From Lutibacter sp. (GTDB lineage: Bacteria > Bacteroidota > Bacteroidia > Flavobacteriales > Flavobacteriaceae), in contig NZ_JAUYUD010000085.1 in assembly GCF_030692605.1 (NCBI RefSeq), positions 1 through 64,000 of the forward strand: a stretch of 64,000 nt of DNA, read 5' to 3'. The notes beneath the pieces were generated by a model. The model made no database searches and had not been told where the DNA came from. It saw only the letters and a program-made list of their open reading frames with translations. The position numbers were made by a program, and so were the translations under genes. Every line of letters starts with the position of its first letter. Position 1 is the first letter of the stretch. Positions 1 through 64,000 of this stretch are shown one piece after another.

Positions 1-12
1 TCTAAGTAATGG

Positions 13-627
13 TTAAAATTTAATGTCGTATTTAATGCCAAAATTATTCAGCACTAAATTTAATTGTTCTTTGAGGTTTTTAAAGCATTTATAAGCATCG
101 AAATCTAGCCATTGATATTTTATTCTTCGCCACAGTATTTCTATTAAGTTTAATTCTGGAGAGTACGGTGGCAAAAAGTAAATAAAGACATCTTTTTCTT
201 TCCATTCTTGAATTTTAGCCATAAACTTCTTTGATTTATGGATTGGCGAATTATCGAGAATTACAATCGTTTTTTTAACGGTTTGTTCTACAAAACGATT
301 CATAAAACAGATAATTCTGTCAGAATTAAAGGTAGTTTCAAGTACTTCGAAATAAAGCTTGCTTTTACGTGTCATCAATCCAACTACATTAAGATACTTG
401 CCTTTAGCAGCTGGCAATAACATTGGATTTTCCTTTGTTTGCCAAGCATAAGGCACATTAGGGGTAAGCCCAAAATGACTTTCATCGCCAAAATACAAAT
501 CAATATATCCGCTATCTTCCAATTTTTTAAGGGTTTCTATTTGTCCTTGTTTAAATTCAAATTGCTCTTGATTGCGTTTGCCTTTTAAAGAGAGCCGAGC
601 CCTTTTCCAGCTATAGCCCAGTATCTT
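13..627 (-). CDS. IS630 transposase, C-terminal DDE part (frame-shifted from N-part)
   Basis: This open frame has no good start codon of its own; reading from 627 it begins KILGYSWKRARLSLKGKR. It carries the DDE catalytic core: first Asp in YFGDESHFGL, second in VILDNSPIH, and Glu in the SPELNLIEILW block. It needs a +1 (or -2) shift from the N-terminal part within 614-627, because a stop in this frame lies at 628-630. This could be programmed frameshifting, known in some IS families, or an inactivating indel. A TTG inside the frame at 522 is an unlikely start because it would remove conserved upstream residues. Confidence 0.75.
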   Translation of the reverse strand, partial: KILGYSWKRARLSLKGKRNQEQFEFKQGQIETLKKLEDSGYIDLYFGDESHFGLTPNVPYAWQTKENPMLLPAAKGKYLNVVGLMTRKSKLYFEVLETTFNSDRIICFMNRFVEQTVKKTIVILDNSPIHKSKKFMAKIQEWKEKDVFIYFLPPYSPELNLIEILWRRIKYQWLDFDAYKCFKNLKEQLNLVLNNFGIKYDIKF

Positions 628-1003
628 TTAAAAAATTCTGCAATGTCTTTTTGCAGATTATAATATTATGTTGCTCTTCAAAGTAAACCAATACATTTTT
701 TAAGTTTCGATTATGAAGTTCTAATTGCTCGGAAACCTCTTTAGAATAGCTTTTTAAACGAGTTTTCGCCCCTCTTCCTTCAGCTATGGCAAGAGAATCG
801 ACCCCAATTGAATCCCAACTATTATACCAACGTTCAATCGTTCTTCTGCTGACATTAAAAATAGAGACCAAGTCCTTAATCTTATGTTTTTGATGCGATA
901 AAACAAGGCATTGGCTACGTTTTCTTACGGTAGCATTAGGGCTATTCCGATGAAGGTATTCCAATACCTCAATCTCTTCATTTTTAAGTGTTATATATCT
1001 CAT
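611..1003 (-). CDS. IS630 transposase, N-terminal helix-turn-helix part
   Basis: This 130-residue protein looks like the DNA-binding half of an IS630/Tc1-mariner type transposase. It has a helix-turn-helix near residues 35-65 (NVSRRTIERWYNSW), followed by a linker and a second helical region typical of the family. It ends at a TAG after NFLKDTGL, exactly where the usual family sequence continues as LGYSWKR. That continuation is present in the next frame. A single-base difference in the AAAA run at about 627-630 (minus strand reading) would join the two parts. Confidence 0.8.
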   Translation of the reverse strand: MRYITLKNEEIEVLEYLHRNSPNATVRKRSQCLVLSHQKHKIKDLVSIFNVSRRTIERWYNSWDSIGVDSLAIAEGRGAKTRLKSYSKEVSEQLELHNRNLKNVLVYFEEQHNIIICKKTLQNFLKDTGL

Positions 1004-1076
1004 AATGAGATAAATATACGAAAATTATTATATATACGCAATAAAATACGACATTATTTTATTCTTATTACTTACA

Positions 1077-1532
1077 ATGTCGATTCTTATTTCAACATTG
1101 ATATATTTTTTGATTCTTTTACGATTGACTATACTAGAACCTAAATGGATTATTGAATTTGATTTAACACAATATTCGCAACTAAAAATAATAGGATTGG
1201 TATTTGTTTCTGTCGGATTTATTTTAGGAATTTTAGCTTTGATTGCTATGAAAAATTCTTGGAGAGTTGGAATTAGATATGACCAAAAAACCGATTTGGT
1301 TACAACAGGAATTTATAGCGTTAGTCGTAATCCTTATTTTTTATCCTATAACATTCTGATTTTTGGATACATTCTTATTTTTCCGTCATCTATCTTGATG
1401 GTTTTGTATTTAATGCTTGTTGTAGTTTTTCATAAAATGATTTTAGAAGAAGAAAAGTATTTACTATCTGTTCATAATACAGCATATATGGATTACAAAA
1501 GAAAGGTTAATCGATATTTAACGATTAAGTAA
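1077..1532 (+). pseudogene. Isoprenylcysteine carboxyl methyltransferase-like membrane protein, 5'-truncated by the IS
   Basis: The 151 residues include three to four hydrophobic segments and the C-terminal signature of the ICMT/phospholipid methyltransferase family: TTGIYSVSRNPYFLSY, then an EEEKYL block and a final YKRKVNRYL, which form the S-adenosylmethionine and lipid site. Family members usually carry additional N-terminal membrane helices and run to about 190-200 residues. The first ATG lies directly at the right end of the IS630 element, with no ribosome binding site and no promoter outside the IS. I infer that the insertion removed the 5' end. A short functional protein cannot be excluded. 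Confidence 0.65.
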
Positions 1533-1629
1533 GAAATGCACGAAAGTGCAACAATGGTAAAAAAATGCTCAATTATACTAAATAGAAAAATTGCATTTTC
1601 AAGCCCTTAATTTTCTATAGCCTATACAG

Positions 1630-3213
1630 CTAATCCAAATCAACATTATAGAATCCACCCCGATTTTCTTTTCTTACTTTAGAAAACCGTGTGATTAAAA
1701 AAGCGGTTGTAATCAAGTTTCTGAGTTCACATAAATCGACCGAAAGTTCTGAATGGTCGTAAAGGCGTTTGTTATCTTCATATAAAATTTTTAATTTTCT
1801 TTCTGCACGCAACAAACGCTCATTAGAGCGAACGATTCCAACATAGTTACTCATAATAGTTTTTACTTCATTTCTATCATGAGTTATTAAAACTTTTTCC
1901 ATATTTTTTACAACCCCGCTATCATTCCAATTTGGTATATTCTTTGGAGCCTTAATTTTGTCAAATCGTATTGCAATATTTTCAAATGCATTATGGGCAT
2001 ATACAATTCCTTCTAATAAAGAATTAGATGCTAATCTATTGGCGCCATGAAGTCCAGTTCTTGTTACTTCACCACAGGCATATAAATTTTTAATGGTGGT
2101 TTTTGCTTTTTTATTAACATTTACACCACCGCATATATAATGTTGTGCCGTACAAACGGGGATATAGTCTTTTCGAATATCGATGCCCAAACTCAAACAT
2201 TTTTCGGTAATGTTTGGAAAGTGTTTTTTAAATGAATCATAATCTAAATGAGTGCAATCTAGGTAAAGATGCGGCATTCCACTTTTTTTTAACTCGTGGT
2301 CAATGGCTCTAGCAACGATATCACGTGATGCTAATTCTTCCCTTTCATCGTAATTTTTCATAAAACGATTACCGTAATAATCTCTTAAAATAGCACCTTC
2401 ACCACGAACAGCTTCCGATATTAAGAACGCAGGGTATTCGCCTGGGTTGTATAATGCTGTTGGGTGAAATTGAATAAATTCAACATCAGAAACTTCGGCC
2501 ATTGCTCTATAAGCCATTGCAATACCATCTCCAGTGGCCACGGTTGGATTGGTTGTTGTAATATATACTTGACCAATTCCTCCTGTAGCGAGCATAGTAA
2601 CTTTAGCTGTTATTGTTTTTACTATTTCTTTTTGTTCATCTAAAACATAAGCCCCATAACAAGTAAATTTTTCAAGACGCTTAGTTTGTTTCTTTTTAAC
2701 CTGATGCTCTGTTATAAGATCAATGGCAAAATGATGTGATAAAAAGTGTATATTTTTGGTTTTTTCTACTTGTTCAATAAGGGCATTTTCAATAGCAGCA
2801 CCAGTAATATCTTTATAATGTAAAATCCGATCGTGCGAATGACCACCCTCTCTCCCTAATGAATAATTTCCGATGTTGGTTTTATCAAATGCTACCCCCC
2901 AATCAATTAATTCTTGCAATCGGGCTGGTGCATTTTCAACCACCATTTTTACAACATCTTCATCACATAATCCATCTCCTGCAATTAAAGTATCTTTTAT
3001 GTGTCTTTCAAAAGAATCTACTGTATTATCCCAAACCGTTGCAATTCCACCTTGAGCATATTTGGTGTTACTTTCACTTTTTTCGCTTTTGGTGATAATG
3101 GTAACAGAAGCATCCTTGAAATGAGTTGCAATTTTAAGGGCATAGGACAAACCTGCAATTCCAGAACCTATAATTAGAAAATCAGTTTTTATTATTTTTT
3201 TATCAGCATTCAT
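1630..3213 (-). CDS. nadB: L-aspartate oxidase
   Basis: NadB oxidises L-aspartate to iminoaspartate with FAD, the first step of de novo NAD synthesis. The 527-residue length fits the family. The FAD-binding motif IIGSGIAGLSYALKIA is near residue 14, and the active-site region includes HGANRLASNSLLEG and the TARAQGG-like stretch TKYAQGGIATVW. It lies 15 bases after nadA in the same direction, so the two are probably one transcript; their products act in sequence. Fumarate reductase or succinate dehydrogenase subunits are related, but linkage to nadA settles the call. Confidence 0.95.
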   Translation of the reverse strand: MNADKKIIKTDFLIIGSGIAGLSYALKIATHFKDASVTIITKSEKSESNTKYAQGGIATVWDNTVDSFERHIKDTLIAGDGLCDEDVVKMVVENAPARLQELIDWGVAFDKTNIGNYSLGREGGHSHDRILHYKDITGAAIENALIEQVEKTKNIHFLSHHFAIDLITEHQVKKKQTKRLEKFTCYGAYVLDEQKEIVKTITAKVTMLATGGIGQVYITTTNPTVATGDGIAMAYRAMAEVSDVEFIQFHPTALYNPGEYPAFLISEAVRGEGAILRDYYGNRFMKNYDEREELASRDIVARAIDHELKKSGMPHLYLDCTHLDYDSFKKHFPNITEKCLSLGIDIRKDYIPVCTAQHYICGGVNVNKKAKTTIKNLYACGEVTRTGLHGANRLASNSLLEGIVYAHNAFENIAIRFDKIKAPKNIPNWNDSGVVKNMEKVLITHDRNEVKTIMSNYVGIVRSNERLLRAERKLKILYEDNKRLYDHSELSVDLCELRNLITTAFLITRFSKVRKENRGGFYNVDLD

Positions 3214-3228
3214 TTTAAAACAAAATAA

Positions 3229-4221
3229 TTAGGATAATTCTAACATTCTTTCAATAGAAACCAATGCTTTTTTGCTTAATTCTTCCTCAACTTCAACAAA
3301 TGGAAGTTCGTGTTTTAAACATAAATATAATTTTTTCATGGTATTCATTTTCATGTAAAAACACTCACTACAATTACAATTATCATCATCCACAGGAGCC
3401 GGAATTAAAATTTTAGTAGGTGCAACTTGTCTCATTTTATGTAAAATACCTACTTCTGTTGCAACAATAAATGTATTTGCTTTACTTGTTTTAACATAGT
3501 TTAAAAGTCCAGAAGTTGAGCCAACATATTTTGCTACTTTTAATAAATGAGCTTGAGATTCGGGATGTGCAATAATTTCTGCACCTGGATTTTCGGCATA
3601 TAATTTCAATATTTTATCTATTGAAAAAGCTTCATGAACCATACAAGCACCATCCCAGAGCAACATGTCTCTCCCAGTTTTTTTGATGAGCCAAGCCCCT
3701 AAATTACGATCGGGAGCAAAAATAATAGGTTGTTCTTTTGGAATGGAATTTATAATTTTTTCAGCATTTGATGAAGTGCAAACAATATCTGTAAGTGCTT
3801 TTATTTCAGCCGAAGTATTAACATAAGAAACTACCAAATGGTTTGGATATAATTTTTTAAAAGCTGCAAACTCATTTGGCGGACAAGAGTCTGCCAACGA
3901 GCAACCCGCTTTTAAATCGGGTAATAATACTTTTTTACTAGGATTTAAAATTTTAGCAGTTTCTGCCATAAAATGTACACCTGCAAAAACAATAATATCT
4001 GCCGATGTTTTGGCTGCTTCTTGTGCTAATGCCAAACTATCTCCAACAAAATCTGCAATATCTTGTATGGCATTTTCTTGATAATAATGTGCTAAAATTA
4101 TGGCGTTTTTTTCTTTTCTAAGTTTGTTTATTTCTTCTATGTAGTCAATATTTTTAGAAGTTTTAACATCTAAAAATCCTTTTTCTTGTAAGTTTTTTTT
4201 CGCTTTTTCTAAAGTAGTCAT
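3229..4221 (-). CDS. nadA: Quinolinate synthase
   Basis: NadA condenses iminoaspartate with dihydroxyacetone phosphate to make quinolinate, using a 4Fe-4S cluster. The sequence has the NadA motifs [19 protein letters not shown] and [14 protein letters not shown]. Conserved cysteines that fit the cluster ligands are in [20 protein letters not shown] and the C-terminal [11 protein letters not shown] chose the ATG at 4221 (MTTLEKAKK, 330 residues); a TTG nine codons upstream is also open but has no support. It precedes nadB by 15 bases, giving a nadA-nadB operon. Confidence 0.95.
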
Positions 4222-4261
4222 AGGATTTTTTTTGTTTAATACGACCAAATATTATACCAAA

Positions 4262-4283
4262 CAATCGGATGAAAATCCGATTG
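4262..4283 (-). terminator. Perfect hairpin between ilvE and nadA
   Basis: A 9-bp perfect inverted repeat with a 4-base loop (CAATCGGAT, GAAA, ATCCGATTG) lies downstream of ilvE and upstream of nadA, both on the minus strand. The following minus-strand bases start TTTGGTATAAT, so the U-tract is short. It may end the ilvE transcript or sit in the nadA promoter region. Confidence 0.4.
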
Positions 4284-4340
4284 CTTAAGTAGTTGCAAGA
4301 TATAATTTCTTCTAGGGTTAGACAAAAATTCTGTTATAAA

Positions 4341-5393
4341 TTATTCAACTTTAAATCTCCATCCAAATTTATCTTCTGCTTTATTGGTTTGAATATCTGT
4401 AATGCCTTTTTTAATAACAGAAGCATAGCTATTTTCAAGTTTTGGTAATTCAAAGGTTTCTTCTTTGTGAGAAAATCCTAATATTGGGCTAATAACAGCT
4501 GCTGTTCCAGCACCAAACATTTCTAACAATTCGCCTTTTCTAGCCGCGGCTAAAATTTCTGTAACACTAACTCTTCGAACATCTACTTTTATTCCTAGAC
4601 TTTCGGCCAATTGAATAATACTTTTTCGCGTAACTCCATCTAAAATTCTGTCGCTAGTTGGCGCAGTCAATAAGGTGTCATTTACTCTAAAAAACACATT
4701 CATTGTACCAGCTTCTTCCAAATATTCGTGTGTAGATGCATCAGTCCAAACTACTTGTTGAAATCCTTTTTCTCGCGCTAATTTTGCAGGATAAAAAGAG
4801 GCGGCATAATTTCCGGCGGCTTTTGCAAAACCAACACCACCGTCAGCAGCTCTACTAAATTTATCTGCAAAAACTACTCTAACTTCACCTGCGTAATACG
4901 ATTGCACAGGTGAACAAATAATCATAAATTTATAATCTGTTGAAGTTGATGCAGATACACAATTTTCTGTTCCTATAATAAATGGTCTAATGTAAAGTGA
5001 ATTTCCTTCTCCTTTTTGAACCCATTCACTATCCATTTTTAATAATGTAGTAAGGCCTTCAAAAAAATACTCTTTTGGAAAAGCTGGCATATCTAAACGT
5101 TCTGCACTTATGTTAATTCTTTTTTGGTTTTGATCGGGTCTAAACAACCAAATTTGATCATCATCATCCTTATATGCTTTCATTCCTTCAAATACTGCCT
5201 GACCATAATGAAATACTTTGGAAGATGGCTCAAACAAAATTGGCTGATAAGGTCTAATTTTTGGTGTTTGCCATTCGCCATTAATAAAATCACATTCAAA
5301 CATGTGATCTGTAAAAACTTGACCAAATTTTAAGTTGTTAAAATCAACCGTATCAATTTTGGATTTTGTTATTTTTTCAATTTTTAAAGCCAT
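4341..5393 (-). CDS. ilvE: Branched-chain amino acid aminotransferase
   Basis: This PLP enzyme interconverts branched-chain amino acids and their 2-oxo acids with glutamate/2-oxoglutarate. The 350 residues match the eukaryote-like BCAT2 branch common in Bacteroidota. The phosphate region FHYGQAVFEGMKAY is near residue 62, the PLP lysine is in GFAKAAGNYAAS, and the cofactor-binding EYLEEAGTMNVFF and GTAAVISP motifs are present. It is a single gene with its own 5' region; no leader peptide or T-box was found upstream. Confidence 0.93.
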   Translation of the reverse strand: MALKIEKITKSKIDTVDFNNLKFGQVFTDHMFECDFINGEWQTPKIRPYQPILFEPSSKVFHYGQAVFEGMKAYKDDDDQIWLFRPDQNQKRINISAERLDMPAFPKEYFFEGLTTLLKMDSEWVQKGEGNSLYIRPFIIGTENCVSASTSTDYKFMIICSPVQSYYAGEVRVVFADKFSRAADGGVGFAKAAGNYAASFYPAKLAREKGFQQVVWTDASTHEYLEEAGTMNVFFRVNDTLLTAPTSDRILDGVTRKSIIQLAESLGIKVDVRRVSVTEILAAARKGELLEMFGAGTAAVISPILGFSHKEETFELPKLENSYASVIKKGITDIQTNKAEDKFGWRFKVE

Positions 5394-5605
5394 GCTTAAT
5401 CCATATTTAGTTTGAGCAAAATTACTTAAATTTTTTAATAATGAAATTTTAATTTAGAAGTGAGCCTTACTAACTTTTTAATACATTTGTCTAAAATCAT
5501 TGATATAAACAAATTATAAAATAAAATGTTGCTTAATTGTTAAATTGCCAGACAGTTATTATTATAAAATGTAAAAAAAATGCTTTTTAAAGTGAAAAAA
5601 TTAAC

Positions 5606-6268
5606 ATGAAACGGGAAATACTTATAACGTCTGACGGTTCTTCTACCATACATTTACCCGAATGGGACGAAAATTATCATTCAAAACACGGCGCTATTCA
5701 AGAAGCAAAGCATGTATTTATAAAAAGTGGATTTTCATTATTCAAAAATGAAAATATTTCAATTTTAGAAATCGGATTTGGAACGGGATTAAATTGTTTT
5801 ATTACTTTTTTAGAAGCAATTAAATCTAATGTTTCAGTTAATTATGCTGGAGTAGAAGCATACCCAGTTAATAATCTTGAAATTGATGCTATGAATTATG
5901 TAACTCAGTTAAATGCTAAAAATTTTGAAAATCAATTTTTAGAAATGCATCGTTGTAATTGGGAACAAAAAAACGAAATTTCATCTAATTTTCATTTAAC
6001 AAAAAGGAAACAATTTTTTAGTGATATTTCTGATAATGAGTCATTTGATTTAATTTATTTTGATGCGTTTGGGGCTCGTGTTCAACCTGAACTTTGGACT
6101 GTTGATATGTTCAAAATAATGTACAATGCGCTAAAGAAAAATGGTATTTTGGTTACGTATAGCGCCAAAGGAAGTGTTAGAAGAGCACTATTAGAAGTAG
6201 GGTTTTTGGTTGAAAAATTGCCAGGGCCACCTGGAAAAAGAGAAATGTTAAGAGCTATAAAAAAATAA
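5606..6268 (+). CDS. mnmD: tRNA (mnm5s2U34) methyltransferase, stand-alone MnmD type
   Basis: It is predicted to methylate nm5s2U34 to mnm5s2U34 in the wobble position of several tRNAs. The 220 residues match only the methyltransferase half of E. coli MnmC; the FAD oxidase half is absent, as in the single-domain MnmD proteins. The SAM-binding motif ILEIGFGTGLNCFITF lies near residue 50, and the family block DLIYFDAFGARVQPELW lies near 148. The conserved C-terminal LPGPPGKREMLRA confirms the family. Confidence 0.88.
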   Translation: MKREILITSDGSSTIHLPEWDENYHSKHGAIQEAKHVFIKSGFSLFKNENISILEIGFGTGLNCFITFLEAIKSNVSVNYAGVEAYPVNNLEIDAMNYVTQLNAKNFENQFLEMHRCNWEQKNEISSNFHLTKRKQFFSDISDNESFDLIYFDAFGARVQPELWTVDMFKIMYNALKKNGILVTYSAKGSVRRALLEVGFLVEKLPGPPGKREMLRAIKK

Positions 6269-6273
6269 AAAAT

Positions 6274-6405
6274 ATGGATTTTACAAGATTTAAAAAAAGG
6301 AAAAAGCCAAGTTTTAAACGAGGTTTATTTTTAGTGGTATTGTTATTTTTGATAATTTACCTATTGCTGAATGTGGATAGTATTATTGCAAACTTGTTTG
6401 GATAA
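6274..6405 (+). CDS. Small single-pass membrane protein (43 aa)
   Basis: An ATG five bases after the mnmD stop opens a 43-codon frame. The product is strongly basic at its N terminus (FKKRKKPSFKRG), then has one hydrophobic helix (LFLVVLLFLIIYLLL) and a short tail ending IIANLFG. The layout suits an inner-membrane microprotein with N-in topology. I do not recognise a family. Tight spacing suggests co-transcription with mnmD. It is convergent with the glycosyltransferase gene, which ends 8 bases later. Confidence 0.6.
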   Translation: MDFTRFKKRKKPSFKRGLFLVVLLFLIIYLLLNVDSIIANLFG

Positions 6406-6413
6406 AAATAGTA

Positions 6414-7538
6414 TTATTTAAATTTTCTTCCCTTCCATTCGTAGTTTTTAAATTGTGAAAAAAGACCAATATAAACTATAAAAAAAGGGTATACTAAACT
6501 AATTATTAAAAAATATCGCAACGATTTTTTGTTGTTCAAAAATTGTGCTGTTTGGCGAATAATTAAAAAATCGATTAGTAGTTTTGAAAAGTAGATAAAT
6601 AATGCAGCTATTAAATAGTAGTGATTACTAAAAGATAAAAGAAGCAGTAAAATAAGTGAAAAATTAATTGTAAAAACAAGTAATCCAACTCCTTTTGAAA
6701 AAATACTTTGATAAGAAGATGTTTTACTGGCCCATCTCAATTGCTGATTTATAAATTTATTATAACTAATTTCAGCATTAGTTTGCACCATTGAGTCTTT
6801 TGATTTTAAAAACTTCGTTTTTAATGGATAAACTGCATTGATTTTTTCCATTAAAAAAACATCATCGCCGCTTACAGTTTTTAAGTTTCCTTCAAACCCG
6901 TTTATTTTTTGAAAAATATATTTATTGTAACACAAATTTGCCCCATTGCACATTAATGGTTGCTGAACCCCAAAACTTCCAATAGAGCTTCCAATTAAAC
7001 TTAAAAAATGAAGGTTTTGAAAATGAAAAAGAAATGAAGTTTTTGCAATAAAATTAACTGGTGCGCTTATAAAATAGGGTTGTTCGTCTATTATAAACTG
7101 ATTAAATAATTGAAGCCAATTTTCAGGAACAATGCAATCAGCATCTGTAGTAACAATCCATTGATGGCTAGAAACAGTTATTGCGTTATTAATAGCATCT
7201 TTTTTAGGAGATGTTGAAAACCGTTTATTATCAATAATTTTAATTTGTAATATCGAATTTTCTTCAGCAAAATGATTAAGAATTGATTTAAAATTATCTG
7301 TTGAATCGTCATTCACAAAAATGATTTCAAATAATGAGAAAGGATAATTTATACTTTTAAGTGATTGAAGAATGGTTGGTAAATTTTCTGCCTCATTTCT
7401 AAAAGGAATTATTATAGAAAAAGAAGTTAAGGGAGCGTACTTTTTATTTATAACTTTTTTAACCTGTAAAAAACCATATAAATAATAAGATATTAACCCA
7501 AAATACAGGATGGTTATAAGCATAGCTACGGCTATCAT
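6414..7538 (-). CDS. Membrane-bound family 2 glycosyltransferase
   Basis: A 374-residue GT2 enzyme with an N-terminal membrane helix (residues 1-25), the GT-A fold opening SFSIIIPFRNEAENL, the nucleotide-site VNDDSTD, the metal-site TTDADC and the acceptor-side QQLRWASK. Two or three hydrophobic helices follow. Such proteins transfer a sugar at the cytoplasmic membrane face, often to a lipid carrier. Donor and acceptor cannot be read from sequence. It overlaps the upstream flippase-like gene by four bases, which implies translational coupling and a shared pathway. Confidence 0.85.
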   Translation of the reverse strand: MIAVAMLITILYFGLISYYLYGFLQVKKVINKKYAPLTSFSIIIPFRNEAENLPTILQSLKSINYPFSLFEIIFVNDDSTDNFKSILNHFAEENSILQIKIIDNKRFSTSPKKDAINNAITVSSHQWIVTTDADCIVPENWLQLFNQFIIDEQPYFISAPVNFIAKTSFLFHFQNLHFLSLIGSSIGSFGVQQPLMCNGANLCYNKYIFQKINGFEGNLKTVSGDDVFLMEKINAVYPLKTKFLKSKDSMVQTNAEISYNKFINQQLRWASKTSSYQSIFSKGVGLLVFTINFSLILLLLLSFSNHYYLIAALFIYFSKLLIDFLIIRQTAQFLNNKKSLRYFLIISLVYPFFIVYIGLFSQFKNYEWKGRKFK

Positions 7539-8497
7539 ACTTCTTTATTTAATTTAAAATTCAGCACAAAAACACTTCCAATTAGTGCAGGAATAGCAAC
7601 ATTTAAAATCCACATTAGAGTGGTTACAAAAATAATTGTAAGCTCACTAACTGAAGAAAAACTAAAAACATATAATGCTACAGAGCCTTTTATGGCCCAA
7701 TCAAATAATGCAATACTAGGAATAATCGAAGCTAAAAAATACATACAAAAAATAAGGAATATCAATGTAAAATAACTTGCTTCGACATTAAATAATAGTA
7801 ATAAAAAATAAAATTGATGAGAAAATATAATATAACGTAATAGAGAATAACCAAAAATGGTATATATGGTTTTGGAATCTATCTTTTTAATAAATAATGC
7901 AATTTTATCAATATAAAATCTGCCAATTTTTATAAGGCCAATTTTCTTTCTGAATAAAAAAAGAACAAACAAAAAAATAGCTAGATAGAGCCATAATTCA
8001 TAGTTCAAAAAAGGGATGGAAGTATCAAAATAATTTCTGAAATAGCGCATTCCAATGATACCAAAAAGAACGGTAACAAACATTTGCATCAAGTTTCCTA
8101 TAAGGTTTAAGAAGAGAATTTTTTTTCTTTCATTTTTCGAAAAATAGATGGCTTTTACACCATATTCTCCAATGCGGTTTGGAGTAATTATTGAAGCGGT
8201 TAAAGATGCTAAACATTGTTCATACGACTCTAAAAAGGTAATTTTTTTTATTACCGCTACTAATTTTTGCCATTTTAAAAACTCAAAAATTAAATTAAAA
8301 TCGGTGAGTAATAAAATAAATAACAAATACCATAAGTTGGTGCCAAATGCCAAAACTAATTGTTCTTTTAGTTGAGATAATGAGGCAGTAGGGTTTTGTG
8401 CCAATTTTTGGTATATAAATAAGATAGCAATTAAAACAATTGCAAACTTAATTAACGTAAATAGCAGATGTTTGTATTTGTTCAAGTTATTGTACAT
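7535..8497 (-). CDS. Lysylphosphatidylglycerol-synthase-type transmembrane protein (flippase-like)
   Basis: The 320 residues form about seven to eight hydrophobic helices and resemble the LPG synthase membrane domain / AglD-related UPF0104 family. The short family motif around RIGEYGVKAIYFSK is near residue 107. There is no catalytic aminoacyl-transferase domain, so it is not a full MprF. Members encoded next to GT2 genes are thought to act on glycolipids. The stop overlaps the start of the downstream glycosyltransferase (ATGA-type overlap). Confidence 0.75.
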   Translation of the reverse strand: MYNNLNKYKHLLFTLIKFAIVLIAILFIYQKLAQNPTASLSQLKEQLVLAFGTNLWYLLFILLLTDFNLIFEFLKWQKLVAVIKKITFLESYEQCLASLTASIITPNRIGEYGVKAIYFSKNERKKILFLNLIGNLMQMFVTVLFGIIGMRYFRNYFDTSIPFLNYELWLYLAIFLFVLFLFRKKIGLIKIGRFYIDKIALFIKKIDSKTIYTIFGYSLLRYIIFSHQFYFLLLLFNVEASYFTLIFLIFCMYFLASIIPSIALFDWAIKGSVALYVFSFSSVSELTIIFVTTLMWILNVAIPALIGSVFVLNFKLNKEV

Positions 8498-8521
8498 TTG
8501 GTTTTACAAATTAACAACTAA

Positions 8522-9076
8522 TTGAGTTCAGAAAAAATCATATTAGGAATTGATCCTGGAACCACTATTATGGGTTTTGGATTGATAAAGATCGTGAATA
8601 AAAACATGGAATTGATTCAGATAGGTGAATTAATTCTAAAAAAATATGACGATCACTATATGAAACTCAAAGTTATTTTTGAACGAACCATTCAAATTAT
8701 TGAAGAATATCATCCTGATGAAATTGCTATAGAGGCACCTTTTTTTGGTAAAAATGTGCAATCCATGTTAAAACTAGGCAGAGCACAAGGTGTTGCTATG
8801 GCAGCAGGACTCTCTCGTGAGATTCCAATAACAGAATATTCTCCAAAAAAGATAAAAATGGCTATTACTGGCAATGGAAATGCAAGTAAAGAGCAAGTTG
8901 CAAAAATGTTGCAAAACTTATTAAAATTAAAAACCTTGCCCAAAAATCTTGATGCAACAGATGGCTTAGCTGCGGCTGTTTGCCATTTTTACAATAGTGG
9001 CAATATCTCAACCGATAAAAATTACACAGGATGGGATGCCTTTGTAAAACAGAATGGGAAAAGAGTAAATGGTTAA
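8522..9076 (+). CDS. ruvC: Crossover junction endodeoxyribonuclease RuvC
   Basis: RuvC resolves Holliday junctions with RuvAB. The 184-residue protein has the RNase H-like catalytic acids: Asp in [11 protein letters not shown], Glu in [11 protein letters not shown], and the terminal Asp pair in [15 protein letters not shown]. The start is TTG, because no in-frame ATG or GTG precedes the conserved N terminus. It ends one base before the convergent stop of the next gene. Confidence 0.94.
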
Positions 9077-9364
9077 TTAAATGAGCACGTCACACTCATA
9101 GGTTTCAAATTTTTTCTCGATGAGAATATCCCTATGTTCATGAAATAGATGATGCTCTTTTGATGCTTCCATTTTCAATTTATCTTCTCTAGAATTCCAA
9201 TATTCTAATAAATAATATTTTTCCTCATCATTTCGGTCTTTAAAAATGTGGAAATGGTCCAAACCAGCAGGTTTTGCTTCTGTTAATTCTTCAAAGGTTT
9301 GTAACTCAACAAATGAGATTCCTTCACCTTTTTTTACCTTGAATGATACAATGTGTACGTACAT
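9077..9364 (-). CDS. Small ABM-like (antibiotic biosynthesis monooxygenase fold) protein
   Basis: This 95-residue protein has the dimeric ferredoxin-like pattern of the ABM superfamily: a first beta strand (MYVHIVSFKVKKG), a helix rich in charged residues, a YYLLEYWNSREDKLKM strand-helix unit and a closing strand (FETYECDVLI). The family includes quinol monooxygenases and many uncharacterised stress proteins; no substrate can be assigned. It is monocistronic and convergent with ruvC. Confidence 0.6.
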   Translation of the reverse strand: MYVHIVSFKVKKGEGISFVELQTFEELTEAKPAGLDHFHIFKDRNDEEKYYLLEYWNSREDKLKMEASKEHHLFHEHRDILIEKKFETYECDVLI

Positions 9365-9477
9365 ATTATGTCTATTTTCTCAAAGTTACAAATCAATTCA
9401 ATATAAAATAGTAACAAAAATCACTTTTTAAAGAATAATTAAAAAACGTACATTTATCACTTAAAATTCAGTAAAAA

Positions 9478-10617
9478 ATGGCAGGCATATATATCCATAT
9501 TCCTTTTTGCAAACAGGCTTGTTATTACTGCGATTTCCATTTTTCCACTTCGTTAAAGAATAAAAATGGCATGCTTAACGCCATTAAAGCTGAACTTTTA
9601 ATGAGGAAATTGGAATTTGAAAGTGAAATAGTTGAGTCAATTTATTTAGGCGGAGGAACACCATCTATACTAACGATTGACGAATTAAGATTGCTGATTG
9701 CTACTATTTATGAAAATTATAATGTTTCAAAAAATGCTGAAATAACATTGGAAGCCAATCCAGACGATTTAACCGCTGATAAAATAAAAGCATTATCCCA
9801 TTTACCAATAAATAGGTTAAGCATTGGAATTCAATCTTTTTTTGAAGATGATTTAAAATTTATGAATAGGGCACATAATGCCCAAGAATCAAAAAAATGT
9901 TTAACAGAAGCCATCAAGTATTTCGATAATATTACCATCGATTTAATTTATGGCGTTCCAAATATGACGAATGAAAAATGGCTCGAAAATTTAAAAATTG
10001 CATTTGAATATAACGTGCCACATATTTCGAGTTACGCTTTAACAGTTGAAGAAAAAACAGCTTTACATAATTTTATATTGAAAGGAAAAGTTTCCCCATT
10101 GGATGAAAATGTAACATTTGAACATTTTAATATTTTAGTTGAAGAAACTGAAAAACAAGGTTTTGTACAGTATGAAATATCTAATTTTGGGAAACCCAAT
10201 TATTTTTCAAAACACAATACTTCATATTGGTTAGGTGAAAAATATATTGGAATTGGGCCATCTGCACATTCCTTTAACAGAATGGAAAGGGCTTGGAATA
10301 TTTCTAATAACGCTAAATATATGGAAGCTATTGAAAAAAATAAATTACCATTAGAAGTTGAAAAACTCACTTTAAATAATAATTTTAATGAGTGTATTAT
10401 GACTGGACTTAGAACTATTTGGGGGATTTCATACCAAAAAATTGAAACAGAATTTGGAGCGTGTTATTTACAACAATTAAAAGAAAATGCGCAGCCCTTT
10501 ATTGAAAAAGGATTGTTAGAAGTTCAAATGCATTCTTTTTCAAGTAGCACTTTAGTTACCACTAAAAAAGGCAAATTTTTAGCTGATGGAATTGCAAGTG
10601 ATTTGTTTATAATTTAA
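9478..10617 (+). CDS. hemW: HemW-type radical SAM protein (heme chaperone)
   Basis: It is a radical SAM protein of the coproporphyrinogen III oxidase-like group. The 4Fe-4S cysteines are in CKQACYYCDFHF near residue 11, the SAM-contact region is LGGGTPSIL, and the 379-residue length matches HemW. HemN itself is longer (about 450 residues) and has a distinct N terminus, so heme trafficking rather than the oxidase step is likelier. The next gene starts 10 bases on. Confidence 0.88.
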   Translation: MAGIYIHIPFCKQACYYCDFHFSTSLKNKNGMLNAIKAELLMRKLEFESEIVESIYLGGGTPSILTIDELRLLIATIYENYNVSKNAEITLEANPDDLTADKIKALSHLPINRLSIGIQSFFEDDLKFMNRAHNAQESKKCLTEAIKYFDNITIDLIYGVPNMTNEKWLENLKIAFEYNVPHISSYALTVEEKTALHNFILKGKVSPLDENVTFEHFNILVEETEKQGFVQYEISNFGKPNYFSKHNTSYWLGEKYIGIGPSAHSFNRMERAWNISNNAKYMEAIEKNKLPLEVEKLTLNNNFNECIMTGLRTIWGISYQKIETEFGACYLQQLKENAQPFIEKGLLEVQMHSFSSSTLVTTKKGKFLADGIASDLFII

Positions 10618-10627
10618 TTTTTGAATA

Positions 10628-10990
10628 ATGAACATCGAAGAATTTAGAGAATATTGTTTGTCAAAAAAATATGTAACGGAATGTTTTCCTTTTGATGAAA
10701 AAACCTTAGTGTTTAAAGTGGCTGGAAAAATGTTTGCGCTTTCCGGTTTAGAACATCAGCCTGCTACAGTTAATTTAAAATGTGATCCGGAAAGAGCTGT
10801 AGAGCTAAGAGAAGAATACAGTGATATCATTGAGGGATTTCATATGAGCAAAATTCATTGGAACACCATAACTATTGAAGGAGGTTTGTCAAATAAATTA
10901 ATTATAGAATTAATAGACCATTCTTATAATTTGGTTGTAAAAGGAATGACTAAAAAAATGCAAAAAGAATTGGGTTTTTTATGGTGCTGA
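10628..10990 (+). CDS. MmcQ/YjbR family protein
   Basis: A 120-residue protein of the MmcQ/YjbR family: N-terminal MNIEEFREYCLSKKYVTECFPFDEKT-type helix and strand, central GKMFALSGL and KCDPERAVELREEY, and a C-terminal helical HSYNLVVKGM. The fold resembles double-wing DNA-binding proteins, but a molecular role is not established. Its start follows hemW by 10 bases, so the pair probably forms one transcript. Confidence 0.8.
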   Translation: MNIEEFREYCLSKKYVTECFPFDEKTLVFKVAGKMFALSGLEHQPATVNLKCDPERAVELREEYSDIIEGFHMSKIHWNTITIEGGLSNKLIIELIDHSYNLVVKGMTKKMQKELGFLWC

Positions 10991-11154
10991 AAGGTTAAAG
11001 GTAAAAGTTTAAAGGTGAAAAGTAAAAGGTAAAAGTCTAAGAATAGAAATTCCCCTCTTGAGAGGGGTTAGGGGGTGTGTTTACTACGACTAAGACTTTT
11101 TTAACCCATTTCTTTTTTTTTCTTTCCTCTTTCCTCTTTTTTGGAATATGGAAT
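10991..11154. repeat. AG-rich direct repeats and a CCCCTC/GAGGGG palindrome
   Basis: The 164-base gap between converging genes holds short reiterations of 'aaaggtaaaag' (10990-11036). These are followed by one unpaired copy, in reverse orientation, of the GC-rich palindrome family (11048-11075, CCCCTC-TTGA-GAGGGG then TTAGGGGG), and a C/T-rich tract. No gene is visible. Confidence 0.7.
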
Positions 11155-12000
11155 TTATAACTGCTTTTTTCTAAAATCTGAAGGAGTGATTCCTTTAATA
11201 GATTTAAATTTACGGTTAAAATTGGCTAAATTGTTAAATCCAGATTTGTAAGAAACTTCTGTAATATTTAAGTCGTTGTTTTTGGTAAGTAATTTACAAG
11301 CACTACCAATTCTAATATCAATTAAAAAATTTACAAATGTTTTATTGGTACGCTGTTTAAAATACCTGCAAAACGCATTGGGAGTCATATTTGCAATATT
11401 TGAAACATCTTGAAGTGTAATTTCTTTATGATAATTGTTCATGGTATATTGAAAAATATCACTCATTCTTTTTCCTTCATCACCATTATATTTTTTTAAA
11501 TTAATTAGGGAGGAAAGCGTTCTACGCTCACTATCGGCAATTAAATTCAATAGTTCTAAGAATGAAATAAATTGATCGTATTTTGTTAACTCGTTAATTT
11601 TTGCAATTTGGTAAGTTAAGGTAGATCTATTCGAAATTACTTCAAAACCAAGACCAATGTCATTAAAAAAGGATTGAAAATGTTGAAATTCGGGTAAATT
11701 AAAAAATACTTCGCCAAATGAATTTTTTGTAAAAAATAATGATATCATCTGAGTTTCTTCAACAAACGTATAGTCTCTTTTAAAAATGTGGGGTAGGTTT
11801 TCGCCTATTACAAAAACGTCATTTTCTTTAAATTCGCCAATGCAATCTCCGATAAAATAGGTGCCTTCACCTTTAAGAATTGCACAAATCTGAATTTCAT
11901 CATGCTGATGTAATTTTTCGTAAAACGAATCGCCAATATATTCTTGAACGTATAAGGTTACGTTTGCTGGCTTTGGAATTTTAAATGGTAATACCTTCAT
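11155..12000 (-). CDS. AraC-family transcriptional regulator
   Basis: A 281-residue regulator. The N-terminal cupin sensor (around HQHDEIQICAILKGEGTYF, residue 33) would bind a small ligand. The C-terminal 100 residues carry two helix-turn-helix units: LQDVSNIANMTPNAFCRYF and ITEVSYKSGFNNLANFNRKF, ending in the family signature GITPSDFRK. It is divergent from the hydroxyproline-type gene cluster across a 137-base gap. By position it probably senses a substrate or intermediate of that pathway and controls it; this is inference. Confidence 0.88.
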   Translation of the reverse strand: MKVLPFKIPKPANVTLYVQEYIGDSFYEKLHQHDEIQICAILKGEGTYFIGDCIGEFKENDVFVIGENLPHIFKRDYTFVEETQMISLFFTKNSFGEVFFNLPEFQHFQSFFNDIGLGFEVISNRSTLTYQIAKINELTKYDQFISFLELLNLIADSERRTLSSLINLKKYNGDEGKRMSDIFQYTMNNYHKEITLQDVSNIANMTPNAFCRYFKQRTNKTFVNFLIDIRIGSACKLLTKNNDLNITEVSYKSGFNNLANFNRKFKSIKGITPSDFRKKQL

Positions 12001-12113
12001 TTTAATAATATTTAAATCAATATTATTCTATTATTTTGTAAAAGTATAATAAATAAGGTAATATAATACTACTAATTGTTAAAAAATCAGAACGATAGCC
12101 ATTAAACTTATTC

Positions 12114-12121
12114 TAAATTTG
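12114..12121 (+). promoter_or_regulatory. Candidate -7 element for the hydroxyproline cluster
   Basis: TAAATTTG matches the Bacteroidota -7 consensus TAnnTTTG and ends 16 bases before the start of the first gene. No clear TTG at the right distance is present, which would fit a promoter needing the divergent AraC activator. Confidence 0.4.
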
Positions 12122-12137
12122 TTAAAAGTACATTATT

Positions 12138-13052
12138 ATGAGCATACTATGGGAGGGTGTAATGCCAGCGGTTACTACAAAATTTACGAAAAGTGATGAA
12201 TTAGATATACCAAATTTTGAAATTAATATACGAGCGCAAATAGCGGCAGGAGTTAATGGAATAGTTCTTGGGGGAACATTGGGTGAAGCAAGTACATTAA
12301 CAAATCTTGAAAAAAGGACACTTATTTTAAAAACGATTGAACTAGTGGAAGGTAAAATTCCTGTAATTATAAACATTGCGGAACAATCTACTAAAAGTGC
12401 AATTGAAGCTGCTAAAAATGCTCAAGAATATGGAGCTAATGGTTTAATGTTATTACCACCAATGCGCTATAAAGCAGATGCACACGAAACCGTAACATAT
12501 TTTAAAAGAGTTTCTGAATCTACAAATCTACCAATTATGATTTATAACAATCCGGTAGATTATGGTATTGAGGTTACCTTAGACATGTTTGCAGCATTGG
12601 AAGAGTGCGAAAACATTCAAGCTGTTAAAGAATCTACTAGAGATATTTCAAATATTACCAGAATGAGAAATCGTTTTGGCAACCGTTTTAAAATTTTATG
12701 TGGGGTAGATACACTAGCCTTAGAAAGTTTAATAATGGGGGCAGATGGTTGGGTTGCCGGGTTGGTTTGTGCTTTTCCTGCCGAAACCGTTGCTATTTAT
12801 AAATTAGCAAAAGCAGGAAAAATAAAAGAGGCAATTGCAATAAATAGCTGGTTTTTACCATTGTTAGAGTTAGATATAAACACTAAATTAGTGCAAAATA
12901 TTAAATTGGCAGAAGTTGCTACTGGTATTGGAACCGAAAATGTTCGAGAGCCACGTTTGCCATTAATTGGTAAGGAAAGATCGCATGTTTTGTCAATTAT
13001 TGAGAGAAGTTTAAAAACCAGACCAATACTACCAAACTATAAAAATTTGTAG
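12138..13052 (+). CDS. DapA/NanA-family lyase, probably 1-pyrroline-4-hydroxy-2-carboxylate deaminase
   Basis: A TIM-barrel class I aldolase-family protein of 304 residues. The Schiff-base lysine is in QAVKESTRDIS and the catalytic Tyr in MIYNNPVDYG; the DapA signature is altered to GGTLGEASTLT. In hydroxyproline catabolism a DapA homologue deaminates and dehydrates the D-hydroxyproline oxidation product to alpha-ketoglutaric semialdehyde. The gene opens a cluster containing the epimerase, the oxidising flavoenzyme and the semialdehyde dehydrogenase, so that role fits better than lysine synthesis. Substrate assignment is from context. Confidence 0.78.
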   Translation: MSILWEGVMPAVTTKFTKSDELDIPNFEINIRAQIAAGVNGIVLGGTLGEASTLTNLEKRTLILKTIELVEGKIPVIINIAEQSTKSAIEAAKNAQEYGANGLMLLPPMRYKADAHETVTYFKRVSESTNLPIMIYNNPVDYGIEVTLDMFAALEECENIQAVKESTRDISNITRMRNRFGNRFKILCGVDTLALESLIMGADGWVAGLVCAFPAETVAIYKLAKAGKIKEAIAINSWFLPLLELDINTKLVQNIKLAEVATGIGTENVREPRLPLIGKERSHVLSIIERSLKTRPILPNYKNL

Positions 13053-13067
13053 TTTTTAAATTTGGGT

Positions 13068-13135
13068 GTTACCGCAAGCGGTCGTGCTTTTGGCTTTATC
13101 TTTTTACTATGTAAAAAGGATATCGCCGCAATCAC
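13068..13135 (-). repeat. Dispersed intergenic repeat (family R), copy 1
   Basis: Reverse-oriented copy of a repeat whose forward form runs GCGTTAG..GATTGAAG.GG, ATCCTTTTT, AAAAAGATATAGCGG, CCCGACC, GGTAACGC. It lies between the first two genes of the hydroxyproline cluster. Copies also lie at 38241-38322, 42701-42735, 42898-42992 and 46988-47075. Confidence 0.75.
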
Positions 13136-13218
13136 TATCACAATACAAGTTAAAAGAATGATTTAATTGTCATAATAGAGCGTTAATTTTAATATACATC
13201 CGTAATAAATATCAAATT

Positions 13219-14376
13219 ATGAAAAGAAGAAACTTTGTAAAACTAGGTGGTGCACTAGCTGGTAGTTCTCTAATTCCTATAAATGCCTACTCTTTAGGAA
13301 ACGGATTAAATAAGGAAACGGCAGGAAATCAAATCGATTTTATTTATGATGGGATTAGATTATCTCCGATTGAATATACCCAATTGTTGTTGAGGTTGGT
13401 TGATGAAGGAAAAGTAAAGACTGATGATTACTCTAATGGTGGGGTTGTAGAAGAATTAGAAGAAAGTTTTGCTAAACAGTTAGGAAAGGAGGCTGCTGTT
13501 TTTATGCCCACGGGTACTTTAGCCAACCATATAGCAGTGCGAGAATTGGCTAAAGAAAGACGAAAGATAATTGTTCAGGAGCAAAGTCATTTATACAACG
13601 ATTCAGGAGATTGCTGTCAAACACTAAGTAACCTAAACTTAATTCCTTTAGGAAAGGATACTGCAAATTTTACCATTAATGAAGTTGAACAAGTAATTAC
13701 CAAAATTCAATCTGGAAGAGTAGAAACACATGTTGGGGCAATAGTGATAGAATCACCAGTGAGACGAAAAAACGATGTTATGTTTGGAATTGATAATATT
13801 AAGACTATTGCTTCGTATGCTCAAAAAAACAATATCAAAATGCACATGGACGGTGCTCGTTTATTCGTGGAGGCAGCACATACAGGAGTTAAGCCAGAGC
13901 TCTATAGTCAATATTTTGACACAATATATACTTCAATGTATAAATGCTTTAACTCCCCTTCTGGTGCAATTTTGGCGGGTTCAAAAGAATTCACTGAAAA
14001 TCTTTTTCATACCAGGAGAATGTTCGGTGCAGGTTTACCGGCTTCATGGCCATTTGCAGCGATTGCTTTACATTATGCCGATTATTTTGAACATGAATAT
14101 AAAAAAAGCTGGGATAATGCGCAGTTATTTTTTGAGGAAGTCACAGCGGATGAGCGTTTCAAATTAGAAAAATATGAGAATGGAACACATATGGTGCGTT
14201 TAAATATTAACCATTCTAATCTTAAAGGATTTATTGCCAAATTGAAAGAACATAATATATTTTTAACATCACCTGATGACAAAGGTGTTACGTTGAAAAT
14301 TAATCCTACAATTAATAAAGAAGACCCCAAAGAATTAGCCTCGGTTTTTATTAAGTGTTTAAACCAAACCAATTAA
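13219..14376 (+). CDS. Exported threonine-aldolase-like PLP enzyme with Tat-type signal
   Basis: A 385-residue fold-type I PLP enzyme of the beta-eliminating lyase / low-specificity threonine aldolase group. The N terminus MKRRNFVKLGGALAGSSLI looks like a Tat signal (RRNF followed by a hydrophobic stretch), which is unusual for this family. Family features include FMPTGTLANHIAV, the cofactor Asp in MDGARLFVEAA and the PLP lysine in SMYKCFNSPSGAI. The cluster context suggests action on a hydroxy-amino acid. Export with PLP bound would require Tat, consistent with the signal. Substrate unknown. Confidence 0.72.
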   Translation: MKRRNFVKLGGALAGSSLIPINAYSLGNGLNKETAGNQIDFIYDGIRLSPIEYTQLLLRLVDEGKVKTDDYSNGGVVEELEESFAKQLGKEAAVFMPTGTLANHIAVRELAKERRKIIVQEQSHLYNDSGDCCQTLSNLNLIPLGKDTANFTINEVEQVITKIQSGRVETHVGAIVIESPVRRKNDVMFGIDNIKTIASYAQKNNIKMHMDGARLFVEAAHTGVKPELYSQYFDTIYTSMYKCFNSPSGAILAGSKEFTENLFHTRRMFGAGLPASWPFAAIALHYADYFEHEYKKSWDNAQLFFEEVTADERFKLEKYENGTHMVRLNINHSNLKGFIAKLKEHNIFLTSPDDKGVTLKINPTINKEDPKELASVFIKCLNQTN

Positions 14377-14476
14377 TACTAAAGACAACAATAACTAAAA
14401 AATATTTTGAGATTCAATAAAATGTTTTAAAAATAAAAATTTTAAAAACCTGATAAAACGAATAGAAGAACAACAC

Positions 14477-16060
14477 ATGATTACAGGGAAAAATTACATA
14501 GGAAATTTATTATCATCCATAGGAAATACAACTTATAAAACATTTAATCCACAAACAAATACCGAAAATGGCGTTCTATTTCATGAAGCATCAGGTATAG
14601 AAATTGAACAAGCAATTGAATTAGCTTCTGAAGCATTTGTAACATTTAGAGATGTTTCAGGAACGAAAAAAGCTGAATTTTTAAATGAAATAGCCAATGA
14701 AATAGAAGGCTTAGGAGATGAGTTAATTAAAACGTATTGTTTAGAATCTGGTTTGCCCGAAGGTAGAGCCATAGGAGAAAGAGGAAGGACAGTTTTTCAA
14801 TTAAGATCGTTCGCTAATTTGGTAAAAGAAGGCTCTTGGGTTGAAGCAACTATTGATACTGCCGATTTAAACCGACAACCAATTCCAAAAGTAGACATTC
14901 GTAAAATGTTAATACCACTTGGGCCAGTGGTGGTTTTTGGAGCAAGTAATTTTCCGTTAGCCTATTCAACTGCAGGAGGTGATACTGCTGCGGCATTTGC
15001 AGCGGGCTGTCCAGTAATCGTAAAATCGCATCCAATGCATGCTGGAACAGGTGAATTAGTTGCTTTTGCAATTATAAAGGCAGCTTCAAAAACAGGAATG
15101 CCAAATGGCGTTTTTTCGAATTTAAATAGTAGTGGCATTGAAGTTGGAGCAAAATTAGTAAAACACTCAGGCATAAAGGCAGTTGGATTTACAGGAAGTA
15201 TTCGTGGAGGTAGAGCCCTTTATGATATGGCTTCACAACGAGAAGAACCAATTCCAGTTTTTGCCGAAATGGGAAGTGTTAATCCAGTAATAATTTTACC
15301 AGAAGCAGCCAAAAGTAAGGGTGCTGAATGGGCAAAAACCTATGCGGGTTCAATTACATTAGGATCCGGACAGTTTTGTACAAATCCAGGTTTAATTTTA
15401 GGAATAAAAGGGAATGAATTAATAAATTTCATTGAAGTTTTATCTGAAGAAATTGTGAAAATAGAACCAACCTGTATGCTTCATCCTAACATTATTAGTG
15501 CTTATGAAATACATAAAGCAAAAATGTTAGCTCAAAAAGGATTACAAACAACCGCAACTTTTGAAAAAGAAGTTCCAAAAAATTATGGTCGTCAGGCAAT
15601 TACAACTGTTGAAGGTATTACGTTTTTAAAAAATACAAATTTGCATCAAGAAGTTTTTGGGCCTTTTTCCATGATAGTTCAATGTGAAAACGTAGCTCAA
15701 TTAGAAGAAATTATTTCAAAATTAGAAGGGCAATTAACAGGTACTATTTTAGGAGAGAATGATGAGGTTAAAAAATACACCAAAGTTGTAAGTGCACTTC
15801 AAAATAGAGTTGGACGCATTATTTTTAATGGGGTGCCAACAGGAGTAGAAGTTTGTGCTGCCATGGTTCACGGTGGACCTTATCCTGCTTCAACCGATAG
15901 CAGATTTACGGCTGTTGGAACTGAATCTATTAAACGTTGGGTTAGACCTTTTAGTTTTCAAAGTTGGCCAAATGAGTTGCTTCCAAACGAATTAAAAAAT
16001 GAAAACCCACTTGGAATTTCAAGAGTTGTTGATGGCAAAATAACGACTCACAAACTATAA
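14477..16060 (+). CDS. Alpha-ketoglutaric semialdehyde (2,5-dioxovalerate) dehydrogenase
   Basis: An NAD(P)-dependent aldehyde dehydrogenase of 527 residues. The catalytic Cys is in GSGQFCTNPGL, the general-base Glu in VFAEMGSVNP, and the cofactor region is VVFGASNFPLAYSTAGGDT. The length and the KGSA-specific context (FPLAYS, AEMGSVNP) match the 2,5-dioxovalerate dehydrogenase subgroup. It would oxidise the product of the DapA-family deaminase to 2-oxoglutarate, the final step of hydroxyproline breakdown. The next gene starts 13 bases on. Confidence 0.88.
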   Translation: MITGKNYIGNLLSSIGNTTYKTFNPQTNTENGVLFHEASGIEIEQAIELASEAFVTFRDVSGTKKAEFLNEIANEIEGLGDELIKTYCLESGLPEGRAIGERGRTVFQLRSFANLVKEGSWVEATIDTADLNRQPIPKVDIRKMLIPLGPVVVFGASNFPLAYSTAGGDTAAAFAAGCPVIVKSHPMHAGTGELVAFAIIKAASKTGMPNGVFSNLNSSGIEVGAKLVKHSGIKAVGFTGSIRGGRALYDMASQREEPIPVFAEMGSVNPVIILPEAAKSKGAEWAKTYAGSITLGSGQFCTNPGLILGIKGNELINFIEVLSEEIVKIEPTCMLHPNIISAYEIHKAKMLAQKGLQTTATFEKEVPKNYGRQAITTVEGITFLKNTNLHQEVFGPFSMIVQCENVAQLEEIISKLEGQLTGTILGENDEVKKYTKVVSALQNRVGRIIFNGVPTGVEVCAAMVHGGPYPASTDSRFTAVGTESIKRWVRPFSFQSWPNELLPNELKNENPLGISRVVDGKITTHKL

Positions 16061-16073
16061 AAAAAACTCGCTT

Positions 16074-17795
16074 ATGAATTATTTAAAATCGTTTCTACTA
16101 CTAGGTTTCATTTTAATAATAAGTTGTAATTCAAAAGATAATTCATCAGAAGAGTTAACGAAAATTATTGCAATTATTGAAAATCATGAAGGTTATAATA
16201 AAAAGGAATATCCTTTAGGGTTATTTACAAAGGAATATTATAAAAATGAAGCTGATTTTGCACAAAGTCAACTAAATGAGTTGAGCGAAATTAAACTGGA
16301 TAATTTATCAGAATCCGAACAAATTACGTTGGAGTTATTGCAATTTACGTTACAAGAAACAATTGATTTTTATAAGTTTGAGGCCTATTTGAATCCACTG
16401 TTATCAGATGCTGGTTTTCATACAAGTTTACCTTATGAAGTACGAAATTTTTCTACCCATAAACAATATGTAGATTATTTAAATAAATTAAATGCCATTC
16501 CTACATTTGTTTCTCAGCACATAGCGTTAATTCGTGAAGGATTGGAGAAAGGAATTTCACAACCTAAAATAATTTTCAACAATTTTGAAGATACTTATAA
16601 TAGTCAAATTATTGAAAATTTTGAGGATAGTTTTTATTATTCACCATTTAAAAATATGCCTTCTATTATTTCTGTTCAACAAAAAGACTCGTTGTTAATG
16701 GCTGCTAAAATTGCCGTTGAAACCAATGTTATTCCACAGTTTAAAGTCATCAAATATTTTTTTGAGAATGAATATTTTGTAAAAACTAGAGCAACAGGAG
16801 GTGTTTCTAATCAGACTAATGGTAATGAATATTACCAAAACCGAGTAAATTATTATACAACTTCAACTATTTCAGCCGAGGAAGTGCATCAAATTGGCTT
16901 AAAAGAAGTTGCACGAATTAAAGCAGAAATGCAAAAAATAATCGACACATTAAATTTTAAAGGGTCATTTGAAAATTTTTTAGCTTTTTTAAGAACTGAT
17001 GAACAGTTCTACGCAAAAACAGGAGATGAATTGTTAAAAGAAGCTCGAAATATTTCTAAAAAAATTGATGCTCAATTACCAAAATATTTTATCACATTAC
17101 CTCGTAAACCTTATGGTGTTGCTCCAGTACCTGAAGTTATTGCTCCAAAATACACTGGAGGAAGATACAATCCACCAGGAGATAATAGTACAGAACCGGG
17201 GTATTATTGGGTAAATACTTATAATTTAAAAAGCAGACCACTTTATATTTTACCTTCATTAACATTGCACGAAGCCGTTCCCGGACATCATTTGCAAATG
17301 AGTTTGAATAGTGAATTAGGTGATGAAATTCCTAAATTTAGACGCAATTTATATTTATCTGCGTATGGAGAAGGCTGGGGATTGTACTCAGAATTTTTAG
17401 GTAATGATATGGGAATTTACACAACACTTTATGAAAATTTCGGAAAATATACCTACGAGATGTGGCGAGCCTGTAGATTGGTTGTTGATACCGGAATTCA
17501 TGTTAAAAATTGGACACGAGAACAAGCAGTAGAATATTTAAAATCTAATACAGCGTTATCTCTTCACGAAGTTAATACTGAAATTGATCGTTATATTTCT
17601 TGGCCTGGACAAGCATTATCGTACAAAATTGGAGAATTAAAAATTCGAGAACTTCGAAAATTAGCTGAAAAAGAATTAGGCGAAAAATTCGATATTCGTC
17701 AATTTCACGAAATTATTTTAGAACAAGGTACTGTTACGTTGGCCATTTTAGAAAAAAGAATTCATAACTATATTGAAAAAACAAAAAATGGGTAG
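16074..17795 (+). CDS. DUF885 metallopeptidase-like lipoprotein
   Basis: A 573-residue protein with a lipoprotein signal (hydrophobic residues 5-18, lipobox LIISC). Its HEAVPGHHLQM motif near residue 399 carries the HExxxGHH-type zinc site characteristic of DUF885 proteins. Downstream YGEGWGLYSEFLG and the C-terminal PGQALSYKIGELKI blocks confirm the family. Some members are implicated in peptide hydrolysis. It probably works at the envelope, and its stop overlaps the epimerase start, linking it to hydroxyproline peptide use. Exact substrate unknown. Confidence 0.85.
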   Translation: MNYLKSFLLLGFILIISCNSKDNSSEELTKIIAIIENHEGYNKKEYPLGLFTKEYYKNEADFAQSQLNELSEIKLDNLSESEQITLELLQFTLQETIDFYKFEAYLNPLLSDAGFHTSLPYEVRNFSTHKQYVDYLNKLNAIPTFVSQHIALIREGLEKGISQPKIIFNNFEDTYNSQIIENFEDSFYYSPFKNMPSIISVQQKDSLLMAAKIAVETNVIPQFKVIKYFFENEYFVKTRATGGVSNQTNGNEYYQNRVNYYTTSTISAEEVHQIGLKEVARIKAEMQKIIDTLNFKGSFENFLAFLRTDEQFYAKTGDELLKEARNISKKIDAQLPKYFITLPRKPYGVAPVPEVIAPKYTGGRYNPPGDNSTEPGYYWVNTYNLKSRPLYILPSLTLHEAVPGHHLQMSLNSELGDEIPKFRRNLYLSAYGEGWGLYSEFLGNDMGIYTTLYENFGKYTYEMWRACRLVVDTGIHVKNWTREQAVEYLKSNTALSLHEVNTEIDRYISWPGQALSYKIGELKIRELRKLAEKELGEKFDIRQFHEIILEQGTVTLAILEKRIHNYIEKTKNG

Positions 17796-18798
17796 AGAAA
17801 CTTTTTTTTGTATTGATGCCCATACTTGTGGAAATCCGGTTCGTGTAGTAACTGGTGGAGGTCCAAATTTAGTTGGTGCAACTATGAGTGAAAAACGACA
17901 ACACTTCTTAAAAGAATTTGATTGGATTCGAAAAGGATTGATGTTTGAGCCTAGGGGGCACGATATGATGAGCGGGAGCATTTTATTTCCGCCACATAAC
18001 AAGGAAAATGATTTTTCTATTTTATTTATTGAAACTTCCGGTTGTTTGCCAATGTGTGGTCACGGAACTATTGGGACAATAACAATTGCAATAGAAGAAG
18101 GTTTGATAATTCCAAAAATTCCTGGAAAAATAAAAATGGAAGCACCAGCTGGACTTGTCCAAATTGAATACCAACAAACAGGCAAAAAAGTAGATTGGGT
18201 TAAATTAACCAATGTAAAATCCTATTTGGCAGCTGAAAATTTAACCGTTGAATGTCCAGAATTGGGTGAACTAACTTTCGATGTTGCTTACGGAGGAAAT
18301 TATTACGCCATTGTTGATCCACAAAAAAACTTTAGTGGGGTTCACAATTTCAGGGCAAGTAAATTAGTACAATATTCACAAGTTATCAGAACACTTATCA
18401 ATGAAAAATATCCAAATATGTTTATTCATCCTGAAAATGACACTATTAGAGCTGTGAGTCATATTATGTGGACAGGAAATCCAATTGATCCAACTTCTTC
18501 TGGAAGAAATGCTGTTTTTTATGGTGACAAAGCCATAGATCGATCGCCTTGCGGCACAGGAACATCGGCGCGAATGGCACAATTGTATGCGAAAGGCAAA
18601 TTAAAACTTGGAGAAGAATTTATCCATGAAAGTTTTATTGGCTCTAAATTTATTGGAAAAATAGTAGAAGAAACAATCTTGGATAATAAAATAGCTATAA
18701 TTCCAAGTATTCAAGGCTGGGCAAAAATATATGGATATAATACCATCATTATTGATGAGGAAGATGATCCTTATGCACACGGATTTCAAGTATTATAA
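17788..18798 (+). CDS. 4-hydroxyproline 2-epimerase
   Basis: A proline-racemase-family enzyme of 336 residues that converts trans-4-hydroxy-L-proline to cis-4-hydroxy-D-proline. Both catalytic cysteines are present: CLPMCGHGTIGT and SPCGTGTSARMA. The Cys/Cys pair marks racemases and epimerases; the trans-3-hydroxyproline dehydratases have Thr at the second site. I chose the ATG at 17788, which overlaps the DUF885 gene by 8 bases; a TTG at 17773 is also open. The FFCIDAHTCGNPVRVV start is typical. Proline racemase activity is the alternative. Confidence 0.88.
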   Translation: MGRETFFCIDAHTCGNPVRVVTGGGPNLVGATMSEKRQHFLKEFDWIRKGLMFEPRGHDMMSGSILFPPHNKENDFSILFIETSGCLPMCGHGTIGTITIAIEEGLIIPKIPGKIKMEAPAGLVQIEYQQTGKKVDWVKLTNVKSYLAAENLTVECPELGELTFDVAYGGNYYAIVDPQKNFSGVHNFRASKLVQYSQVIRTLINEKYPNMFIHPENDTIRAVSHIMWTGNPIDPTSSGRNAVFYGDKAIDRSPCGTGTSARMAQLYAKGKLKLGEEFIHESFIGSKFIGKIVEETILDNKIAIIPSIQGWAKIYGYNTIIIDEEDDPYAHGFQVL

Positions 18799-18866
18799 AT
18801 AGATAAGATTGAAAGTTAGAAAGTTGAAAAGTCAAATAAATAATTATACGATTAAATAAGAAAAAA

Positions 18867-20105
18867 TTGAAAAAGATCATTATTATTGGGGGTGGAATTA
18901 TAGGATTGAGTTCTGCCTATTATTTATTAAAGGAAGGTTATACCGTTACTGTTATAGATCAGTATGATATTTCTTCAGGGGCTTCTTTTGTAAACGCAGG
19001 CTATGTTTCTCCAAGCCATGTAATTCCGTTAGCAGCACCAGGAATGATATCAATGGGTATTAAAATGATGTTTAATGCTGCAAGTCCGTTTTATTTAAAA
19101 CCGAGAATTAATCTAGATTTATGGAAATGGGCGTGGGCGTTTAATAAATCATGTACCATTGAAAATGTTAAAAGGGGAGCGCCAGTAATTAAAGATATAG
19201 CCGTTTTCAGCAGAACTCTTTTTGAAGAAATGAAAGAAAATAAAGTGTTCGATTTTCATTTTGAAAAAAAAGGAATTTTAATGTGTTACCAATCTGCAAA
19301 GTTTGAAGACAAAGAAGCATATTTAGCTGAAGTTGCAACAGAACAAGGACTTGAAGTGAAGCATATTTCAAAAGATAAATTAAAGGAAATGGAACCGGAA
19401 ATGGAGGCAAATGGCGCATATCATTATTTGTGTGACGCTCATACAATTCCAGATGATTTTATGTTAGAATTTAAAAACTATTTAACGAAACAGGGTGTGA
19501 AGTTTTATCTGAATCAACCCGTGTTGGGATTTGATAAAAAAGGTACTAAAATTAAAAATGTAAAAATAGAAAATAAAAACATTGATTGTGATGAAATTGT
19601 TATTGCCGCAGGAAGTTGGAGTCCCGCTTTAGTAAAAATGTTAGAAATTAATTTATTGGTTCAAGCTGGTAAAGGGTATCGAATAAATGTTGCTAGAGAA
19701 ACAAATATTAAGTATCCTTCTATTTTAACCGATGTAAATACTGCTGTTACACCAATGAATGGTTTCACAAGGTTTGGTGGTACTATGGAAATTGTGGGTA
19801 TTTCATCTCATATTAATAAAATAAGAGTCCATCAAATTGCGAAAAACGCAAAAATATTTTATCCAAATGTGAATATTAATAGAGCTGAAATGGAAAATGC
19901 AGCTTGTGGATTAAGACCTGTTTCACCAGATGGTTTACCATTTATAGGAAGAACAAAAAAATATTCAAATGTTTGTATTGCTACGGGGCATGCCATGATG
20001 GGCTGGACTATGGGACCAGCAACAGGTAAGTTAATTTCAGAAATTGTTTCAGAAAAACAATCAACTTTAAATTTAGAACCTTTTTCTGTTGACAGAAAAT
20101 ATTAA
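18867..20105 (+). CDS. FAD-dependent D-amino acid (D-hydroxyproline) dehydrogenase
   Basis: A DadA/DAO-family flavoprotein of 412 residues. The FAD-binding motif KIIIIGGGIIGLSSAYYL opens the protein, and CGLRPVSPDGLPFIGR with ATGHAMMGWTMGPATG near the C terminus completes the fold. It starts with TTG, since no ATG is available before the dinucleotide fold. Placed after the epimerase, it is the likely oxidant of cis-4-hydroxy-D-proline to 1-pyrroline-4-hydroxy-2-carboxylate. The electron acceptor is unknown. Confidence 0.85.
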   Translation: MKKIIIIGGGIIGLSSAYYLLKEGYTVTVIDQYDISSGASFVNAGYVSPSHVIPLAAPGMISMGIKMMFNAASPFYLKPRINLDLWKWAWAFNKSCTIENVKRGAPVIKDIAVFSRTLFEEMKENKVFDFHFEKKGILMCYQSAKFEDKEAYLAEVATEQGLEVKHISKDKLKEMEPEMEANGAYHYLCDAHTIPDDFMLEFKNYLTKQGVKFYLNQPVLGFDKKGTKIKNVKIENKNIDCDEIVIAAGSWSPALVKMLEINLLVQAGKGYRINVARETNIKYPSILTDVNTAVTPMNGFTRFGGTMEIVGISSHINKIRVHQIAKNAKIFYPNVNINRAEMENAACGLRPVSPDGLPFIGRTKKYSNVCIATGHAMMGWTMGPATGKLISEIVSEKQSTLNLEPFSVDRKY

Positions 20106-20113
20106 ATAGAACG

Positions 20114-21433
20114 ATGAAATTTTATAAACCCCTTATTTTATTTATTGCAATATGTTTTTCAATGGTTTCTTGCCGAGTTGTTAAGCTAGATTCCATTGAA
20201 ATTTTAACTTTTGAGCAAAAATTGGAGAATCTTTTTCCAAATGCTGAAATTACTAAAATAGAATCAAAAGATCATTTTGTTCAGGATTTTCAGTTGGTTT
20301 TAAATCAACCACTAGATCATAAAAATATTGCTGCTGGAACTTTTAAACACTATGTTTATATTTCGCACCATAGCGAAAAGTCACCAACTGTTCTTGTAAC
20401 TGAAGGGTATAATGCTGTTCCTCATACCTATGAATTATCTAAAATATTAAAGTCTAATCAGGTTCAGGTTGAGTACCGTTTTTATGGAAAATCTAAACCA
20501 GATTCCATTCCTTGGAACTTTTTAAAAAATGATTTGGCTGTTGAAGATTATCATCAATTGGTTACAAAAATGAAAGAATTATATACCCAAAAATGGATTT
20601 CAACTGGGATTAGTAAAGGAGGTGAAACCGTTTTAATTTATAAATCTAAATATCCGTATGATATGGATGTGGCTGTGGCCTACGTTGCGCCATTAATTAA
20701 TACTCAGGAAGATGAGAGAACTCAAAATCATATTGAGACCATTGGAACTGAAGAATGTAGGGATAAAATACGTCAATTTCAACGATTGGTTTTAGAACAA
20801 AGAGTTGTAGTTTTAGATGAAATAATGCAATATGCTTCAGATAATAATAGGTTTTTTACAGAACTTTCCATAGATGAGGCTTTAGAATATGCAGTACTAG
20901 AATTTCCATTTTCTTTTTGGCAATGGGGTGGCAATTGCAATGAAATTCCTACAAAAAATGATACATCAAAAAGGTTTTTCGACTATTTAAATTCAATTGT
21001 TGGAATCGATTTTTATAATGATGCTACATACTTGGAGTTACTACCTTCTTATTACCAGCATTGGACAGAATTGGGTTATTATGGGTTTGATATTACTCCA
21101 GTTATAGATTTATTAAAAGTGGTTCATCATCCAACAAATGTGCGTTTTGCACCAAAAAATGTAGATTTAACATATAATCCAAATTATATAAAAGAAGTTC
21201 GAGATTTTGTTGAAAATAGAGGAAATAAAATTATTTATATTTATGGCGAATTGGACACATGGAGTGCTTGTTCACCAACAATAAAGCCACATGTTAATGC
21301 GTTAAAAATGGTTTTAAAAGGAGGATCCCATAAAACAAGAATTGCCGATTTTCCTGAAGAAGATCAGCAATTAATTTATGATAAATTACAAACTTGGTTG
21401 GGATATAATGTTACTATATACCCTTTACAATAG
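20114..21433 (+). CDS. Peptidase S37 (PS-10 tripeptidyl aminopeptidase) lipoprotein
   Basis: A 439-residue serine peptidase-like protein with a lipoprotein signal (lipobox SMVSC). The S37 nucleophile motif is GISKGGETVLIY near residue 170. The Asp is likely in GELDTWSA and the His in GGSHKTRI near the C terminus, giving the alpha/beta hydrolase triad. S37 enzymes remove N-terminal tripeptides and accept proline-containing sequences. Its place as the last gene of the cluster suggests it trims collagen-like peptides outside the cytoplasm before epimerase and dehydrogenase act. Confidence 0.85.
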   Translation: MKFYKPLILFIAICFSMVSCRVVKLDSIEILTFEQKLENLFPNAEITKIESKDHFVQDFQLVLNQPLDHKNIAAGTFKHYVYISHHSEKSPTVLVTEGYNAVPHTYELSKILKSNQVQVEYRFYGKSKPDSIPWNFLKNDLAVEDYHQLVTKMKELYTQKWISTGISKGGETVLIYKSKYPYDMDVAVAYVAPLINTQEDERTQNHIETIGTEECRDKIRQFQRLVLEQRVVVLDEIMQYASDNNRFFTELSIDEALEYAVLEFPFSFWQWGGNCNEIPTKNDTSKRFFDYLNSIVGIDFYNDATYLELLPSYYQHWTELGYYGFDITPVIDLLKVVHHPTNVRFAPKNVDLTYNPNYIKEVRDFVENRGNKIIYIYGELDTWSACSPTIKPHVNALKMVLKGGSHKTRIADFPEEDQQLIYDKLQTWLGYNVTIYPLQ

Positions 21434-21450
21434 GATTATAAAAACAGAAT

Positions 21451-22710
21451 TTAGTCTAACCTAAAGGCGTTTTTTATTTGATTTATATAATCTAATTTTT
21501 CCCACGTAAATAATTCAACGTTTACTATTTTTTCGGTACCATCTACATTGGTAAAAGTTTTTGTGACAGTTTCATTTTCACGACCCATATGACCGTATGC
21601 GGCAGTTTCTAAATACATTGGCTGACGTAATTTTAAACGTTTTTCAATGGCTGATGGTCTCATGTCAAATAGTTGCTCCACTTTTTCTGAAATTTCACCA
21701 TCAGAAAGATTCACATTAGAAGTTCCATAAGTATTAATATAAATTCCCATTGGCTTAGCTTCACCAATAGCATATGAAACCTGAATTAATATTTCATCAG
21801 CAACACCTGCAGCAACCATGTTTTTTGCAATATGGCGTGTTGCATAAGCGGCACTTCTATCAACCTTGCTTGAATCTTTTCCTGAAAATGCTCCACCACC
21901 ATGAGCTCCTTTTCCACCATAAGTATCTACTATAATCTTCCGTCCTGTTAAACCAGTATCTCCATGAGGTCCGCCAATTACAAATTTCCCAGTTGGATTT
22001 ACGTGATACACAATAGAATCATTAAATAATGCTTTAATTGAAGCCGGTAATTTTGAAATAACTCTTGGAATTAAAATAGTAATTATATCACTTTTAATTT
22101 TAGCCAGCATTGCTTCATCGGTTGGTCCAAAATCGTCATGCTGAGAAGAAACAACGATGTCTTTAATTCTAAAAGGCACATTATCATCTGTATATTCAAT
22201 GGTAACTTGGCTTTTAGAGTCTGGACGCAAATAGGTAATTTCGTTATTTTCACGTCTTAATTCAGCGAGTTCTTGTAATATTTTATGACTTAAATCTAAT
22301 GCCAAAGGCATATAGTTTTCAGTTTCTCTGGTCGCATAACCAAACATCATTCCTTGGTCACCAGCTCCTTGATCTTCTTTGTTGGCTCTGTCAACTCCTT
22401 GATTTATATCCTGAGACTGTTCGTGAATTGCAGAAAAAACACCACAAGAATTTCCATCGAACATATATTCACTTTTGGTGTAACCAATTTTATTGATAAC
22501 ATCTCTGGCTATTTTTTGAACGTCTAAATAAGTATTCGATTTAACTTCACCAGCCAACACAACTTGACCAGTAGTTACCAAAGTTTCGCAGGCAACCTTA
22601 GAATTTTCATCAAAAGCTAAAAAATTATCAACTAAAGCGTCAGAGATTTGATCGGCTACTTTGTCTGGATGTCCTTCTGAAACGGATTCAGATGTAAATA
22701 AATATGGCAT
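21451..22710 (-). CDS. metK: S-adenosylmethionine synthase
   Basis: MetK makes SAM from methionine and ATP. The 419-residue sequence has the expected N terminus ([23 protein letters not shown]-type, with the catalytic His and ATP contacts), the hexapeptide-like [10 protein letters not shown] and the P-loop-like [21 protein letters not shown]. It is monocistronic and convergent with the S37 gene. The 5' leader carries a SAM-II-type riboswitch, so the enzyme is likely repressed by its own product. Confidence 0.96.
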
Positions 22711-22783
22711 ATTAATAGTTTTATTTTAAGATGAAAAACATATTAATTGATTTGCTAAAAGGCTAAAAGAAGTAAATACATTA

Positions 22784-22832
22784 CTGCTTTAGCATTTTTT
22801 TATGAGGTTGCAATCAGTTCAAATTTTTCCTC
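22784..22832 (-). promoter_or_regulatory. SAM-II-type riboswitch upstream of metK
   Basis: Reading the minus strand, a stem GAGG/CCTC encloses the loop containing AATTTGAACTGATTGCAA. It is followed by ATAAAAAAATGCTAAAGCAG. This matches the SAM-II (SAM-alpha) layout: P1 stem, a U/A-rich loop ending ATTGCAA, an A-rich strand and GCTAAA. ACTG in the loop can pair with CAGT just after GCTAAAG to form the pseudoknot. It lies 74 bases before the metK ATG. SAM-II is known from alphaproteobacteria and Bacteroidota. It probably lowers metK expression when SAM is high. Confidence 0.75.
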
Positions 22833-22847
22833 TAATTATTTCGTGTG

Positions 22848-22855
22848 CAAAGTTA
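22848..22855 (-). promoter_or_regulatory. Candidate -7 element of metK
   Basis: Minus-strand TAACTTTG matches TAnnTTTG and ends 16 bases before the SAM-II stem, so a transcript would start just ahead of the riboswitch. The -33 TTG is not clear. Confidence 0.5.
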
Positions 22856-22955
22856 TAAAAATTTAAAAATTAAATAGCCATTTAATGCTAAATAATTTAT
22901 AATATTTTTTATAATAGGTTGATATAAGTTCCGACAAAGAGAACTAAAAGTAGAT

Positions 22956-23364
22956 TTGAAATAAAAAAAATAGCAGTAATATTAATAAGTACAGTACTGT
23001 TCTTCAGTTGCTCAAATAGTGATGATATGGAAAATACAGATATGATAAATACTTTGAATCCTGGGTTTTTTGTAATGGGTGACTTTATTGCCGAGTTCAC
23101 CCAACTTCTGGAAAAGCATCGGTTAATTCGGACAAAACAATACTAACTTTTACAAATTTTAAAACTGATAATGGGCCAAAATTACTAGTTTATTTAGCAA
23201 CAGATACCAATTCAACCCAATACATTAATCTAGGCGATTTAAAAGGAATTTCAGGAAACTTTTCCTATACGATTCCTGCCAATACAGATTTCGAAAAATA
23301 TAAAATAGTAAATATTTGGTGTGTGGATTTTTTAGTGAGTTTTGGTACTGCTGAATTAAAATAA
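22956..23364 (+). pseudogene. DM13-domain lipoprotein, frameshifted
   Basis: A coding region in two frames. The first part gives a lipoprotein signal (KIAVILISTVLFFSCSNSDD) and runs to GFFVMGDFIAEFTQ. The second frame continues HPTSGKASVNSDKTILTFTN, then a DM13-like core (GPKLLVYLATD, ISGNFSYTIPA, YKIVNIWCVDF) and a stop at 23364. A single missing base near 23092-23097 breaks the frame, and no in-frame start codon precedes the signal peptide. DM13 domains are predicted redox or electron-transfer domains. It is either a decayed gene or a sequencing error; the two defects favour decay. Confidence 0.7.
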
Positions 23365-23376
23365 TTACTTAATTTT

Positions 23377-23406
23377 TTGGAAATTAAAAAAATGTGTTTA
23401 CATTTG
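23377..23406 (+). promoter_or_regulatory. Promoter of the metY leader
   Basis: TTG at 23377-23379, a 19-base spacer and TACATTTG at 23399-23406 match the Bacteroidota consensus TTG-N19-TAnnTTTG exactly. Transcription should begin near 23413, about 15 bases before the first leader peptide. Confidence 0.75.
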
Positions 23407-23427
23407 CCCTAACAAAACAAGTAAAAA

Positions 23428-23496
23428 ATGAAATTTAATTTAAACATAATGTGTTGTTTGATGTGTAAAATTTACACAGAGGCTACTATTGTTTAA
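23428..23496 (+). CDS. Leader peptide 1 of metY (Cys/Met-rich, 22 aa)
   Basis: A 22-codon frame, MKFNLNIMCCLMCKIYTEAT plus IV, with the cluster Met-Cys-Cys-Leu-Met-Cys at codons 8-13. It lies 15 bases after the predicted transcript start and is followed by an intrinsic terminator. Bases 23477-23482 (CAGAGG), within codons 17-19, are the exact complement of the 5' arm of that terminator (CCTCTG, 23526-23531). A ribosome stalled at the Cys/Met codons would leave CAGAGG free to form an antiterminator; one that reaches the stop would cover it. This is the layout of classical attenuation. No homologue was searched. Confidence 0.75.
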   Translation: MKFNLNIMCCLMCKIYTEATIV

Positions 23497-23525
23497 AATT
23501 TAATAATTTAAAATATATGTAAAAA

Positions 23526-23549
23526 CCTCTGAAATTTCAGAGGTTTTTT
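23526..23549 (+). terminator. Attenuator terminator 1 before metY
   Basis: Perfect palindrome CCTCTGAAATTTCAGAGG (23526-23543) followed by six T. It lies 29 bases after the stop of leader peptide 1. Its 5' arm can pair instead with CAGAGG at 23477-23482. Confidence 0.85.
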
Positions 23550-23570
23550 ATTTTCAAAAAAGAGGATAAA

Positions 23571-23663
23571 ATGGATATTATTTTCAAAAAAAATAAAGTT
23601 AACTGTTGTTGTATGGCAATGCAAATGATGCATAACACAATGCAATGGTATTACCTAAATTGA
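23571..23663 (+). CDS. Leader peptide 2 of metY (Cys/Met-rich, 30 aa)
   Basis: A 30-codon frame with the core NCCCMAMQMMHNTMQW: three consecutive Cys codons, then five Met codons within ten. It is preceded by the purine-rich stretch agaggataaa, a possible ribosome site, and followed by a second terminator. TATTACC at 23649-23655, near the end of the frame, can pair with GGTAATA at 23701-23707, which overlaps the top of the terminator's 5' arm and its loop. This suggests a second attenuation step that reads Cys-tRNA and Met-tRNA supply. Confidence 0.78.
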   Translation: MDIIFKKNKVNCCCMAMQMMHNTMQWYYLN

Positions 23664-23690
23664 ATGGAGTAAATAAATCAATCCTGATTA

Positions 23691-23731
23691 AAGTCCCTTT
23701 GGTAATATCGAAACCAAAGGGACTTTTTTTA
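23691..23731 (+). terminator. Attenuator terminator 2 before metY
   Basis: A 13-bp perfect stem (AAGTCCCTTTGGT, 23691-23703, with its complement at 23713-23725) around a 9-base loop, followed by T7. It is stronger than terminator 1 and lies 40 bases before the metY ATG, so metY expression requires read-through of both. Confidence 0.88.
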
Positions 23732-23770
23732 CTTCAAAAACTTAAAATTTAAACAATAAAAAATAAAAAA

Positions 23771-25060
23771 ATGAGCACACAAAAATTTTCAACAAAAGCG
23801 TTACACGCAGGACACGATACAACTAAAACAGCAGGAACAAGAGCAGTTCCAATTTATCAAACAACTTCGTATGTTTTTAACGATACGGAACATGCTGCAA
23901 ATTTATTTTCATTAAAAGAATTAGGATTTATTTATACACGATTAAACAATCCAACAAATGATATTTTACAGCAGCGTTTGGCTGCCATTGAAGGAGGAAT
24001 AGGAGCAGTGGTTTTTGCTTCAGGAACTTCAGCAATTTCGACAGGATTATTAACGTTATTAAAAGCAGGTGATCATATTGTAGCTTCAAGTAGTTTATAC
24101 GGAGGAACGTTTACCTTGTTAAATGTTACGTTGCCAAGATTAGGAATTACAACTACGTTTGTAGATGCATCAAATCCTGAAAATTTTAAGAATGCTGTTA
24201 AAGATAATACAAGAGCCTTTTTTGTGGAATCTTTAGGAAATCCAAAATTAGATGTGTTAGATTTAGAAGCAATTGCTAAACATTCTAAAGCAGCTGGAGT
24301 GCCATTTATTGTCGACAATACTGTTGCAAGTCCGGCTTTATTAAACCCAATAAAACATGGGGCAAATTTGGTGATTCATTCATTAACAAAATATATTGGC
24401 GGACAAGGAAATTCGTTAGGTGGTGCTATTATTGATGCGGGAACTTTTGATTGGACAAATGGAAAATTTCCAGAGTTTACAGAACCTTCTGCTGGTTATC
24501 ACGGACTTGTTTACAGTGAAGCTTTAGGTGCTGCAGCTTTTATATTTAAATTAATTTTAGAAGGATTACGAGATTTTGGTGGCGCTTTAAGTCCATTCAA
24601 TGCATTTCAAATTATTCAAGGTTTAGAAACTTTACCAGTTCGTATCAAACAACATAGCGCAAATGCCTTGGAATTAGCGCATTGGTTAGAAAGCAGAGAA
24701 GAAGTAGCTTGGGTAAATTACCCTGGGTTAGAAAGTAGCAAATACAATACTTTGGCGAAAAAGTATTTACCTAATGGGCAAAGCGGATTAGTTACTTTCG
24801 GCGTAAAAGATGGTTTTGAGGCAGCTAAAAAAGTGACAGATGCGACTCAACTATTTTCGCTACTGGCAAATATAGGTGACACAAAATCTTTAATTATTCA
24901 TCCAGCAAGTACCACGCATCAACAATTAAGTGTTGAGCAGCAATCAGCTGCAGGTGTAACTCAAGATTTAATCAGACTTTCTGTTGGGCTCGAAGATATT
25001 GATGATTTAAAGCAAGATTTACAAGAGGCTTTTAAAAATGTTAGAGAATTAGAGAATTAA
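23771..25060 (+). CDS. metY: O-acetylhomoserine sulfhydrylase
   Basis: A Cys/Met-metabolism PLP enzyme of 429 residues. It makes homocysteine from O-acetylhomoserine and sulfide (or methionine from methanethiol). The PLP lysine is in VIHSLTKYIGGQGNSLGG, and the FASGTSAISTGLLTLL and GYHGLVYSEALGAAAF blocks are typical of the MetY branch, which is longer than MetB/MetZ. The 5' region holds two tandem Cys/Met attenuators. MetX, which supplies its substrate, follows downstream behind a SAM-I riboswitch. Confidence 0.92.
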   Translation: MSTQKFSTKALHAGHDTTKTAGTRAVPIYQTTSYVFNDTEHAANLFSLKELGFIYTRLNNPTNDILQQRLAAIEGGIGAVVFASGTSAISTGLLTLLKAGDHIVASSSLYGGTFTLLNVTLPRLGITTTFVDASNPENFKNAVKDNTRAFFVESLGNPKLDVLDLEAIAKHSKAAGVPFIVDNTVASPALLNPIKHGANLVIHSLTKYIGGQGNSLGGAIIDAGTFDWTNGKFPEFTEPSAGYHGLVYSEALGAAAFIFKLILEGLRDFGGALSPFNAFQIIQGLETLPVRIKQHSANALELAHWLESREEVAWVNYPGLESSKYNTLAKKYLPNGQSGLVTFGVKDGFEAAKKVTDATQLFSLLANIGDTKSLIIHPASTTHQQLSVEQQSAAGVTQDLIRLSVGLEDIDDLKQDLQEAFKNVRELEN

Positions 25061-25136
25061 ATTTTGAAGAAAAGTATTGTGAGAGAAATTATTTAAACGT
25101 TAATTTGCCACTTAGTTCATAAACTTATTGACTATT

Positions 25137-25234
25137 GTTATCAAGAAAGGCAGAGGGATTAGACCCATTGAAGCCTTAGCAACCCTTTATATTGTAAAGA
25201 AGGTGCTAAATTCTACCCATTTTGGATAGATAAC
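25137..25234 (+). promoter_or_regulatory. SAM-I (S-box) riboswitch upstream of metX-thrA
   Basis: P1 is formed by GTTATC (25137-25142) and GATAAC (25229-25234). Between them are the S-box core AGAAAGGCAGAGGGATTAGA, then CCATTGAAGCCTTAGCAACC and AAGGTGCTAAATTCTACCC. The expression platform is not a clear U-tract terminator: an AACTAA/TTAGTT hairpin follows at about 25232-25251, so control could be translational. It lies 104 bases before the gene. Confidence 0.9.
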
Positions 25235-25337
25235 TAAACGTAATTACTTAGTTGTAATTTCTGCCATTTCTCATAACACTATTTTTTAAGAATTAACAAG
25301 CCAAAAATTTGATTATTGATCAATTATATTGTAAAAA

Positions 25338-28300
25338 ATGAGTAAGCTTAAACATATAAACATTGCCAGTTTTATTCCTGAAAAAGGAATCAATAGTCAG
25401 GAAATTAACCTCTCGTACCAACTTTTTGGAAGAGAATTACATACAGCACCTATAGTTTTGGTTAATCACGCCCTAACAGGAAACAGCAATGTAGCTGGTA
25501 ATAATGGTTGGTGGCAAGATTTGGTAGGTAATAATAAAGTAATAGATACTGAACAATATACCATTTTATCGTTTAATATCCCTGGCAATGGATTTGATGG
25601 TTTTGTAGTAGATAATTACAAAGATTTTGTTGCTAGAGATATTGCAAAACTTTTTTTAATAGGTTTACAGGAACTCCAAATAAATGAATTATTTGCAATT
25701 ATTGGTGGCTCATTAGGTGGTGGAATTGCTTGGGAAATGGCAGTTTTAAACCCGCCTATTACAAAGCATTTAATTGCAGTTGCAACCGATTGGAAATCGA
25801 CCGATTGGTTAATTGCAAATTGTCAAATTCAAGAACAATTTTTATCGAACTCTTGTAATCCTGTGCACGATGCGCGTATGCATGCGATGTTGTGTTACAG
25901 AACTCCTGAATCGTTTAAAGAAAGATTTCAGAGGTCAAAAAACGAGGAGTTAGAAATTTTTAGTGTAGAAAGTTGGTTGTTGCATCACGGTAAAAAATTA
26001 CAAGAACGTTTTCAATTATCTGCGTATAAATTAATGAATCAATTATTAAAAACAATTGATGTAACCACAGGAAGAGAAGCGACCATTTTAGATACAATAA
26101 AAGCAAGTATTCATATCATTGGCGTAGATTCTGACCTGTTTTTTTCTGCTGAAGAAAATAAAGAAACACACAAACACTTGGCTTTAACAAATCCAAAAGT
26201 TACTTATAACGAAATAAATTCGGTTCACGGGCATGATGCTTTTTTAATGGAATATGAACAATTAGAAAAAATTATAGAACCAATATTTAAACAGAGTTCT
26301 AAAAAAAATAAGATGAAAGTAGTAAAATTTGGAGGAAAATCATTAGCAAATGGTATTGGAATAGAAAGTTCATTAAAAATCATTTCTAATAATATAAAAA
26401 AGGGTGAAAAAATCACAGTTGTTGTTTCTGCAAGAGGTGAAACAACAGATCATTTGGAATCTATTTTAGAAAAAGCAAAAAATAGTTTACCCTATATTGA
26501 AGAGTTTGAAGCGCTAAAAAAATATCAACTAGAAGTTGATGAAACGGCAAATTTATCTGTTGAATTTCAATTGCTTGATGAAATTTTTAGAGGGGTAAAT
26601 TTGTTAGGAGATTATACTCCAAAAGTGAAAGACCAAGTTTTGGCCCAAGGCGAAATTTTATCAGGAAAAACAATTACTCATTTGTTAAATAAACAGGGGG
26701 TAAAAGCAAATTTTGTAGATTCTCGCACCTTATTAAAAACCAATAACCAGTTTGGAAAAGCATTACTTTTTGAAAGTATTTCAGAAGAAAATGTAATTGA
26801 GCACTACAGAAAAAATAATGGGGATGTAACTCAAATTATTACTGGTTTTATTGCATCAAATTTAAACGGGGAAACCACTACTTTGGGGAGAAATGGAAGT
26901 AATTATACAGCTTCTTTATTAGCAAATTATTTAAATGCAGCGGAATTTCAAAATTATACGCACGTAAGCGGAATTTATACTGCAGATCCTGCTTTGGTTG
27001 AGAACTCCAAAAAAATCGAGAAGCTTTCCTATCAGGAAGCCAATGAAATGGCAAATTTTGGAGCCAATATTTTACATGCGAAAACAATTATACCTTTAAT
27101 TGAAAAAAATATTCCACTTAGAATCTTAAATACTTTCGACCCAGATAATCCAGGAACTTTAATTGGTTCAGAATCAGAAATAGGAGGGATAAAATCATTG
27201 TCGGTTGATGAAGATGTTGCTTTGGTGAATTTAATTGGGCGTGGTTTATTAGGGAAAGTTGGTGTAGATGGACGAATTTTTACAGCATTAGGAAAAGAAA
27301 ATATTAGCGTAAGCATTATTTCCCAAGGTTCATCGGAAAGAGGAATTGGATTTATTGTGGATGCTAAAAATGGGTATAAGGCAAAAATAGTATTGGAAAA
27401 TGAGTTTAAAAGTGAATTTGAAAGTAAAGATGTAAGTCAGATTTATGTTACCGAAAAAGTTTCAGTAATTTCAATTATTGGACAAAGTCTTCATTCTTTT
27501 AATCAACCTTACAGTGCATTAATTAAAAATAATATTACACCAATTTTAATCAATAATACGGTAACAGGAGAAAATGTTTGTTTGGTTGTAAAACAATCGG
27601 ATCTTCATAAAGCGGTTAATGTAATTCACGGTGAAATTTTTGGAATTTCTAAAAATATTAACATCGCTATTTTTGGGAAAGGATTGGTTGGTGGAACACT
27701 AATTGAGCAACTATTAAAAAGTAAGGAGAATATAATTAAACGAAAAAACATAAATCTTAATGTATTTGCTATTGCAAATTCTTCAAAAGTTTTGCTGAAT
27801 AAAAATGGTGTTTCCATAAAATGGAAGAAAGAATTAGAAAAAAGTGAAATAAATAATAATATTCAAAATATTATTGATTTTGCAGAAAAAAACCACTTAG
27901 AAAACTTAATTGCAATAGATAATACTTCAAGCGGTGAGTTTGTAAAAAATTATATTGATTTAGTTGAAAACGGCTTCGATTTAGTTTCTTCAAATAAAAT
28001 AGCCAATACGTTAAGTTATTCATTTTATAATCAATTGAGAGGTAAATTAAAGGAGCATAAAAAAACATATTTATACGAAACTAATGTTGGTGCAGGCTTA
28101 CCATTAATAGACACTATAAAGTTATTGCACGATTCTGGGGAAAATATTACACGAATTAGAGGTGTTTTTTCTGGTTCTTTAAGTTATTTGTTTAATAATT
28201 ATTCGATTCAAAATAGACCATTTAGTGAGGTTTTACAGGAAGCAATAGATAGTGGATTTACGGAACCAGATCCGAGAGAAGATTTATGTGGTAATGATGT

Positions 28301-28727
28301 TGGTCGCAAATTATTAATTTTAGCCAGAGAACTTGATTTACAAAATGAATTTGAGGATGTAATTATTGAAAATTTAATTCCAACAAATTTACAGGAAGGT
28401 TCTATAAATCAGTTTTTAAATAAATTAGATAAAATGAATACCTTTTATCAAAATATAAAAGACAATCAAAAAGACAATCATGTGTTACGTTACATAGGCG
28501 ATTTGTCTGGAAATTTGCAAGAAGACAAAGGGATTTTAGAAGTAAAATTAATTTCTGTTTCAGCAAATAGTGCTTTAGGGCAAATACAAGGAGCTGATGC
28601 TATTTTTGAAATATTTACAGAATCGTATGGAGAAAAACCAATTGTTATTCAAGGTGCTGGAGCAGGAGCTTCAGTAACAGCAAGAGGTGTTTTTGGAGAT
28701 ATTTTACGATTAGCGCAGAAAAATTAG
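25338..28727 (+). CDS. metX-thrA: Trifunctional homoserine O-acetyltransferase / aspartokinase / homoserine dehydrogenase
   Basis: One 1129-residue frame joins three enzymes of methionine and threonine synthesis. Residues 1-325 are MetX-like alpha/beta hydrolase: nucleophile in IIGGSLGGGIAWE, acid in GVDSDLFF, His in HGHDAFL. Residues 326 to about 770 are aspartokinase (KVVKFGGKSLAN, TTLGRNGSNYTA) with ACT repeats. From about 772 it is homoserine dehydrogenase (IAIFGKGLVGGTL, SSNKIANTLSYSFY). The MetX/kinase junction lies in an A8 tract at 26301-26308. With seven A the frame would end in TGA overlapping the kinase ATG at 26313. A SAM-I riboswitch precedes it. Confidence 0.9.
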   Translation: MSKLKHINIASFIPEKGINSQEINLSYQLFGRELHTAPIVLVNHALTGNSNVAGNNGWWQDLVGNNKVIDTEQYTILSFNIPGNGFDGFVVDNYKDFVARDIAKLFLIGLQELQINELFAIIGGSLGGGIAWEMAVLNPPITKHLIAVATDWKSTDWLIANCQIQEQFLSNSCNPVHDARMHAMLCYRTPESFKERFQRSKNEELEIFSVESWLLHHGKKLQERFQLSAYKLMNQLLKTIDVTTGREATILDTIKASIHIIGVDSDLFFSAEENKETHKHLALTNPKVTYNEINSVHGHDAFLMEYEQLEKIIEPIFKQSSKKNKMKVVKFGGKSLANGIGIESSLKIISNNIKKGEKITVVVSARGETTDHLESILEKAKNSLPYIEEFEALKKYQLEVDETANLSVEFQLLDEIFRGVNLLGDYTPKVKDQVLAQGEILSGKTITHLLNKQGVKANFVDSRTLLKTNNQFGKALLFESISEENVIEHYRKNNGDVTQIITGFIASNLNGETTTLGRNGSNYTASLLANYLNAAEFQNYTHVSGIYTADPALVENSKKIEKLSYQEANEMANFGANILHAKTIIPLIEKNIPLRILNTFDPDNPGTLIGSESEIGGIKSLSVDEDVALVNLIGRGLLGKVGVDGRIFTALGKENISVSIISQGSSERGIGFIVDAKNGYKAKIVLENEFKSEFESKDVSQIYVTEKVSVISIIGQSLHSFNQPYSALIKNNITPILINNTVTGENVCLVVKQSDLHKAVNVIHGEIFGISKNINIAIFGKGLVGGTLIEQLLKSKENIIKRKNINLNVFAIANSSKVLLNKNGVSIKWKKELEKSEINNNIQNIIDFAEKNHLENLIAIDNTSSGEFVKNYIDLVENGFDLVSSNKIANTLSYSFYNQLRGKLKEHKKTYLYETNVGAGLPLIDTIKLLHDSGENITRIRGVFSGSLSYLFNNYSIQNRPFSEVLQEAIDSGFTEPDPREDLCGNDVGRKLLILARELDLQNEFEDVIIENLIPTNLQEGSINQFLNKLDKMNTFYQNIKDNQKDNHVLRYIGDLSGNLQEDKGILEVKLISVSANSALGQIQGADAIFEIFTESYGEKPIVIQGAGAGASVTARGVFGDILRLAQKN

Positions 28728-28802
28728 CCCCCTAACCCCCGAAGGGGGAATGAAGTCGGGAGACCAAAGACAAAAGATTGATGGCTGAGCGTAGTCGAAG
28801 CC
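28726..28802 (+). repeat. GC-rich palindrome (family P, copy b) and a second short repeat
   Basis: A forward copy of the palindrome (28726-28750) begins inside the TAG stop of metX-thrA. It is followed at 28783-28802 by GGCTGAGCGTAGTCGAAGCC, a palindrome-like motif often scattered in flavobacterial genomes. The rest of the 117-base gap before metZ shows short 'gataccagatactaaatac' reiterations. Confidence 0.7.
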
Positions 28803-28844
28803 GAATACCAAATACAGGATACCAGATACTAAATACATAAAAAA

Positions 28845-30014
28845 ATGAGTGATAAAAATTTTGAAACCAAAGCAATTAGAACGCAAATAGAGCGATCACA
28901 ATTTCAAGAGCATTCAACTCCCTTATACTTAACTTCAAGTTTTGTGTTTGAAGATGCGGAAGATATGAGAGCTTCATTTAGCGAAGAAAAAGAACGAAAT
29001 ATTTATTCTCGTTTTAGCAATCCAAATACATCTGAATTTGTAGAAAAAGTTGTAAAAATGGAAGGTGCTGAAGAAGGTTATGCGTTTGCAACTGGTATGG
29101 CGGCTATTTTTTCAACATTTGCGGCTTTGTTAAATAGTGGAGATCATATTGTTTCAGTTCGTGCTGTTTTTGGCTCTACACATACCTTATTTACAAAGTA
29201 TTTTCCAAAATGGAATATTGAAACATCGTATTTTGATATTAATAATCCTTCAGAAATTGAAGCTTTAATAAAACCTTCAACAAAAATTTTATATGCAGAA
29301 TCACCAACAAATCCCGGAGTCGATATTATTGATTTAGAATTGTTAGGTGAAATTGCTAAAAAACATCATTTGTTACTGGTAATAGATAACTGTTTTGCTA
29401 CACCTTATATTCAGCAACCTATATCGTATGGAGCCGATTTGGTGATTCATTCAGCAACAAAATTAATGGACGGTCAAGGTCGTGTTTTGGGAGGTGTGGT
29501 CGTTGGAAAAGCAGATTTAATTCGAGAAATATATTTATTTTCTCGTAATACGGGTCCGGCATTATCACCTTTTAACGCATGGGTTTTATCAAAAAGTTTA
29601 GAAACACTTGCTGTTAGGGTAGACCGGCATTGTGAAAATGCACTTAAATTAGCAGAATTTTTAGAAAATCATAAGCAAGTTTCAACAATAAAATACCCAT
29701 TTTTACCATCACATCCACAGTACAAAATTGCAAAAAAACAGATGAAATTAGGTGGAAATATTATCGCTATAGAAGTGAAAGGTGCATTGGAAGCAGGAAA
29801 AAAGTTTTTAAATGCTATTAAAATGTGTTCGTTATCTGCTAATTTGGGAGATACGCGTACTATTGTTACGCATCCGGCATCAACAACACATAGTAAATTA
29901 ACTACAGATGAACAATTGGCTGCAGGTATAACTCCTGGTTTAGTAAGAATTTCAGTTGGTTTAGAGAATGTAAATGATGTAATTAATGATATCAATCAAG
30001 CCTTAAATAGTTAA
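28845..30014 (+). CDS. metZ: O-succinyl/acetylhomoserine sulfhydrylase (MetZ-like)
   Basis: A second trans-sulfuration-family PLP enzyme, 389 residues, with the PLP lysine in VIHSATKLMDGQGRVLGG and cofactor contacts in YSRFSNPNTSEF and ATGMAAIFSTFAALL. The sequence and length suit the MetZ branch, which makes homocysteine directly from an acylated homoserine and sulfide. Cystathionine gamma-synthase is the main alternative. Together with metY it gives two routes for sulfide capture. Confidence 0.82.
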   Translation: MSDKNFETKAIRTQIERSQFQEHSTPLYLTSSFVFEDAEDMRASFSEEKERNIYSRFSNPNTSEFVEKVVKMEGAEEGYAFATGMAAIFSTFAALLNSGDHIVSVRAVFGSTHTLFTKYFPKWNIETSYFDINNPSEIEALIKPSTKILYAESPTNPGVDIIDLELLGEIAKKHHLLLVIDNCFATPYIQQPISYGADLVIHSATKLMDGQGRVLGGVVVGKADLIREIYLFSRNTGPALSPFNAWVLSKSLETLAVRVDRHCENALKLAEFLENHKQVSTIKYPFLPSHPQYKIAKKQMKLGGNIIAIEVKGALEAGKKFLNAIKMCSLSANLGDTRTIVTHPASTTHSKLTTDEQLAAGITPGLVRISVGLENVNDVINDINQALNS

Positions 30015-30068
30015 AAATATTAATGAATTTTACGAATATGTGAATTATGTAACGATAAGTGTTTTATA

Positions 30069-30089
30069 AGTCTACCAAATTAGTAGACT
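30069..30089. promoter_or_regulatory. Candidate operator of the sulfate assimilation operon
   Basis: A perfect inverted repeat AGTCTAC-N7-GTAGACT. It lies 14 bases upstream of a consensus -7 element (30104-30111), across the -33 position. The dyad length suits a dimeric winged-helix regulator such as an Rrf2-family protein; the protein is not identifiable here. Confidence 0.5.
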
Positions 30090-30103
30090 AATAAAAAAAT
30101 ATG

Positions 30104-30111
30104 TAATTTTG
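30104..30111 (+). promoter_or_regulatory. -7 element of the cys operon
   Basis: TAATTTTG matches TAnnTTTG and predicts a transcript start near 30118. This argues against starts at 30109 or 30112 for the first gene and favours GTG at 30139. Confidence 0.5.
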
Positions 30112-30138
30112 GTGATTATAAATCGTAGATTATTTAGT

Positions 30139-30393
30139 GTGATTGATCAGATAATACAATCAACAAACGAAGAACGTTTTGAAAATGCAATCAAATCAGA
30201 AAAACCAATTCGCAGTGTTGTTAAAGCAATAAGTTGGAGAATAGTTGGTACAATAGATACTATTTTAATTTCGTGGATAATAACAGGTGAAATTTCAATG
30301 GCATTAACAATAGGTTCAATAGAAGTAATCACTAAAATGATTCTGTATTTTTTTCACGAACGATTATGGAACATTATAAAATGGGGTAAATAA
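30139..30393 (+). CDS. DUF2061 membrane protein in the sulfate assimilation operon
   Basis: A small membrane protein (84 residues from the chosen GTG) with the DUF2061 pattern: SVVKAISWRIVGTIDTILISWIITG, then a helix with IGSIEVITKMILYFFHERLW. DUF2061 genes recur beside sulfate assimilation genes in Bacteroidota, but the role is unproven; a part in transport or signalling is possible. The frame is open upstream to TTG 30109, but that lies in the predicted promoter. The stop overlaps the cysH start by one base (TAATG). Confidence 0.8.
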   Translation: MIDQIIQSTNEERFENAIKSEKPIRSVVKAISWRIVGTIDTILISWIITGEISMALTIGSIEVITKMILYFFHERLWNIIKWGK

Positions 30394-31010
30394 TGAAAGA
30401 ATTAGATATTGATAAATTAAATGAAGAATTAAAGGGGAAGTCACCTTTTGAAATTATTTTAAAGGTTTTAGAATTTGCTAAAAACCCTGTGGTAACTACC
30501 AATTTTAGGCCTTACGAAGTTGCAATTTTGCATGCATGTGTTCTAATTAAAAAGGACCTTAAAGTTATTTGGTGCGACACAGGCTACAACACCCCACAAA
30601 CCTATAAACATGCATTTGAGCTTATTGAAAAGTTAAAATTAAATGTTCATTTGTATGTACCAAATGAATCATCAGCGTATAGAGATGCTTTTATGGGAAT
30701 ACCAGGTATTGAAGATCCTATGCATAAAATATTTACGTATCAAGTTAAATTAGAGCCTTTTAATAGAGCAATGAAAGAACATAAACCCGATGTTTGGTTT
30801 ACAAATTTAAGAATCGGACAAACCGAATTTAGAAATAGTATTGATGTAGTTTCATTAAGTAGAGAGGGCGTTTTAAAAGTAAGTCCGTTTTATAATTGGA
30901 CAGATGAACAACTTGATATCTATTTAGATCAACACAAACTACCAAACGAATTTAAATATTTCGACCCAACAAAAGTATTAGGAAATAGAGAATGTGGGTT
31001 ACACAATTAA
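30393..31010 (+). CDS. cysH: Phosphoadenylylsulfate reductase-like protein
   Basis: A 205-residue PAPS reductase family protein with the nucleotide-binding region VIWCDTGYNTPQTY, the family block FTNLRIGQTEFR and the catalytic C-terminal motif RECGLHN. It lacks the extra paired cysteines that bind the 4Fe-4S cluster of APS reductases, so by sequence it should use PAPS. No APS kinase (CysC) is present in the window or fused to CysN. It is the second gene of the operon and lies 6 bases before cysD. Confidence 0.87.
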   Translation: MKELDIDKLNEELKGKSPFEIILKVLEFAKNPVVTTNFRPYEVAILHACVLIKKDLKVIWCDTGYNTPQTYKHAFELIEKLKLNVHLYVPNESSAYRDAFMGIPGIEDPMHKIFTYQVKLEPFNRAMKEHKPDVWFTNLRIGQTEFRNSIDVVSLSREGVLKVSPFYNWTDEQLDIYLDQHKLPNEFKYFDPTKVLGNRECGLHN

Positions 31011-31016
31011 ACAAAA

Positions 31017-31916
31017 ATGACAGAGAAACTACATATTAACGCCCTCGAAAACGAGGCAATTTACATTTTTAGAGAAGTTGCCGCACAATTTGAAAAACCA
31101 GTATTATTATTTTCTGGCGGAAAAGATTCCATAACATTGGTTAGACTTGCTCAAAAAGCATTTTATCCGGCTAAAATTCCGTTTCCTTTGATGCACATTG
31201 ATACAGGGCATAATTTTCCTGAAACTATTGAATTTAGAGACAGATTGGTGGAAGAATTAGGCCTTGAATTGATTGTTAGAAATGTACAAGATAGCATTGA
31301 TCAAGGAAAAGTAAAAGAAGAATCGGGAAGATATTCTAGCCGAAACACTTTGCAAACTACTACACTTTTAGATGCAATTGAAGAATTTAAATTTGATGCG
31401 TGTATTGGTGGAGCCAGAAGAGATGAAGAAAAAGCGAGAGCTAAAGAACGAATTTTTTCAGTTCGTGACGATTTTGGACAATGGGATGAAAAAAACCAAC
31501 GACCTGAATTATTTGATATGTTAAATGGTCAAATTCATTTAGGGCAAAATGTACGTGTTTTCCCTATTTCGAATTGGACTGAATTAGATGTTTGGACGTA
31601 TATTCAAAATGAAGATCTTGAAATTCCTTCCATTTATTTTTCTCATAAACGCGAAATCTTTGTAAGAGATGGTCTTATTTGGTCGGCTTCGGAACATGTG
31701 TATAAAGATGAAGATGAAGAAATTGAAGAACGGATGGTTCGTTTTAGAACAGTTGGAGATATGAGTTGTACAGCAGCAGTAGATTCTTATGCAGCAACAA
31801 TAAGTGAAGTTGTTTCAGAAATTAGAGATTCGAGTATTTCAGAACGTGGCGCACGAATTGATGATAAAAGATCTGAAGCTGCTATGGAAAAACGTAAACA
31901 ACAAGGGTACTTTTAA
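31017..31916 (+). CDS. cysD: Sulfate adenylyltransferase subunit 2
   Basis: CysD makes APS from sulfate and ATP with its GTPase partner CysN. The PP-loop SGGKDSITLVRLA lies near residue 30, and MHIDTGHNFPETIEFRD and ACIGGARRDEEKARAKERIF are diagnostic. The length of 299 residues is normal. Its stop codon coincides with the start of a GC-rich palindrome pair that separates it from cysN by 99 bases. Confidence 0.95.
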   Translation: MTEKLHINALENEAIYIFREVAAQFEKPVLLFSGGKDSITLVRLAQKAFYPAKIPFPLMHIDTGHNFPETIEFRDRLVEELGLELIVRNVQDSIDQGKVKEESGRYSSRNTLQTTTLLDAIEEFKFDACIGGARRDEEKARAKERIFSVRDDFGQWDEKNQRPELFDMLNGQIHLGQNVRVFPISNWTELDVWTYIQNEDLEIPSIYFSHKREIFVRDGLIWSASEHVYKDEDEEIEERMVRFRTVGDMSCTAAVDSYAATISEVVSEIRDSSISERGARIDDKRSEAAMEKRKQQGYF

Positions 31917-32010
31917 GCCCCCTTACCCCCGAAGGGGGGATTTGTTAGTGGGTAGTAAAAAAAATAAAAATAATAATAAAATATTCCTCCCCTTTGGGGA
32001 GGTTAGGTTG
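31915..32010. repeat. Inverted pair of GC-rich palindromes (family P, copies c and d) between cysD and cysN
   Basis: A forward copy (31915-31941, AAGCCCCCTTACCCCC then GAAGGGGGG) starts in the cysD stop codon. A reverse copy (31985-32010, CCTCCCC-TTT-GGGGAGG then TTAGG) ends just before the cysN ATG. About 43 bases of AT-rich filler lie between. The hairpins probably reduce or reshape read-through between two genes whose products must assemble 1:1. Confidence 0.85.
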
Positions 32011-32015
32011 GGTTT

Positions 32016-33263
32016 ATGGAAGTTTTAAAAATAGCAACAGCAGGAAGTGTTGATGATGGAAAGAGTACTTTAATTGGACGATTATTGTACGATACAAAAT
32101 CGTTAACCGATGATAAATTAGAAGCTATAGCACATAGTAGTAAGAAAAAAGGATATGATTATTTAGATTTTTCTTTGGCTACAGATGGTTTAGTAGCTGA
32201 ACGTGAGCAAGGAATTACAATAGATGTGGCTCATATTTATTTTTCTACCAAAACAAGAAGTTACATTATTGCAGATACGCCTGGTCATGTTGAATATACC
32301 AGAAATATGGTTACGGGAGCATCAACTTCTCAAGCAGCTATTATTTTAATTGATGCAAGACATGGTGTTATTGAACAAACCTATCGTCACTTTTTTATCA
32401 ATAATTTATTGCGAATTAAAGATGTAATTGTTGCCATAAATAAAATGGATTTGGTCGATTTTTCAGAAGAAAGATATAACCAAATTAAAGCAGATTTTGA
32501 AGTTTTAGTGGGTAAAAGTGATTATGAAGATCAGCACATTACCTACATTCCTGTGAGTGCATTAAAAGGAGATAATGTAGTTGAAAAATCAATTAATATG
32601 GATTGGTTTAAAGGGCAAACATTATTGGAACATTTAGAAAAATTGGATGCTATAAATATTTATAATAGAGGAAAAATGCGATTTCCGGTTCAGTTTGTCA
32701 TTCGACCTAAAAAAGAAGAATTTCACGATTTTAGAAGTTATGCTGGTAAGGTTTATGGTGGAGAAATAAATGTTGGCGATGAGGTTATAGTGCTGCCCTC
32801 AGAAACAAAAACAAAAATTAAAGAAATTTACTTCTACGATCAAAAATTTGATACAGCGGCTCGAAGATCTTCCATATCTGTAACACTTGAAGATAATGTA
32901 AATGTAAGCAGGGGAGATATGATTGTAAAAGTAAATGAATTACCAAAAATTCAAAAACAGTTTACAGCAACGGTTTCTTGGATGGATGCAAAGGATTTGG
33001 TAACCGGTTCAAAATATGTATTACAACATGGAGTAAATAAAGTGTTGGCTAAAGTAAGTGCGATAAACAATAAAATTGAAACCGATTTTTCGGGTATAGA
33101 AACCAATGTTTCAAGTTTAAAAATGAATGATATTGCTTCAGTATCATTTCATTTAAATAAACCAATTTTTTTCGATTCCTTTAAAGAACATCGCACAAAT
33201 GGAGCCTTTATTTTAATAGATCCACAAACAAATAATACAGCAGGGGCTGGATTTATTGAATAA
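32016..33263 (+). CDS. cysN: Sulfate adenylyltransferase subunit 1 (GTPase)
   Basis: A 415-residue EF-Tu-like GTPase that drives APS formation by CysD. The P-loop is GSVDDGKSTLIGRLLYD at residue 10, with DTPGHVEYTRN and AINKMDLVD. It ends after the beta-barrel domains and carries no fused CysC kinase, unlike many CysNC proteins. The ATG follows the reverse palindrome by five bases. Confidence 0.95.
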   Translation: MEVLKIATAGSVDDGKSTLIGRLLYDTKSLTDDKLEAIAHSSKKKGYDYLDFSLATDGLVAEREQGITIDVAHIYFSTKTRSYIIADTPGHVEYTRNMVTGASTSQAAIILIDARHGVIEQTYRHFFINNLLRIKDVIVAINKMDLVDFSEERYNQIKADFEVLVGKSDYEDQHITYIPVSALKGDNVVEKSINMDWFKGQTLLEHLEKLDAINIYNRGKMRFPVQFVIRPKKEEFHDFRSYAGKVYGGEINVGDEVIVLPSETKTKIKEIYFYDQKFDTAARRSSISVTLEDNVNVSRGDMIVKVNELPKIQKQFTATVSWMDAKDLVTGSKYVLQHGVNKVLAKVSAINNKIETDFSGIETNVSSLKMNDIASVSFHLNKPIFFDSFKEHRTNGAFILIDPQTNNTAGAGFIE

Positions 33264-33301
33264 GGAAATATCTTATTTTTTTAATTAACAATATCTATTT
33301 T

Positions 33302-34342
33302 ATGATATCACCATTGCTAAGCCATTTACTAATTCCTTTTATAATTGCTATGTTTTTAGCAATTACCATGGGAGGAAGTGGAACAGGGCCAGCTTTTTCT
33401 GTAGCATATGGTTCAAATGTTATAAAAAGAAGTTTAATACCTGGGCTTTTTGGTGTCATGGTGTTTTTGGGAGCATTAATAGCAGGTAAAAATACGGCTT
33501 CAACTGTTGGAGGTGAGATTCTTCCTTCAGAATTTATGACTTTTACAATTGTTTCAATAATTCTTTTTTCTGTTGCGATTTCGTTATTAATTGCAAACTT
33601 AGCGGGTATTCCTCAATCCACAAGTCAATCAACAGTGTTCGCAGTAGTTGCTCCCGCTATCTATTTTAATGAGTTGAATACTGAAAAATTATTTACCGAA
33701 ATTATACCCACATGGTTTATTTTGCCAATAATTGCCTTTGCTATTTGTTATTTATTTGGGAAATATTTGTACGAACCCATAAAAAACAATGGATTTATAA
33801 AATCTCGTTCCGAAAAAATAAATTTAAATCCAGTTTGGAATACCATAATTGTAGTGATGTCTTTATATGTTGCTTTTTCAATTGGCGCTAATAATGTAGC
33901 TAATGCTTCAGGACCAATAGCATCAATGACAGCAAATGAATTAAATGTTGATTCAGAAAGTAATTTCACGTTAATTTTAATATTATCAACACTAGTTATT
34001 GCTCCAAGTTTTGCAATTGGAAGTTCCATATTTGGAGATAAAATTGTTAAAAATACAGGTAAAGAAATATATTTATTTGGAAAATCAGAAGCTGTTTTAA
34101 TAGCTTTTGTTTCAGCAAGTTTATTGATACTTGCATCGGTAGTAAAGGGAATCCCAACATCGTTAGTTCAATTAAATGTTGCAGCTATTTTAGGAATTGG
34201 AGTTTCAAAATTAGGAGCTAAAAATATTTTTAATAAAACAAAGGTTAAAAAGTTTTTTGTGATGTGGATAATTGCTCCAGTTATTGCATTTTCATTGTCT
34301 TTTTTACTGATATTTTTAACAGATAAATTTAAAATTTTATAA
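33302..34342 (+). CDS. PiT-family anion permease, probably sulfate
   Basis: A 346-residue membrane protein with about ten helices and the duplicated PiT signature: MGGSGTGPAFSVAYGSN in the N-terminal half and GANNVANASGPIASM in the C-terminal half. Most PiT proteins carry phosphate, but Bacillus CysP of the same family carries sulfate. Location between cysN and sulfite reductase makes sulfate the likelier substrate here. Confidence 0.83.
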   Translation: MISPLLSHLLIPFIIAMFLAITMGGSGTGPAFSVAYGSNVIKRSLIPGLFGVMVFLGALIAGKNTASTVGGEILPSEFMTFTIVSIILFSVAISLLIANLAGIPQSTSQSTVFAVVAPAIYFNELNTEKLFTEIIPTWFILPIIAFAICYLFGKYLYEPIKNNGFIKSRSEKINLNPVWNTIIVVMSLYVAFSIGANNVANASGPIASMTANELNVDSESNFTLILILSTLVIAPSFAIGSSIFGDKIVKNTGKEIYLFGKSEAVLIAFVSASLLILASVVKGIPTSLVQLNVAAILGIGVSKLGAKNIFNKTKVKKFFVMWIIAPVIAFSLSFLLIFLTDKFKIL

Positions 34343-34357
34343 ATAAAATAGGAAGAT

Positions 34358-34373
34358 GCAAAATATATTTTGC
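34358..34373. repeat. 16-base perfect palindrome upstream of sulfite reductase
   Basis: GCAAAATATATTTTGC lies in the 127-base gap between the permease and the sulfite reductase genes. It may be a regulator site or a weak terminator; no T-run follows. Nothing else is evident in the gap. Confidence 0.45.
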
Positions 34374-34469
34374 GGATATATATACAATCAAAAACATACA
34401 ACTAATTAAAAATCATGTTTCTATATGAAGTGGGAATTCTTTTTTACTAACTAAAAAAAATCAAAATCA

Positions 34470-36560
34470 ATGCAAAGTTTTAGAACCGAGATCGAAAATC
34501 CGATCGTCGAAAAGGATATTATTGACTTAGAAAATAAAATAAGTCTTTATTACGAAGGTAAAATTGACGAACAACGTTTCAGAAGTTTACGTTTAGCGCG
34601 TGGTGTTTATGGCCAACGTCAGTTTGGTGTACAAATGATTCGTATTAAATTACCTTACGGAAAATTAACAAGCGAACAGTTGCACAGAATTGCAAATGTT
34701 TCTGATGAATATTCTAGAGGAAGATTGCACATTACTACCCGACAAGATATTCAAATTCATCATGTAAGTTTAGATAGAACCCCTGAACTTTGGGCCGAAT
34801 TAGAAAAGGATAATATTACCTTACGTGAAGCTTGTGGAAATGCCGTAAGAAACGTGACAGCTAGTGAAACTGCAGGAATTGATCGAAATGAGCCATTTGA
34901 TGTTTCACCGTATGCACATGCCGTTTTCGAATTCTTTTTACGTAATCCAATTTGCCAGGAATTAGGACGAAAATTTAAAATTTCGTTTTCTGGAACCGAT
35001 GAAGATACAGCATTGAGTTTTATGCACGATTTGGGTTTTATTGCTAAAATTGAAAATGATGTAGTTGGTTTTAAAATAATGATTGGTGGAGGTTTAGGCT
35101 CACAAGCTCGTTTGGCAGATACTTTATTCGAATTTGTTGATGCTGCTAAAATTATTCCTGTTACCGAAGCTGTTTTACGCGTTTTCGATAGATTTGGAGA
35201 AAGAACTAAAAGAGCCAGAGCTCGTTTAAAATTTTTAGTAAAAGAAATTGGATTTGATGCATTTGTGCATTTGGTAGAAGAGGAACAAAAAGCGATTTCA
35301 AATTCAACCTATAAAATTGATGTTTCTAAATTTGAAAATGAAATTAATCTTCCAGTATTTGAAACTCCTGAAGTACTACTTAAAGATGAAAATCAATTCA
35401 ACCTTTGGAAAAATTCAAATGTAATTCCACAAAAACAACAAGGATTTGTTGCAATTGGTATTAAAGTTCATTTAGGTGATTTTTATACTGATAAAGCTCG
35501 ATTGTTGGCAGATTTAGTCAAAAAATATACAGGAAATGACATTCGATTAACATTAAGACAAAATATTTTAATTCGTCATGTGAAAGAGGAATTATTACCT
35601 TTTTTTTATGTTGAACTGAATAAATTAGGATTTGCGGAAATAGGGTATAATAGTACGTTGGATATTACTTCTTGTCCAGGAACCGATACGTGTAATTTAG
35701 GAATTGCAAGTAGTACCGGAATTACTACTGAATTAGAAAGAGTTTTAAAAACTGAATTTTCACAGTACGCAAATAATAAAGATATTACCATAAAAATTAG
35801 TGGATGTATGAACAGTTGTGGACAGCATTCAATGGCTCATATTGGTTTTCAAGGAATGACTATAAAATCAGGCAAATTGGTTGCACCTGCATTGCAGGTG
35901 TTATTAGGAGGAGGAATTTTAGGAAATGGTGAAGGAAGAATTTCAGATAAGGTAATTAAGATTCCAAGTAAAAGAGGGCCCGAAGCATTAAGAACGATAT
36001 TAAATGATTACCAATCAAAAGCACTAGTTGAAGAATCATTTTTGAATTATTACGACCGCCAAGGTGAAATGTATTTTTATAATTTACTAAAATCGTTAAG
36101 CAACTCAACAAACTTAGTGCAAAGCGATTTTATAGATTGGGGTGCTGAGGAACAATTTGAAATGGCAGTTGGCGTTGGAGAATGTGCAGGTGTTGTAATC
36201 GATTTAATTGCAACCTTATTATTGGATAGTGAAGAAAAATTGGAAAACGCATCAGAATCATTGAAGTTAAATCAATATTCAGATAGTATTTATTATTCCT
36301 ATACAAGTATCGTAAATACAGCAAAAGCATTATTAATTTCAGAAGGGAAAAATACCAATTCACAGGCTGTTATTATATCAGATTTTGAGGAATATTTTGG
36401 GTCTAGAATTGAGTTGGAAAGTTCATTTTCAGATTTTATATACCAGATTCAAAAGAATGAACCAACTAAAGAATTTGCTCAAAAGTATTTAGCCGATGCC
36501 CATCGATTTTATAAAAAAGCAACTGAATATAGATTAAATGCACTTACTAATGAATCCTAA
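34470..36560 (+). CDS. Siroheme sulfite/nitrite reductase with a C-terminal HEPN-like extension
   Basis: The first 550 residues are a ferredoxin-type sulfite/nitrite reductase. Siroheme/4Fe-4S ligands are in TSCPGTDTCNLG (about residue 402) and SGCMNSCGQHS (about 445), with the basic substrate-site RGRLHITTRQDIQIHH. Context (cys genes and siroheme synthesis) points to sulfite. About 140 further residues follow from position 555: helical, starting FEMAVGVGECAG, with YSDSIYYSYTSIVNTAKALL and ending AHRFYKKATEYRLNAL. They resemble HEPN helical bundles, not any reductase partner domain. The role of the extension is unknown. Confidence 0.85.
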   Translation: MQSFRTEIENPIVEKDIIDLENKISLYYEGKIDEQRFRSLRLARGVYGQRQFGVQMIRIKLPYGKLTSEQLHRIANVSDEYSRGRLHITTRQDIQIHHVSLDRTPELWAELEKDNITLREACGNAVRNVTASETAGIDRNEPFDVSPYAHAVFEFFLRNPICQELGRKFKISFSGTDEDTALSFMHDLGFIAKIENDVVGFKIMIGGGLGSQARLADTLFEFVDAAKIIPVTEAVLRVFDRFGERTKRARARLKFLVKEIGFDAFVHLVEEEQKAISNSTYKIDVSKFENEINLPVFETPEVLLKDENQFNLWKNSNVIPQKQQGFVAIGIKVHLGDFYTDKARLLADLVKKYTGNDIRLTLRQNILIRHVKEELLPFFYVELNKLGFAEIGYNSTLDITSCPGTDTCNLGIASSTGITTELERVLKTEFSQYANNKDITIKISGCMNSCGQHSMAHIGFQGMTIKSGKLVAPALQVLLGGGILGNGEGRISDKVIKIPSKRGPEALRTILNDYQSKALVEESFLNYYDRQGEMYFYNLLKSLSNSTNLVQSDFIDWGAEEQFEMAVGVGECAGVVIDLIATLLLDSEEKLENASESLKLNQYSDSIYYSYTSIVNTAKALLISEGKNTNSQAVIISDFEEYFGSRIELESSFSDFIYQIQKNEPTKEFAQKYLADAHRFYKKATEYRLNALTNES

Positions 36561-37332
36561 ATTAAATCATAAAGTTACGTTGATTGGTGCGGGTCCAGGC
36601 GATCCCGATTTAATCACAGTAAAAGGAGTAAAAGCCCTCGAAAATGCAAATGTTGTTTTATTTGACGCTTTGATAAATAGAGAGTTGTTGAAATATGCGC
36701 CAAATGCAAAACGAATTTTTGTTGGAAAACGAAAAGGAATGCACAGTTATTCACAAGATGAAATTAATGAACTAATAGTAAAAAGTGCTTTTGAATATGG
36801 AAATGCGGTTCGTTTAAAAGGCGGAGATTCATTTGTTTTTGGAAGGGGAGCTGAAGAAATAGAATATATTGAATCTTTTGGAATTGAAACGGAAGTTATT
36901 TCAGGTATTTCTTCTGCAATAGCGGTTCCCACAAGTATAGGAATTCCTTTAACAAAAAGAGGTGTTTCAGAAAGTTTTTGGGTATTAACAGGCACAACAT
37001 CTGAGAGGAAACTTTCTAATGATGTTTATTTAGCGGCACAATCTACCGCAACTGTTGTAATTTTAATGGGGATGAGTAAGTTAAGTGAGATTGTTTCAAT
37101 CTTTAAAAAATTTAACAAAAATGATGTTCCAACTGCCATTATTCAAAATGGAACAACGGCAAATGAAAAAATAGGAGTTGGAACCATCGATTCAATTTTG
37201 GAAGTTGTTGCGCAAAATAAATTATCTTCTCCAGCAATTATTGTTATTGGTGAGGTGGTAAAAGAGAGTAATAAATTACGTTTTTTCTATGAGAATATCA
37301 TTCTAGAAAGCAAACAATTTCAACCAGTTTAA
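36550..37332 (+). CDS. cobA: Uroporphyrinogen-III C-methyltransferase
   Basis: SUMT makes precorrin-2, the first step from uroporphyrinogen III to siroheme. It has the SAM-site LIGAGPGDPDLITVKG at the N terminus, RLKGGDSFVFGRGAEE and IGIPLTKRGVSESFWVLTG. I chose the second ATG (36550, 260 residues), overlapping the reductase by 11 bases; ATG 36538 is also open. It supplies siroheme to the enzyme encoded just upstream, together with the next gene. Confidence 0.92.
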   Translation: MNPKLNHKVTLIGAGPGDPDLITVKGVKALENANVVLFDALINRELLKYAPNAKRIFVGKRKGMHSYSQDEINELIVKSAFEYGNAVRLKGGDSFVFGRGAEEIEYIESFGIETEVISGISSAIAVPTSIGIPLTKRGVSESFWVLTGTTSERKLSNDVYLAAQSTATVVILMGMSKLSEIVSIFKKFNKNDVPTAIIQNGTTANEKIGVGTIDSILEVVAQNKLSSPAIIVIGEVVKESNKLRFFYENIILESKQFQPV

Positions 37333-37434
37333 GTTTATTGTCATTTCTGCAAAGGTAGGAATAACTACAAAATTAAATTAGAACAAAAATAAAAACGTGT
37401 ATTGAATTCTGGGTAGAAAAAACAACAAAGTAAA

Positions 37435-38010
37435 ATGAATCAAAACGAGTTATATCCAATTTTTTTAAAAGTTTCTCAATTAAATGTGCTAATTGTTGGA
37501 GGAGGAACCGTGGCTTTGGAGAAATTATCATTTTTGTTAAAATCGAGTCCAAACGCAAATGTTATGGTTGTTTCCATTGATTTTGACGAAGCGTTGTTGG
37601 AACTTATAGCTAAATTTAATATTTCAATTGTTAAATCAAGTTACAATAAATCGCTGCTAAAAGATATGCAATTAATAATAGCCGCGACCAACAATCCCCA
37701 CATAAATAAACAGATTTATGTCGATTCTAAGGCTGAGAATATTTTAATAAATGTTGCCGATACACCGAAATTGTGCGATTTTTATTTAGGCGGAATTGTT
37801 ACTAAAGGAAATATTAAAATCGCGATTTCAACAAACGGAAAATCGCCAACGTTAGCAAAACGATTGCGTCAGTTTTTTGAAGAAGTTATTCCTGATAATA
37901 TTGAAGAATTAGCCGAAAACCTGAATTTATATAGAAATACCATAAAAGGAGAATTTTCGAATAAAGTTTCAAAATTGAATGAATTAACCAAGAGTTTACT
38001 TTCAAAATAG
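37435..38010 (+). CDS. Precorrin-2 dehydrogenase / sirohydrochlorin ferrochelatase
   Basis: A Met8p/CysG-N-type protein of 191 residues, which oxidises precorrin-2 and inserts iron to finish siroheme. The NAD-binding motif NVLIVGGGTVALEKLSFLL lies near residue 14, and DTPKLCDFYLGGIVTKGNIKIAISTNGKSPTLAKRLR-type sequence holds the active site. The 102-base gap upstream contains a short 'tcatttctgcaaaggtagga' repeat. Confidence 0.9.
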   Translation: MNQNELYPIFLKVSQLNVLIVGGGTVALEKLSFLLKSSPNANVMVVSIDFDEALLELIAKFNISIVKSSYNKSLLKDMQLIIAATNNPHINKQIYVDSKAENILINVADTPKLCDFYLGGIVTKGNIKIAISTNGKSPTLAKRLRQFFEEVIPDNIEELAENLNLYRNTIKGEFSNKVSKLNELTKSLLSK

Positions 38011-38088
38011 ATATAATTTGGAATTCACTTGTAATTAAACATCTTATTCCGTTTATTTGCAGTTAAGTTCATAAACACATTGATATTA

Positions 38089-38193
38089 GTTATTAAGAAA
38101 GGCAGAGGGAATAGACCTGTTGAAGCCTTAGCAACCCTTTAGAAATAAAGAAGGTGCTACGTTCTACCGCAAAATTTATTGTGGGAAGATAAC
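38089..38193 (+). promoter_or_regulatory. SAM-I (S-box) riboswitch upstream of metH
   Basis: P1 pairs GTTATT (38089-38094) with GATAAC (38188-38193). The core AGAAAGGCAGAGGGAATAGA, TGAAGCCTTAGCAACC and AAGGTGCTACGTTCTACC matches the S-box and closely resembles the copy before metX-thrA. Both copies are preceded by a similar promoter (...TTTATTTGCAGTTAAGTTC... here). Confidence 0.9.
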
Positions 38194-38240
38194 ATAAGAA
38201 AAACTTCATAAAGTAGATTCTTCTTTTTTAATAATTATTT

Positions 38241-38322
38241 GAGCGTTACCACAAGTGGTCGGGCTTTTTGCTATATCTTTTTTTCAAAAAGGATGTCGCT
38301 ACAATCCCTAACGCAAAATACA
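38241..38322 (-). repeat. Dispersed intergenic repeat (family R), copy 2
   Basis: Reverse-oriented copy between the SAM-I riboswitch and metH. It has the family ends (GCGTTACC... and ...CCCTAACGC) and the central AAAAAGGATGTCGC / GATATAGC blocks. It would lie inside the metH mRNA leader, so it may alter how the riboswitch signal reaches the gene. Confidence 0.8.
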
Positions 38323-38341
38323 TAAGCTTAAAAAAATAAGA

Positions 38342-39361
38342 ATGAGTAGTATACAAGAAGAAATAAAAAAGAGAATTTTAGTGTTAGATGGTGCAATGGG
38401 TACTATGATTCAGCAATATAAATTTTCGGAAGAAGACTATAGAGGAACACAATTTAAAGATTTTCATATTTCGGTAAAAGGAAATAATGATATGCTTTCC
38501 ATAACTCAACCCGATTCTATCAAAGAAATTCATAGAAAATATTTAGAAGCTGGAGCTGATATTATTGAAACAAATACTTTTTCAAGCACAACCATTGCAA
38601 TGGCCGATTATGAAATGGAGCAATATGTATATGAAATTAATTATCAATCAGCGAAAATAGCAAAAGAAGTGGTAGAAGAATTTACAAAATTAAATCCTTC
38701 AAAACCACGTTTTATTGCAGGTTCTATCGGTCCAACAAACCGAACAGCAAGTATGTCGCCTGATGTAAATGATCCTGGTTTTAGAGCGGTAACTTTTAAC
38801 GATTTACGGATAGCTTATAAACAACAAGTTGAAGCATTAATTGATGGCGGAGTAGATGTGTTATTGGTTGAAACGGTTTTTGATACTTTGAATGCAAAAG
38901 CAGCACTTTTTGCGATTGAAGAAGTTAAGGATGAAAGAAATATAGCGATTCCAATTATGCTAAGTGGAACAATTACTGATGCTAGTGGAAGAACATTATC
39001 TGGTCAAACTGCTGAAGCATTTTTAATTTCAGTTTCTCATATTCCATTGTTAACTATAGGTTTTAATTGTGCATTAGGAGCAAGTCAGTTAACGCCTCAT
39101 TTAGAAGTATTGGCTCAAAAATCTGATTTAAGAATTTCGGCGCATCCAAATGCGGGTTTACCAAATGCTTTTGGAGAATATGACGAAACGCCACAACAAA
39201 TGGCAAGTCAAATTAAAGAATATTTAGACAAGAATTTGATAAATATAATTGGTGGTTGTTGCGGTACAACACCTGCACATATTAAAGCAATTGCAGATTT
39301 AGTGAAAAATTATAAACCAAGAAGCCCCCTAGCTCCCGAAGGGGAATTTAACGGTGTTTAA
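38342..39361 (+). CDS. metH: Methionine synthase, homocysteine-binding part (split MetH)
   Basis: A 339-residue homocysteine-binding domain of cobalamin-dependent methionine synthase. The zinc cysteines are in [11 protein letters not shown] and [13 protein letters not shown]; the N terminus [15 protein letters not shown] is typical. It is encoded separately from the rest of MetH, an arrangement common in Bacteroidota. The last 13 residues ([12 protein letters not shown] preceded by Arg) are encoded by an inserted GC-rich palindrome, so the original stop was probably different. Confidence 0.93.
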
Positions 39362-39456
39362 AAAGTTTTATTTGTTTAAAAAAGACACAATTAATGCAAG
39401 ACGATATAAAAAATAATAAAAACAATTTTGTTCCCCCTTTGGGGGCTAGGGGGCTA
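39322..39456. repeat. Inverted pair of GC-rich palindromes (family P, copies e and f) at the metH split
   Basis: Forward copy 39322-39348 is translated as the C terminus of the first MetH protein. Reverse copy 39431-39456 is translated as [11 protein letters not shown] near the start of the second. About 80 bases lie between, with the first stop and the second start. The pair therefore edits both protein ends. Confidence 0.85.
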
Positions 39457-42400
39457 AAACTTTCTGGATTAGAACCTTTGGTAATTACTCCTGAAAGTAA
39501 TTTTATAAATGTTGGTGAGCGCACGAATGTTGCAGGCTCTCGTAAATTTTTACGTCTAATAAAGGATGAAAAATTTGATGAAGCCTTGGCAATTGCACGT
39601 CATCAAGTTGATGGTGGGGCTCAAATTATCGACATTAATATGGACGATGGTTTGTTAGATGGAAAAGAATCGATGGTTCGTTTTATGAACTTAATTGCTG
39701 CAGAACCTGATATTGCTCGTGTTCCTATAATGATTGACAGCTCAAAATGGGAAATAATTGAAGCCGGTTTACAAGTTGCTCAAGGAAAATGTGTGGTAAA
39801 TTCTATTAGTTTAAAAGAAGGAGAAGAACAATTCATTTATCATGCAACATTGATAAAAAGGTACGGAGCAGCAGTAATTGTGATGGCTTTTGATGAAGTA
39901 GGGCAAGCCGATAATTATGAAAGAAGAATTGAAATTGCAAAACGTTCGTATAAAATATTGGTGGACATTGTCCACTTTCCTTCCGAAGATATTATTTTCG
40001 ATTTAAATATATTTCCTGTAGCAACCGGAATGGATGAGCATAAACGAAATGCCATCGATTTTATTGAAGCCACACGTTGGGTTAGAGAAAATTTACCAAA
40101 TGTTAGTGTGAGTGGGGGCGTTAGTAACGTTTCGTTTTCATTTAGAGGAAACGATGCAGTTAGAGAAGCAATGCATTCGGTTTTTTTATATCATGCTATA
40201 AAAGCAGGTATGAATATAGGAATTGTAAATCCTGCACTATTAGAGGTTTACGATGAAATTCCGAAAGATTTATTAGAACGTGTTGAAGATGTTATTTTAA
40301 ATAGAAGAGACGATGCAACAGAACGTTTATTAGATTTTGCAGAAAGTGTAATAAGTACTTCGAAAGAACGCAAAATTGATTTGTCATGGCGTGAAAAACC
40401 ATTACAAGATAAAATTACACATTCTTTGGTAAAAGGATTGGATGAGTTTATTGTTGAAGATGTTGAAGAAGCCAGAAAACAAGCTAAAAAGCCAATTGAA
40501 GTTATTGAACAAAACTTGATGATTGGAATGAATGTAGTTGGAGATTTGTTTGGTTCAGGTAAAATGTTTTTGCCACAAGTTGTGAAATCTGCTCGCGTTA
40601 TGAAAAGAGCTGTGGCTTATTTGTTACCGTTTATTGATGCAGCAAAAAGCCCCCTAACCCCCAAAGGGGGAATTAAAACTACGCAACATTGGGAAACTGC
40701 CGATCCTTTGAATTACGGATTGTTAAAAGAGTTTGCCTTTAAGATGCGTAATGAACCGACTGATGCGGAAAGGATTTTATGGGGTGTTTTAAGTGGAAAA
40801 AAACTAGATGGTTATAAAATAAGAAGGCAACATATAATTGGGAATTACATTGCAGATTTTATTTGTTTAAAAACGAATTTAATTATTGAAATTGACGGAT
40901 TAATTCATCAATTGCCAGAAAACAAAGATAAGGATGAGGTTAGGCAAAAATGGTTAGAAGATGAAGGATTTAAAGTTATACGTTTTACAAATAAAGAAGT
41001 TTTACTTAATCTTGATTTTGTATTATCAGAAATAACAAAAGCTTTAAAAGCTTCCCCTTCGGGGACAGGAGGGGCTGGTAAAATTTTATTAGCTACGGTT
41101 AAGGGTGATGTGCACGATATTGGTAAAAATATTGTTGGTGTGGTTTTAGCTTGCAATAATTATGAGATTATTGATTTGGGTGTGATGGTCTCTCCACAAA
41201 AAATAATTGAAACAGCAAAAGCTGAAAATGTAGACATAATTGGGTTGAGTGGTTTAATTACTCCGTCATTAGATGAAATGGTTTATTTAGCGAAAGAAAT
41301 GGCACGGCAAAATTTTGAAGTTCCGTTATTGATTGGTGGTGCAACTACTTCAAAGGCACATACTGCTGTAAAAATTGACCCTCAATATAAAAACGCCGTT
41401 GTTCATGTTCACGATGCTTCAAGAGCTGTAACTGTAGTTGGTGATTTATTGAATAACAAAATAAATAAAAAATATATTGGTGATATTAAAGCGGATTATG
41501 TAAAAGTTCGTGATGGATATTTAAATCGGTCTAAACAGAAAGAATATTTATCGTTAGCTGATGCAAGAAAAAATAAGTTTAAAATTGATTGGAAAAACAC
41601 AAATATTCCAACACCAAAGTATATTGGAACACAGGTTTTTGAAGATTTTGATTTAACTAAGTTAGTTGATTATATAGATTGGAGTCCGTTTTTTAGAACG
41701 TGGGAACTGGCAGGAAAATATCCTGCTATTTTAACTGATGAAGTTGTAGGTGAAGAGGCTACTAATTTATTTTCAGATGCAAAGTTGTTATTGGCAAAAA
41801 TTTTAGACGAGAATTTACTAACTGCAAAAGCTGTTTTTGGAATTTTTCCTGCAAATACTGTTGAAGATGATATTGAAGTGTATGTAGATTCAACAAGAAG
41901 CGAGGTAAATGTTAAGTTTGTAACGTTGCGTCAACAACTAAAAAAGAAAGAAGGAATTCCGAGTATTGCATTGTCCGATTTTATAGCCCCAAAGGAAACG
42001 GGAATCAAAGATTATGTAGGCGCTTTCTGCGTATCAACAGGTTTTGGAACGGCAGAATTAGCTTCAGAATATGAAAAAGATCACGACGATTATAACTCGA
42101 TTATGATAAAAGCGTTGGCCGACAGGTTAGCAGAAGCTTTCGCAGAATATTTGCATAAAAAAGTAAGAACCGAATATTGGGGCTATACTTCAAAAGAAAA
42201 ATTATCTAACGAAGAATTAATTAAAGAAAGTTATAAAGGAATTCGTCCTGCCCCTGGTTATCCTGCTTGTCCAGATCATACAGAAAAGTTGACAATTTGG
42301 AAATTATTGAGTGTAAAAGAAACCATTGGAGTTGAGCTAACAGATAGTTTAGCAATGTGGCCTGCAGCATCAGTCTCAGGCTATTATTTTGCAAATGAAC

Positions 42401-42519
42401 ACGCTAAATATTTTGGTTTAGGAAAAATAACAGAAGAACAGGTTAAAGATTTCTCAATTAGAAAAAAGATGGTTTTAGCAGAGGCGAAAAAATGGTTAAT
42501 GCCTAATTTGGCTGAATAA
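39394..42519 (+). CDS. metH: Methionine synthase, folate/cobalamin/reactivation part, with an inserted DUF559 nuclease domain
   Basis: 1041 residues against about 890 for relatives. Order: pterin-binding domain ([14 protein letters not shown], residue 42); cobalamin cap helices ([19 protein letters not shown]); then an inserted block (about 418-563); cobalamin Rossmann domain (DVHDIGKN His-on motif); and the reactivation domain ([12 protein letters not shown]). The insert begins SPLTPKGG and ends SPSGTGG, both palindrome-encoded. It encloses a DUF559/Vsr-like fold: [35 protein letters not shown]. It sits exactly in the cap/cobalamin linker, so both functions could survive. Confidence 0.92.
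40648..41077 (+). mobile_element. Palindrome-flanked DUF559 nuclease insertion inside metH
   Basis: A 430-base block bounded by a forward palindrome (40648-40673, AGCCCCCTAACCCCC-AAA-GGGGG) and a degenerate reverse one (41050-41077, CTTCCCC-TTC-GGGG...GGAGGGGCT). It encodes a DUF559 nuclease domain in frame with metH. Likely PD-(D/E)xK residues are the Asp of YIADF and the acids of IIEIDG; His follows in GLIHQ. An internal ATG at 40744 could start a separate product. It is best described as a candidate nuclease-bearing mobile element that keeps its host frame open. Mobility is inferred, not shown. Confidence 0.7.
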
Positions 42520-42652
42520 GCCCCCTAACCCCCGAAGGGGGGACAGAGCGTAAAAGAAATGTTCAGTGAACATTTTTAGCGATAGGGCAGCTGGCGAGAT
42601 GGGTTTTAAAAGGCAAAAGAATGAATTCCCCTCTTGAGAGGGGTTAGGGGTG
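42518..42652. repeat. Inverted pair of GC-rich palindromes (family P, copies i and j) after metH
   Basis: Forward copy 42518-42542 starts within the TAA stop of metH; reverse copy 42625-42652 carries the CCCCTC-TTGA-GAGGGG loop variant. The 82 bases between them include the dyad AAATGTTCAGTGAACATTT. No coding frame is evident. Confidence 0.85.
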
Positions 42653-43066
42653 TGTTTTTATTGAAAGTTTTTAAGATTAAATGCAAGTATAAAAAAATAG
42701 GTTGCGTTAGCGATTGAAGTGGCATCCTTTTTAAATTTGACAAACGTCATTACGAGGAGTGTGTGACGAAGTAATCTTTTGATTTAAGCAGATTGCCACA
42801 AACTTAAAAAAGTTTTCGCGATGACAATTTTAAAAATAGTATTGGAAATCGAAGCCGTTGCAAATCATAATTCGTAATTATAAAATTTAAGATTAGTTTG
42901 CATTAGCGATTGAAGTGGCGTCCTTTTTTGGAGTGCAACAGAAAAAAAGATATAACGGAAAGCGCGACCTGAAAGGGAATGCCCAAAATAAATTATCAAA
43001 TGATAATTAAAAATTTAAAACGTATTAATTTCCTTCCTCATTGGAAGGATTAAGGATGGGATAAAA
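42653..43066. repeat. Repeat-rich gap between metH and metF
   Basis: No gene is seen. The gap holds a truncated family R repeat (42701-42735), then a different element with inverted ends (CGTCATTACGAGG at 42745 and TTTTCGCGATGAC ending 42824), then a fuller family R copy (42898-42992, forward). A weak reverse palindrome (43030-43060, CCTTCC-TCATT-GGAAGG, TTAAGGATGGG) lies just before the metF ATG. The second element appears to have inserted between the two family R copies or split one. Confidence 0.75.
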
Positions 43067-44020
43067 ATGAAAGTAACAGAACATATAAAACAAGCAAACG
43101 GAAAAACATTGTTTTCTTTTGAAATTGTACCTCCTCAAAAGGGGCAGAACATACAAGAATTGTATAATAACATCGATCCGTTAATGGAATTTAAACCTCC
43201 ATTTATAGATGTAACTACATCGAGAGAAGAACATATTTATATTGAAAAAAGCGGATTGTTGGATCGGAAAATAACAAGAATGAGACCTGGAACTGTAGGA
43301 ATTTGCGCATCATTAAAATATAAATATAATGTAGATGCAATTCCTCATGTATTGTGTGGAGGTTTTACCATGGAAGAGACTGAATATTTGTTAGTCGATT
43401 GTCATTATTTAGGATTAGATAATGTAATGGCTTTACGTGGTGATGCCATGAAACACGAAACGTATTTTACAGCAACAAAAAATGGTCATCAATATGCTTC
43501 TGAGTTGGTTGGTCAAATTAAAGATTTAAACCGAGGAAAATATTTGCATGAAATTATTGAAACACCTTATAATTCTGATTTTTGTGTTGGAGTTGCAGGG
43601 TATCCAGAGAAACATATTGAATCTCCTAGCTTAGATTCAGATTTGAGAAGATTGAAAGAAAAAGTTGATGCAGGAGCCGATTATGTGGTAACTCAAATGT
43701 TTTTTGATAATAAAAAATATTTTGATTTTGTTGAAAAAGCTCGTGCTATTGGTATAACAGTACCAATAATTCCTGGAATTAAACCTATTGCAATTCATAG
43801 ACATTTACAAGTGCTTCCTCAGGTTTTTAAATTAGATTTACCTGAAATATTGGTAAATGAGGTTGAGAAATGTGAAACAAACAAACAAGTGAAAGAAGTT
43901 GGCGTTAGATGGGCAATAGAGCAATGCAAAGAATTGATAGCTAATAATGTGCCCGTGGTTCATTTTTATTCAATGGGCAAGTCAGATAATATTAAGGAGA
44001 TAGCTTCAGCAATTTTTTAA
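43067..44020 (+). CDS. metF: 5,10-methylenetetrahydrofolate reductase
   Basis: MetF reduces methylene-THF to the methyl-THF used by MetH. The 317-residue TIM barrel has the catalytic Glu in FSFEIVPPQKGQN, VTTSREEHIYIEKSG, the folate-site NVMALRGDAMKHE and VTQMFFDNKKYFDF. It directly follows split metH in the same direction; the repeat-rich 547-base gap may separate their expression. Confidence 0.95.
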   Translation: MKVTEHIKQANGKTLFSFEIVPPQKGQNIQELYNNIDPLMEFKPPFIDVTTSREEHIYIEKSGLLDRKITRMRPGTVGICASLKYKYNVDAIPHVLCGGFTMEETEYLLVDCHYLGLDNVMALRGDAMKHETYFTATKNGHQYASELVGQIKDLNRGKYLHEIIETPYNSDFCVGVAGYPEKHIESPSLDSDLRRLKEKVDAGADYVVTQMFFDNKKYFDFVEKARAIGITVPIIPGIKPIAIHRHLQVLPQVFKLDLPEILVNEVEKCETNKQVKEVGVRWAIEQCKELIANNVPVVHFYSMGKSDNIKEIASAIF

Positions 44021-44090
44021 GATTACTTTTGTTAATAGAATTATAAATAAAAGTAATGTTTAGTCGATGAAATTGGTTAATTATTTGTTT

Positions 44091-44098
44091 ACTTTTGT
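44091..44098 (+). promoter_or_regulatory. Candidate -7 element of trxA
   Basis: TACTTTTG matches TAnnTTTG and lies 38 bases before the trxA ATG. A TTG exists 14 bases further upstream, which is shorter than the usual spacer. Confidence 0.45.
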
Positions 44099-44136
44099 AT
44101 CAATTAAAATCGAAATAATAATTAAAAACATATAGT

Positions 44137-44454
44137 ATGGCTTTAGAAGTTACAGATGCAACATTTGAAAAAGAAGTATTACAAGCAACTACACCAGTAA
44201 TGGTCGATTTTTGGGCAGCTTGGTGTGGACCTTGTAGAATGGTTGCTCCAATCATGGATCAATTAACAGCTGAATATGAAGGTAGAGCTTCAATTGTTAA
44301 GGTTGATGTTGATGCTAATCAAGAATTTGCTGCAAAGTACGGTGTAAGAAATATTCCAACTGTTTTAGTGTTTAAAAATGGTGAAGTTGTTGAAAAACAA
44401 GTTGGAGTTGCTCCAAAAGCTACATACGCACAAAAAATAGATGCACATTTGTAA
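44137..44454 (+). CDS. trxA: Thioredoxin
   Basis: A 105-residue cytoplasmic dithiol reductase with the active site DFWAAWCGPCRMVAP at residues 25-39 and the cis-Pro in RNIPTVLVFKNGE. Among other roles, thioredoxin is the electron donor of PAPS reductase, and it lies downstream of the sulfur genes. It is monocistronic, with its own promoter and terminator. Confidence 0.96.
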   Translation: MALEVTDATFEKEVLQATTPVMVDFWAAWCGPCRMVAPIMDQLTAEYEGRASIVKVDVDANQEFAAKYGVRNIPTVLVFKNGEVVEKQVGVAPKATYAQKIDAHL

Positions 44455-44479
44455 AATGTAAAATTTTACTAAATTTTTT

Positions 44480-44514
44480 AAGGCTTGGCAATTTGTCAAG
44501 CCTTTTCTTTTAAA
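44480..44514 (+). terminator. trxA terminator
   Basis: AAGGCTTG (44480-44487) pairs with CAAGCCTT (44497-44504), followed by the T-rich tract TTCTTTT. It lies 26 bases after the trxA stop. Confidence 0.8.
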
Positions 44515-44545
44515 ATAGTATATTTACAATTAGTTGTCCGTTTAA

Positions 44546-45469
44546 ATGAAAAGCATAGAAACTAAACATATATCTGATTTTAATAACTTAGAATTGCTTG
44601 CAAAACAGGTAGTTGAAGGGTTTATTACCGGAATGCACAAAAGCCCTTTTCACGGTTTTTCTGTTGAATTTGCTGAGCACAGATTGTATAATAACGGAGA
44701 AAGCACCCAACATATTGATTGGAAATTATATGCTAAAACCCAAAAGAAGTTTGTAAAACGATTTGAAGAAGAAACCAATTTACGCTGTCATTTAGTTATT
44801 GATAATTCGGCATCAATGAATTTTCCTATTATTAAAAATCAATCGATTAAAAACCTGTCTAAAATTAGTTTTTCAGTGCTAGCATCTGCGGCTTTAATGG
44901 AAATATTAAAAAGACAAAGAGATGCCGTTGGATTGAGTATTTATACCAATAAAAATGATTATTTCGCTGCAGCAAAAGGAAGCGACAGGCATCGGAGAAT
45001 GTTATTGGCTCAATTGGAAGTGATATTAAATGAAACTTCAAAATTAACTACCGATACTTATAAAGCGTTGCATGAAATTTCTGAAAAAATACACAGAAGG
45101 TCATTAATTTTTTTATTTACCGATATGTTTCAATCAGATAAAAAAGAGGAAGAATTATTTGAAGCATTAAGGCATCTTAAATACAACAAACATGAGGTTG
45201 TTTTGTTTCATACATACGACGGAAAATTAGAATTGGAATTTGATTTTGAGAATTCACCGAAAAAATTCATCGATGTTGAGACTGGTGATGAAATAAATTT
45301 ATACGCACATTCGGTTCAAAAGGAATATAAAATAGCTGTAGAAAACTATTTTAAACATTTAAAACTGAAATGCTTGCAATATAAAATTGATTATGTGCCA
45401 GTGGACATTCATAAAGGGTTTCATCAAATTTTAAGTGCCTATTTAATTAGTAGAAAAAGATTTTTATAA
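44546..45469 (+). CDS. DUF58 domain protein
   Basis: A 307-residue DUF58 protein with a von Willebrand A-like fold. The family core GESTQHIDWKLYAKTQKKFVKRF-type region lies near residue 52, and a MIDAS-like DNSASMNF follows at about 92. DUF58 proteins commonly work with MoxR AAA+ ATPases in envelope or chaperone processes. No moxR gene adjoins here, so the partner is elsewhere. There is no membrane segment. Confidence 0.85.
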   Translation: MKSIETKHISDFNNLELLAKQVVEGFITGMHKSPFHGFSVEFAEHRLYNNGESTQHIDWKLYAKTQKKFVKRFEEETNLRCHLVIDNSASMNFPIIKNQSIKNLSKISFSVLASAALMEILKRQRDAVGLSIYTNKNDYFAAAKGSDRHRRMLLAQLEVILNETSKLTTDTYKALHEISEKIHRRSLIFLFTDMFQSDKKEEELFEALRHLKYNKHEVVLFHTYDGKLELEFDFENSPKKFIDVETGDEINLYAHSVQKEYKIAVENYFKHLKLKCLQYKIDYVPVDIHKGFHQILSAYLISRKRFL

Positions 45470-45485
45470 TTAATTTTGAAATCTC

Positions 45486-45516
45486 TTTGCAAATACAAAA
45501 AACACAGTTATATTTG
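45486..45516 (+). promoter_or_regulatory. tRNA-Asp promoter
   Basis: TTTG at 45486-45489, exactly 19 bases, then TATATTTG at 45509-45516, a full match to the Bacteroidota consensus. The mature tRNA begins 18 bases further on. Confidence 0.8.
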
Positions 45517-45533
45517 CATCCGCTAACAGCAAC

Positions 45534-45607
45534 GGTTTGGTAGTTCAGCTGGTTAGAATACCTGCCTGTCACGCAGGGGGTCGCGGGTTCGAGTCCCGTC
45601 CAGACCG
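45534..45607 (+). tRNA. tRNA-Asp (anticodon GTC)
   Basis: A complete cloverleaf of 74 bases. The acceptor stem pairs GGTTTGG with CCAGACC, with discriminator G. The D-arm contains AGTTCAGCTGGTTAGAA, the anticodon stem CCTGC/GCAGG holds the loop CTGTCAC (anticodon GTC), and the T-arm contains GGGTTCGAGTCCC. The 3' CCA is not encoded. Confidence 0.97.
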
Positions 45608-45623
45608 CTTTTAAGAGTAAATT

Positions 45624-45668
45624 AAAACCTTAACAATCTTGTAATGAGAACGTTAAGGTTTTTTTTAT
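45624..45668 (+). terminator. tRNA-Asp terminator
   Basis: An 11-bp perfect stem (AAAACCTTAAC, 45624-45634, with GTTAAGGTTTT, 45652-45662) running into a T-tract, 17 bases after the tRNA. Confidence 0.85.
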
Positions 45669-45777
45669 TTTAAATGAATATGTTATTGTATATGCCTTTA
45701 TTGTGTAATTAATTGATAACTAAAAATTCCACCTATCAGGAATAGAATTAAAATTTAATGTGGAATTGTTTTAGTTA

Positions 45778-46881
45778 TTACCCAATAATGCGCTGTTGAC
45801 TTTTGTAAAAAGCATCTGCTTGCAATTGTAAAATTTCACGTGCTTTTTGTTTTTTATAGTTGTATAATTCTTTCTCTTCGGCTAAATCATTATAAATTGC
45901 CTGATTAACAGCGGTGTCTGTTGCTAGAACTTTTTCGCGCTGATTTTCATTTTGTGTCATCCAGGTTTTTACTGCATTTTCTATATCTTGTAATTTATAA
46001 TCATACTCACCTTTAGGAGCAATTAATTTTGAAAAAATAGGTGATGTTTCAATTGCTAAGAACAATAAGAAAATAAAAAATGAAGGCAGCCAAGGCAATT
46101 TATTCAAGGCATTTATTCTTGCCATTAATCCATCAAAACTATCAATTATAGGTTGTGTGGAAACCTCTTGTTTTGATTGTTGCGTTGTTAATACAAGTAT
46201 TTGACTTTCTTTTGCTGCAATTTTGACTTTGTTTTCAGTTTTTATTTGTTGTAAAGCGGCTAATGCAGCATCATGCTTTTCACGTTTTTCTTTGTAAACG
46301 GGTCCTTTTCCTAACAATTTAGTTCCTTTTCTTCCTTCTGCTTCAGCAATATAAGTTTCATATAATACATTTGTTTCTGCTTCTTTAGTGTCAATTTCCT
46401 TTTTTAGGCTTATTATTTCATTTTGCAGTGATGTAATTCCAGGGGTGAATTGGTTTGCTATTTGTTCGTTATTTGCCAGCGTTAATTTGTTTTTTTGGGT
46501 TAACAAAACGTGATTGATTTCTTTTTCAAATAGTTTCATTTCTAAAGGTTTTGATATAACCACCGCAATAATAATAGCCAACAAAATTCTAGGCGTTGCT
46601 TGCCAAATTTCTTTCCATTTAGAATCACTTTTTTTGATGGTAGACACAATAAATCGGTCTAAATTAAAGATTAACAATCCCCAAACCAAACCAAATGCTA
46701 TGGCTACAAAGTAATTGTCAAATACAGTAAATAGGGCATAACTTGAAGCTATAAATGCCATAACTGCAGTAAAAAAAACAGTTCCGCCAATGCCAGCGAA
46801 TTTAGTTTGTTCAGCTTTTGAGCTGTTTTGTAATATATCGGTATCCGCGCCTGAGCACATCCAAAAGAATTTTTTAAGCAT
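45778..46881 (-). CDS. DUF4407 membrane protein
   Basis: A 367-residue inner-membrane protein of the DUF4407 family. It opens FFWMCSGADTDILQNSS and has four hydrophobic helices: two around residues 30-75, one around 96-113 and one near 260-277. A long charged, partly coiled-coil region lies between the third and fourth (about 120-250). The C-terminal tail is also helical. Function unknown; some members accompany toxin or phage genes, but nothing of that kind is nearby. Confidence 0.82.
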   Translation of the reverse strand: MLKKFFWMCSGADTDILQNSSKAEQTKFAGIGGTVFFTAVMAFIASSYALFTVFDNYFVAIAFGLVWGLLIFNLDRFIVSTIKKSDSKWKEIWQATPRILLAIIIAVVISKPLEMKLFEKEINHVLLTQKNKLTLANNEQIANQFTPGITSLQNEIISLKKEIDTKEAETNVLYETYIAEAEGRKGTKLLGKGPVYKEKREKHDAALAALQQIKTENKVKIAAKESQILVLTTQQSKQEVSTQPIIDSFDGLMARINALNKLPWLPSFFIFLLFLAIETSPIFSKLIAPKGEYDYKLQDIENAVKTWMTQNENQREKVLATDTAVNQAIYNDLAEEKELYNYKKQKAREILQLQADAFYKSQQRIIG

Positions 46882-46987
46882 AACATAGTAGTTTGTAATG
46901 CAAATAACGTAAAATATTAAATCTTATTTTATTAGAGTAGTGTTAAAATTTATAGAGTAAATAATTAATAACTTGTTTTATGATGGT

Positions 46988-47075
46988 TTATTGCGTTAGG
47001 GTTGGAAGTGAAAAGTTCACAGCAATGTACGAGAACATGCAACGAACAGCTCGCCTGAAGGGAACGCCCATATTT
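46988..47075 (+). repeat. Dispersed intergenic repeat (family R), copy 5 (divergent middle)
   Basis: The ends match the family (TTGCGTTAGGGTTGGAAGTG ... CTGAAGGGAACGCCC), but the middle is replaced by CAGCAATGTACGAGAACATG. It lies between the DUF4407 and phnA genes. Confidence 0.65.
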
Positions 47076-47128
47076 GAAGAAAGGCATTAAATTTTTAAAA
47101 TGTAATTTTGTGCCTTAAAATAAATTCA

Positions 47129-47701
47129 ATGAGTTTATCTAAAGAATTAGAAACAAGAAGCGGGGCTAAATGCGAATTATGTAGTTGTGCAGAAAGTTTA
47201 AATGTTTATATGGTTGAAGCTCCAAATGGAAGTGAAGGCATTGTTGCTTGTACTATTTGTGTGGCTCAAATTGATAATGAAAATAAGATTGATGTAAACC
47301 ATTGGCGTTGTTTAAATGATAGTATTTGGAGCACTGTTCCTGCGGTTCAGGTAATTGCTTGGCGAATGTTAATCCTTTTAAAAGCTGAAGGTTGGCCGCA
47401 AGATTTATTGGATATATTGTACTTAGATGAAGAAACATTGGCTTGGGCAAAGGCAACGGGTATTGGTGAAGATAAAAGTGATAATGTGATTCATAGAGAT
47501 TGTAATGGCGTTATTTTGGAGGCAGGAGATTCTGTTGTTTTAATAAAAGATTTACCAGTTAAAGGATCGAGTATGGTAGCAAAACGAGGTACTGCTGTTA
47601 GACGGATTTCCTTAGATTACGAAAACGCTGAATATATTGAAGGTAAAGTTGATGGCATGCAAATAGTGATAATTACAAAGTATGTGAAAAAACTGATTTA
47701 A
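47129..47701 (+). CDS. PhnA-family zinc-ribbon protein
   Basis: A 190-residue PhnA-family protein. The N-terminal zinc-binding part has CELCSCAESL and CTICVAQI; the C-terminal PhnA domain is VIHRDCNGVILEAGDSVVLIKDLPVKG-like and ends GMQIVIITKYVKKL. Despite the name, phosphonate use is not established for this family. I chose ATG 47129 (MSLSKELETRSG); the TTG at 47108 only adds an unconserved stretch. Confidence 0.88.
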   Translation: MSLSKELETRSGAKCELCSCAESLNVYMVEAPNGSEGIVACTICVAQIDNENKIDVNHWRCLNDSIWSTVPAVQVIAWRMLILLKAEGWPQDLLDILYLDEETLAWAKATGIGEDKSDNVIHRDCNGVILEAGDSVVLIKDLPVKGSSMVAKRGTAVRRISLDYENAEYIEGKVDGMQIVIITKYVKKLI

Positions 47702-47732
47702 TTATTCTTCTTTTTACAATAGAAAATAAAAA

Positions 47733-47759
47733 AAAACTCCTCAATTTTGAGGAGTTTTT
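47733..47759. terminator. Bidirectional terminator between phnA and the lipoprotein array
   Basis: ACTCCTCAA-TT-TTGAGGAGT flanked by A and T runs on either side, so it can end both phnA and the converging lipoprotein gene. The same sequence recurs at 49087-49117 after the second array gene. Confidence 0.85.
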
Positions 47760-47801
47760 AACAAATAAAGTGTTTTAATAAAAGTTAAAAAATGGAACTA
47801 A

Positions 47802-48869
47802 TTATAAATCCAAAAAAGGAATGTTAGCACGCCAAGCGCAACTGGAAATAGCGGTACGTTGTTTGCTAGTTATTTGTCTGTCTAATTTCCAATAATAGGT
47901 TAGTTGGGCAACACGAGTTACAAATTCACTATGAAGTTCTCTGTAATTATCACCATTGTATTGTGCATTAATTTCAGCAATTAAGGCATTTATTTCATCT
48001 GCCATAGTAGCCCCACAATTACGCGTTAATTTATTTTTTACACCTAAATTACAACCACCAAATTCAAGGTATTGTGAAAAATCAGAATATTGGTATGGAT
48101 CTTTTGAATCTGGGCAACCGTCACAATCTGAGTCTAAATTAACTATTTTGATATCATCAAATTCTATTTGAGCAGGTCCTGAAAAATTTTGTGGAATTGA
48201 TTCTAAAAAATAAATTCTAACAGTTGAATTAACATAACTTGAAAGATTAACAGTATGTTGCTGCCAACCGGTATCTCCAGTTGGGTTTTCATTTTCATCA
48301 CCAGTAGAAAAACTATAAAGGGTTTCTAAAAGATTATTGTTTTCAGGATCTCTAATTTGCACTTCTAGTGTTCTAGAGATGCTAAATTGCTCTTCTAGAT
48401 TTATATAATCCCATTGAATTCTATCCATCCAACTTAAACTAGGCTCACAACCATCTATATAAACATCTTGATACATAGTAAAAGTCATAGGTCCGCTACC
48501 ATCAAAACCATTCATTGCCACATAATTACCATCTTGAGGCTGAGTTTCCTCAAATCCAAAACCTACTCCATTTTCATATCCAGTTACAACCCATGGGTAA
48601 AATGGTTCAGAATCTACATCCACATTCCAACCTGAAAAATCTCCAGATTCAAAACTTCCATTATAAATTTGATTGGAAATTTCAAAGATATTTAACAAAT
48701 TGTTTGAAGTCATTTTTTTTCCAAGAATTTCTTTGGAATTTGTAGGTGGGTAATTAAAATTCTGCTCATTGAGTTTTGAATTTTCAGGCAAGGTAGTTGT
48801 TTCTTTTTCACAACTTACCATAATAGCTGCTATAAAAAGCAGGTAATACATTGTTTTAAAATGTTTCAT
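47802..48869 (-). CDS. Array lipoprotein A (jelly-roll-like middle)
   Basis: 355 residues. Signal MKHFKTMYYLLFIAAIMVSC with a lipobox and the acidic-rich tail EKETTTLPENS. The middle (about 65-240) begins NGSFESGDFSGWNVDVD and ends PAQIEFDDIKIV, a pattern of carbohydrate-binding-like beta-sandwich domains. A short Asp-rich DSDCDGCPDSKDPY linker, as in thrombospondin type 3 repeats, leads to a C-terminal domain shared by all four array genes (INALIAEINAQYNG... ITSKQRTAISSCAW). Probably surface-anchored; function unknown. Confidence 0.75.
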   Translation of the reverse strand: MKHFKTMYYLLFIAAIMVSCEKETTTLPENSKLNEQNFNYPPTNSKEILGKKMTSNNLLNIFEISNQIYNGSFESGDFSGWNVDVDSEPFYPWVVTGYENGVGFGFEETQPQDGNYVAMNGFDGSGPMTFTMYQDVYIDGCEPSLSWMDRIQWDYINLEEQFSISRTLEVQIRDPENNNLLETLYSFSTGDENENPTGDTGWQQHTVNLSSYVNSTVRIYFLESIPQNFSGPAQIEFDDIKIVNLDSDCDGCPDSKDPYQYSDFSQYLEFGGCNLGVKNKLTRNCGATMADEINALIAEINAQYNGDNYRELHSEFVTRVAQLTYYWKLDRQITSKQRTAISSCAWRANIPFLDL

Positions 48870-49154
48870 AGTGTTTAATTTTTGTTAATATTAATTTTAA
48901 TAATAATTGATACAAATTAGAATAAATTAAAAACAGTACTATTGTTATTTAACAATAGCAATTGAAAAAAATATATGGGGTTTAATTTGGGGTTAAAAAA
49001 ATCAGGTAAAATAAAATTTTCACAAAGAAAATAAAAGCAATTATTTATATAAATAACTTAAATATACAATTATTTTATGAATTACAAAAAAAAACTCCTC
49101 AATTTTGAGGAGTTTTTAACAAATAAAGTGTTCTAATAAAAGTTAGAAATGGAA
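48870..49154 (-). repeat. Duplicated 5' region and terminator between array genes A and B
   Basis: No gene. The 80 bases upstream of gene A (tagtgtttaat..., gttaatattaattttaataa, tgatacaaattagaataa) recur almost unchanged upstream of genes B and C. The terminator after gene B (49087-49117) and the following acaaataaagtgtt stretch copy the region after gene A. Whole gene units have been duplicated. Confidence 0.8.
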
Positions 49155-50351
49155 CTAAATTTCCTCCCAAAAAGGAATGTTAGCACGCCAAGCGCAACTG
49201 GAAATAGCGGTACGTTGTTTGCTGGTTATTTGACGGTCTCTTTTCCAATAATAGGTTAGACCAGCTACTTTTTTAACAAATTCTTCGTGTAGCTCTTTGT
49301 AATTATCGCCATTATATTGTAAATTAATTTGTGCAATTAAATCTTCAATTTGATCCATCATTGTTGAACCGTTTTTAACCAGTACATTTTTAACATTAGG
49401 GTAGCAACCTCCAATATTTATAAATTCGCTCATATCAGAGTTTGGATGCGCATCATTTTCATTCAATACGCCATCACCGTCAAAATCAGTATTATTTACA
49501 AACATTAAATCTTTAATGCTTGAATAAGAGCCTGTTGGGTGTAATAATAAATTAGTTTCCTCAGTTGCTAAATCTATAGTATAAATAATATTACTTCCAA
49601 ACGTTCCAGATGCTATTAACTTATCGTTCCCAACATATTCTATTGCTTGCCCATTGTAACCACTAAAAACAGGTGTGTCATATGAAAACATTTCGGTTAC
49701 CAAACCTGTAGGGATGTCAATTGAAAACAATCTAACTGGACTGTTACCCAATGCATAAATTAATTGGTTGTTGTCATAGTCATAAGTTAAACCTACAGAA
49801 CCACCTGATAGAACCGTGCTAAATGCGCTCATTGATTGAGATGTTATATTATAAGCATTAACTTCTCCATTTTTAAATACAAAATAGAGTGTGCCATCAT
49901 TACCAAAAGTTAAATCTTGCGGTAAGCCATTAACGCCCACCGAAACAATTTGCCTAATTAATGTTGAAGCATCCGTGTTTTTATTATATGTATAAAGATA
50001 CCTGCCTTCACCTGGTCTATCAGCTAATAAATAAATTAACCCATCTCTATAATTGAAGTCAAAACCATAGTTATTCGCAATACCGGTACTCCCTGTAAAA
50101 TCTGAATTTAAAATAATCTCGTCAGTGGTTGGATTATAATTATATAAAGCAATATTGTTACTTGAATCCCAGGGGGCCAATGCATATAAATCACCTGCAG
50201 GAATATCTAATGACCTTGCACTTAAATTTCCTTTTAAGGAAGATTGAATAGAAGATTCCGAATTTTCAAGTAACGTAATTGTTTCTTTTTCACAACTTAC
50301 CAAAATTACTGCTATAAAAAGCAGGTAATACATTGTTTTAAAATGTTTCAT
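49155..50351 (-). CDS. Array lipoprotein B (beta-propeller-like middle)
   Basis: 398 residues. It has the same signal type as A (lipobox VSC, EKETITLLENS) and the same C-terminal domain. The middle (about 50-300) differs completely: repeated blade-like units such as DLYALAPWDSSNNIALYNY, DGLIYLLADRPGEGRYLYTY and DGTLYFVFKNGEVNAYNI suggest a beta-propeller. The linker DFDGDGVLNENDAHPNSD fits a calcium-binding thrombospondin type 3 repeat. Function unknown. Confidence 0.75.
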   Translation of the reverse strand: MKHFKTMYYLLFIAVILVSCEKETITLLENSESSIQSSLKGNLSARSLDIPAGDLYALAPWDSSNNIALYNYNPTTDEIILNSDFTGSTGIANNYGFDFNYRDGLIYLLADRPGEGRYLYTYNKNTDASTLIRQIVSVGVNGLPQDLTFGNDGTLYFVFKNGEVNAYNITSQSMSAFSTVLSGGSVGLTYDYDNNQLIYALGNSPVRLFSIDIPTGLVTEMFSYDTPVFSGYNGQAIEYVGNDKLIASGTFGSNIIYTIDLATEETNLLLHPTGSYSSIKDLMFVNNTDFDGDGVLNENDAHPNSDMSEFINIGGCYPNVKNVLVKNGSTMMDQIEDLIAQINLQYNGDNYKELHEEFVKKVAGLTYYWKRDRQITSKQRTAISSCAWRANIPFWEEI

Positions 50352-50470
50352 AGTGTTTAATGTTTGTTAATATTAATTTTAATAATAATTGATACAAATT
50401 AGAATAATTTAAGAAATGTACTATTTTTATTCAACATATAAATTGTTCTAATATAAGTTTAAAAATGGAA

Positions 50471-51577
50471 CTATTTATCCTCCCAAAAAGGAATATTAGC
50501 GTTCCAAGCTGCGTTCGAAATTGTAGTTCGTTGTTTACTGGTTATCTTTCTTTTTAGTCTCCAATAATAGGTAATTTGAGCAACACCAGATACAAATTTT
50601 TTGTGCAAAGAATCATAATTATTACCTGTATATTCAGCATTAATGCTACGTATTAATACATCAATTTCATCTGACATAGTACTGCAAGATTCAAGTTTGT
50701 TTAAAACACCAGTATTAATACCTCCAATAATTATTGTTTCGGTCATTATCGAATGTGGAGAAGGATCTTCTTCGTTTAAGCAACCATCTCTATCAAAATC
50801 GGTGTTATTACATGTACCAAAAGATAAATTATCAAGAACTTCTGCATCTCCAGTTTGCGAGTTTAATGTTATTTTAGTAATTGGCTCAATAGATTGAACC
50901 CCAAAAAAAGCTTCTTCTCCAAAATGCGTATAAGGAGCTGAAATTGTAAATGAACCTATAAGTCCTGAATTTCCAAAAATTTGAATATCAATATTTCCAG
51001 AACCTGACCATAAGGATAAATTCATACTTACTGTATAAATGTATGGCAAACTAATGTCAATATTTAAATAATCGACATAGTAGTTTGCTACAATTTTAAA
51101 AGTAGAATTTATTGAAGGTATATATAAGGAATTTTCACGATTAACATCAGTATAAATTGAAATGCCAGATTGAATCTCACCAGGAGAGTACAAATCATTA
51201 TCAGTATTTTCATTTAAGGGATTGCTAATTGTATTAATACCAAAAGGGTTTGTAGGTTCAAAATTTTCTAAAGTTAAATTGTCACAGCCATCGTTTAAAA
51301 ATTCTTCACGATCTGTATAAAAAATAAGACCAGATTCTTCGTCAATGATTTTTGAATTCAGTTGATCGTTGCTGCTTTTTTGAGTTGGCAGAATCGCTCT
51401 GTGAGCATTAAAATCAAATCCAGCGTCAACCATTTCGCTCACAGATTTAAATTCTAAAATGTCTTTTTCCTGCTCATTGAGTTTTGAATTTTCAGGCAAG
51501 GTAGTTGTTTCTTTTTCACAACTTACCATAATTACTGCTATAAAAAGCATGTAATACATTGTTTTAAAATGTTTCAT
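50471..51577 (-). CDS. Array lipoprotein C (mosaic of A-type start and D-type end)
   Basis: 368 residues. The signal and first 35 residues nearly copy gene A (TTTLPENSKLNEQ). The C-terminal 110 residues are near identical to gene D (SFGTCNNTDFDRDGCLNEED... ITSKQRTTISNAAWNANIPF). The middle (90-260) holds CDNLTLENFE and a beta-rich stretch with SMNLSLWSGSGNIDIQIFG. The abrupt change of nearest relative along the gene points to recombination between paralogues. Confidence 0.75.
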   Translation of the reverse strand: MKHFKTMYYMLFIAVIMVSCEKETTTLPENSKLNEQEKDILEFKSVSEMVDAGFDFNAHRAILPTQKSSNDQLNSKIIDEESGLIFYTDREEFLNDGCDNLTLENFEPTNPFGINTISNPLNENTDNDLYSPGEIQSGISIYTDVNRENSLYIPSINSTFKIVANYYVDYLNIDISLPYIYTVSMNLSLWSGSGNIDIQIFGNSGLIGSFTISAPYTHFGEEAFFGVQSIEPITKITLNSQTGDAEVLDNLSFGTCNNTDFDRDGCLNEEDPSPHSIMTETIIIGGINTGVLNKLESCSTMSDEIDVLIRSINAEYTGNNYDSLHKKFVSGVAQITYYWRLKRKITSKQRTTISNAAWNANIPFWEDK

Positions 51578-51695
51578 AGTGTTTAATGTTTGTTAATATT
51601 AATTTTAAAAATAATTGATACAAATTAGAATAAATTAAAAAAAGTACTATTGTTATTTAACAAATAAATTGTTCTAATACAAGTTAAAAAGGGCA

Positions 51696-52709
51696 CTATT
51701 TATCATCCCAAAAAGGAATATTAGCGTTCCAAGCTGCGTTCGAAATTGTAGTTCGTTGTTTACTGGTTATCTTTCTTTTTAGTCTCCAATAATATGTAAT
51801 TTGAGCAACACCAGTTACAAATTTTTTGTGCAAAGAATCATAATTAGCACCTGTATATTCAGCATTAATACTACGTATTAATACATCAATTTCATCTGCC
51901 ATAGTACTGCAAGATTCAAATTTGTTTAAAACGCCGGTATTAATACCTCCAATAATTATTGTTTCGGTCATTATCGAATGTGGATAAGGATCTTCTTCGT
52001 TTAAGCAGCCATCGTTATCAAAATCGGTGTTATTACATGTACCAAAAGAAATATTATCTATTCCAATTGAACTATAAGGTATTTCAGAATGTAATATAAT
52101 TTTTGAGATAGATTGGTTGGAAGAAACAGCCCAATAAAAACCATAATTAGTGGTAGGAAATACAGAAAATTCACCAATTAAGTTATTAGTTATCCCATAA
52201 ATTTCAATAAACACGTTGCATTCATATCCATTAAAAACATACATGCTCGCTTCAGTAACATTATTTTCAGTAAAATTAATTACAAAATTTGTATCTAAAT
52301 AGCCATCACCATTAGATCTTAGTATATAAGATGGACCGTATTGCGTAAAATAAGAATTTACATACAATCCCCAATTTGGTACCCAATTTATGTTTGGAGC
52401 TATTTCAAAAGTAACTCCAGAAATAATTCCTCCAGGTGAAAAGCCAGAATTAGAATATTGATTTAAGAAGTTGCTAAATCCGCTTTCTAAAATTAAAGCA
52501 TCTTCAAAATCTTCAGTTGGTAAGTCATTACAACCAAACTCTTCTTGAGTAAAATAAAATTGCAATCCATCATTTGTTACCCTCTGAAAAAGTGGTTGTG
52601 AATTGTTGTTTATTTCTGAATTTTCTGGTAATAAAGTTGTTTCTTTCTCACAGCTTGTATGAAAAGTTACCATTAATAAAATGGCACAAAAAAAGGATAA
52701 TCGTTTCAT
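51696..52709 (-). CDS. Array lipoprotein D
   Basis: 337 residues with a different signal peptide (MKRLSFFCAILLMVTFHTSC) but the same post-lipobox pattern EKETTLLPENSEIN. The middle contains CNDLPTEDFEDAL and YVFNGYECNVFIEIYGITNN, related in layout to C. The DFDNDGCLNEEDPYPH linker and the shared C-terminal domain follow. Its signal sequence and 5' flank differ from A-C, so it may represent the older, fixed member. Function unknown. Confidence 0.75.
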   Translation of the reverse strand: MKRLSFFCAILLMVTFHTSCEKETTLLPENSEINNNSQPLFQRVTNDGLQFYFTQEEFGCNDLPTEDFEDALILESGFSNFLNQYSNSGFSPGGIISGVTFEIAPNINWVPNWGLYVNSYFTQYGPSYILRSNGDGYLDTNFVINFTENNVTEASMYVFNGYECNVFIEIYGITNNLIGEFSVFPTTNYGFYWAVSSNQSISKIILHSEIPYSSIGIDNISFGTCNNTDFDNDGCLNEEDPYPHSIMTETIIIGGINTGVLNKFESCSTMADEIDVLIRSINAEYTGANYDSLHKKFVTGVAQITYYWRLKRKITSKQRTTISNAAWNANIPFWDDK

Positions 52710-53180
52710 AGTACTTAAATTTAAAGTTTATATAGATAATTCTAGAACTTCGTAAGAAATAGAGGCTACAAAAAGAATTTTTGTGATAGAAAGTGATAAT
52801 GGAAGTAAAATCTTTTTCAAAACAAACATAATCTTATTTTTTTTAATAATAATAATTTTAATAAAAACAGGGGTACATTACTAATTTCGATTTATTTCAA
52901 TAACTAGTTAAATGAAAATTCAAAGGAGTTGTATTACAAATGTAATGTTGGAATTATTCATCGTAACATAGCTTAAATTTAGTTAATTATTTTCAGATTA
53001 TTGTAACTTAAGGCACATATTTTTTTGGCTTTAAATTAGATTTTTTTATACTTGGTTATTAAAGTATATTCAAAATTGTTGATATTTTAACAGTCAAGCA
53101 TTAATGCAACATCAAGCAATTGCCATTACATAATAATTAGTTATTTTCGCATATAATTATACAACAACATATTTTAGCAA
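52710..53180. promoter_or_regulatory. Divergent control region between array gene D and rfbA
   Basis: No gene in 471 bases. On the plus strand, TTG (53120-53122), 19 bases and TATTTTCG (53142-53149) differ from the promoter consensus by one base and lie 31 bases before rfbA. The rest is AT-rich, with no clear hairpin terminator. Confidence 0.5.
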
Positions 53181-54059
53181 ATGAAAGGAATAATATTAGC
53201 TGGAGGTTCTGGTACTCGTTTATATCCAATAACAAAAGGCACTTCTAAACAGTTATTGGCAATTTACGACAAGCCAATGATTTACTATCCACTTTCTGTT
53301 CTTATGTTAGCTGGCATACGCGAAGTGCTTATTATTTCAACACCACAAGATTTGCCTAATTTTAAAAAATTATTTGGTGATGGAATAGCTATTGGAATGC
53401 AATTTAGTTATGAAGAACAACCTTCACCAGACGGACTGGCACAAGCTTTTATTATTGGAGAAAAATTTATAGGGGATGATGATGTTTGCTTAATTTTAGG
53501 TGATAATATTTTTTACGGTGCAGGAATGGATAAATTGTTAGAAAGTGCAGTTAAATCTGTAAAGGAGGAACGAAAAGCATCCATTTTTGGCTATTATGTG
53601 CAAGACCCGGAACGTTATGGTGTTGCGGGGTTTGATGCCAATGGAAATGTGAATAGTATTATTGAAAAGCCAACAAAACCAAAAAGTAATTATGCCGTGG
53701 TAGGATTGTATTTTTACCCTAATAATGTTGTTGAAGTCGCCAAAAGTATAAAACCTAGTAAAAGAGGCGAATTAGAAATAACATCTGTTAATCAGCATTA
53801 TTTAAATGAAGGAAATTTAAAAATGGAAATGATGGGCCGAGGATATGCGTGGTTAGATACGGGTACACAAGATTCCTTATTAGAAGCCTCAAACTTCATT
53901 CAAACCATAGAGAAACGTCAAGGGTTAAAAATAGCTTGTATAGAAGAGGTTGCATATCAAAATAAATTTATTTCTAAAAAACAATTACTAACCTTAGCGG
54001 AAGCGTATAAAAGTAATGAGTATGGTGTTTATTTAAGTCGAATCGCAAAATCTAAATAA
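53181..54059 (+). CDS. rfbA: Glucose-1-phosphate thymidylyltransferase
   Basis: RfbA makes dTDP-glucose, the first step of dTDP-L-rhamnose synthesis. The 292 residues carry the nucleotide-site [33 protein letters not shown] and the substrate-site [18 protein letters not shown]. It is the first of four rhamnose genes; its stop abuts the GTG start of rfbC with no gap. Confidence 0.95.
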
Positions 54060-54611
54060 GTGAAATTTAAAAAAACAAACATACCCGACGTAATTTTGTG
54101 TGAACCAAAAGTAATTTTAGATGAAAGAGGTTACTTTTTCGAATCATTTAAAATGGATATTTTTGAAGCATTTATTGGTTATAAAGTAAATTTTTTGCAG
54201 GATAACGAGGCTAAATCTTCAAAAGGAGTTTTAAGAGGTTTACATTACCAAGACGAACTATTTTCTCAGGCAAAATTGGTAAGAGTAGTTCAAGGCAAGG
54301 TTTTAGATATCGCTGTAGATATTCGAAAATTTTCGCCAACATTTGGTAAGTACATTGCACTAGAATTAAGTGGAGAAAATAAATTACAATTATTTATTCC
54401 AAGAGGATTTGCTCACGGTTATTTAGTTTTAGAAGATGATACAATTTTTAGTTATAAAGTTGATAATATGTATAATAATTCCTCTGAAAAAGGAATAATA
54501 TACAATGATAAATCATTAAATATTGATTGGAATTTCCCTGAAAGCGAAATGATAATTTCAGAAAAAGATAAAATTTTACCTTCATTTTTGGAGGCCACTT
54601 ATTCTAAATAG
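54060..54611 (+). CDS. rfbC: dTDP-4-dehydrorhamnose 3,5-epimerase
   Basis: A 183-residue cupin enzyme with the RmlC motifs ERGYFFESFK, SKGVLRGLHYQ (catalytic His), VVQGKVLDIAVDIR and FIPRGFAHGYLVLED. The start is GTG immediately after the rfbA stop, which implies translational coupling. Confidence 0.93.
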   Translation: MKFKKTNIPDVILCEPKVILDERGYFFESFKMDIFEAFIGYKVNFLQDNEAKSSKGVLRGLHYQDELFSQAKLVRVVQGKVLDIAVDIRKFSPTFGKYIALELSGENKLQLFIPRGFAHGYLVLEDDTIFSYKVDNMYNNSSEKGIIYNDKSLNIDWNFPESEMIISEKDKILPSFLEATYSK

Positions 54612-54612
54612 T

Positions 54613-55488
54613 TTGAAAGAAAGAATAAACTTACTTGTAACGGGTTCAAATGGTCAATTAGGACAAGAAATTAGAGAATTGGCTTCAAATTTTCGAGGTT
54701 ATAATTTCTTTTTTACTTCAAAAGCCGATTTAGATATTACTGATTTTCATGCTGTTGAAAATTTCATTTCTCAAAATAAAATAAAAGTTATTATAAACTG
54801 CGCTGCCTATACTCATGTGGATAAGGCGGAAGATGAAGCGCATTTAGCTCAAAATATAAACCACTTTGCAGTTAAAAATTTAGCTCAATTAGCTCAAAAA
54901 AATCAAATCAAGCTCATTCACATTTCTACAGATTATGTATTTGATGGAAATTCTGAAATTCCATATACGGAAAGTGCAGCAACAAACCCACAAAATGAAT
55001 ATGGTAGATCTAAATTGAACGGTGAAAATGCCATTTTAGAAATAAACCCAGCAAATTCTGTAATTATAAGAACTTCATGGCTGTATTCTAGTTATGGAAC
55101 TAATTTTGTGAAAAACATCATTAAATTGGCAAAGGAGAAGGATGAATTATCGGTTGTTTCAGACCAAATTGGTTCTCCTACTTACGCAAAAGATGTAGCA
55201 AGTTTTATTTTAAAAATTCTTCCAACGATTTCTAATAATAACGTTGAAATTTATCATTACACCAATTATGGGAGTTGTAGCTGGTTCGAATTTGCATCAG
55301 AAATTGTAAAAAATACAGCTTTGAAATGTGTAATTGTGCCAATTTCAACAGTAGAATTTAATGCAAAAGCCTATCGCCCAAAATTCAGTTTATTAGCAAC
55401 AACTAAAATTAAAAAAATAGGCAAAGTCTCTATTCCAAATTGGGAAACTTCTTTAAAAAATTGCATAAAAAAATTGAATTTAAGGTAG
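54613..55488 (+). CDS. rfbD: dTDP-4-dehydrorhamnose reductase
   Basis: An SDR-family enzyme of 291 residues that completes dTDP-L-rhamnose. The cofactor motif is VTGSNGQLGQEI, the catalytic pair is in NEYGRSKLNGE, and ISTDYVFDG is diagnostic for RmlD. The start is TTG, one base after the rfbC stop; no ATG precedes the Rossmann motif. Confidence 0.93.
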   Translation: MKERINLLVTGSNGQLGQEIRELASNFRGYNFFFTSKADLDITDFHAVENFISQNKIKVIINCAAYTHVDKAEDEAHLAQNINHFAVKNLAQLAQKNQIKLIHISTDYVFDGNSEIPYTESAATNPQNEYGRSKLNGENAILEINPANSVIIRTSWLYSSYGTNFVKNIIKLAKEKDELSVVSDQIGSPTYAKDVASFILKILPTISNNNVEIYHYTNYGSCSWFEFASEIVKNTALKCVIVPISTVEFNAKAYRPKFSLLATTKIKKIGKVSIPNWETSLKNCIKKLNLR

Positions 55489-55583
55489 TGTCTTTTGGAG
55501 ATTAGGATACTAATTACCTAACTGGTTTTTTGTATATTTGGAACTTTAAAATTAATAATCTGTAAATTAATACTCAAAACACT

Positions 55584-56597
55584 ATGAAATCAATTTTAAT
55601 TACAGGAGGTGCGGGATTTATTGGTTCAAATCTTGTTGAATATTTGGTTGAAAAATATCCAGATTATCAATTTACAGTGATTGATTCTTTAACATATGCA
55701 GGAAATTTAAAAAATTTGAAAGCTGTTAAAAAAGCACCAAATTTTACTTTTGTAAATGGCGATATTTGTGACAGAAGTTTGGTAGAGCGTGTATTTCAAC
55801 ATTATTACATTAATGGTGTAATGCATTTAGCGGCTGAATCTCACGTAGATAACTCAATATCTAATCCAGGAATTTTTATTGAAACAAACGTAAATGGAAC
55901 GTTTAATTTGGTTGATGTTGCTTATAAATATTGGATGGAACAGCCATTTATGTTTAAAAGAGGATTCGAAAACAGCATGTTTTTGCATGTTTCAACAGAT
56001 GAGGTGTATGGAACTTTAGGTGAAACAGGCTTATTTACTGAAAACACACCTTACGCTCCAAATTCACCATATAGTGCTTCAAAAGCAAGTAGTGATTTTA
56101 TTGTAAGAAGCTATCACCACACGTATGGAATGAATACTGTTATTACAAATTGTTCAAATAATTACGGACCAAAACAACATAATGAAAAATTAATTCCAAC
56201 GGTAATTAGAAAAGCATTGGCTGGTGAAGAAATTCCTATTTATGGAGATGGAAAAAATGTGAGAGATTGGTTATATGTTTTAGACCATTGTGTAGGTTTG
56301 GACTTAGCATATCACAAAGGAATAAGTGGAGAAGTTTATAATATTGGCGGAAATAATGAGCAAAATAACAATTACATTGCCAATAAAATTTGTGAGTTGT
56401 TAGATGAATTGGCTCCATTATCTAAAACGAGTTATAAAAATCAGATTAGTTATGTGAAGGATAGAGCTGGTCACGATTTTAGATATGCGATTGATGCTTC
56501 TAAAATTGAAAGTGATTTGGGATGGAAAGCAAATGAAAACTTCGATTCAGGTATTAAAAAAACAGTAGAATGGTATTTGAAAAAATATAAAAAATAG
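55584..56597 (+). CDS. rfbB: dTDP-glucose 4,6-dehydratase
   Basis: An extended SDR of 337 residues. It has ITGGAGFIGSNLVEYL, HLAAESHVDNSI, the active-site STDEVYGTLGE and YSASKASSDFIVRSY. It is the second step of the rhamnose pathway but the last of the four genes, 95 bases after rfbD, with a possible internal promoter. Confidence 0.95.
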   Translation: MKSILITGGAGFIGSNLVEYLVEKYPDYQFTVIDSLTYAGNLKNLKAVKKAPNFTFVNGDICDRSLVERVFQHYYINGVMHLAAESHVDNSISNPGIFIETNVNGTFNLVDVAYKYWMEQPFMFKRGFENSMFLHVSTDEVYGTLGETGLFTENTPYAPNSPYSASKASSDFIVRSYHHTYGMNTVITNCSNNYGPKQHNEKLIPTVIRKALAGEEIPIYGDGKNVRDWLYVLDHCVGLDLAYHKGISGEVYNIGGNNEQNNNYIANKICELLDELAPLSKTSYKNQISYVKDRAGHDFRYAIDASKIESDLGWKANENFDSGIKKTVEWYLKKYKK

Positions 56598-56698
56598 TTC
56601 TAGAAATCTATTAAGTTGAATATACTCTTGCTGATAAAAGGAGGTAAATTAATTTGTTTGTTAAAAGTAATTATTAAAAATGAAGTTTGAAATATAAA

Positions 56699-57982
56699 AT
56701 GTCAAAAGAAATTAAAATAGCAATTATAGGTTTAGGATACGTTGGCTTACCTTTAGCACGTTTGTTTGCAACTAAATTCCCAGTTATTGGGTATGATATA
56801 AATGATGGACGTGTTGTTGAATTAAATAAGGGAATTGATAAAACTTTAGAGGTTGAAAAAGAGATGCTCTTGGATGTTTTGGTGCATAAACTCTCAAATG
56901 AAAATGGACTTTTTTGCACAACTGATATAAATGATATAAATGAATGTAATTACTTTATAATTACAGTTCCGACCCCAGTTGATAAAAATAGTAAGCCAGA
57001 TTTAACACCTTTAATTAAATCTAGTGAGGCTGTTGGAACCGTTTTAAAGAAAAATGATATTGTAATTTATGAATCTACGGTTTACCCTGGGGCAACCGAA
57101 GAAGTGTGTATTCCAATATTAGAAAAAATTTCAGGTTTAATTTTTAATAAAGATTTTTTTGCAGGATACTCACCGGAACGTATTAATCCTGGTGATAAAT
57201 TGCACACTGTTGAAAAAATTAAAAAAGTGACTTCAGGCTCAACAGTTGAAATTGGTAAAAAAGTAGATGCATTATATGCATCAGTAATTATTGCAGGAAC
57301 TCATTTAGCGCCTTCCATTAAAGTAGCTGAAGCCGCCAAAGTAATAGAAAATTCACAGCGAGACATAAATATTGCTTTTGTAAATGAATTAGCTAAAATA
57401 TTTAATATTTTAAAAATTGATACACAAGCGGTATTAGAAGCGGCAGCCACTAAATGGAATTTTATGCCATTTAAACCTGGTTTGGTGGGCGGTCACTGTA
57501 TTGGGGTTGATCCATATTATTTGGCGCAAAAAGCTCAAGAAGTTGGCTATCATCCAGAAATTATTTTGGCTGGTCGTAGAATGAACGATAGTATGGGGCA
57601 ATATGTGGCAAGTGAAGTAATTAAATTATTTGTAAAACACGATGTGAAAATTAAAAATGCAAACGTGTTGGTTATGGGTATTACTTTTAAAGAGAATTGT
57701 CCAGATGTTAGAAATACAAGGGTAGTTGATGTTATAAATTGTTTAAGAGGTTTTGAAACTAATGTGACCATTTTTGATCCATGGGCAAATCCTGAGGAGG
57801 TTAAACAAGAATACAATGAAATTACTGTACAACAAATGCCTTCAAAAAAGTTTGATGCCATTGTTATAACAGTTGCACATCAAGAATTTTTAAATATGGA
57901 CTTAAATAAATTCTTACATAAAAACGGAATAATTTACGATGTTAAAGGAGTGTATGAAGGAGAGATTCACGGAAAATTGTAG
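56699..57982 (+). CDS. UDP-N-acetylhexosamine/uronate-type nucleotide sugar dehydrogenase (WecC/TviB family)
   Basis: 427 residues of the UDP-glucose/GDP-mannose dehydrogenase superfamily. Features are AIIGLGYVGLPLARLF at the N terminus, ENSQRDINIAFVNELA, and the catalytic Cys in GLVGGHCIGVDPYYLA. The latter wording separates WecC/TviB-like enzymes (acting on UDP-GlcNAc-derived sugars) from plain UDP-glucose dehydrogenases. I start at ATG 56699; the TTG at 56687 is unlikely. It adjoins ugd and the WbpB-like gene, consistent with uronic acid sugars in a capsule or O-chain. Confidence 0.87.
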   Translation: MSKEIKIAIIGLGYVGLPLARLFATKFPVIGYDINDGRVVELNKGIDKTLEVEKEMLLDVLVHKLSNENGLFCTTDINDINECNYFIITVPTPVDKNSKPDLTPLIKSSEAVGTVLKKNDIVIYESTVYPGATEEVCIPILEKISGLIFNKDFFAGYSPERINPGDKLHTVEKIKKVTSGSTVEIGKKVDALYASVIIAGTHLAPSIKVAEAAKVIENSQRDINIAFVNELAKIFNILKIDTQAVLEAAATKWNFMPFKPGLVGGHCIGVDPYYLAQKAQEVGYHPEIILAGRRMNDSMGQYVASEVIKLFVKHDVKIKNANVLVMGITFKENCPDVRNTRVVDVINCLRGFETNVTIFDPWANPEEVKQEYNEITVQQMPSKKFDAIVITVAHQEFLNMDLNKFLHKNGIIYDVKGVYEGEIHGKL

Positions 57983-58064
57983 TTAATTAAATAAAAAATC
58001 AACTAGAATTTTAAGAAAAGCACCAAAAATATTTTAAAATTAAGATTAAATAATATTAAAAGAA

Positions 58065-59390
58065 ATGAACATTACAGTTGTAGGATCAGGATATGTTGGA
58101 TTAGTATCAGGAACATGTTTTTCTGAAATGGGCAATAAAGTAACTTGTGTAGATATTGACGAAACAAAGATATTGAAGCTAAAGGAAGGTATAATTCCAA
58201 TTTATGAGCCTGGTTTGGAACCAATGATATTGAAAAATGTAGCAAGTAGCAATTTATTTTTTACAACAAATATTAATGATGCTATAAAAAATGCCGAAAT
58301 TGTTTTTATAGCGGTAGGCACACCAATGGGAGATGATGGCTCTGCAGATTTGCAATATGTGATTTCCGTTGCAATTTCTATTGGTAAAGTGTTGGAACAT
58401 AGTATTGTGGTTGTAGACAAGTCAACGGTGCCAGTAGGCACAGCAGATAAAGTAAAAGCTGCCATTCAAAATGAATTGGATAAAAGAGGTAAAAACATTT
58501 CTTTTGATGTAGTTTCAAATCCAGAATTTCTAAAAGAAGGTGCTGCGATTATTGATTTTATGAAACCAGACCGTGTTGTTATTGGTGCCGATAGCGACCA
58601 TGCAATTCAAAAAATGAAACAATTGTATGCGCCATTTTGCATGTCACATGATAGATTTATAACAATGGATGTTCGTTCAGCGGAAATGACTAAATATGCC
58701 GCAAATGCAATGTTAGCTACAAAAATTTCATTTATGAATGAGATCGCAAATATTTGCGAAAAAGTAGGTGCAGATGCAAATCAAGTTCGTATTGGAATTG
58801 GATCAGACAGTAGAATAGGGTACAGTTTTATTTATCCAGGCTGTGGTTATGGAGGATCTTGTTTTCCAAAAGATGTAAAAGCGTTGAAAAAAATAGCATC
58901 TGAACATAATTATAATGCTAAAATAATTACGGCTGTTGAAGATGTTAATGATACACAAAAACTTGTAATTGCAGAAAAAATTATAAAGCGGTTTGGAGAA
59001 AACTTGAACGGATTCACATTTGGTATGTGGGGATTAGCTTTTAAACCAGGAACCGATGATATGCGTGAAGCACCAGCCATTTATGTGATTAATGAACTTG
59101 TAAAGCGTGGCGCTAAAATTATTACTTTTGACCCAAAAGCTATGGATGAAGCAAAAAGTTTTTATTTAAAAGGATTAGAAAAAGTTGAATATGCAACTTC
59201 AAAATACGAAGTCTTACCAAACTCTGATGCCTTAATTTTACTTACAGAATGGAAAGAATTTCGGTCACCAGATTTTGATGAAATTAAAAAATTATTAAAA
59301 AATCCAATTATTTTCGATGGTAGAAACCAGTACAATGCGTTCAATTTAGAGGAAAAAGGATTTGAATATTATCAAATAGGTAAGAATTAA
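58065..59390 (+). CDS. ugd: UDP-glucose 6-dehydrogenase
   Basis: A 441-residue enzyme that oxidises UDP-glucose to UDP-glucuronate with NAD. It has ITVVGSGYVGLVSGTCF, STVPVGTADKVKAAI, VVSNPEFLKEGAAI, TKYAANAMLATKISFMNE and the catalytic Cys in CGYGGSCFPKDVKAL. It lies 82 bases after its WecC-type paralogue and upstream of the WbpB-like oxidoreductase. Confidence 0.94.
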   Translation: MNITVVGSGYVGLVSGTCFSEMGNKVTCVDIDETKILKLKEGIIPIYEPGLEPMILKNVASSNLFFTTNINDAIKNAEIVFIAVGTPMGDDGSADLQYVISVAISIGKVLEHSIVVVDKSTVPVGTADKVKAAIQNELDKRGKNISFDVVSNPEFLKEGAAIIDFMKPDRVVIGADSDHAIQKMKQLYAPFCMSHDRFITMDVRSAEMTKYAANAMLATKISFMNEIANICEKVGADANQVRIGIGSDSRIGYSFIYPGCGYGGSCFPKDVKALKKIASEHNYNAKIITAVEDVNDTQKLVIAEKIIKRFGENLNGFTFGMWGLAFKPGTDDMREAPAIYVINELVKRGAKIITFDPKAMDEAKSFYLKGLEKVEYATSKYEVLPNSDALILLTEWKEFRSPDFDEIKKLLKNPIIFDGRNQYNAFNLEEKGFEYYQIGKN

Positions 59391-59421
59391 AAATTTGATT
59401 TAGTTTGTAATTAAAACTTAA

Positions 59422-60420
<999 letters not shown>

Positions 60421-60796
60421 TTGGCATCTATTTGACTTTTGAAATTGATTAAAAAGAGTCTAAATTTGTGTTCTTTCTTTTAGGCTTCATAATATCAATC
60501 TTTAAATTTAGATTAGTCGCATGTAGTTATTAAATTGACAATTATAAGATTGGTTAAAACGTTAAAATTATTTTTATTTTAATTGTGTTATTAATTTTTA
60601 CAACCTATTTGTCAAAAATAGTAGATACCTAGCTTTTAATTATTTATAAATTGAGAATAAAACGAAGTATTTATTATTGATTTATAAATAATTAAACCAT
60701 TTTTATGAAAATTACTTAAACTTTCTCTTTTTTTTCTTTTTTTTCTTTTTTTATTAAAATTAATGTATAGATTTGTGCTTTTATAAACAGAAAACA
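60421..60796 (+). promoter_or_regulatory. Gap before the aromatic operon, with its promoter
   Basis: No gene in 376 AT-rich bases. A pyrimidine tract (60720-60751, mostly T with C) precedes TAGATTTG (60768-60775), a full match to the -7 consensus. Transcription would begin near 60782, about 15 bases before the leader peptide. Confidence 0.55.
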
Positions 60797-60856
60797 ATGT
60801 CGAACAACATTTGGAATAGCTTCTATTTTTACTTTTATTTTAGCAATAAAGGATGA
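60797..60856 (+). CDS. Aromatic leader peptide (Phe/Tyr-rich, 19 aa)
   Basis: A 19-residue frame, MSNNIWNSFYFYFYFSNKG, with seven alternating Phe and Tyr codons in a row and one Trp. It is followed 39 bases later by an intrinsic terminator and then pheA. The segment TGAGGCTT at 60854-60861 overlaps the stop codon and can pair, with G-U wobbles, to GAGTCTCG (60893-60900), which includes the terminator's 5' arm. Ribosome stalling on Phe/Tyr codons would allow this antiterminator, and completion would mask it. This is the arrangement of classical phe attenuators. Confidence 0.82.
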   Translation: MSNNIWNSFYFYFYFSNKG

Positions 60857-60895
60857 GGCTTTGCATGTGTAATTTAAAAATTTATAATCACTGAG

Positions 60896-60922
60896 TCTCG
60901 AAAAATTTCGAGATTTTTTTTT
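60896..60922 (+). terminator. Attenuator terminator of the aromatic operon
   Basis: TCTCGAA and TTCGAGA pair around a short A/T loop (60896-60913), followed by T9. It lies between the Phe/Tyr leader peptide and the pheA start. Confidence 0.85.
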
Positions 60923-60953
60923 GGATAAAAATGAAAATAATATAATAAAAAAT

Positions 60954-61769
60954 ATGAAAGTTGCAATTCAAGGAATCAAAGGTTCTTTTCATCATATAGT
61001 TGCCGAAAAATATTTTGGGAAAAACATAGATCTAGTAGAATGTTTGTCGTTTAGCGAAATGCCAAATTTGTTAGAAACTAACAAAGCAGATGTTATTGTG
61101 ATGGCAATTGAAAATTCTATTGCTGGTAGTATACTACCAAATTACGCTCTAATTGATGCTCATAATTTAGCTATATCTGGGGAATATTATTTACCAGTGC
61201 ATCATAATTTAATGGCGTTAAAAGGACAAGGTATTTCTGATATTCAAGAAGTGTATTCGCATCCTATGGCGTTATTGCAATGTCATAATTTCTTTAAAAA
61301 TCATCCTCACATAAAGCTTATTGAGGATAAAGATACCGCTTCAGTTGCGCAAAGAATTCAGGTAAATAAGTTAAAAGGAGTTGGGGCTATTGCTAGTGAC
61401 TTGGCTGCAAAAACTTACCAATTAGATATCTTGGCACCTAAAATTCAAACGATAAAAGATAACATGACACGTTTTTTTATTTTAACAAATTCGAAATCTA
61501 AAAATAGTGTTTCAGCTAATAAAGCATCGATTAAATTCACAGCAAGTCATAAAACAGGTAGTTTGGCAGAAATTTTAACCATTTTGGCAAGGCACGAATT
61601 AAATTTATCGAAAATTCAATCAATGCCTGTGATAGAAACCCCTTGGAAATATGCTTTTTTCTCTGATTTTGTTTTTAGTAGTTATGCCAATTATTATAAT
61701 GCAATTAATGAAATTAAAGATAAAGTTGAAACGCTTCAAATACTTGGAGAATATAGCAATGGAAAGTAA
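60954..61769 (+). CDS. pheA: Prephenate dehydratase
   Basis: It converts prephenate to phenylpyruvate. The 271 residues have the dehydratase lobes (IQGIKGSFHHIVAEKYF, AIENSIAGSILPNY), the catalytic DNMTRFFIL and a C-terminal ACT domain (HKTGSLAEILTIL, NLSKIQSMPV) that usually binds phenylalanine. There is no fused chorismate mutase. I chose ATG 60954 at the conserved MKVAIQG. The TTG at 60921 would lie in the terminator T-tract. Confidence 0.93.
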   Translation: MKVAIQGIKGSFHHIVAEKYFGKNIDLVECLSFSEMPNLLETNKADVIVMAIENSIAGSILPNYALIDAHNLAISGEYYLPVHHNLMALKGQGISDIQEVYSHPMALLQCHNFFKNHPHIKLIEDKDTASVAQRIQVNKLKGVGAIASDLAAKTYQLDILAPKIQTIKDNMTRFFILTNSKSKNSVSANKASIKFTASHKTGSLAEILTILARHELNLSKIQSMPVIETPWKYAFFSDFVFSSYANYYNAINEIKDKVETLQILGEYSNGK

Positions 61770-61770
61770 T

Positions 61771-62928
61771 ATGATTAAAAAAGCAGACAGATTAAACAGT
61801 GTTTCAGAATACTATTTCTCAAAAAAATTGAGGGAGGTTGATCAATTGATTCAACAAGGCAAACCTGTAATTAATATTGCCATAGGTAGCCCCGATTTAA
61901 ATCCTTCTAAAGAGGTAATTGACGCTCTACATGAGGCAATGGTTTTGCCAAAAGTAAACCAATATCAGAGTTATAAAGGGATTCCAGCATTAAGAGAATC
62001 TATGGCCAATTTTTACCAAAACTTTTATGAAGTCGCATTAAATTCCAATGAAGAAATTTTACCATTAATGGGTTCTAAAGAAGGAATAATGCAAATTTCA
62101 TTGGCATTTTTGAATAAAGGTAATCAAGTTTTAATTCCAAATCCTGGCTATCCAACCTATACTTCTGTAACCAATTTGGTAGAAGCAAAACCACTTTTTT
62201 ATAATTTAAATGAAGAAGAAAATTGGTTGCCTAATTTTAATGAAATTGAAAAAAATGATTTGTCGAATGTTAAATTAATGTGGATTAATTATCCTCATAT
62301 GCCTACAGGAGCAACTGCAACGCTAAAAAATTTCGAAAAAATTATTTCCTTTGCAAAAAAGCATCAAATATTAGTTGTAAATGACAATCCGTATAGCTTT
62401 ATATTAAATGAAAATCCCTTGAGTATATTACAAGTTGATGGAGCTAAGGAAATTGCTATTGAACTTAATTCGTTAAGTAAATCGTTTAACATGGCTGGTT
62501 GGCGTGTTGGAATGGTTGTTGGGAATTCTGAATTTATGAATACAATTTTACAAGTAAAAAGTAATATGGATTCTGGAATGTTTTTAGGAATTCAAAAAGG
62601 AGCAATTGCTGCTCTAAATTTGTCTAATAACTGGTTTAATGAATTAAATGCTACCTATTTAAGAAGGAGAGAAATTCTTTGGAAAATTTTTGATTTGTTG
62701 GATTGTGTTTATCAAAAAGAAGCAGTTGGATTATTTGTTTGGGGAAAATTACCATCTGAAATTAAATGTGAAAATTTTACAGATCAATTATTATATGAAA
62801 ATAATATTTTTATAACCCCAGGTACGGTTTTTGGAAGCAATGGTGAAGGATATATTAGAGCCTCATTATGTGTTTCAGAAGCTATTTTAGAAGAGGTATT
62901 ACAACGCTTAATTGAAGCAAAAAAGTAG
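61771..62928 (+). CDS. Aromatic-operon aminotransferase (class I/II)
   Basis: A fold-type I aminotransferase of 385 residues with NIAIGSPDLNPSKEV, LIPNPGYPTYTS and the PLP lysine in LNSLSKSFNMAGWRVGM. Between pheA and tyrA it probably transaminates phenylpyruvate and 4-hydroxyphenylpyruvate, or prephenate. ATG 61771 (MIKKADRLNSV) follows the pheA stop by one base; ATG 61759 is also possible and would overlap pheA. Confidence 0.85.
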   Translation: MIKKADRLNSVSEYYFSKKLREVDQLIQQGKPVINIAIGSPDLNPSKEVIDALHEAMVLPKVNQYQSYKGIPALRESMANFYQNFYEVALNSNEEILPLMGSKEGIMQISLAFLNKGNQVLIPNPGYPTYTSVTNLVEAKPLFYNLNEEENWLPNFNEIEKNDLSNVKLMWINYPHMPTGATATLKNFEKIISFAKKHQILVVNDNPYSFILNENPLSILQVDGAKEIAIELNSLSKSFNMAGWRVGMVVGNSEFMNTILQVKSNMDSGMFLGIQKGAIAALNLSNNWFNELNATYLRRREILWKIFDLLDCVYQKEAVGLFVWGKLPSEIKCENFTDQLLYENNIFITPGTVFGSNGEGYIRASLCVSEAILEEVLQRLIEAKK

Positions 62929-62930
62929 TT

Positions 62931-63779
62931 ATGGAAAAATTAGTAATTATCGGTTTGGGATTAGTAGGTGGTTCTTTAGCTCTTGATTTAAAAAAGAGAT
63001 TGGGCTATCAAGTTTTTGGAATTGATCATAATCCGGAACATATTAAAAAAGCGTTGGAATTAGGAGTTATTGATGCTGAAATAAATCTTTCAGATCTTAA
63101 AGATGCATCAGTTGTTGTAATAGCAGTTCCAGTTGATAAAATTGCGAAAATTACTGCTACTGTATTAGATGAAATATCTGAAAATACATTGGTTTTTGAT
63201 GTTGGGTCGGTTAAAAATGAAATTTGTAAAGCACTTAAAAACCATCCGAAAAGGAAAAATTATGTAGCTGCTCATCCGCTTGCTGGAACAGAATTTTCGG
63301 GCCCGGAAGCTGCAATTTATGATTTGTTTGATGAAAAAGTAAATATTATTTGTGAAGTTGAAAAAACGGATTGGAAAATTTTAGATAAAGCCCTAGGAAT
63401 TTTTAAAAAATTGAATATGCGAATTAAAATGATGAACCCTGAGGAGCACGATAGACACATTGCCTATGTTTCTCACTTATCACATGTTAGTTCCTTTATG
63501 TTAGGAAAAACGGTGTTGGGAATTGAAAAAAACGAACAATATATTTTTGATATGGCAAGTACTGGTTTTGCTTCAACGGTTCGTTTGGCAAAAAGTTCTC
63601 CAGCAACATGGGCACCAATTTTTTTAGAGAATAAAGAAAATATAATCAGTTCTTTAGAGGAGTATATTAAAAATTTAGTGGAATTTAAAGAGTTAATTGC
63701 AGCCAATAATGGTGATGCAATTAAGGAGATAATGAGTGATACTAATTATATAAAATCAGTTTTAAAAGGAATTAAATAA
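62931..63779 (+). CDS. tyrA: Prephenate dehydrogenase
   Basis: It oxidises prephenate to 4-hydroxyphenylpyruvate for tyrosine. The 282 residues carry the NAD motif VIIGLGLVGGSLALDLK, AHPLAGTEFSGPEAA with the catalytic His region and SHLSHVSSFMLGK. It starts two bases after the aminotransferase stop, in the same operon. Confidence 0.94.
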   Translation: MEKLVIIGLGLVGGSLALDLKKRLGYQVFGIDHNPEHIKKALELGVIDAEINLSDLKDASVVVIAVPVDKIAKITATVLDEISENTLVFDVGSVKNEICKALKNHPKRKNYVAAHPLAGTEFSGPEAAIYDLFDEKVNIICEVEKTDWKILDKALGIFKKLNMRIKMMNPEEHDRHIAYVSHLSHVSSFMLGKTVLGIEKNEQYIFDMASTGFASTVRLAKSSPATWAPIFLENKENIISSLEEYIKNLVEFKELIAANNGDAIKEIMSDTNYIKSVLKGIK

Positions 63780-63798
63780 TAGTGAAATATTAAATAAA

Positions 63799-64000
63799 AT
63801 GGAAATAAATAAGGAAAACAGAAAGTGGTTAGACAGCATGAATTTAACACATCCGATTGTTATTGCTGGTCCATGTAGTGCAGAAACAGAAGAGCAAGTG
63901 TTAAAAACAGCTCATCTTTTGAAAAACACAGATACAAATGTGTTTAGAGCTGGTATATGGAAACCAAGAACGAGACCAGGCGGATTTGAAGGTGTTGGTG
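63799..64000 (+). CDS. 3-deoxy-7-phosphoheptulonate (DAHP) synthase, N-terminal part
   Basis: The frame opens at ATG 63799 and runs off the window after 67 codons. The sequence HPIVIAGPCSAETEEQVLKT and FRAGIWKPRTRPGGFEGVG is the start of a type I DAHP synthase barrel. In Bacteroidota this gene is often fused to a C-terminal chorismate mutase, which would complete the operon; the missing 3' end would show this. Confidence 0.88.
   Translation, partial: MEINKENRKWLDSMNLTHPIVIAGPCSAETEEQVLKTAHLLKNTDTNVFRAGIWKPRTRPGGFEGVG

Follow-up and report, generated by a model that had tools for sequence, protein, structure and literature searches.

In the 64,000-nucleotide stretch of DNA analysed here (the window), metY is very probably preceded by two ribosome-mediated transcription attenuators in series, which would be opened by starvation for methionine and, secondarily, for cysteine. 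As judged from its anatomy, the mechanism is that of classical attenuation, doubled in series, and metY is probably the gene regulated by both units. The host is a marine Lutibacter-like genome, with a MetY that is 92–94% identical to those of four loci named Lutibacter (L001–L004).

Leader and terminator units upstream of metY

In positions 23377–23770 of the window, a promoter is followed by leader 1 with its terminator and then by leader 2 with terminator 2; metY comes next. The features are listed below, together with two riboswitches of the window.

22779–22838, − strand: SAM-II riboswitch (RF01726), at the Rfam gathering score, before metK
23377–23406, + strand: promoter of the Bacteroidota type, TTG (23377–23379), 19-nt spacer and TACATTTG (23399–23406); from sequence and homologous units
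23428–23496, + strand: leader peptide 1, 22 codons, MKFNLNIMCCLMCKIYTEATIV; 43 model matches
23462–23478, + strand: protector hairpin of unit 1, TGTGTAA / TTACACA with a 3-nt loop; fold of −5.2 kcal/mol
23477–23482, + strand: antiterminator 5' strand of unit 1, CAGAGG, within leader 1; complementary to CCTCTG at 23526–23531
23521–23548, + strand: terminator 1, hairpin of 12 pairs, −15.1 kcal/mol, with T6 at 23544–23549
23571–23663, + strand: leader peptide 2, 30 codons, MDIIFKKNKVNCCCMAMQMMHNTMQWYYLN; 34 model matches
23649–23655, + strand: antiterminator 5' strand of unit 2, TATTACC; complementary to GGTAATA at 23701–23707
23690–23726, + strand: terminator 2, hairpin of 14 pairs, −22.4 kcal/mol, with T7 at 23724–23730
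23771–25060, + strand: metY, O-acetylhomoserine aminocarboxypropyltransferase (TIGR01326, 630.7 bits, cut-off 495.1)
25135–25236, + strand: SAM-I riboswitch (RF00162), at the Rfam gathering score, before the gene following metY

The promoter, the leaders, the terminators with their T6 and T7 runs and the complementarity of both antiterminator strands were all found where the original prediction had placed them. Terminator 2 was likewise present with its T7, and its stem comprised 14 pairs by folding where 13 had been given. The TTG–N19–TACATTTG arrangement follows the Bacteroidota promoter consensus. Of 42 homologous units, 27 had the motif TTG-N17..21-TAnnTTTG immediately 5' of leader 1, a frequency to be compared with 0.3% among shuffled sequences; the 42 units are those of the 43 unit 1 rows described below, the remaining row being too short. 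The protector hairpin of unit 1 spans the last Met and Cys codons of the leader and overlaps the first bases of the antiterminator strand. This hairpin and the two riboswitches had been overlooked in the original prediction. For unit 2, the window fold gave no clear protector hairpin (−1.6 kcal/mol).

Both strands of the 64 kb were scanned for units, defined as an ATG ORF of 12–60 codons with at least four Cys or Met residues within eight and a strong terminator behind it. Exactly two units were found, those before metY, and none of 5000 dinucleotide shuffles of 23377–23770 gave even one leader/terminator unit; chance occurrence was rejected on these grounds. No Rfam family reached its gathering score within 23377–23770, T-box, the SAM riboswitches RF00162 and RF01726 and the Bacteroid-trp motif (RF01692), which is a Trp attenuator, included. 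Rfam matches to NsiR1, PyrR and leader entries fell far below their own gathering scores and were rejected.

When the RNA was folded from 23467 with the 3' arm of the terminator absent, antiterminator 1 was part of the predicted fold (−12.0 kcal/mol), and folding from 23645, again with the 3' arm absent, gave a predicted fold with antiterminator 2 (−10.0 kcal/mol). In the full-length RNA the terminators were the predicted minimum, and the switch would therefore have to be kinetic.

Between metK and the attenuators lies a small gene (22940–23364), DM13-like by eye, which is frameshifted near 23095 relative to an open frame in L001.

Conservation of the alternative helices

Both units were found at 12 of 80 named metY loci, namely Lutibacter L001–L004, the Flavobacteriaceae MAGs L071 and L080, Flavobacterium L073–L076 and L078, and Kordia L079. 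Covariance models R1 (unit 1) and R2 (unit 2) were built from these 12 loci and the window, and served to search 397 Flavobacteriaceae genomes. The resulting alignment of unit 1 has 43 rows and was fitted to the protector and terminator helices, with the antiterminator outside the model; that of unit 2 has 34 rows.

In unit 1, the protector and terminator helices together were paired in 93.2% of cells, with changes on both sides at 13 of 19 pairs (shuffled mean 7.0), and none of 500 shuffles, in which kinship between rows is ignored here and below, reached any of the five measures used. Taken separately, the protector helix was 93.8% paired with both-side changes at three of five pairs (its inner two pairs being 79.1% paired), and the terminator 1 stem was 95.3% paired with both-side changes at eight of 12 pairs.

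Antiterminator 1 was paired in 87.3% of cells, against 34–45% when the strands were slid. It had 17 double-changed cells against 4.6 in shuffles (0/500 as high), confined to two positions, so that they may represent few events; a slide of +2 also gave 13 double-changed cells, at 44.8% paired. The numbers of double-changed pairs (2) and of pair types (7) were not above shuffles (386/500 and 280/500 as high). Pairing failed at the outermost positions in 15 and 17 of the 43 rows, and at least six rows fitted poorly or were misaligned in this region (L003, L103, L115, L117, L137 and the second copy of L078). By eye, the leader codons lying over the antiterminator covaried with the terminator arm, as CAGAGG/CCTCTG, CAGCG/CGCTG, CAAGGG/CCCTTG and GCAGGG/CCCTGC.

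In unit 2, terminator 2 was 96.6% paired, with both-side changes at six of 13 pairs (27/500 shuffles as high). The ten pairs of antiterminator 2 were paired in 88.5% of cells and had a covariation score of 0.170 against 0.113 in shuffles (0/500 as high). Only five cells were double-changed (7/500 as high); double-changed pairs numbered 2 (91/500 as high) and pair types 8 (420/500 as high). The alternative pairing is thus kept in relatives, with few independent double changes, and this conservation supports the proposal of serial leader-peptide attenuators with sulfur amino-acid codons before metY.

Control codons and their spacing

Each leader of the window contains both Met and Cys codons (MCCLMC and a CCC run, respectively). 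Over the 43 rows of unit 1, the leader frame contained 172 ATG codons and the two remaining frames 7 and 1; Cys codons were not enriched in the leader frame (71 against 99 and 47). For the 34 rows of unit 2 the corresponding counts, leader frame first, were 219, 3 and 15 for ATG and 118, 112 and 6 for Cys codons.

Leaders were also collected with a script that asked for Cys or Met, neither being preferred. The set comprises 68 leaders from 39 loci (37 metY, one MetX-like gene and one PLP enzyme) and omits L090 (the same as L003), L093 (the window), L100 (insertion) and L113 (contig end). The script misses some units found by the models (unit 1 of L101, unit 2 of L116 and L117) and in certain cases, L103, L105 and L109 among them, takes an upstream ATG as the leader start. 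At least two internal Met codons were present in all 68 leaders, and nine leaders contained no Cys; by locus, Cys was absent from unit 1 of L094, L098, L099, L102, L111, L112 and L114 and from unit 2 of L115. Codon content accordingly marks Met as the putative constant signal across relatives, and Cys as a frequent second one.

Measured from its first base, the last in-frame Met codon of unit 1 precedes the antiterminator by 15–16 nt in 35 of the 43 rows, by 19 nt in seven and by 29 nt in one. With this codon in the A site, the leading edge of a ribosome should lie just short of the antiterminator. From the start of the antiterminator to the leader stop codon the median distance was 17 nt. The residue after the last Met was Trp in 19 rows, Cys in 18, Ser in three, Pro in two and Arg in one; since Trp is about as frequent as Cys at this position, the codon is probably set by the protector hairpin and not by sensing. 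In 18 of the 34 rows of unit 2, just 9 nt separate the last Met from the antiterminator. This gap is shorter than a simple footprint picture wants, and earlier Met codons would therefore be the useful stall sites.

Proposed mechanism and alternative readings

Sequence comparison shows the two units, their alternative helices, the in-frame Met codons with their distance to the antiterminator, and the association with genes of sulfur amino-acid metabolism. From this arrangement we infer leader translation, stalling, termination and read-through, as well as a reason for the presence of two units. On each leader a ribosome would trail RNA polymerase. With charged Met-tRNA (and Cys-tRNA) plentiful, the ribosome would reach the stop codon and mask the antiterminator strand, and the terminator would form. 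With Met short (or Cys, in leaders that contain it), the ribosome would stall on the Met or Cys codons and the protector hairpin would be opened; the antiterminator strand, free just past the leading edge, would then pair with the 5' arm of the terminator and polymerase would continue. Expression of metY would need read-through at both terminators. Because both leaders would sense the same starvation, their effects would be expected to multiply, so that metY is shut off more tightly and responds more steeply; no AND function over two amino acids would be computed.

Such an AND gate, under which full expression of metY requires a shortage of charged Cys-tRNA as well as of charged Met-tRNA, had been the reading of the original prediction, and the window does have two serial units, each with Cys and Met codons. 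It is, however, this very mixture that speaks against the gate: since each leader holds both kinds of codon, lack of just one of the two amino acids could be enough for stalling in leader 1 or leader 2 alike. Because Met is constant in all 68 leaders counted and nine of them have no Cys, with Cys-free examples of both units, the gate is very unlikely and a Met-first signal was put in its place. A main signal from cysteine, with the Met codons secondary, would be in keeping with the MCCLMC and CCC runs of the window, with the Cys-run leaders before sulfite reductase in relatives (see below) and with the description of TIGR01326, which allows family members as cysteine synthases. The same Cys-free leaders, the lack of any leader among the 68 without internal Met, and the frame counts of unit 1, in which Met is enriched and Cys is not, make this reading very unlikely.

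Short conserved peptides can also act as arrest peptides that sense a small molecule. Were the leaders of this kind, they would respond to SAM or methionine in the exit tunnel and not to codon starvation, and the finding of a SAM riboswitch before the same gene elsewhere would suit such a role. Their sequences vary widely outside Met and Cys, the residue after the last Met differs between rows (C, W, S, P or R), and the C-terminal codons change jointly with the RNA pairing, all of which renders arrest peptides highly improbable. Extremely improbable, finally, is control at the level of translation, or by constitutive terminators that do not switch: terminator 2 with its T-run stops at 23730, 40 nt 5' of the metY start, which is left free, and while both terminators are predicted to be strong, the antiterminators and the Met spacing are conserved along with them.

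Distribution of the units and possible exchange with SAM-I riboswitches

At E ≤ 1e-6, R1 matched 34 of the 397 family genomes, in 23 genera. At E ≤ 1e-3 it matched 78 genomes, the weaker matches being mostly unrelated where inspected, and only the 34 were used for counts. R2 gave 55 candidate genomes among the 397 at E ≤ 1e-3, counted by threshold. Among the 34 genomes, unit 1 was located directly before metY in 29 and before a MetX-like gene in two (L094/L162 and L149, 70% and 56% identical to the MetX domain of the window). One genome each had unit 1 before a PLP enzyme of Cys/Met metabolism (L114), separated by a TonB-receptor gene from a later unit 2 and metY (L100, L139, L163), and at a contig end (L113). 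Unit 2 (E ≤ 1e-6) accompanied unit 1 (E ≤ 5e-7) in 32 of 42 loci; unit 1 alone was found in some relatives (10 of the 42, with no unit 2 detected). Units 1 and 2 are split by a TonB-dependent receptor gene in L163 (G317), where the receptor was assigned by a protein family search, and in L204 (G568).

The place taken by the attenuators is elsewhere occupied by the SAM-I riboswitch (RF00162), which senses SAM directly: before the same gene, metY, SAM-I was found at 64 of the 80 named loci, attenuators at 12, neither at four (L005, L031, L070 and L044, the last with only 174 nt of upstream sequence) and both at none. The exclusion is not absolute, as G143 has unit 1, then SAM-I, then a MetX-like gene (L162). 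On a MetY tree of 81 rows, made by a quick method, the SAM-I and attenuator states need four changes; the starred branches force at least three changes for the attenuator label, and the direction is not given by the tree. The rows nearest Lutibacter, L005 and L031, have neither element. A point against the attenuator reading is L065, which is named Lutibacter and has SAM-I, though its MetY is only 83% identical and is placed near Tamlana.

In the stretch before metY of L044 (1–174), GGTATTGCC and GGCAATACC were seen, perhaps a relic of unit 2; the contig is short.

Leaders before sulfate-assimilation genes

Sulfite reductase loci, other Bacteroidia included, were drawn from 49 matches listed. 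By script, 16 of the 31 loci had one or more Cys/Met leaders followed by a terminator and 15 had none; two leader/terminator units were present in four. Cys runs such as CCCC recur in these leaders, and the median Cys share was 0.54 before sulfite reductase against 0.33 before metY-type genes (Mann–Whitney p 5e-6, kinship ignored). No Cys/Met leader was found at the sulfite reductase gene of the genome to which the window belongs (34470–36539, L238).

Within the family, tandem Met/Cys leaders were found, via R1, before cysHDN-type genes (L192). Outside the family, five of eight R1 matches (L195–L202) had Met/Cys leaders with terminators, before metY (L198), CysD-like genes (L195, by eye) or sulfite reductase (L200–L202; L200 and L202 by eye), and three had no leader by the script, one of these being before metY (L197). 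An order-wide search with R1 gave further strong matches, mostly in one large genus (g127). A clean split of the codons by pathway was rejected, as one g127 genome (L191, L192) mixes Met and Cys in both kinds of leader; with this exception, the split holds on the whole in the median Cys shares.

Taking the searches together, we lean towards the view that Bacteroidota harbour widespread and undescribed attenuators for sulfur amino acids, often in pairs, which are Met-weighted at metY and metX and Cys-weighted at sulfite reductase and sulfate assimilation, and which have been exchanged repeatedly with SAM-I at metY.

Relation to known systems

Classical ribosome-mediated attenuators are those of the trp, his, leu, ilv, thr and phe operons of Proteobacteria. 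The metY units share with them a leader with control codons, mutually exclusive protector, antiterminator and terminator helices and a biosynthetic gene downstream. They differ in the use of Met with frequent Cys, in comprising two complete serial units and in their occurrence in Bacteroidota. For mgtCBR of Salmonella, two leader ORFs are described in one leader mRNA, one of which senses tRNA charging, and the ORFs respond additively to two distinct signals, ATP and proline (PMC3641672). In contrast, the two metY leaders, each of which has a terminator of its own, appear to have the same sulfur amino acids as signals.

In Flavobacterium psychrophilum, which belongs to the same family as the bacteria with the metY units, strong clues are reported for leader-peptide attenuation before amino-acid biosynthesis operons; conserved 5' elements are named before pheA, hisG, ftsY, acsA, alaS and rimP, and the main text nowhere uses the word methionine (PMC9723704). 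The earlier statement that no tandem Cys/Met attenuator has been described in Bacteroidota needs limits in this respect, leader-peptide attenuation having been reported there in general terms. Short ORFs with Cys codons are described upstream of cysteine-related genes in the cys operons of mycobacteria, for which no conserved terminator hairpin was found (PMC1262725), and uORFC-8-2 before cysS of Rhodobacterales has Cys codons and a U run consistent with a terminator (PMC8632094). Both belong to other phyla, and neither tandem units nor Met codons are described in the portions of these reports that were covered. A Bacteroid-trp motif is included in Table 1 of PMC2864571. For met genes of Xanthomonas, control by the 5'UTR is reported in a paper in whose covered text the word leader is absent (PMC6230763).

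Among the matches listed, drawn mostly from open-access papers, there was no methionine leader-peptide attenuator. If they act as proposed, the metY units would be the first methionyl-tRNA attenuators within the literature searched, and transcription and translation in Bacteroidota would be coupled closely enough for attenuation. Stalled-ribosome attenuation is textbook knowledge in Proteobacteria and thinly documented in Bacteroidota, where a conserved Met leader would offer a direct test of ribosomes closely trailing polymerase. An exchange between SAM-I and twin sensors of tRNA charging at metY would change the molecule sensed, and provides natural pairs for comparison. The serial duplication of one sensor poses the quantitative question of whether the response is steeper than with the single unit 1 of relatives. 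The R1 and R2 covariance models can be used for annotation.

Further matches and gene arrangements

Fourteen weaker R1 matches were inspected (L152–L161 and L165–L168), of which four had relevant leaders and ten were counted as none. L153 is located before metY, L154 before OsmC-like (by eye) and MetX-like genes, and L165 has tandem units before a MetX-like gene; among the ten, L161 has a Met-rich ORF before an unrelated gene. L158 (G373:C1:652716–652855) has an Ile/Val-rich leader, MKNITIIISSIISAIVIIASAEGKL, and a terminator before a gene that is acetolactate-synthase-like by eye, and is a possible ilv attenuator, found via the met model.

In L189 and L190, a further single unit 1 (MMLFVCNMCCMMWKNPQS...) was present some 7–8 kb before the tandem units of metY, at the head of a cluster that includes a cysteine-synthase-like PLP enzyme and, by eye, further sulfur genes. 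Flavobacterium sp. AED (L078, 6624–6973, and L203) has a second tandem pair, which is diverged and poorer in Met codons; downstream of it lie a MetX-like gene, with 62% identity to the MetX domain of the window, and an aspartokinase-like ORF. In the window, behind the SAM-I riboswitch at 25135–25236, a single ORF of 1129 aa (25338–28727) combines a MetX-like domain with a bifunctional aspartokinase/homoserine dehydrogenase. Unlike this fused ORF, the MetX-like and aspartokinase-like ORFs (by eye) of L149 and L165 are separate.
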